39,188 nucleotides of DNA, from assembly GCA_001953115.1 (NCBI GenBank), contig LSSL01003857.1, forward strand, positions 1 through 39,188. The letters are read 5' to 3'. The position numbers and the translations under genes were made by a program. The DNA is from Smittium mucronatum. Its lineage: Eukaryota; Kickxellomycota; Harpellomycetes; Harpellales; Legeriomycetaceae. Below the pieces are notes generated by a model. It was given only the letters and a program-made list of their open reading frames with translations. It did not search any database and was not told where the DNA came from. Positions within the stretch are counted from its first letter, which is position 1. Each line of letters begins with the position of its first letter. Shown here one piece after another: positions 1 through 39,188 of this stretch.

Positions 1-445
1 TTTTTGTGAATTCCGAAAGCATTGGGTGTTGTGATATCGTATCAGTTTCGTCGGTAAACTTCAAAAAAGCCGATTTATATGCCTTTATAGCTCCAATTTT
101 CAGCTTTTCGACTGTGTAAATTTTAGCCAGATAGTTAATTATTCGGGAAGCTGAAATATGGTCAGATATGTTGTTAGAGATGCACCAGTATAAAAAACGT
201 TGTTGCACATAATCTTACCTGGATTGACACCGGAAACGTCGTTTGTTTGAAATGATAAGGTCAATGGCATAATTTCCGAGACCTTGAGTTTCGAGGAAGC
301 GCCGCTTATCCTCCATGCCATTAATAACCACTGCTTGTTTTCCGAGAAGGATGATTTTTCGTTTTTTGGGTCTGGTATTATCATGTTCACCTGTAAGATT
401 AGGGGCTGAGATATTGATAGCGCCAGTAGAACTAGATATCACATC
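1..445 (-). pseudogene. Tyrosine recombinase (YR) of the retroelement, N-terminal part only
   Basis: Translating the minus strand from about 442 to 1 gives one frame with a single stop (TAA at 217-215). After a basic lead (PKKRK) and a conserved-looking stretch ending in NKRRFRCQSR, the frame resumes after the stop with QQRFLYWCISNN, then ISASRIINYLAKIY, then LKIGAIKAYKSAFLKF and SQHPM. This pattern matches the SAM-like core-binding domain that precedes the catalytic domain in DIRS-type recombinases: a Trp-Cys, a helix ending in YLA, then a helix carrying a K-x-Y-K-S-A motif. The catalytic R-H-R-Y residues would lie beyond the left edge and cannot be judged. The protein would join the circular DNA intermediate to the target site. 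The stop shows this copy is inactive. Confidence 0.75.
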
Positions 446-484
446 ACAAATCTCAACATTGGCGTAATTAGCGTCGTTTTTTTT

Positions 485-665
485 CGTTATCGTCTGAAAT
501 TATGAACTAACTGGGAGATTGGATTATATGGGGGACATCCATAGGGGTTGCTCCATTTCTTCCAGGCATAAGACAGTGGGTTTTGCCCCACCGATTTCAA
601 TCCTGGAGCCAGCTGTAATATGTTTTTACTTTCCTGTTGAGATGTGATGCAGACAGATCCACATC
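485..665 (-). pseudogene. RNase H to recombinase linker of the retroelement
   Basis: The minus strand encodes VDLSASHLNRKVKTYYSW, then after a one-base frameshift LKSVGQNPLSYAWKKW and PYGCPPYNPI. Elements of the DIRS/Ngaro group carry this block just after RNase H. Its usual hallmarks are a D-L-F-A-S motif, a YYSW motif and a Pro-Pro-x-N motif; here the Phe of the first motif has become Ser. The frameshift near position 597 separates the two halves. The block supports continuity of one element from gag to recombinase. Confidence 0.7.
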
Positions 666-689
666 TTGTTGAACGAGTGGCTCATCCAG

Positions 690-1200
690 AATCGAGAATT
701 TCTATTGTGATATCGATAATTATGTTTGCGCTGTTAATCTGTTTGGGGCATCCGCTGGGTTTAGAACAGATGAAACTTAGGTTAATATTGTGCGGGATTT
801 TGTATTTAGACAATGAATCCATATCTCATCCGATATACCAAGTAATTCTGGGGAAGTTGTCCCTCCATTTTTTTTCATGTAATCAGTTTTTTCGTGTTGT
901 CTGAGTATATTAGCACTGGACGGCCTACTACTTTTTTGAGCCTGGGCGCATGTAAAATTTTTAACGGTTCCTTTGCATTGATATGTAGTAGTTCCTCTTT
1001 TCGGCTCCATAATCCGCTGTAAATTCAGGATATAACTACTATTCCCCAGTCTTTATCGATAGAGTCAGTGAAAACCTCTATTTCTGGAATCTCTGGTAAA
1101 AACTAGAGTCGTTTCCATGATTCTAACTGGTTTTTCCAGAATTGTAAGTTCTGGAACGCTGGTTTCGTTAATATAACTGTCGAGCTCTATGACTTCATTT
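690..1200 (-). pseudogene. RNase H domain of the retroelement, frameshifted
   Basis: Minus-strand frames carry SGLWSRKEELLHINAKEP (about 1020-966) followed in the same frame by GRPVLIYSDNT. The SDN triplet at 896-904 corresponds to the conserved RNase H acidic site plus the Asn that typifies this group. After a frameshift the chain continues as GGTTSPELLGISDEIWIHCL down to about 777. The WS-x-E-x-LHIN and IYSDN motifs are typical of the DIRS-type RNase H that degrades the RNA strand during reverse transcription. Region 1,020-1,200 encodes the less conserved connection, with several breaks. The domain is nonfunctional as it stands. Confidence 0.75.
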
Positions 1201-1229
1201 TCCCAAGAGATTAATTATTGAACTCTAGA

Positions 1230-2100
1230 AGTCTACGTAAAATAAACCTTCTTGGAAGAAGAGCTACAGAAATATATTGAACTTTTCCTATAAAACTTTC
1301 TAGAAATCTCAGGGTAGTCTGGCCTGTTCTCAAATTTTTCAAACCTCTCTTCTCAGGCCCCATATTTTGGAAGCAGGTACCTTTATTTTCATTTTCCTGG
1401 TATATATCACCATAAATAAATGAGTAACTGTTTGAGATGATACTGTGAAAGACTTTTCTGAGTTGACCTTGAATTCAAGCTCTATTATCTTATAATAAAA
1501 TAAACACGTACTGCTCTTGCACGCTCCTTTGCTCTCTCCCACAGTTATCAGATCGTCCAAATAAGCTGAAATGCGTATTCCATTTGACCTGTTCCATTCC
1601 AAAACTAGTTGGAAGATCTTAGTGAATTTTACCGGGCTTAGCAATGGACTGAATGGAAGTACGTGAAATTGGAACATTCTCCCATTAAATTGAATTTGAA
1701 GGAATTTCCAGAATTTTCTGTAAATTAGTATATGCAAAAAATTCATCTCGTAAATCCAGAGAAGTAAGGTAATCCTCACTTTCAATCATTTTTTAGATGT
1801 AGGTAAGTGTTTCCATCTTGAAACTTTGCTATTCCACATATTTTTTGAGCTTTATTAGATCTAACACTGACCTGAGTCCTCCAATCTTCTTTGGAATAGT
1901 AAAAAGTTGGCTATAAAAGCTAGGTTTCAGGATCTGAGCCACTTATATTACTTGTTTTGCTAGCAATTCGGATACTTCCTCTTTCAAAATTTTTTTTTTT
2001 CCTCATCTGTTAGTTTCTTTTTGAAACGTGGTGGTGATTCTCCAGAGGCGGACCCTTCGGGTCTGCAGATTCTTTCGGGTGCATCACGCTCAAAAACCAG
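1230..2100 (-). pseudogene. Reverse transcriptase of the retroelement, frameshifted
   Basis: The longest intact stretch is a 148-codon frame from 1785 to 1339. It contains IQFNGRMFQFHVLPF (palm and fingers), FTKIFQLVLEW and the catalytic box AYLDDL, whose two Asp codons are at 1557-1552. The frame ends with LRREV, a landmark of DIRS-type reverse transcriptases. Upstream fragments in other frames give LTDEEKK (2013-1993), a block resembling the usual F-x-IPKK-x-GG-x-R motif, and SLDLRD. Downstream fragments with QARLP and ALLPRR represent the thumb. At least three frameshifts interrupt the chain. The enzyme would have copied the element RNA; the YLDD box is intact, but the gene is not. Confidence 0.85.
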
Positions 2101-2109
2101 TCTCAGTCA

Positions 2110-3137
2110 GCAACTGTAAAATAAAATAAAATTAGTCTATTTTTTCCGAAATCAGCTTCATGCAAACTTTTCTTTTTCACCTCTTCCGGCCGCCCCGGAA
2201 TTGAGGCTGGGGTCTTGAATAGGATTCTGAATCCATTCTACACTATTTATCGAACCCATCGACTGTCGGTCAGTTTGGACCAAGCAGAATTAAACATAAC
2301 TAGGAAAACACCAATTAGGTGGTCGTTTATTATCCCTACTGGCGCCCCCTCTCTCGTCCCCGACCTCCCCCTCGAAAATATCACTGTCGGTCTTGGTTTT
2401 TGTATTTAGAGCTAGATTCTCTAGTGGTTACAACGTTTAAATACTGCGCCGAAACTGCACTGCCTCTTTGCGAATCACTGGTAAACAAAAATGCCTTCGA
2501 AAAATAAAGGGTTGTATAAGCTGTCTTCTAGCTGGCTTTTTTTTTGGAAATAAGAGAATCTAGTTCCTCCTGATTCAAAAGTGTTTTTATACTTAAAGTA
2601 ATCAGCTGTGTAGGCATCCAAGGCAAATAAAATCCTTTGTGGAGGCTGTAGATTCTTGCCTGAGTGAAGGTGGCCGCGATTTCCGACAAAAGCGCTTGAA
2701 TGATACTTTAGAATCTTATTTCAGGGTTATCAGCGTTGTTTATCCCTGGTGATTATTGAATTTTCTTATGTAAATAGTAGTCAATTGGCTTGGTAGCTTG
2801 GGAAAGAGCCTGATGGATCCCGTGGAAGTTCAAGTCTACCTTTTTAATGGTCCTAGATGCGGAATAATTTAGCGGAGTGGGGTTATAGTTCATCGAACTT
2901 GTTTTTTGGCAAGAATAAATAGCCAATTCACGTTCCTCTTCTGTCAGTGGTGATTAAAGAAGTTTTCTTCAATGGATAGGATTGCATTAATGAGCTCTGA
3001 ATACACAGAGAGGTCCGTAACTGGCGTTCGATGATGAAGAAAGGATACGCCATCTCTTCTTCTTGGACCCTTTCTCTCATCAAAATATTGAATTTTTCTG
3101 TCAGTTCAATAAGAATATTCTTATATTCAGAATCCAT
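2110..3137 (-). pseudogene. Gag-like region of the retroelement
   Basis: A minus-strand frame opens with ATG at 3137 and runs 69 codons to 2928. It begins MDSEYKNILIELTEK, is rich in charged residues and could form a coiled coil. Further fragments down to about 2110 are in shifting frames and include an acidic, Gly- and Arg-rich piece (EGEVGDERGGASR) encoded by the most GC-rich tract of the window (about 2340-2380). Basic, Gly-rich tails that bind RNA are usual just before the reverse transcriptase in this order of elements. No zinc knuckle is visible. Identification rests on position and composition, because gag proteins are poorly conserved. Confidence 0.5.
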
Positions 3138-3347
3138 TGTCTTAAATTGAAGGGATTAAAATTTATATTATACTCTGTATAAATTCCTTTGTGGTTTGAA
3201 AATCTTTTAGCTGGTAGAGAACCTTTGCAAAAGAAAAGATGATAAAGATAGCTGTAAGGATAAGTTTTAATGGGATAATTTTAATGATAAAAGGTAAAAG
3301 AACATACTAGTTAAAAATATAAAAGATAGGTAAATAGACAAGTTGAA

Positions 3348-3388
3348 AAGCTTAGCCTTTCCAAAATGTCTAAGCTTCCTTATTTATA
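3348..3388 (-). promoter_or_regulatory. Probable promoter of the retroelement (TATA box plus inverted repeat)
   Basis: On the minus strand TATAAATA (3388-3381) lies about 245 bp upstream of the gag ATG. Just downstream of it an 8-bp inverted repeat, AAGCTTAG (3348-3355) and CTAAGCTT (3370-3377), flanks the motif TTTTGGAAA (3366-3358). The same order of elements occurs at 8291-8341. A TATA box alone means little in AT-rich DNA, but the combination and its recurrence support a real core promoter inside a terminal repeat. Confidence 0.45.
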
Positions 3389-5262
3389 CCATTTTTTATT
3401 TTCTAAAAGTCAATTATGCTTATGGGAAGATTTCTTCATTGGATGAAACATTCAATATGTGTACTGAGTCTATTGGTTCATTAAAATAGCGCTATTCACG
3501 TACCGTGCAGTCTATACCAAAAAAGAATTTTTTTTAGCTCATTTCATTAACTAGATTTTATTTAATTTGGATTTTTGGTTTAGTTTTATCCAATAATATG
3601 GTAACACTTAATATTTCTCCTCTCTGAAATATAATGAAATATTTTATGCAAAGAAGATAATAGAAAGATATATTTAGACCGTTGTATTTGAAATCCATAG
3701 AACATAGCACCGAAAATTGGGTGAATAATAGTTAAGATCGAATTTAATTTTTTTTTATTTAGATGAGACTTTCTATGAAATTTGGTTAAAAGTGAAAAAA
3801 ATTATAAAATATCTGAAAATGAGGATTCTTTTATAATCTAAAAATCAGTTGGAAGCGTTTTAGATAGAAATTCTTACACGAATTTCAGGACTGATGTAGT
3901 ATATTCTGATGAATTAAAGAAGACTAAAACCTAAATACTCTATATCAAGATCAATTTTTTAGGAAATAATAAAACAGTTAAACATAAAATATTTAATATA
4001 TTTTAAAAGATCTCTATTTTGAATAAAAGGAAAAAATTTACTTGAAGAGAACTATAACCTATTTAATTTTTTTTTAGGGGAAATTTTTTAAGATATTCCT
4101 TGTTAATAATATGTGCTGGTTGGTGAGAAACATAGAGGATTTTATGCAAGAAATATTATAGTGTTGTTAAAGAAGGAGTTATGATCACTCTAGATGAGGT
4201 TACTAATAAAAATATTAAATAATTTTCTCTTTAAATTCGGTAATCATTTTTAAAGAAAAAATCGCATAAAATTAGCCCGTGTTAATAGAAATTAATGCAA
4301 ATTACAGTAAAATTTGTAAAAAATGTTCAAATAAAATTTTTGAAGAGGAAAATCGTGAAATATATTGATTTTTTGTTATTTTTTTCATACAATTCCCAAT
4401 TTTGTATAAATTTAATCGGTTAGTGATTTTTTTTGATCTTGCACTTCGATTTTTATTTAAAAAATCATTGGTTATCATATAGTTATTTATTAAAGGAAGG
4501 AATTATCAAATTTGTGAGGGTTTTTTAATTAAATTTATTCCTTTCCCACATTCTGTTCTAACATAGCCTCTTAATATTCAAATCTTTCAAAAACTGAAAT
4601 TTCTTTTATAGGTATACATAATATGTGATTAATATACTCTGGTTTTGAATTATTTTATATTAATAAAATTTATTTAGCTTAAAATTTCAAATAAGCAATG
4701 AGATTCTATAAATGACTCTGCAAAAGCTTGAACTCCGAAAAATTAGGTTTAACTGACGAAAAAATATAGGGAAGCAGAATGATTTCGTATTTGATTCTTT
4801 TTTGGAAGATAAGATAAAAAAAATGTATTATATCATTAAAAGCTAAATTTAATCTTGTATAATTTTTTACTAGATCCTTAATTTAATTTAAAAATTATAA
4901 TTTTATTATTTAGTCCTCAAATAAAACAAAATCCTTAAAATTCACTCAAATTTGTAAACCAATACAAGCCATTTCGATTCAAATTTAAATTTATTATATT
5001 TTATAATTTAAATTTAAATTTAACTTCAATAGAAAATTTTAAGTATATCAATTAAAGTATCAATAAAATTATATTATATTTTATAAAATCAAAAAAAATT
5101 TAAAATTGGATTCTTTTCTATTCTTTTAATGAGATAAAATTTCATAATATAAGCGAAGAGACATGAAATTTTTTGATATTATGGCATAAGATTTTACTGA
5201 AATAATAACATTTTTTAAATAATATAATCACTTCTTTCTATGAGATCGAGTGTATTTGATAA

Positions 5263-5553
5263 ATTTGCGTTGATAGAAATAAAAAATATATCTTTGGTGT
5301 TTTTACTAAAAGTTATATCATTTTCTCTATCAAGTTAATCCAAATTACTGATGTTAACATCCTATTTATCACTTCACATAAAAAAAACTTCTATAGTTCT
5401 CTTCACCGAGAAGCTTTAACATCCCATACATGTTTTGTTAACCAAAAAAATATTTTGAGTTCTGATATCACATTTTATGTTTTAATACAATCATCAATTA
5501 GAATAAAAGGAATTATGTTATTCACAGTTATTTTTAAAAACGAAGAAGATACA
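5263..5553 (+). other. Open frame of 97 codons without a proper start; possible coding relic
   Basis: The frame is open from just after a TAA (5260-5262) to a TAA at 5554-5556. The product would include ICVDRNKKYIFG near the start, SSLHREALTSHTC in the middle and FKNEEDT at the end, with a more mixed composition than neighbouring translations. The only ATG is about 14 codons before the end, so it is not a complete gene. At this base composition about one codon in ten is a stop, and an open run this long may occur by chance roughly once in a couple of windows. I recognise no family. Confidence 0.2.
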
Positions 5554-7928
5554 TAATTACAAGACTCTTGTATTTTATCTATGGAATCCTTTATCTAGAA
5601 TTTTTTCAAAATTCAAACACAGTTAATTTATACTAAAAACCGTGTTAATAATTTTAAATATATTTTTAATGATATGAGTCATGAAACTAGATATTAAACA
5701 CTGATCAAATGGTTGAATTAAAATTTAGTATTATAAGATATAAACAAAAAACCAAATCTTCCAATAATAATTGTAAAATTTTGGAGTGAAATGATGTATT
5801 TTCTATTAAAAGTAAATTTTAAAACCTATTAATTTCTTTTGAAATATTTTTTATAATTCAAGTTTCAGATTAGATTTAAAATATCAACCAAAAAATTCTA
5901 TATCATATATATTTTTTATTTTTGATGAGCTCGATATCATTGAAGATTTTTGCTTGCACCCCTTTAATATTCTTGGATTTTCTAAATTTGAAACACCCAT
6001 TTACTGAACTTACAGTGTCCATTATAATTTGAAACACGCATGATTGAAAAACTTTCTTAAATCAATTTTATGACTGATACATTTTTTTTAGGATATATAT
6101 CCGCGATGGCACAATTTTCCAGAAAAGATTATTTTTATTGATATTTAATATTTTTATATTAACTTCAAAATTTTTTTAAAAAAATACCATAGGTGAAAGT
6201 TAATCAATACCAATTATTATTTTATCCAGTTTTTCAGAAAAAAATATTGCAGATTTTTGACCTTTTTTAGCTTAATAACTAGTAAATTTGATTTTATGCA
6301 AAGAAAATTATCTTGAAATTTTTAAACTAGTCATTTCTAGCCAAAGATGATAAATTTCTACTATTGGGAAAGTGCTTATGAAGCTCATCAAATATTTATA
6401 AGCCTTTTCCTTTATAAAAAAGGTATTTGAAACATATTTTTTATTTTTCAGGTTATTTATCCAAGATTTTTAAATTGATTTTATGTTTAAAAAATTTCGT
6501 GTTTCTGATAGTAAGACCTTTTTTTACTAAAACTTTAGGAAATCAAAAAAAAAAATTCTTGATAATTCAGAATTTTTATCAAAATTCATCAAAGTACTTT
6601 CACTAATAATGTAGAATTTTAAATATTTTATGTTTTATTTTCAACTTTTAGACGACATAGAATTTTTTATTTTTTATTTTCTAATTTGATAAAAAATTTC
6701 TCTTTATCTTTTTGTTATCTTACATTTTTTTGTAATAAGAATAGTTTAATAATTTTATACATTAAGAAATATTATTTTTAATTCTTTCATATTTAAATTT
6801 AAAATAAAATTAAAAATGGATTATTTTCTGATAAAATTGTTGGCCAAGAATAATTTTTTTTTTTGAAAAATTCATTTTCAATTGGTAAAAAAATTATGAA
6901 AAAAAACTGGACTTATTAAAAAAATTCGATAATTTTTCGATTTTAAAAATAAGAAATTAGCGAAAAGTGAAATCTATCTTTAATTTTTTTAATTATCTAC
7001 TAGCTTCTAACTGAATCTTATCAGTTTAGTCACATAAATTTAAAACTAATAAGTTAAGATAAAAATAACATCAATCAAAACATGATAAATGATCTAGATT
7101 TTATAATTAGAAATAAATATGAATATGAATATGAAAAACATTATGGTTATTTTGCATATAAAAATAAAGTCCAAATTACCTCTTGACTTCAATGAAACCA
7201 AATTTATTCAGATAGATTCAATATTTTATTTAATTATATAAAAAAAAAAAGTAAAAAAAAAAGTTATTATAGAAATTAATTTTAGAAATACGCCAAAATG
7301 AAGTTATTCTAACAGCTTGTGGAGTGTTAAATTCTTCAATATCATTTTTTTTAAAAAAATTTACTTTTTAAAATTTTTTCTTATGATCAATAATATGTAT
7401 ACTATTGGTTAAAGTATGAGTTTGAATTAATCTAAAAGGTTAATAAGCATAATTATTATTGAATTATTTTTTTGATCGTTGAAAGAGATATTTTTCAAAA
7501 ATTACCAACAAAAAATTTATTTAAAATATTCTAATGCGAATTTTTTTACAAATAAATTTATACGTTGAAATATCACAATGATATCATTTTTAATCGATTT
7601 AAATAGTAAAAAGAAAAATTGTCCTAATTTTTAGACTTTAAATATTATGGTATATATCTGGTTTAAAAATTGATTTGATCTTCAGTGTGTGAGTAATTGA
7701 TTTTAATACATTAATTAAACTACCTATTCATTTATTATTGGTAAAAATTTCTGTAAAAAATGAAAAACTAATATTTTTTGAAATAAATAATATATTTAAG
7801 AATTTATAATACGTTTATTAATTTCCTAATTTCATTCCATTTTCACAATTTGTGAACAAGAAATATAATGAAGATGGATATAATTAAATTAATTTCACCT
7901 CTAATCATAAATATTCTTAAAAAAAAGC

Positions 7929-8004
7929 GTTATTATCAAAATCTGGTACTATAAATCTGCAGTTATAACTAGGAATTTTTTTTTTTAAAGGTTTTGATAA
8001 TAAC
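7929..8004. repeat. 76-bp unit with perfect 13-bp terminal inverted repeats
   Basis: GTTATTATCAAAA at 7929-7941 is mirrored by TTTTGATAATAAC at 7992-8004 with 50 bases between. The loop contains a further palindrome, AGTTATAACT (7961-7970). A transcript would fold into a hairpin, and as DNA it resembles a very small inverted-repeat element. I see no clear target-site duplication, so mobility is not shown. Confidence 0.5.
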
Positions 8005-8290
8005 CATCTTTTCTCTATATTGAAAGAATCTAGTCGATAAAGTTAAAATTGGCGAATTTGCAGAAATAAATTTTTCTAATAACTTATGCGGGCTGTATTA
8101 TATTCTAATGTTGTATTTTTTAAAACCGATAGTTTTTTTTTATTTAAATATAATAAAATTAGCATAAAAATTATAATAGCTAGATTCAACTCTAATATTA
8201 CTGGCCTAACTTAATTTACATCCAATTTGTAAGTATTCGGTTTAATATCAAGGACAAGGTATGATAAATAAAGAAGGAAGTAAAATAAAA

Positions 8291-8341
8291 AAGCTCTAGA
8301 GCTTAAATTTCCAAAAGTGGGAATTTGGCTCTCTATTTATA
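8291..8341 (-). promoter_or_regulatory. Promoter-like cluster matching the retroelement promoter
   Basis: On the minus strand TATAAATA (8341-8334) is followed by TTTTGGAAA (8316-8308) and then a perfect 14-bp palindrome AAGCTCTAGAGCTT (8291-8304). The order and near-equal spacing match 3348-3388 at the edge of the DIRS-type element: TTTTGGAAA to TATA is 26 bp here and 23 bp there. It overlaps the left end of the dispersed repeat at 8327-8506, so that repeat may be a terminal repeat of a related element. Confidence 0.4.
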
Positions 8342-8506
8342 TATCTAAGGTATCTGAGTTATTTTTCGTGTATGAAACATAGGGGTAGTTTATTCAAAAT
8401 TATTATTGGACCATTAAAGGTTTCTATTTGTGCACCGAAGGGATCTAAGTCTTTTTCATACTTGAAGCGTCGAGGTAATTTAGTACAATTTTAATTGGAA
8501 AATAAC
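8327..8506 (-). repeat. Dispersed repeat, copy A (inverted relative to copy B)
   Basis: This stretch aligns by eye with the reverse complement of 36643-36824 over about 180 bp, at roughly 70-75% identity. Shared blocks in order are GGCTCTCT, GTATGAAAC followed by TAGGG, AAGGGATC followed by AGTC, GGTAAT, AATTTTAA and TGGAAAAT. The G+C is higher than the surroundings. It is placed on the minus strand because its promoter-like TATA box points left. It could be a solo terminal repeat or a terminal inverted repeat of a larger element, or simply one of many scattered copies. Confidence 0.65.
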
Positions 8507-8509
8507 AAA

Positions 8510-11500
8510 ACATATCACTGCAATAAAATTAATTATTTTTTCAGAGACTTTTGTTTATTCTTATGGATTTCAATATTGTGATCTCTTAATTGCAAAATGA
8601 ATGATATTTTGATAAAAAAAGCATTAATAAATCACTTATCGATCAAAATAACTATTTAGCACAATAAATCTAAATCATTAATAATGGATTCATTATTATT
8701 TAAAAATATCCACTCATTAAATAAGTTTCTTGTAAGAAATGGCAAAAACTGACTATTTTTTCCACTCTTTATATGAAAACTGTGATTAATCCTATATTTA
8801 ATAAAGGTTTTTTTATTTTTAATAACTTAGAAACATCTTGATCAGGAAATATTAAGCCTAAAATATACCTATTAAAATATTTGATTGTTAAAAAAAAATT
8901 TTAGTTTTGAATAATGTTTATAAATATATATTTTTCACTTTCGAGCCTTGCAGAACAAATAATAGTTTATTTTATGGACTTTTTTTAAAAAGAAAACAAT
9001 TAAATTAAATTTAAATAACTGAGAAATTTCCCATATTTTTAGTCTATCTAAAATATTTTTATTGTTAAGTTGGAGAATCAGAGGCAGTAAGTTGTATCAT
9101 TTTTCAAAAAAAATTCTATCTTTGATAAAAAATCGATGTTACTATGTTAGAATGTATATCTGAAAATATATATATATATATATAATTGTTTGAAAATGGT
9201 TCTTTAATGGAGAAATTTGTGTTAATTTTTTATTATAATTAAATTTTGATTATGATTTTCATAAATATTTGGTGATTTTTGATCTTTTGAAGAAGAATAT
9301 TAGAATAATTTCACTTTTTAATTCGAATTACCCCTAATAGAAATACAAATTTATTTGATATTTTGATATATGATACAATTATTTTAAAAAATAAAAGTAT
9401 TTTATTATTCTTAACCTGAAAATACATTTTTAATATAATATAATTACGATAAGATTCATTTTAGACAATTTTTAATAATGAAATTTCTTTATAAATATGT
9501 ATCATACTATTAAACCCCTAGAATTCAGTGCTATAAAATCTTCATAAATTTTGCTATTAATATGCTTAAATTTTGTTATTGATATGCTAGAATTTATATT
9601 TATCAAATGAAACTATCCAGAACCATTCTAACCCCTACATGTAGTTTTTTTATGCATTTTCGAATACTTTTTTTAGTTAATTTATGATAGATTCTTTAAA
9701 AAGCATAATTATAAAATAAAGAAATTTTATTAATTCATCTTTTGCAGAAATGATAAAAATTTTAAAATGTGATATTAGTTAAATACTCAAATTTAACCAA
9801 GAAATAAGTCGATTACAATTTTTATAACCTTTCAACTTGTAAATATATCTTATTTATAGCCATATAGCAACAAAAATATGAATATCCGAAAAAAAAATTT
9901 TACATAACATTTTATCTGTAAACAGAATCAAAAATAAGCTGGGATTTTTATTAATGTGCAATATTTATACCAAATAATTGAATTAATTTTTTCACTTTAG
10001 TTCTAGATAAATTTAGTTAATCCTCATATTGATAGAAACGTGCCGACTAAAAAAATTCAAAAATATTAAAAATATGATCAATATCCTAGAAACCATTAAA
10101 AATGGTATGCGAAAATTACATATTTGAAAAATGTGTCTAATCGGAAATTTTTTTTGATGAAATCGAATAAGAAATCCAAAAAAAAATTTTCAATTTATTA
10201 ATATCAAATGATTTTCTTCAACATCGTCAAAATGAGTACATAGACGCGAAAAGTTCACAATCGGAGGCATCAATCTTTATATTAACAATATATGAAACTT
10301 GAAAACCATGCATCTAATAACATATTCCAACTTTGATTATAAAAAAATAGATAGAAACAAAAACAACTTATTTATTTATAAAAGAAGAGGGGAAATTAAA
10401 CGACTTCTTGTATTCAATTATAAGTTCTATAAAATTTTTGTTATAAAGATCAGAGAAATTTTCCAAGCTTAACTACCATTATGATACCCCTAAAAAACTG
10501 ATAAGTGAAAAAACTCAAATAATTATCGTAAAAACTCCTTATTTATGTTGTAATCAAGAGAACCTTGCACCAAATAATAAAAATATTTTTAAAAATATCA
10601 TATATCCAATCGATACAAATTCCAATTGACAAAAAAGATAAAATATTGCTTAAATATGAATTATAAATGATATAATATGAAGCTATAAGAATTTTTTTTT
10701 GATTTTTAACTAAAATTTTTATAGATAAATATTTCAAAAAATCCCATTTATAATTAGAAAACTTGAATATAAAAAGATATATTTATATTATTTACCAATT
10801 TAAAGTAGAAAAAATCATTAAAAGATTTCCTTGTGAAGTTAAGTGCCTAATTACTCTATGGTTGTTCGATATTATATATGGATATTGGAAAAAAATATCG
10901 TGGTTTAAATGGAATTTTAAATTAAATAGATAAATTCTCTTAAAATTTTATTTTTTATTACACTAAATAAGTATTCAAATTTCAAATATTTTTATTTAGA
11001 AAAAAATTCTATTTTAGAAATGTATATCATATTTTTTCAAATCTAAACCTTACTTAAGAACTGTTGAAACCAAATTCTTGCTTTTGGGTTATTTGACTGT
11101 TTATTTAAAAAGAGGGGGGAAATAAATTGGTTTTTATTGTTTTATAGTAGAAGTAAGATAGTTGAATTTTAGTTGTTATATAAATTTTCTTCTCATTGCT
11201 TTGTTTTGTTATGTTATGTTTTGTTTTCTTTTTAATTTTTAATTTATGGTCCATTTCAAAGAATTTTTCGAGGTATCTTGTTATAATTAGACTTATTTTT
11301 TTTTAATATAGAAATATAAAGTTTATAAATTTATTCAATTTATTCAATTTACACAAAAAAATATATATATAAAAATAATCTTCAATTCGGGCTCTAGTAT
11401 ACTTTATAGAAAGTGATAGAGGGGGATTTTGAGTAATATTATTAAAGTTATTTATGCATATTATTTTTTTTTGAATAATTTAAAGCTAATGGATCATTAA

Positions 11501-14500
11501 CTTATAAATAAATTGAATCTACAGGACTATATATTTTAAATCTAAAGATAGAATTTAAAATCTTCAATGTTATTTCAAAATACTTTTAAAAATTCATCAA
11601 AATTAATAAATGAAGATGTTACGGGAAAAAATCTTACATAATCTTGCAAAATAAAAATTTCACATTGAACCATTCCAATTCAAATCCCCATTATTATGGT
11701 ATTAATATTTAGCTCACGAAAAATAACATCATGTTTAAAATAAAAATAAATTAAAGGTGTCATTTTGATTTTTTTAATGAATCAACTAACATTTCTAAGA
11801 TATTTGTATAAAAGGCATTTTTTTTGTCAATCTATGAATCGCTGAAAATTAAATAATAAATTTATATATGTTTTAAAAGAAGAAAAATCTAAAAAAAATT
11901 GAGATAGTAAAATAGAAATAATATTATCTTGCAACCAATCGAAAACTGAAAAAATATTTCTTCAATTTTAATCCAAGTTTTAGAGTTGAAAATTTGACTT
12001 TATTGATATTACTGGAAATGAATTAATATATAGAATAAAGTTTTGAGAATACTACATTTCATTTATCATTTCTGCCCAATTAATTTCTTTTGATAAAAAT
12101 TTAAAATTTAAAGTAATTCTAACATTTTGATTTACCCATTGAAATGATTTTATACTTGTACATTGGTTTTAAATTCATATCTTTGTTTTGAATGAAATAT
12201 TTTGTTTTTAGATTATTTTTTTCCAAATTTGTTTAATTTTTAAGATTTAAAAGGGTGCAAGTTAAAAAAAATTAATTTTTTTATTTAATTTTTACTAAAA
12301 ATAATAATAGATTTTATATACTGGTTAATTTATGTTATTTTTTTACATTGAATTTTATTAAAAGGTTTCATAAATTTAGTGTTAATTATACGATTTTAAA
12401 TGATTTTATTTAAAGATATTCCAATTAGATAAAATTTTTGGCAATAATTTTATTATTCGAACTTTTAATTTTAATATATTAGTAAAAATGGATTTATAGA
12501 ATATATTATCGAAAATACAAAAATAAAAAAATACAAATAAACATTACAATTGTTTGTTGTAAATGGATCAGCAATGATTACATTTTAATAAATAAAAAAA
12601 CTAAAATTTCAAACAGTACTTAACACAGAAAGAAGATATTCTGAGAATAATCTAATATTTTTAATAATTGGTGATAAATTAAATTGTGCTTATAAATATT
12701 CGTTTTTTCGATGATTATTCTACAAATTTTATTGATATAAATTATTTAGTGGTATTTATTTTATTAAATTTGATTAGGCATTTGAGATTCTAAAAATTTA
12801 GTTATAGATTTTTAAGATTGAACATGTTAAGTATGGATTTTTTTCGGTTAAAAATATATATTTTTTGTTTTATTTTAACTAAAATAGTATACTAGGTTTG
12901 CTGCCAATATTAGTTTTTCTATCGTAATTAAATATAGACTTGATAATTTGGATGATTATATTTTAATATTTTCTCTTTTTTCAGCTTTTATTATAATATT
13001 TCTAATTTTTGGAAATGTGATTTCTCAGCTTGATTATTCGAATCATTTTTTTTAAAGCCTTTCAATAAAATAATACATATTCAAAATCTATATTAAATAT
13101 AATAAGTATAAAATTTTTAATTATTTATTTTAGAAGTTTGAAGTTCTATAAATTAATGAGTTGAAAATAAATTGTGTTTTCGAAGTAAATTTTCAATGAT
13201 ACAAATTTAAAATCAAGTTTGAGTGTTATGATTTCAAAATATATTTTTTGGTCTAACTATTTAATCTTTCTATCTTTTGACATTTTAAAATAATTATTAT
13301 TTCTTGTTATCATTATTTTTTTTATGTTTAATATAAATATTTTTTCTAAATTTTAAACTAAACATTTATGTCAATATGTTTTTTTAAAAAAACGGCTTTA
13401 AAAATTTAGAATAAAAAAAAAATCTACTTGCTATGATTTTTAAAGATATTTCATTTAAAAATTCAAAAATTCAATTTAATTGTTTATAAATATTTTTCTT
13501 GTATAAATTTGTCTTTGTATCGATTAAGATCTGAAATTAAACGAATTTTAAAATTTAACTTAATTTTTGAACATAAAAGCAATAAAATTTTATAGTGTTA
13601 AAAATTACGAAAAATTTCATCTATACCATTTTTCACACTTCTAATTTTTAAAATATTTTATTTTTAATTTTTCATGGACTAATTTATTTGGACCTATCAT
13701 TCGCAAAATTTCTATATATCTTAACCTATAGTTTACAATAATTCATCTTAACACACAAATTTAACTGTTGGTGATATATTTTAAAAACAATTACTCCAAT
13801 ATTTTATTTTAGAAATTTTTATCATACATGATCAAATAGCTGGATAAAATTTTACAGACGCATTTCAATTGATTAGCATTTTAAACTTTTTTATCAATTT
13901 TATTAATTTGATTTATATTCAATGTATTTATAATATTTTTAATCCTTAAGAAATACAAAGACTTAATTTATTATGAACAATAATTTCTCTTAAATGTTGA
14001 AAACCTTGTTATTTTATTCTCTCAAACAAACCTTATATCCTTACCTTGATTAATCTCGTTTTTTTTTGCCTTTCCAACACCCATCACTTACAATAATATG
14101 ATTTTAATGTTTGAAAAATAGCTAGAATTGTCCTTATTTTGTTTTTTTTATGTCTGCCAAACCATTTTATTAATAGATATTTTAAATTATGAAAAGAAAT
14201 TAAAACATGCGCTTTTATTCTAATAGTTAAAAAATACAATTGGAAATTTTCTATCATTAGGAAAGGAAATAGATTTAGATATTTTTTCTTCAAATTTTAT
14301 TAATTTCTGAAAAAAAATATGTATATAAATTATTCCTATTAATTTTTTGAAAATGTCATATTTTTATATTTTTTTGTTACTTAAAATTTGGATTATTTAA
14401 AAAAATACAAAAAAAATTAATAATTTTTTTTTAAACTATCATACTTATTTACTTTAAATTATGATTTAAATGGATATTCTATATTATCTTTTCAAAGTAA

Positions 14501-17180
14501 TTTGTTCGATTTTATATTTATTTTAAAATATTTGATTCAAATTTATATATATAAATTTCCAATTTAAACTTAAAAATTCTTTTTTTTCAAAAAAATTAAT
14601 TTTTTTTATTTTAATTGCTTATGAATCATTATTTTCAAGAAAATTTATTGAAATAGTTTAGCTTTCGGTAGTTCTTATTGGAAAATATTTAGTAATCTTG
14701 AGTGAAACTTTTAATACTATAATAAAATTTGACTTCTATTCATCTTTAACATTAAAAATTCATCTAACTGCAGATATTCATAAAAGTAGTATTAAAGAAA
14801 GGAATTAAAGATATCGTACATTTATATATATATGAATATATTTATCCCAAATTTTCCAAGAAATTGAATTAAAAAAAAACGGGGTTATTATAAAAGAAAA
14901 TTATATCATTTTTAAATTTCTGAGCAATAAATAATCTTCGTGACTTTTTTTAATAAAATAAATCTTAAAATTTATGATATGTATACTTTTTTTAATTGGA
15001 TAATTTTTTTATTTTATTTACAGAAAATTATAAAACCGACTTTATTTTTTATTTCACTTCTTCTCTTATAATGTCTATTGTATCAAAGAAAAAAATTAGC
15101 CATAACTGCATCATTATTTCATTTAAGTGCTGTTAAATAATTGATAAATTTTTTGCTACAAAAATATACTTAATAAAATGTTAGAGGATTGAAAATCATA
15201 TATTTAAATTATGAAAATATAAAATTATTATTTATAAAAACAAAAAAAGAGTGTTAAAATTACTGTTTTTTGCTCTATTTAGAAAAGCTACATTGAATTT
15301 TGTAATGGATATATGGCTCATAATCTTCTAAAAAAAAATGAAATAAATTTACATAATTTTTGATTCTATATTGATATTTTTTATTTTATTGTATCTTATA
15401 TCCATTAAAACCATTTTGTGAAAACCATTTTAATATGATTTGCTATAATATTTAATAGTTTTAACATGAATTTTATTAAATTAGATAATTTAAGATTTAT
15501 AACATCCTTAAAATTTACCCTTATTAGCTTTTTTAAATACTTAGTATTATTATTTGTTAAAGTTATTTCCATTAGAAAAAAAATTCTTTTTCCAAGTTGG
15601 GTAATCATGTTTAATTTCTGATCTATTCGAGAAAAAATATTATTTTTGCCCCAATTCGATGAAAAAAATTGTGACTTTTTAGATTCCTTTTACTTTCTAT
15701 TAATTTTTCCTCAAAATAATTCGTATACTACTTTATATACCATCTCAAAAATAAGCGAAAAAAACTTTTTACAATAAAACAAAAAAAACTTCGTCTAAAA
15801 TTGATCCCAAGTGACACAGGAGTTTTGATTGTTACTACACTTATTTTTTTATAGAAATTTTTAAATATGGCTACATGGAAATTAATCTATCTCATTGGAT
15901 TATTTTTAAATCCATTCTTATGCTTTAATTATCTCTATTATTTTTGGAAAATATTGATACCTTAAAAAAATCAAATCTTTTTCTTTTATGTATAGAACAA
16001 TATAAAGAAATTATTCGCATATTATCTTATATATGAAGTTTATTTTTAATTGAATATAATTGAGAGATTTATTTATTTTAAAATAAAAAAACTATAATTC
16101 GTGGAATCTCCAAAATTTTCTCCATAACATGGCGAATCTAAGAAATCTTATATTGTATTAATAAAAAGCTTAAGTTAAATTTTTGATATTATACATATAT
16201 TATAAGGGGTTATTATATATATTCTTTTATTTTATTGGAAAATACTTTCGTCATTTTTATTATCATTTCTTCTGATATAGTTTTTCAATCTTATTTTATA
16301 AAAAGGTTATCTTTATCGCATGGCGTTTTTCATTTTTCATATTCAATTTGAGTCTTTTAATTAAAAAATGAATTTTTTTTTCCTAATTTTTTTTATTTTT
16401 TGATAAATATTAATTATTACTCTTGAATCCTTTATATTATTTACATTTTTAATTTCAAAGGAAATAATTTTCATTTTTGCACTTAAATTAGGCTTGGAAA
16501 TATTATTCAGAGTTATCAGCTCTCTTATAACTATATAAGAACCATCTATCCAGTTTTTTTTCGTCTTTTATTTTTTAAAAAAATAATGATAACTAATGTA
16601 ATTTCATTCAAAAAATTTAATTTTTAAAATTTAAAAATATAATTTAGAGTATTATTAAACGATATTCATTTTTTTTTATTATCACATTTACTGTTTAAGC
16701 TACGGAGTGAATTTATCCAACTGATTTTTTTGGTCATATTTTATTGTTTTTATTGAAAAAAATAATAATAATTTAAATTTTCCTGATATCACAATTAGAA
16801 ATTCAAATTTAATTTATGATAAATATTTTTTACAGTAATTAGAAATTTAGAAACAAAAAAATTGATATTAAAAATAATAAATAATTCTAATAGATGTAAA
16901 TAATTTATTTTTTAACTAAAATTTAATTTGATATGCTAATATTTAATTCGTAAGCATTTAAATATATATCAATTTAAATTGAAGCACTATAAATAATTGA
17001 AATGCTTTTGAACTTTAAAATTATAATTTATACCATTAAAAGTGAGATTGAAAAATAAAACATAATAATAATTTAACGAATAAATATGGGATTATAAAAA
17101 TTTAATTTAAAAGTTTAAAACACCTGTTAAAGCTTTAAAATGTGAAGAATGTAGAAAAAATTGCGACTTTGCATTAAAAA
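8510..17180. other. AT-rich tract without a defensible gene
   Basis: Uniform AT-rich sequence with many T and A runs and short (TA) repeats. Open frames on either strand are short and of low amino-acid complexity. The few listed by an ATG rule (10543-10737, 14084-14293 and 15405-15608, all minus) are at chance length, rich in Ile, Lys, Asn, Phe and Tyr, and show no motif. G tracts at 11114-11119 and 11421-11425 stand out. Nothing else could be supported. Confidence 0.6.
9166..9184. repeat. (AT)n dinucleotide repeat
   Basis: An uninterrupted alternating AT run of 19 bases, the longest simple dinucleotide repeat I noticed in the window. It has no evident function. Confidence 0.8.
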
Positions 17181-17184
17181 AATA

Positions 17185-17535
17185 TTATAATATAACAATG
17201 ATACAAACATCCAGTATAAAATTTGAAGAAGATAAACTTAAAATCATAAAATATTTATATTTATATTTATAAATTGAATTTTCCGCCAATTTTAACTCTA
17301 AAACTATAAAATAATATTTAGATATAATTACATAAAAGAGACAAGAAATATTTAGTTGATATTTTTTTAGAAGATCACAACTACGAGTGATATAATTGGT
17401 ATTCCCATGATGATTTTTCTTTAAATTAGTGATACAAACCGCGTTTACTATAAAATTGATTTTTTGGTAAATAAGATGAATAAAAAATAAAATTTTCCTT
17501 GAAATTGAGAAGTTTTTTGATTTTTTGCAATACAT
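17185..17535 (-). CDS. Hypothetical ORF of 116 codons, no recognised family
   Basis: It is the longest ATG-started frame outside the retroelement. The product is rich in Ile, Lys, Asn, Tyr, Ser and Leu, as expected of translated AT-rich DNA, with a few Cys, a His-His (KKNHHGN) and hydrophobic stretches (SCLFYVIISKYYFIVLEL and a C-terminal segment) that could be read as membrane segments. No domain, signal peptide or neighbouring operon partner supports function. At this composition a run of this length is uncommon but not impossible by chance, so it is listed with low confidence. Confidence 0.2.
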   Translation of the reverse strand: MYCKKSKNFSISRKILFFIHLIYQKINFIVNAVCITNLKKNHHGNTNYITRSCDLLKKYQLNISCLFYVIISKYYFIVLELKLAENSIYKYKYKYFMILSLSSSNFILDVCIIVIL

Positions 17536-17768
17536 TAAATTGATGAATTATGGAATAGTACAAAGGTTTTCATATAATGTAAAACTCATCTTCTTTAGTT
17601 CTAGTATACTGGGAAAGAAAAAAAAAATATCATATTTATAAGCTGCAATTTTAATATAATTTGACCAAAGTACCTATTGAAATGGATGCTTACATATCAG
17701 ATCATTTAAAGATTAATTGAATTGTAATAATATGAATTATTATTAACTTATTTTTCTCAAATTTTTTA

Positions 17769-18345
17769 GATCCCCGAGTCAGATATCGTCACATTTCTTG
17801 AATTATAACTAATTCCAACTGGGTATAAATTTCTTTGGTCCGAAAGATCGTTTTTCTTAGACCTAAAAACACCAAAAATATCATCAATTGAATTATTTTT
17901 ATAACTGAATCTGGTTCTTTGAAGTACTTATATAGTATTCCAAAATGATAGCAAACATAACTTTTTCTATTATTCTCTAAAAAATTCAATCGGCCAATTT
18001 CCCCAGCGGAGTTTTCATCGCCGAACAATCAAATTCGCTGTTCATAATATGAGATCCAGAGTGAGTCATAAGATAATAGTATCTTAAAAGAATATTTCAT
18101 TGGGTAATATTAGTATATGAAGACAGTTAAGAAGATACTTCAAGTCTTGTGTGAGATTATCTACAAAATAATATAGTATATACTCTTTATTTTCTTTTAT
18201 GACTTGGTTAATAAAAATTAAGCAAGTCTTAATCTACTTTCTATTACATTTTTAATCGATAGACTAGATAAGGACCTCCATCAATATTATAACTTTCTTT
18301 AAAATAATCAATTATTATGAGTATTTGATAAAAAAATTACCCTCA
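17769..18345 (-). other. GC-elevated island with interrupted open frames; possible decayed gene
   Basis: Between 17,760 and 18,060 the G+C rises well above the surroundings. On the minus strand, overlapping frames carry mixed-composition peptides. One is 53 codons (17927-17769) with NDLSDQRNLYPVG and VTISDSGI. Another, 18028-17789, has GDENSAGEIGRLNFLE and FKEPDSVIK. Farther upstream are GSHIMNSEFDC followed by SAMKTPLGKLAD, VDNLTQDLKYLLNCLH and NIDGGPYLVYRL. The pieces are in different frames, as expected of a frameshifted pseudogene read right to left. No piece could be matched to a family, and each alone is within chance length. Confidence 0.25.
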
Positions 18346-18459
18346 AATACTCTTTAATCGCGAAATCTGGTCTTCTGTTATGATTTTTGTGTCTTATTTA
18401 AATTTTTTTGTGCCGCTTAGGAACTTAACTCTTTCTCAGAGACCAATTTTAAAGATGAA

Positions 18460-21400
18460 AAATTAGATTTTTATAGCTTTTTTTTTTATCGTTTTCCACA
18501 ATATAATGATGCAAAATCCAGACTTATTAATTTATTTCAACAAAAAATTTTGGGAAATTTTCAAATTTTTATTTAATACTATTTTTCAAACCCAGATTCT
18601 CTATAAAAATTAGTTGATTTATGTGAATTTAAATATGATAAAGTCTTTCATTGGGGTAAAAATAGTGTATCTGATTTCACCAGAGCTCCAACGATCAATG
18701 AAGGTTATTGTGTGTGATTTTTTAGTATCTTTTTAACAAAAAAATTATTATTTGACTAGTATACTAACGATCATGGGACTATTTTCTCTTTAACCTCCCA
18801 TAATGAATAATAAATTATACTCATTTGGTATATTTGTGTTAAATTTGATTTGGGAGGACCCAAGCCCAATTTAAAAAAGTTGTTACAGTATTTATATTGG
18901 AGCTATTAGAGATAAGATGTTTAATTTTTGTACCTACTATCAGAATAATTCTCAGGAAAACTTTTGATTTTGGATGATATTTTTCTGTTTTTCAAAATAA
19001 AATTGAGCTTAAATCATTTCCAATTATCTACTATTTTTTATTTGAATTTACTTCTAACTATGTATACTTTGCAGCTTTAATATCAAATATTTTAATAAAA
19101 TTGAAAAAAAATCTTATAATTTCTACTTTTTTCATCTCAATATGATCCGGGAAAAGAAATATAAGTCACACAAGTAGAGTTTATATGATATTTTCTAATG
19201 AAGATTAATAAAATTAGTTATAAATCATTAGAATTAAATATGAAATAAAATAAAAAATAAAAAAATTTCTATATATTTAAAGATTATTTTTATTTTAGTT
19301 TTTTCATAGATGCACTGGTCTTTTCCTGTTTATTTTAAAAGTATTATACAAGTTAAAATTTTAATATTTATCAAAAAACTAATCGAAGAATTTTAACATT
19401 TATGAGAGGATATTCATAATTATATACATTTATCACACTATTAACTTTTTTTTTTTTTAATAATAGGCTTATATTACACATTTATCACTTTTTTAAACTA
19501 GATCCAATACTAGATTATAAATGAAATGCTATTCTACAGTATAAGATTCGTTATAAGGCTATAAAATGGTGTTAAATTAAAAAAAATCTTAATAATTATG
19601 TCTAATACTTATTATTTTTTCTAAAAAAAGAAATTTTTGAGGTATAATAATCGCGGATAGTACACTTTTTTCGCAGAATTTTTTTTCTGGAGCTTTTATT
19701 GATTTACATGAATTAATATTGCGTAAAAATTTTTGCTAAAGAATTTTTAAAAAAAAATTACTATCACAACCATAATATGCAATTTAGATTTTAATGGATT
19801 TTTCTAAAAAAAAAACAAGATTAACTTTTTTTAAAAGTATATAAATTCTGACTATTAGGAATTACTTCTGATCCTTCTGAGCAAGAAAATTTTAAATTTT
19901 TTTCGCAAAATTTTTTCGTTTTACTAGCAGAAGTGGAAATAAAAATTTTCTAGATTTTTCAACTTTTAAAATAAATTTTGTTAAAATGCCGAAATTCCAT
20001 CTATCAGAAAGTAAATTTTAAATGATTTCAGAAAATTTGTTTTTATAACTTTTTTCCAAAAATCATACTATTGCATATCATAAAGATTATATTTTACTTT
20101 TTTTAAACTTTTTTATACTGTTTGATATATGATGTATTTTTCATATCAAGCATTAAATTTATCGTGTTATTATTTACATTATTTTTTACTATTAAACACC
20201 CCCAGCAAGTTAAGGGGGACTTATTGGACATTTGATATATAAATATATTCCCCATTGATATCATATTTGGCGAATTTATTTATCAATTATTTATTATTAT
20301 TTATAATTCTTTTAAAAAAAATCTTGTTAATTCAAAAAAACTATATATATAATATCCAAACACCATTAATGTATCAAGTCAGAATATCGAAAAATTTGTA
20401 ATAATATTGAATACCATTTCCAATTTATCTAAACTTTTTTAAAAAATGTATGGAAATGCAATCTTCAGTAAATTTCGATTCCGAAATATAAATGAAAAAG
20501 TTCCTTTAAAAGTAAGGACTCTGAGTTAAGATAAAAAGAGGAAATAAAAAACTACATATAAGATATGTTATAAGTGATATTTATATTGTAATAAATTGAT
20601 CTTGAATAAAAGAAAAACATTAGAAAAACTGTGACTTATTTTTTATAATATCCGTTCAGCATAATTCTCTTCTTATAAATGATAATAAATTTGAAATCAA
20701 ATAAAAAAACATGGATCATAATAATAAAACAAACTAATAAAATTCCCATATACAAAAAGAAAGATTTGAAACACTAATAAAATATTGTATGATAATAAAA
20801 TTTCTTTGGATTCCAACTCAAAAATATCATACATTTTATGAACAAGTTCTGTTATTTTAGTATCTTTCTACCTATATATGTATAAAAACTCTTTAAAAAA
20901 AGTAAAATCGATAAAATTGTGGAAAATATTCGATATCTGCTTTCATTGTAATATTCAAAGCAAATTAAGCTCTGATAGGTACGAGATTGGTGAATAATTG
21001 AAAAAATTAAATTTCTTTCTTTCAACTTATTAAATTTTTCTGAAAAAAAATATACATACATTTTTCAGATTGCTTTTAGATACAAAAAAAATACCTCAAT
21101 AGATTTATGTTGATTTTTCTTATTTCCACTAAAAAAAGAATACTTTATATCAACTTTAATTTTTTTAAAAAATATTTGATACAAGACTCCAATTGGTAAT
21201 TTAAAAATATTATGTGAATTAACCACGTGATTTAGATCCATAAATCGATTTTTACAGAAAAAGTTTTTTCTTTTTTGCCTGAGAATATACTCAAAGATCC
21301 TTTAATATTGAAATTTAATATTTTTCTCGTCATATTAACAATATTCTCAAATATATATGAAAAATCTGGGAATAATCCAAGATATTAAAGATTTTTTTAA

Positions 21401-24320
21401 AAAAAATTGGGAAAATATCATAACTTTAACTTGGATTCAGAATAAATGAAAAGTTTTGATCAGAATTAGATAAATTATGAGACATTTTTCTTATTTTTGG
21501 ATTGTATAAGAAATAATTAGTTTCAGCATAAATTAAATATTTTCTTTGCTTAAACAGATAATAAAGTTAATTTTGGTACTAGGTATTCATTTAGAGTTGA
21601 ATGAAAATATTTTGTTTTTTTAAAAAAAACATCCGAATTTCAACATGAAATTTATTGAAAGTTTTAGAATAGTATACTTATCTTTAGATTTTCAACATAA
21701 TAATATGAGGGGTATTGTAAAGATGGATAAATTATTATTGATATAATTTTTTAATAGAAACATTTATAAAAAATCAATAAATTGGTTTTTTATTTATTCT
21801 ATAAAAATATAGAAGATTTATTTTAAATTTTAATTAATTCGAATGAGAAAACCGCTATTGAATTTACTCGGTGTTTTTTTTTACAAATGATGTTTATTAC
21901 CTGCTTTCATCAAATAAACAGTAACCTGCATTGTTCTGTGTTTATAAAAATAAAGAAATTTCGTATAAGGTGTATATTGTAGATTAAGTTAATATTCAAG
22001 ATTTTTCTTATTAAAATTTTATATAATTAAAAAACTTCACGATATCATAATTAAATATAAACTTTTTTCATTTTTTTGACTTTTTTAACATCCAAAATTG
22101 AAGTAAAAAAAATCTTTATTAGAGAACCAGTATTTATATCCAAAAACTCGATGATTCTGATGAATACTTAAGCCCATAGAACTATAATGAGATAAAAATT
22201 ACAAAGTAATATACGGATATTTTCAGTGAAAAGGATATTATAATCAACCAAATTTATCTCTAAATACTTTAAATTTTATTTCGAAATTGTTGAAACCGGA
22301 ATCAAAACTGTGAAATTTTTATTAAATCGATTGTTTTTTTTTGAATTTAAATAACATCGATTCTTTTCACAAAAATATAAATACTTTTCTATATAGTCTT
22401 TATTTTTCAAATCTATCAATTTAGAGGCCTAGAAAGTGTGTAAATATATCTGCATTATATTGGACTTAATTTTATTCACTTTTCAACATCCTCAACTTTC
22501 ATATATCCTTATTTTGAATATATTTTAGAAATTTTACTAAGATATTTTAATTTTAAAAATTTCTTTTGAAAGAACTCCCGGTTATACAGCACCATTTTTA
22601 ATAACAATAAAAGTGTGATGAATAAATTTTTATTTTTCTATACTTTTTTAATATATTTTTAAACTATTTGAAAACTTTTAATAAATTCCTCCTAAAAAAA
22701 AGAGTGAAATATAAATTAACAATTAATTAGAGATTCAATAAATTTTTTGATTTTGATTCTAGTTTTTTAGGATAAATTTTATTACTTAAATATTGGTTTA
22801 AAAAAAATTAGAATCTGATCTTCAGTTATAAACAATCTCGTATTAACATTTTGTTGCACTGATTTTCAACTCAGCTATTTGCAGATATCAAATAAAAAGT
22901 TTTTACTTAGCCATATTCTGATTACTTTTTCCGGAATATGCTATATAATGATCTAATTGAATATTCAACTTATTTTAATGGTTCAATTAAAATTTAATTA
23001 TATCTTCCTTATTTTTTTATACGCTATACAAACATGATCCCGTTGGATACATATTTGAAACTAATTTCCCATTTTTGATTGGATGAGCTATTAAACTTTA
23101 TTTTTTATTCCTTTTCTTGAATTTTTTATATTTTTTAATCACAATAAACTTGATTCTTACACAGATAAAGATAAATTATGCCTAAAAAAAGTTTCTATTG
23201 AGTTGTTAGATTATAGCCAATAAAAAAAAAATTTGATGGAAATTTTTGTTAAAAAGTTAATAATTGAAAAATTAATTTTTCTATTAAGATATTTGGGTCT
23301 TTTAAATTGGTTTTAAAAAATCATTTATTTTTTACACTTATGTAGTTTAATTTGCGGATGTGCTTAGAATGAGTGGATTTTTTTTCAAAATACTTCTTCC
23401 TATTATTTTATAATTAGGGATACCAAAATAACCACATTATATTAATAAATCAGTGTTTATATCATTAATAAAAAAAATACAAGTCTTATCTTAAAATTTC
23501 TATACATCATTAAACTTATGCAAAAAAAAGATGGAATAATATCCACTTTTAAACTTAGATTTCTGAAATATTTTTGACGAAAACTAGAGAGAAATATGAA
23601 TTGCTGATATATATTTGTATTAAGAAAATGAAAAACTTTACCAGCCTCCAAAAAAGATCCGATCTTTAAGGAAATTACATCTAATTAAATTTTTTAAAAT
23701 AATAAATAAGTTTCTATAGCAGAAAAACTACTCAAGTGAATTTAGGGTAATAGTGAATATATATATTCCTTATAAAAAATTTTCTAAATCGAGGGAAAAT
23801 GTGAAAAATTCTGCATTCTTTAAAGTAGTTATAAATTTCAAAACCATTTTTTTTGAGTCTTAAAATATTAATAAACAGGTTAATGAACATACTTTATGTT
23901 AAAAAATCTAAAAATATATCTTTAATGTTAAATGAGATAAAATCCCAAATGTGAGAAAATATAGCGAGGATAAAGATAGATTATTTCTCAGATAACCTTT
24001 TCAGATTTATTTTCAAATAAGAAAATCAAAGATACTGATTCACATGATCCCAAATTTAAGGAATAAATTTTGGGGAATAGAGGAGACCTTTTTTATGACT
24101 GGTTTAGTTTATGGGAGCTTGATGAAAATTTCTAGTTCTGCTAAATTTATATATTGAAATCAGAAAATAGAAAATAGAAGGTGGAGTAAATCTAATTTTA
24201 GCCCCAAATACAAAATTATTATACTGATAACATAAATATGACACTATTTTAAAATTGATAAATTATTGAGGGACTTTGGGAATTCATTCATATAGTGAGC
24301 AAAATATAAGTTTAATTTCT
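18460..24320. other. AT-rich tract without a defensible gene
   Basis: AT-rich sequence like the rest. A slightly GC-richer patch at about 18.65-18.90 kb gives only short frames. Minus-strand frames at 20852-21061 and 23457-23651 are of chance length and low complexity. A GC-rich hairpin lies at 20199-20218. No RNA gene was recognised. Confidence 0.6.
20199..20218. repeat. GC hairpin: C5, 10-base loop, G5
   Basis: CCCCC at 20199-20203 pairs perfectly with GGGGG at 20214-20218 across a loop of AGCAAGTTAA. In DNA of about 20% G+C this is a conspicuous outlier. It is not followed by a T run that would make it a bacterial-type terminator, and no gene adjoins it. Confidence 0.6.
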
Positions 24321-24322
24321 AA

Positions 24323-25147
24323 AATAATATTGAAGAATTAGTTGAAAAAAGCTATATTTTCAGTAAAAAGAGACTTCCAATTGATAAGCTCGATATTTTT
24401 GAGAAACAATATTGATGTCTCGTAGATAATTTGCTGCACTATTCTTCATTTCAATAGAACATCCGGTTCATTTACTATTTCCAAAAAAAATCTGGTAAGC
24501 TTAATAAGCATTGTATAAAAATTGAAATTTCTGTTATAAAAGATCGCATATGTACCTTCATATGCCGAGAAGCTCAAAACATGTTCCATGATATATCTAT
24601 TTGTAAGAAAATGAAGAATATATATTGTTTTTAAAAAAATAAACTTAACAATTTTAGAATTGGAGACTCAAAGAATTATACTCAGGCTAGATAATGACAT
24701 AAAAGATCTATATATGTTAGAAATTAAGGTACAGAATAGCTATTACAAAAATAATAAATCGAAATCCTGCACAAATTCCAAATCAATCGTTCCAAATTAC
24801 ATAGGAACCATTTGATAACTTTCATGCTCCATCTTTCAATTTTGATATATCTTTGAAAAAGATTCGGTGGAAGAGTTTTTATGGTGAATTTTTTTGGTAT
24901 GCTGAAGATACTATTCAAGATTACTGGAGATTAGTACTGGAATCATCTTGATAACACAGAAAATTTGATTTATATATGCATATAACTGGTAAATTTTCGC
25001 ATCTCCGAGTTTCCACTAGAACAGGATAAATTAAAATTTTATGATATGGCAAGAAAAAAAAGAGCAGGAATTGACAATATGGAAATAATAATAATAATTA
25101 GAAGACTTAAGAGCGAAGAAAACAGAAGGATGGCTTCGCGTCTTTGA
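24323..25147 (+). other. GC-elevated island with successive open frames; possible decayed gene
   Basis: Successive plus-strand open stretches in shifting frames cover most of the island: 24458-24631 (58 codons), 24615-24812 (66), 24805-24948 (48) and 24986-25144 (53). Pieces include VIKDRICTFICREAQNMF, RLDNDIKDLYMLEIK, YAEDTIQDYWRLVLES and FPLEQDKLKFYDMARKK, which are more varied than typical translations here and include three Trp. The DTIQDYWRLV piece faintly recalls the T-x-x-DFWRM segment of protein tyrosine phosphatases, but no other phosphatase motif was found. I do not assign a function. Confidence 0.27.
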
Positions 25148-25149
25148 GA

Positions 25150-28100
25150 TATTTCAATCACAATGAGGAAAAGTGTTACTTTATATTATAAAAATAGTAG
25201 TTTTTTACATATTTGGAAAAAAATCCTCTTTCTCAGAACCAGATATTAGTGATCCTGAAGGCCTCAATTAAATAATTTTATCCTTATATTTTATTATTTT
25301 TAATTTTTAATTTAAAAAATTACTGTAGCTAAATTATTCATGATAGTTTATTATATTTTATAAAAAATAATTTCGATGGTTTAATCAATAAAATTTAGAC
25401 CGTCCCACGAATTTCCCTAATTTTTTTGCTATAAAAAAACCAAAATATATGAAAATATTTAAAAACTCTTTTTCTATTAAAAATCCTTGCCAAAATCATT
25501 ATTTTTTCGATATATTACATTTAAAAAATTAATTTAAAACGGAATATTATTAGCTAAAAATACTTGCTATTTCCATTGATCCGATCAATCATCAATTCAG
25601 TTAAAAAAATTAAATATATGGTAAATTTATTGAAGAAATAAGATATTTTGAACCCAAAAAATCATCTTATTTTCATCATCTATAATCCGCTAAGGTCTAG
25701 AACATAATTTAAAAGTCAATCAAACCCAATTATATTATTCCATTTAAAATTAAATGTTATTGTTTGTTTTATAGAGTTATAGCCATAATATATTAGTTTA
25801 TGAAATTAAAATTTTAAGTATAGAAAAATATTTCTTTTTATGTACTGGATATACGGATAAAAAAGCTGGTATTAAAGTTATATTTACATGAATTATATTG
25901 GTCTAGGTAATAAAGACATTTTAATCTCTATTCCAAATTTATATCCATTTACTATGTAAGTTTTTATATATAACATAAATAATTGTTTTTTTATTTGAAT
26001 TTTCTTCTTTTATTTTTCATATGCCATATTCTTAATGAAGAGAGAATTTTATACTGTACCTTAATTCAGTGATTCCCAATCATTATTTATCTAATAAAAG
26101 TGAAAACTTATGATAAAAGAGAATTAAGTTGCACTAAACGCCATTCAAATTCCTGATTAGGATATTAGAAAATCGGAAATGCCTTTAGAATTTGCTCGAT
26201 AGAATCGACTAAATTTTATTTAAAAATTCCATTAAGAACACTTGATCAATGAGTTAGCGAGTAAAAGTCATACGAAAAAAAAAAATCCCTCCCCATTAAG
26301 GATTATCCTTATGATTTGTAACTAATTAGATGTGATATAAATTCTCTTGGCTTTATAAAAATTAAAAATCTACATATATGTGAACCATTTAATTAGAAAA
26401 AACTTAAATTTATTTTTATAGAACAATTTTTTCAAAAAAATTACCTGTATAGTTTTCGGGGCATTAAAATTAGCAGTTAAGATCTTTTTGTTAATTATTT
26501 GAAGTTAAAACTAGTATTCTTTATGTTAAATTTATCCATTAATCAAAATTTAACCCATTAAAAAAAATTAAAAGAATATTTTTAAACCATAAAGACTGGA
26601 AATTTTTTAAGATATAAATATTAAACTCCCCTAAAACAGCATAATCAATGAACGTGACTGTATGTATTTCTTAATTCTAGTTAAATTATATAAAAGCAAG
26701 CAAAAATAATAAATAGAAATTCCAAAATTTTTGAATTATTTTTTTATTATAAGCGCAACTTGAATTTGAATGATTCGACTATTAAATCCAAACTTGTAAA
26801 TTTTATAATTTACGAAAAAATTTACAGTGTTTTAAAACTTTGAACAAAAACAATTAATTTATCTGTCCAATATTTTTTTATTAGAAAATATCAAATATTT
26901 ATTCCAGTAAAATCAAATGATACACTTGAATTATATTTATGAAAACCTCTTCTTTTAAAAAAAACTATTTAATACTTATTTTTAAACATTTTGTTGAGTT
27001 TTTGAAAAAATTAGTACCACCCAATAATCCCTAAACATTTATAAATAAGAAAAATTTTGTATAAAAAATCTCTTTTATATTTTTTTTATCGTATAATAAA
27101 AATTTTCAGTTTAAAATCCATTAGGCTTTTATCACGAGTTAGCCATTGAAAATCAAATATTAAAAAAACAGGGATTAATTTTATCTTTTTAGATGATTAT
27201 TTTTATATTTTTTTATTTAGTAAAAACATTGAAAAAAATTTCGTACTTTAATAGCCAGAGATTTTTTTTTTTTCGGGAAATTTATTTTAAAATAATAAAA
27301 AGTTATAAAAACTAATTAATATCCAGAGATATTTAGTTTATTTTTCCAAAATAATAATAAAAAATAAATTGATTGTGTTTTTATTGAAAATTTAATCAAG
27401 AGTCGAAAATAAAATTTTTGACTTAAATTTTAGAGCCGAATCCCAGAATAACACTATTTAAAGTAGATGGGCAAATTAATAAACCGATTTTTTAGGAATA
27501 AATTTCCATAAAAGATCTGATTCTCACTTCAACCCATTAATTTAAATTATAAAAAGTGGTTATTCTTGATTATGTATGATATTTAATTGTATCATGTGCT
27601 ATCACTAAACCAAATAGCATCGTATAAATAGTAATGAAATTTATTAATGTGATTATAAGTAGTTAATAAGTCCTCTATTTTAAAATAATCGATAATGATA
27701 TAATTTTTTGGTTTTTCAAAATTAGACATTTTTCTGCGAGCCACTCAAACATTAAAATACCAATGTAAAAATCTTTTATACTTTCTATCTTCATATGATA
27801 GTTGATTCAATAAAATCTCTAATTAAGAAAATAAAAATCCAATTAAATATTAATTGTTATTTAATATGTTTGAAAATATATAAACCTTCTTGATAATAAG
27901 TATTTTTTTCTATTTATTTATTTATAGATTTTAATTTATGTCTCATCTAATTTCTTATGTGAATTCGATTTGTTATTTTTTTTAAGCATTTGAGTATCAA
28001 TCATGTTTTTTTTTTCCAAAATATCTATTAGATGTCTTTATTATTATGAAAACTTTATTCTTTAAAAAACTTTATTCTTTAAAAAACTTCATTCTAATTT

Positions 28101-31100
28101 CAGAGTTTGAAGTTTTAAGGTGAAAAATAATCCAACATCAGAAAAGCGGTAACCAATCTCATTTTATTGTATTTTTGAGAAATATCTATGCCCAATATAA
28201 TCTTATTGATAAAAAAAAAAAAATTTCATTTTTAGGGAATTTTAAATTATAAAAATATTGTATGTAAATAACAATGCCATTCATACTTACTTTTTAATAA
28301 TTGATTTTAAATTGAAGTTATAAAAATAAATTTTGTGAATATTTAACAATAAAATATTTTTATCGGGTTATGCAACAAAAAAACTTGTAATAATCACAAT
28401 TCAATTATTAATAAGTAAATTTTTAATTTAAATAAATATTTTTAAATAAATTTTATTTGGACTGCTAAACCTATATTTATGAAATTCGGATGTTATAAGA
28501 ACTGGATGTGAAGTTATTTCTGTATTTGGGTAAATAAAACTCCGAAGCAGGATAATTATTAAAAGTAAACACTAGAGACAAAAAATTATTTTTCATCCTT
28601 TGATTTTTTTTTTCTGAGTCAATAATAATTAAAATGATTTTATTTTATAAAAATTTAAGTGACTATATCATTCAAACGAATACTATTTTTTTAATTTTTA
28701 TATATTAAATTGTGTTTTTTATATATTTAAACCTCGAATTAATTAGATTTATATATAAAATATACATTAAACACAGTGAAATAGAGACTCTGGGAGGATT
28801 ATTCCAAATTATTATATTTTAAAGATAATTTTTTTATCAATAATGGTATGATTTATACCACATAATTATCGCTTTATTTCTTCATGAGGACGAAAATTTA
28901 TAAATATCTATTATCATAAAATAATTATAGTTTTTTTAAATTTTCTAATTATTTAACCTTTATATTTCCAGATAATATATTTTTTTATATTTAATATGGG
29001 ATATTATTCAGCAAAAATACATTTACTTCTTTAATCTAATTGAAACCTATTTTTCGTAATGCTCATTGCTTCAATAAGCTGAAAGACTACTCAAATTATT
29101 ATCCTGAATTTAAAATTATTGATTTATTACCAATATAAGATAGTTTTTGTATCTAATTCAATAAATAACAAAAATGTGATTAATAATAGATCTAGTTAAG
29201 GTGGCCAACATATAAGAGAATCTCCCATATTTTTAATCGAATCTCTCAATCAACCTTTAAAAACTGGCTTAAAATATTTATAAGAAGCACAATTAATTAT
29301 GTTTAAATAGTTTTTGTATATGAAAATTGTAAAAAATATATGAAAACTGCAAAATTCATAAAAAAAATATGATTATAATTTATTTTTTATAACAAATTTT
29401 TTTCGCTAATTTCATGGAAATTCCACAAAAAATTATGTAAATTTTTTATTATATTTTTTTTTGGCTTTATTCATTGGATCACTGGTTTAAAAAATGACTT
29501 TAGATCCTTTATTATATTTTGGAACACTAAAATAAATCAAAGCTCTATTTTATCCTATTATAATTTTATATTTGAAGATGAATTAAGATTTTCCAACTAT
29601 CAACATTTTTATTAAACCATTTTTTTTGTTTTAGAACAGTATTAGCTAAAATTTTCCTTTTTTCCTAAAAATTAAAAAGATACACATTTTCAAAAAAAAA
29701 AATATAAAAAATGCAAAGAATCAGTTGGAAAAATTCATTATTAAATAAAATGGCATTAAATAATTTTTATAAAAAAAAAAAAAAAAAATTATTCAAGACT
29801 TTTTTCTAAAATTTGGGAACTTTCCATATTTTATCTACTGTTTCAAGATTTTTTTGAATGATAAAAACCAAAAATCAAGAAATATTATACAGAACCTATT
29901 AATAATATTTAAAAAAGAAGCTTTTTATTTTTATAAAATGGGTTTATAACCATCACTAATATATTCTATCGACAAAATACAAGTGATGGAATAGATGTAT
30001 GTATTAATGTATTATTATCTTAAATTATCACATTTATCACCTATATTTATACCAATCCCTATAACTGGGCCTGCTTGTAACTATTTTTCTGATGAATTCT
30101 GTTATTTAAACAAGCAAATTTTTTTAATAAAACTTTTTGTAACTGTATTATTGGATATTATCATGTGTTTTATTCAGTGATTGTAAAATGTGATGTTTTA
30201 TTCAATTGATGCTAAGATTATAAATAAAATTGCTAATTAAAAACAACAGCTAGAAAAGGAGTAAATAATAGAGATGTTTATTGGATATTATATTATAACA
30301 ATGGAAAAGGGGGTAATAAAAAAAAGACAGAATAGATAATTAAGTCGATTAATATATAAGAAATAAAGAATTTAAAGTGATTGGTTTACATATTTGAGGG
30401 TAAAGTCAATTAAAATAATAAATTTTGAGATATTATTTTTAGTTAATTTAGACTGCTTGATTGTGAATTCTAAAGTTAATTACGGCTTTAATTTTTTCAC
30501 ATTATTGAGCCATTTAATTTAGTTGTGATAATCCATTATTTAGAATTATCATAATAGGATAAAAATTTCATTCTTATAGAAATAGAGTATCATGTTTATT
30601 GACTGTTTTTTGTAGAAAAATAATTATAGAAAGTGCGTGAATTTAAGTTTTACATGGGAAGATGAGTCAATTTTTTCTTAGATATGAAAATAAAAACACT
30701 TGCGAAAGTTTAAGGGAAAAAATTAGCTTGCAACCAAATTTGTAATTTTGGCACTTTTGCAAAAAAAAATCATAATATGAAATCATAAAAAAATTTTAAA
30801 ATTATTGTCTTTTGAGGCTTTAATATTATTTCCAGTGGAAATTTTTCTTAATTTAATTTAGATATAAAAATATAAATAATTGCTCAAATTTACATTTAAC
30901 TTTGAAAAAACATCCTGTATTTTAAAAAAATCAAATTAAAAAAGTTCAGATGTATATGAAATTTTGATAAATTTTACTATTCATAGATAAATTTTAAACA
31001 ATTTTTCGGGCGATAAAAATATTAAGAGTTTGGTATTGATAATATACTTGATATATATATTATCAAGAAGATTTACATGGGGGTGCAGGATATATTTAAG

Positions 31101-32030
31101 TTTTTATCTGCTTAAGTCCTCAAAAAATCCTGTGTTCAAGGAAATTCAAATTTTTAAAGTTAAAATAATAGGCTATAACAAACTTTAACATTATTAATAT
31201 GTGAATTTTTATTGGTATAACTTAATTTTAATAGTGAATCGGTTGTTATATATTTTATTTTTTAAAAGATTTATAATCCTTATATTTCAACTCAATAAAA
31301 TTTTACCAATACCAAATATATGATTTTTTTTAACAATTAATATACAATAAAAATAATAGAAATAATCAAAATCGAAATTTAAATTTAAATTTTATTGATT
31401 GTAATCAAAATTTACCACACATGATAACAATTTACAAGATATTTCGATGGTGATTTTTTTAATAGCGGTTTATACTTTAAAAAAAAGAACCAAGTGTTAT
31501 TCTCATATTTTTAACAGGACTTTTTTATTATTTTTATATTTAAGTACATGTAATAATAAGATAAAAAATCTAATTTAATTACCTATAATTTCATGTCATA
31601 AAAATACAATTCTTATATACGAAATTGTGTAAGGCTATTCATATTGAGAAATATTATCAATAAATTTCTAATATAGCTATATTTTGTATATATGTGTTTA
31701 ATAAATTTATTTCTATCAAATATTGACTATGCTTGCATAATGTTGTGAAATACAGGCTATTAACTATGTATATACTAGCGTAACGCAAAATCTCTTTTAT
31801 GATACTATTAAAATATAATTTTATATAATAATAGATAAAGTAACTACCAAAAATTAGCAGCTATAAGAAGATGATCGACTGATTTAAGAGCTCTTTTAAC
31901 TTTGTAAAAAAATAATTGGTATTTTTTATATAAATATATTGGAATTCAGTTTTATAAAAAACTTTTCTGTGAATTATTTTCATCAATGCAAAAAGCAAGA
32001 TAAAATTCTAAATTGGAAACTTATCAGTGA
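25150..32030. other. AT-rich tract without a defensible gene
   Basis: Long AT-rich sequence. The only ATG-started frame is 29995-30180 (plus, 61 codons, with IPIPITGPAC in the middle), which is of chance length. G tracts at 30309-30313 and 31079-31083, a 17-bp tandem repeat at 28052-28095 and an 18-base A run at 29771-29788 are the only distinct structures I see. Confidence 0.6.
28052..28095. repeat. 17-bp tandem repeat, about 2.6 copies
   Basis: The unit ACTTTATTCTTTAAAAA occurs exactly twice (28052-28068 and 28069-28085). A partial third copy (28086-28095) has one change. It is probably a slippage product. Confidence 0.8.
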
Positions 32031-32039
32031 AATTTCTAT

Positions 32040-32900
32040 TCCGAATTTTTTTTTGACGGTTTTATAAAGCACCGCATCATCAGATTTTACGATTTTGTTT
32101 ACTGGTTCTAGTCTTCGGATCCAATTTATAGCAGAGGCTCTGTTTTTTTTTGTGGCTTCAAATCTTTTAATTTATTTAATCACATCTAAAATATCTAAAG
32201 ATATCAGGTGGTAAACGAGATCTACGACTATTTGTGGGAGAGATTTTTGGATTTTTGGATGTTTTTTTTTGTTAGTGAATTGATTCTTCTGTATTAATTA
32301 CTATAAAATCCCTTTACCCAAAATTTTTGATAGTGTTTGAAAATAGAAAATCTGATACCTCATTTTCAATAAAAATTTATATATCATATCCTGCAATCCT
32401 GTTTTATATGATCCAATTTTTAAGAATAAAATTCAGCTCTTTGATCCATTTTTTATCGAAATTTGATATAAATATGGCACTAGTTTAATAATACTCAAAG
32501 TTTATAAGGACTAAATCTTTAATTGCTACAGTTTTTTTATGTCAATTTATTATTGTGGATTGACCAATAGAATCCCAATATTCTTTCAGATAAGAACCTG
32601 CATCCAAAATTAGGGCAGGTTTTCCCAATCCAACACCAGTGGAGCCTCTTTAAAATTTTACCATATAATTTTTAACTTCTAATTTTTTTAGTTTTGGATA
32701 TCCTAAGAATTTCAAAAAAATTTCGTTTAGCACAAACTTATAACTTGTTTATATTCAGTAATTATATCCATAATTATGGGCTGCTTACATGATGTTACAG
32801 TTGGATGGAAAATATTACATTGATTCCATCTTCAACAGATATCTTTGTGTAACCTGGTGAATCGAATAGAAATAGAAAGTGTATTTTTTTGCATTTTTAC
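32040..32900 (-). other. GC-elevated island with interrupted open frames; possible decayed gene
   Basis: On the minus strand one frame runs from 32748 to 32545 with a single TAA at 32652-32650 (67 codons in all). Its second half (RGSTGVGLGKPALI, DAGSYLKEYWDSIGQ) is encoded by clearly GC-richer DNA. G-S-T-G-V-G-x-G-K-P loosely resembles a P-loop, but it lacks the Ser or Thr after Lys and has two extra residues. Upstream, 32880-32800 gives FDSPGYTKISVEDGIN in another frame. Downstream frames (KDLVLINFEYY, NFDKKWIKELNF) carry many TAA stops. It may be a frameshifted nucleotide-binding protein gene, but the family cannot be named. Confidence 0.27.
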
Positions 32901-33419
32901 TGGAATGGATTTTGAATATTTCATTAAAAAAAATTTCAAATATCTTTTGATCATCCTATTTTATATGTAACACGGAATATTAAAATTAGTGTCGATTTTA
33001 TATATTGGGTTTTTGCATTTTCCAATTATTAACAAAAAAATTTTTGAGTGCTTGCGGGGTTTCTGAAAACAAATAAATTTATTCTGTATCTTGAATTATT
33101 TTTTTATCTCTTATCAATGAAATTTTTCACTTAGATGAATTATTTATATTGAGTAACTGCCTTATAAATTAATCATTTTTTATACGTGTTTTAAATTTAT
33201 TCAAAATCTTGGATTTTTAAAAATATCCATTTCTGATTTATTAATTACATCATCTTGACCTAAAAAAAATTGGGTTTTTTAACTCTGATATTTTACAAAA
33301 AAACCCCCTGAAAAACCTACAGACCAAAAAAATTACTTTCTAATGATGTGCCTAGATAGTTATTTGTATAAAAAAATTCATGAGCACACAGATTATCAGA
33401 TTTTTTTAACTTATCCAAC

Positions 33420-34220
33420 TATTCTACAATAAAATTCTTTTTTTCTATTATTATTTCAGGGGGGGATAGTAAATTTCTGTTTTCTTCGCATTAAATATAG
33501 ATTTAACCATTTCATCTTCAAATTCGGGTCATTTAGAGTTTGAAACCAGTGGATGTTTATTTTCATGTTTTTAATCTATTTTCAGTGATATATTTTTATT
33601 TCTTCCACGAAATTTAATATATTCCTGAGAAATTCTTGAACTAAATTGTTAATTTTTTCAATTTCTTTTTGGTGTAATTATTTTTCCTTGAGAGCTGCTA
33701 TTATTTTTAAAATATTAAATATAATTAACATCAGTCAGCAGCCTCTATTCCTTTTTAAAATATTTTCATCTAAGTTTGGATAAATTTATTAAAAATTCTC
33801 ACCAAAATTAAATATCGATCTTTTGCTAATAATCGGATGATTTAAAATTTAAAAAAAAAACTACATGCTTAAGCTAAGTCCACAAAACAACTAATTATAT
33901 ATACTGGATTTCATTTTCAAAATACCTTAATCCATTTCTTACTGCATGGGTAATTTTTCAAAAAGAATTGTTTGAAGAAACTAAAGTTTTTAATTATATT
34001 ATGGATTCTTTCAAAAAAACCCAAAATATATTTAATAATTGATGGGTTTAGAGCCAAATTGAACGCTTCTACAATTAAAATAATGATAATAATGAAAAAA
34101 TCTAACTACACATGGAGCAAAATTACAAAATATTTTTAGCTTATTCAACTTTTATTTCAGTAATGACTCTCTAGAACTAATATCAAATTACACAGATGCT
34201 GATTTAATAAGATTTCCGGT
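33420..34220. other. Mixed island with open frames on both strands; possible decayed genes
   Basis: On the plus strand a 54-codon open stretch (33878-34039, with NPFLTAWVIFQKELFEE) is followed in other frames by 34041-34136 (DGFRAKLNAS, NYTWSKITKYF) and a short piece with SLELISNYTDADLIRFP. On the minus strand, about 33715-33430 gives PEFEDEMVKSIFNAKKTE and EKINNLVQEFLRN, with stops between. The mixed residue composition suggests remnants of one or two genes, but no family is recognised and the lengths alone are not decisive. Confidence 0.22.
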
Positions 34221-34224
34221 GTAA

Positions 34225-36640
34225 ATAAAACATGATCTAATATAAATCAAATATCTTTTTAGAAAGATATAAGTATAAAAATAACTAATATTGAAAGTTC
34301 TTTATGCAAAGGAAAATTAAATTTATCCATTTTTTTGGACTTTGGAACTTGATTTCTTAAGAATAATGAACGCCATCAGCTAAAATATAGAATATTTTTA
34401 AAAGTCTCACTATATAGGCGGGTTGGATATATTTTCTTGTATTAGGAATTGAAAATTTATATACATCTTATTTCTATCTTATTATTAGCAAAATAAATAA
34501 AATCTTTTAAACCGATTCTAAATTTTTTAAGATAAAACTTATAACTTAAAAAAATATCATAGTAAAGCATATGACATATACATTTTTATTTTATATATTT
34601 GAAGTTTATGGAAGCTTTAAATCAGAAATTTCAGAGTAACTTTTTTAATACACGTACAAAAACTTTCATGACTAAAATATATTAAACGAATTTTTGTGAA
34701 ATATTAATGGTCCCAAGACTCAAGAATAAAAAAAAAAAATCTTAGGAGATAGCTTATCAAGATAGTACCGATTAGAGAATTGCGGAATAACATATTTAAA
34801 ACTAATTTAAATTCCACTTTTCTTTTGAAAATAAATAAATAGGTGAGAAAATGGACCCTTTCAAGGTCGTACTAAGTCTTAAAAGATATATTTCCACCAA
34901 GTATAATATCTATGATATAAAAAATTAATGATAGTGCGAAATTATAACTAAAAAATAGTTATTTTTAATCACATATCTAAATATTAATAAAATACAATGC
35001 CAAAAAGCTTATTTATATCATTGGAGCAAATCTTAAATAAAAAATACATCCGCTCTTATATAATTATAATCTTTGGGTTATTTTTTTATTGTACTTGGTA
35101 CAAAAATAACTCTGGTATCAAGGGGACTAATATTAATATGGACTTTTATAAAAAAAAAAAGCTCTTTCCCAAATATATTTTAAAAACGAGGAAAAAATTC
35201 CTCTGATTTAGTAGATTTGAGCTTAGGAAAAATTTTGTGTTAATATTTTACGTTTCAAACACAAAAATTACACTTTTTTTAAAAAAATTAAACTACTTAT
35301 GAATATTTTCGATTTAAAAAATATTAGATTTCTGATATAATAATAATTATATTTAAACTATATGCGGATTGAATACTTTGAGCAAAATGGCATATAATTA
35401 TTCTTAGGAAAAAGAAAAAAGATAGAATTCCTTTGAATTCTTCATACCATTCTGAACTTTTAACATGGTTTCATCATATTTAGTTTGGAATTAAGGGAAA
35501 AAAATTAATATGAATTAATTTTCGCATAATATTATTATCATTTTCTATGATAAAACCAAAAAATAAAAAATAAAAATTCTATATATTATATAAAAATTTT
35601 ACCCTTAAGTCGTACTTTGAAACCGTCATAAAAAATTAAAATCAAATTAAAATCGTTAAAAGGAAGATATTTACTAAATTTCCAACTATCAATTCTATAT
35701 TTAATTTAAAATATATTATAATGATCACAAAACCTTTTACCGTTAGAATCCCATTAAAAAAATGAATATAAATTTCTTGAAATCCAAATTACATTTAGCT
35801 TTTTCATTTAATCTGTTTTTCGTACAAATATTTTATTCCAACAAAAATAATTGTTTCATTATTCTTTCTTGTTTTACCAGATTTATTCGAGACTAAGTAA
35901 CAAAAATACGTTATTTTCAAATTAATACTGCTATTTAATGTAAAAATCAGCTTTTCAAAAAAAATTCTGCAAATTTAATCATTTGGTTTGTTTTTCAACT
36001 CACGACTTTAATTAAATTTATGTATTTTGTGAATGATTTTTCGTAAATTTTGCAGCTTATATTAATAGAAAATAAATAAATAATGTTTTAGATAAAAATT
36101 TGGCTAATGGAAAAACAAATATAAGTTTTATTTCTTAAAAAACCAAAATATATTCCAACGAGTTTTTTTTTCTTCTAAACATCTAATGACTTTTTTTCGA
36201 TTTAAGAAATACTTTAAATCGGAAATTTTTAAATTTCAAATTTAAATCGCTTCTATTTTCTTAATTTGAAAAAATATAATCAAATTTTTATTCTGTTACA
36301 TTAAGGTGATCTCCAAGTCTCGCTTCTAGGCAACACATTAAATTTAACCGTTTTACTTATATATTGGTGATTTTTTTAAAAACTTTTGCCAAAAAGATAA
36401 AATATTTCAATAGGAAGTTAAATTTTCCCTAAATAAATACTATATAATAACTTTAAGTATCTTTAAGTAAAATTTGCTTTTTTTTTCTAAATATGTGATG
36501 CAATTTCAAAAAACCAAAATATCCCGTTATTGTGTGCCTTTTTTATGGTTAAGGATTTCTACAATCTATATATGGTAAATTTTAAGCTTTCTGATATCTT
36601 ACAATATTACGATATCTTTTTCTGGGTACCACTTCACATA
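34225..36640. other. AT-rich tract; one doubtful 69-codon frame
   Basis: AT-rich sequence with no firm feature. A plus-strand ATG frame at 34997-35206 would make a 69-residue Lys- and Ile-rich peptide beginning MPKSLFISLEQILNK, with a hydrophobic stretch (YIIIIFGLFFY) that could cross a membrane. Length and composition are compatible with chance, so it is not called as a gene. Confidence 0.5.
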
Positions 36641-36642
36641 AA

Positions 36643-36824
36643 TTATGATTTTCCATTTAAAATTTTAATATATTACCCCTACATTCCAATATTGAAAAAT
36701 GACTCGGATCCCTTTGTGATGGGAATAAAAAGATATAATTATTCCATTATAATTAGACTAATCCTTCCCTAAGTTTCATACGTGAAACATAACTTAGATC
36801 ACATAGAGATTTAAAAAGAGAGCC
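36643..36824 (+). repeat. Dispersed repeat, copy B (inverted relative to copy A)
   Basis: The reverse complement matches 8327-8506 with the blocks described there, including GGCTCTCT (reverse complement of 36817-36824) and the run GTATGAAAC followed by TAGGG. An 80-codon plus-strand frame at 36530-36772 overlaps this repeat and is most likely incidental. With copy A it forms an outward-facing inverted pair about 28 kb apart. Confidence 0.65.
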
Positions 36825-36829
36825 GACTT

Positions 36830-38310
36830 CTTACTTTGTTAAGTTATACTTTTGTAATTTAGTTTTTTATTCCTTTTTTTGGTTACCATATATTTCCCTT
36901 TTAGTAAACCAGATCCTTGCATAATTTGGCCACTTTAAACCAATTATATTTGATTTATTTTTAAAAAAAGCTTTGAACTTTTTTCTATATTAAATTTTCT
37001 TTAATTTATCTAGATATAATAAGTATGAAATATTCATGCTTTGTTATTTTAGGTTACTTCTGGTAAGGATTTCTGTTTTAATAATTTATAGTGGAGCATT
37101 TATCATCTATAAACTATCATTGATTCGTATGAATCAGTATTCTAGAATGATATAACAGAAGTTATTTCAGTAAATTAATATCTTATTAAGTTCTTAAATA
37201 AATTATTTTATAATAAAAGAGCACTTTTTAGGAAGCGATGATCTTTTATTCCTGTAATAATAATTTTGAAATTGGTAAATACATTTAAAATATCTATAAT
37301 TATATGCCAATTTTCGGCTTATTTTTTATTATTCTCATCTAAAAATACAAATAAATTTAAAAGCATTATTAATTTTCAAGTTTATCGATAGAATATTGTG
37401 AAAATGCTTTTTTTCTAGTTAAAATCAGTCGATAAAAATATATAGATTTTTTATCATTTATTTTAAGTGAAAAAAATGGGATGGGGGGGATTATATTGAG
37501 TTAAACTAACTACTTCTGTGATTTGATTTGATTTTTTGTTATTCTTTTAATTTTATTAACTCTAGCTTTATCTACTAAAAAAAATCATCGTAATATATCG
37601 AATTAATGTTTTATAAAATATGAAAAGATATACATGATCATTATTTTTTCTGTTCTTAAATTGGTAAAATTGGTAAAATTGGAAAAATATATATTTTTTT
37701 TTATTTGACAATAATTTTTTTGAAATAAATCTTTATTCTAAAAATAACGCTTCATTTGATCAAAAGAAGGATATTCCATATTTATAAGAAATTTCATTAT
37801 TTTAAAAGTTTCGATTTCTAAAATTTTTATATTTCTAGATAAGAATAATTTTCAGATCCGTCTTCAAAAAGAAAGACAAAAATTATTTTATCCAACTTAA
37901 ATGATTTCAGCACGATAAAATTCATTCTCTAACAACTTGGGTCACAAAAAAATTCCGAGTCCCGAATTATTTCTAATTAAAAATCCAAAAAATATACCAA
38001 TGTTTTTTTTTCCACATTCAATTTATGTTTTTTATAGCTCTGTTAAATATTTATAAAAAAAAAAAAAATTAAGGGGCTGAAAACAATATTTCTTTCAAGA
38101 AACGGGTTATAAGAGTGCAAGGCAAGTAAATCCGAAGTTATATTTACTATAAAGATATTTATTTATTACTTATTAGAAAGTATACAAGATACTAGATGTC
38201 GAATTCAAGACAGGAAAAACGTATCCTTTTCATGCTTTTTCCGTTGCTTGGTTTTAGGTCATAAACTTCAAAGAAAAACTATAGAATAAACTAAAAAGAA
38301 AGCTATATAA
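36830..38310. other. AT-rich tract without a defensible gene
   Basis: AT-rich sequence with a G7 tract at 37483-37489 and a small tandem repeat at 37660-37686. Frames on both strands are short. I looked for a divergent gene upstream of the heat-shock arrays on the minus strand and found no convincing frame. Confidence 0.55.
37660..37686. repeat. 9-bp tandem repeat, three copies
   Basis: ATTGGTAAA is repeated at 37660-37668 and 37669-37677, with a third copy carrying one change at 37678-37686. It is a minor slippage repeat. Confidence 0.75.
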
Positions 38311-38319
38311 AAATATATG

Positions 38320-38353
38320 TTTGATTACTAATCAAACTTGATTAGTAATCAAA
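38320..38353. promoter_or_regulatory. Nested palindrome: two copies of TTGATTACTAATCAA-type site in inverted array
   Basis: A 16-bp arm TTTGATTACTAATCAA (38320-38335) is followed after two bases by its exact reverse complement (38338-38353). Each arm is itself a palindrome (TTGATTA, one central base, TAATCAA). The whole could extrude as a cruciform or present two dyad sites with ATTA/TAAT cores such as homeodomain proteins bind. It lies about 70 bp upstream of the heat-shock arrays and 630 bp upstream of the terminal gene, so a regulatory role is plausible. An inverted-repeat end of a transposon is an alternative. Confidence 0.5.
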
Positions 38354-38384
38354 ATAAATCGTTATCAATGTTTAAAAATGTGAA

Positions 38385-38404
38385 TACGTAAAATTATTAC
38401 GTAA
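38385..38404. promoter_or_regulatory. Inverted pair of TACGTA sites, one a full TTACGTAA
   Basis: TACGTAA (38385-38391) and TTACGTA (38397-38403) form a 7-bp inverted repeat with a 5-base spacer. The second extends to the perfect palindrome TTACGTAA (38397-38404), a well-known bZIP half-site pair. CpG-containing motifs are rare in this region, and the position just upstream of the heat-shock arrays supports a promoter role. Confidence 0.4.
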
Positions 38405-38423
38405 GAACAATTAAAATCGATAA

Positions 38424-38471
38424 GAAATTTCTGAAATGTTCTAGAACGTTTCATAACATTCTAGAACATTG
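38424..38471. promoter_or_regulatory. Heat-shock element array 1 (ten units in register)
   Basis: Units of GAA and TTC alternate every 5 bp at 38424, 38429, 38434, 38439, 38444, 38449, 38454, 38459, 38464 and 38469. Six are perfect (38424, 38429, 38439, 38444, 38459 and 38464) and four differ by one base. The array includes two TTCTAGAA cores. Alternating nGAAn units are the binding sites of trimeric heat shock factor (HSF), and at least three units are normally needed. It belongs with the second array 15 bp downstream. Confidence 0.75.
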
Positions 38472-38486
38472 TATCTGATGATATCT

Positions 38487-38524
38487 GAATATTACGGAAC
38501 ATTCTAGAAGGTTCTAGAAAATTC
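38487..38524. promoter_or_regulatory. Heat-shock element array 2 (eight units, one mismatch)
   Basis: Starting at 38487, GAA and TTC alternate every 5 bp through 38522-38524. The units begin at 38487, 38492, 38497, 38502, 38507, 38512, 38517 and 38522. Only the unit at 38492 (TTA) departs from consensus, and the last six are perfect and contiguous. This is a textbook HSF site of unusual length and quality, able to seat two HSF trimers. It lies 462 bp upstream of the ATG at 38986. Chance occurrence in DNA this poor in G and C is very unlikely. Confidence 0.88.
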
Positions 38525-38841
38525 CATTCATGAATATTTCCTTCGCATCATGTATCTTTTGATTCGAAAAAAACTTTTAATTATGGGATATTTCTTATTT
38601 GGAACCTAATAATTTCCCCAAATTTTTATTCAAAATGGCCATATAAATCAGCATTTTTCCACAGGATTAATATTTTTTCCACAGATTAAAAAAATAGCTA
38701 ATCAATCTTTTTTATTTTTGGTCAAAAATGTGAGATACCCATTTATTGGTAAGCAAAAAAGTCATATTGTTCATTTTTCATAAGACAAAGGCCATGAACT
38801 CAATCAAACAATGTTATTTAATAATAAAGTTGCTTGTTTTA

Positions 38842-38889
38842 TATAAAAATATGAGGTATAGTTCATAAAGTTTATCATTACTATAAAAT
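38842..38889 (+). promoter_or_regulatory. Candidate TATA boxes of the terminal gene
   Basis: TATAAAAA at 38842-38849 and TATAAAAT at 38882-38889 lie 137 and 97 bp before the ATG at 38986, downstream of the heat-shock arrays. In sequence this AT-rich such motifs are common, so the call rests mainly on position. Confidence 0.3.
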
Positions 38890-38985
38890 AAAATCCTAAC
38901 TCATTTAAAACAGAGCAAAGCTCTTTATAATTATAATTCTTTTTGTATACCGATTCCTCTATATATTATTTCTATTTTCAAAATT

Positions 38986-39188
38986 ATGATTTCTATTAAA
39001 TCAAAAAACTCACCATTAGTCTGGGAACATATAGAAGATTGCTCGAAAGTAGATCTGTCAAAATTTAATAAAAAAAATGGAAGAATTGATTCAAAAAACG
39101 AATGCAGTGTAGTTTACTATTATTGTAAGAATAATAAAAAAATTGGTTGCGGGTATAAAATGAAATACGAAATTTCCGAAAACGTAAC
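38986..39188 (+). CDS. 5' part of an unidentified gene with a Cys-x7-Cys motif (FLYWCH-like?), continues beyond window
   Basis: The frame is open from the stop at 38884-38886 through the window end. The only ATG in it is at 38986, giving 67 complete codons and a partial one. G+C rises to near 30%, above the flanks. The product starts MISIKSKNSPLVWEHIEDCS and includes VVYYYCKNNKKIGCGYKMKY, where two Cys separated by seven residues follow aromatic residues and precede basic ones. This recalls the first half of a FLYWCH-type zinc finger (aromatic, Cys-x7-Cys, later His-x-His), a domain often fused to Mutator-like transposases. The His pair would lie outside the window, so the assignment is tentative. 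The heat-shock arrays upstream suggest stress-inducible transcription. No heat-shock-protein motif is visible. Confidence 0.55.
   Translation, partial: MISIKSKNSPLVWEHIEDCSKVDLSKFNKKNGRIDSKNECSVVYYYCKNNKKIGCGYKMKYEISENV

Follow-up and report, generated by a model that had tools for sequence, protein, structure and literature searches.

The array and its setting

Close to the right-hand end of the window (the whole stretch of 39,188 nucleotides analysed here) is a long series of alternating GAA and TTC units, the pattern of heat-shock elements (HSEs), and just beyond it a transposase-like gene begins. The question is which piece of DNA the array belongs to. An earlier note had counted 18 units and proposed that they place the transposase-like gene under strong control by heat-shock factor (HSF). 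The features on which our answer depends are collected in Table 1.

Table 1. Predicted features around the array, with positions in the window
Feature	Position	Strand	Remarks
Target-site duplication ATTTC, left copy	38088..38092	.	Exact match to right copy
Solo LTR of Ty3/gypsy chromovirus (family A)	38093..38535	-	443 bp; 10 other LTR copies and one remnant; strand from coding frames next to LTRs at C2760 and C2578
TATA-like hexamer	38304..38309	-	Motif match only; LTR position 227 in element direction
Perfect 16-bp inverted repeat, 2-bp loop	38320..38353	.	Within LTR; partly kept in other copies
HSE run 1	38424..38471	.	Ten lattice positions, six good units as three pairs; LTR positions 65-112 (U3)
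HSE run 2	38487..38524	.	GAA/TTC units, eight in alternation with a single mismatch; in U3, at LTR positions 12-49 in element direction
Target-site duplication ATTTC, right copy	38536..38540	.	Exact match to left copy
5' end of separate MULE-type DNA transposon family	38601..39188	+	Cut off by contig end; not part of LTR element

Both runs are found exactly as the note had described them. The first follows a lattice with a 5-bp step, in which six units are perfect and four have one mismatch each, and 15 bp separate it from the second. The count of 18 stands for the lattice and comes down to 14 for credible units, because the four at 38434, 38449, 38454 and 38469 are imperfect in all 11 aligned copies of the surrounding repeat. 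In the second run, all eight units are perfect in the copy at C2750, and a 1-bp deletion splits the run into five and three units in four copies. That the array is genuine and unusually long is borne out by its log-odds score: the best chain of alternating units in the window scores 36.9, compared with a maximum of 23.7 among 60 length-matched windows from a first-order Markov model. With the LTR masked, the window scores 19.3.

Elsewhere in the window, positions 36639-36929 belong to another dispersed repeat, with >20 matches in the rest of the genome at 68-77% identity, and an open frame on the minus strand at 1339-1785 matches reverse transcriptase (RVT_1, E=2.2e-07). Scans of the window with Rfam and for tRNAs found nothing.

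A solo LTR of a dispersed family

The extent of the repeat can be read from genome searches with two overlapping queries. Positions 38200-39188 return two sets of loci, one matching up to about 38533 and the other from about 38600. Positions 34500-38540 return a repeat of about 38095-38533 at 11 loci including the window, together with one 124-bp remnant; these 12 LTRs form family A. The aligned copies run from TGTCAAGA to TTCATGACA and are 426-447 bp long when complete (the C314 copy is cut by a contig end), and the ends of the window copy, TTTCAAGA and TTCATGAAT, are decayed forms of the same sequences. At least one five-unit window with at most one mismatch was found in every one of the 12 LTRs examined.

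The termini have the form TGTCA...TGACA and are accompanied by a short target-site duplication, the combination by which a Ty3/gypsy LTR is recognized. Exact 5-bp duplications flank five of the eight LTRs in solo configuration (ATTTC in the window, TTTAG at C755, GTAAT at C999, ATACC at C773 and TATTC at C1008), where an exact match of the flanks would be expected by chance in about 0.5% of cases; in the remaining three the flanks match in part, at four of five bases in C2750 and three of five in C1919 and C1864. One copy had suggested a small DNA transposon that duplicates 8 bp of its target, a reading rejected because the other copies show TGTCA...TGACA and 5-bp duplications. The window copy is a solo LTR, the remainder of an insertion whose two LTRs recombined.

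The identity of the longer element comes from C2760. There, the minus strand has, after an LTR at 5392-5830, gag-like, protease-like, integrase and chromodomain frames and then an LTR remnant at 392-515 that is 87% identical over 137 bp. The integrase (Integrase_H2C2, E=7e-20) and the chromodomain (Chromo, E=6.2e-13) both score above the Pfam cut-offs; the protease-like frame and the gag-like frame, for which the C2578 copy was scored, are below them. The order of gag, protease, integrase and integrase-linked chromodomain between LTRs is thus present at C2760, while the window itself holds the LTR alone. On the integrase and chromodomain found at C2760, we assign family A to the Ty3/gypsy chromoviruses. 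The LTRs at C2578 and C2760 have no flank duplication, in line with their each being one LTR of a longer element. These two loci are alike on both flanks (about 94%), and are copies of one insertion.

The gene order at C2760 and C2578 fixes the direction: in window coordinates, the element runs on the minus strand. This places the array in U3, ahead of the TATA-like hexamer, and the window LTR would transcribe leftward, away from the neighbouring MULE. Four TTCTAGAA dyads are present in the LTR. An ONSEN-type element should have three or more neighbouring nGAAn units in alternation in its LTR promoter region; here U3 contains the eight-unit run and additional pairs.

Long HSE patterns elsewhere in the genome

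The genome (73.8 Mb in 2957 contigs) was searched for five-unit patterns, with the reversed pattern as a control. The perfect pattern has 15 matches and its reverse none; with up to one mismatch allowed, the counts are 109 and 9. Of the perfect matches, 13 are in the LTRs of just two families, nine in family A and four in a second Ty3/gypsy family (family B), and the other two arrays (L006, C935:12113-12140 and L007, C1472:2864-2896) are outside both. Among 100 of the 109 matches with at most one mismatch, a hand count places 43 in the two families (26 in A and 17 in B), the LTRs of which total about 8 kb. The 57 outside these families exceed the total of 9 matches to the reversed pattern, and therefore other arrays exist. 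The five-unit matches at C145 and C305 are coding coincidences in open frames of another repeat, with the same pattern at C2000. At C338, where an array is found 4 kb before an integrase match, no LTR was recognized.

Family B is best represented at C312. The array (C312:72216-72263) is contained in a 429-bp LTR with ends TGTCATGAAC...CCCTGACA, whose partner at 78033-78460 is identical at 415 of 435 aligned bases (95%), and the element is flanked by ATTTG and ATTTT. Behind the 5' LTR come gag-like frames, which score above the cut-off (Retrotrans_gag, E=1.1e-6), and integrase matches are present between the LTRs. The family comprises eight LTRs: the pairs at C312, C356 and C2158, plus those at C712 and C281. 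Seven contain a five-unit window with at most one mismatch, the exception being the C356 LTR at 37482. The integrase matches between all three LTR pairs contain stops. Together with the divergence of the C312 LTRs and of the C2760 remnant, these stops make the elements look old.

Within the C312 LTR, the array takes up positions 30-82, ahead of a TATAAA at 316; the arrays of the two families occupy the same place in U3. Both LTRs start with TGTCATG, and in blastn at E 0.001 the LTRs of the two families do not find each other; their gag frames match over 32 residues alone (E 9e-05).

Host and its heat-shock factors

One frame with an HSF domain, at C2007, matches SKN7 of Smittium mucronatum with 100% identity across 95% of the frame's length. 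By its sequence, the host is this fungus, which is placed in the Harpellales (Kickxellomycotina), or a near relative. Smittium species are gut fungi of aquatic insect larvae. The related Zancudomyces is likewise a gut fungus of aquatic insect larvae, according to one report (PMC12611240).

Three loci in the genome pass the HSF-domain cut-off. The best solved match of two of them, C2007 and C1819, is chain 5d5w, which we take to be Skn7, marking both as Skn7-type. The third, C660, matches HSF2 and HSF1 chains best, keeps the SFVRQLN helix and has a DNA-binding domain of HSF1 type. A genome search for the HSP90 family gave no match; as such a gene is expected, the search or the assembly is probably incomplete. 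An HSP20 gene has no HSE chain in the roughly 320 bp upstream.

A probable heat-responsive enhancer and its alternatives

The sequence shows the LTR, its duplication, family and strand, the array and the HSF1-type gene, and the reading we consider probable is that the array serves, or served, as the U3 enhancer of a Ty3/gypsy chromovirus of a Smittium fungus, driven by HSF in the manner of ONSEN. Where an element is complete, host Hsf1 would attach as trimers to the run of eight units and to the pairs in U3. Binding would increase transcription from the LTR under heat or proteotoxic stress and, as with ONSEN, would thereby couple copying of the element to stress. The solo LTR in the window codes for nothing, and could still confer heat-dependent activity, mainly leftward, or act as an enhancer.

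A broader proposal can be made only tentatively, and we rate it as possible rather than probable: that the two Ty3/gypsy families hold nearly all the perfect long HSF sites of the genome, that Hsf1 drove bursts of retrotransposition on warming, and that solo LTRs scattered through the genome are now a source of heat-responsive sites.

Conservation of the HSE units is not convincing. Between subgroups of the family, divergence is 0.134 in the units, 0.224 in the linkers and 0.166 elsewhere in the LTR (permutation p 0.04 and 0.18), and for G/C columns it is 0.316 against 0.334; within group 1, divergence is higher in the G/C columns of the units (0.286) than in the rest (0.186). An excess of conservation that is not significant is one of the points in favour of the array being a by-product of slippage by 10-bp dyads and drift within the LTR, with no present regulatory role. 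Another is the family B LTR at C281 (L074, about 1152-1572), which is without 20 bp, or four units of the array, relative to that at C312 (L001, 1462-1890); this difference suggests growth or loss of the array by 10-bp dyads, as slippage would give. The coincidental matches in coding frames at C145 and C305 also fit. Arguments to the contrary are the shared U3 location in two families with LTRs too different for blastn to pair, the fact that Tandem Repeats Finder reports no repeat there, and the way in which G and C stay in phase within sequence that is 77% A+T. Overall, we regard slippage and drift as an unlikely explanation.

If the array is read by a stress factor, that factor might instead be of the Skn7/Prr1 type, responding to oxidative or osmotic stress. 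In favour of this idea, two of the HSF-domain genes are of Skn7 type, beside a single HSF1-type gene. Long alternating nGAAn/nTTCn arrays are, however, the classic site for Hsf1 trimers, and Skn7 sites are usually other, shorter motifs, so that a role for Skn7/Prr1 in place of Hsf1 seems quite improbable.

For the array as the promoter of the downstream transposase-like gene, position is the first consideration: the array ends about 75 bp ahead of the MULE repeat, and HSEs can act in both directions. The repeat is a family in its own right, with a MULE domain in copy L012 (E=2.2e-12). Among 11 copies examined out of a larger number, the match starts at 38597-38602 in nine and at 38674 in two. 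If the array belonged to this family, other copies should carry it as well, a check that the earlier note had proposed. In the 1500 bp upstream of these 11 copies, 10 score 13.3 or less, within the random range. The eleventh, at C1117 (L017), has an HSE of four perfect units, GAAACTTCAAGAAAATTC, located 219-237 bp upstream (at about 2320-2342 of L017, C1117:59135-59157); its score of 21.7 exceeds the maximum of 18.8 among 400 random 1500-mers, and it has no sequence similarity to the LTRs of either family. The C1117 copy speaks for the idea of heat control of MULEs, whereas the array in the window came with the LTR instead. Enclosed by LTR ends and a 5-bp duplication, and in an LTR that reads the other way, the array is very unlikely to have originated as the promoter of this gene or to place it under heat control. 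What survives of the proposed stress control in mobile DNA is that the array does belong to mobile DNA; its carrier is a solo LTR separate from the transposase-like gene. As a separate observation, frames with a weak MULE match, below the cut-off, are found at C999 (L033 327-863, plus strand) within about 1.2 kb of the solo LTR there.

Chance is ruled out by the chain score relative to the Markov windows and by the genome-wide pattern counts relative to the reversed control, and a satellite or simple repeat by the dispersal of the copies, their sharp ends and duplications and the same Tandem Repeats Finder result; nor is this the satellite scattered without genes that the note had named as fatal to its case, the repeat being joined to retrotransposon genes at C2760 and C2578. 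The array in the window is more likely to tie a jumping gene to heat stress than to control the neighbouring transposase gene.

Comparison with known systems

To judge from titles and the opening parts of abstracts, none of the papers found on Smittium retrotransposons, transposable elements of Harpellales or HSF-controlled LTRs of chromoviruses describes such arrays. The fungal gypsy element MAGGY is reportedly induced by heat. DIRS-1 of Dictyostelium, a retroelement of an A+T-rich host, resembles the present case in that a terminal repeat reportedly contains a heat shock promoter. Its terminal repeats are inverted and it uses a tyrosine recombinase, unlike the LTR/integrase element described here.

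The closest parallel is with ONSEN/COPIA78 of Brassicaceae, which has a cluster of four HSE units and for which HSFA2 binding has been shown by experiment; TERESTRA has a cluster of six (PMC3907296, PMC5059998). ONSEN and other heat-responsive COPIA families share with the Smittium elements an HSE cluster in a retrotransposon LTR and the presence of several such families per genome. They differ in being Ty1/copia elements of plants, whereas in Smittium the elements are Ty3/gypsy, the host is a fungus, and a run of eight units plus pairs is predicted from sequence.

Among fungi, the LTR retrotransposons TCN12 and TCN3 of Cryptococcus have one and two putative HSEs, respectively, in their LTRs, and their mobilization at 37 C has been observed (PMC12810828). 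That observation sets them apart from the Smittium arrays, which are much longer and are sequence predictions. The same 2026 paper calls host-driven heat activation of transposons undescribed in fungi. In Caenorhabditis, Helitrons contain dense HSE clusters with HSF-1 ChIP evidence (PMC6927752). There too, dense clusters of HSEs in the genome sit in mobile elements and are spread by them, although these are rolling-circle DNA transposons, of animals, with binding documented by ChIP.

HSF-driven activation of transposons is established in plants and animals, and an early-diverging fungus in which two Ty3/gypsy families carry long HSE arrays would offer a clear test case. In such a genome, a scan for long perfect HSEs meets the ends of retrotransposons first. 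If our preferred reading is correct, the same control would operate in a different retrotransposon superfamily from that of ONSEN; on the broader, more tentative proposal, the Smittium elements would be a fungal counterpart of both ONSEN and the Caenorhabditis Helitrons.
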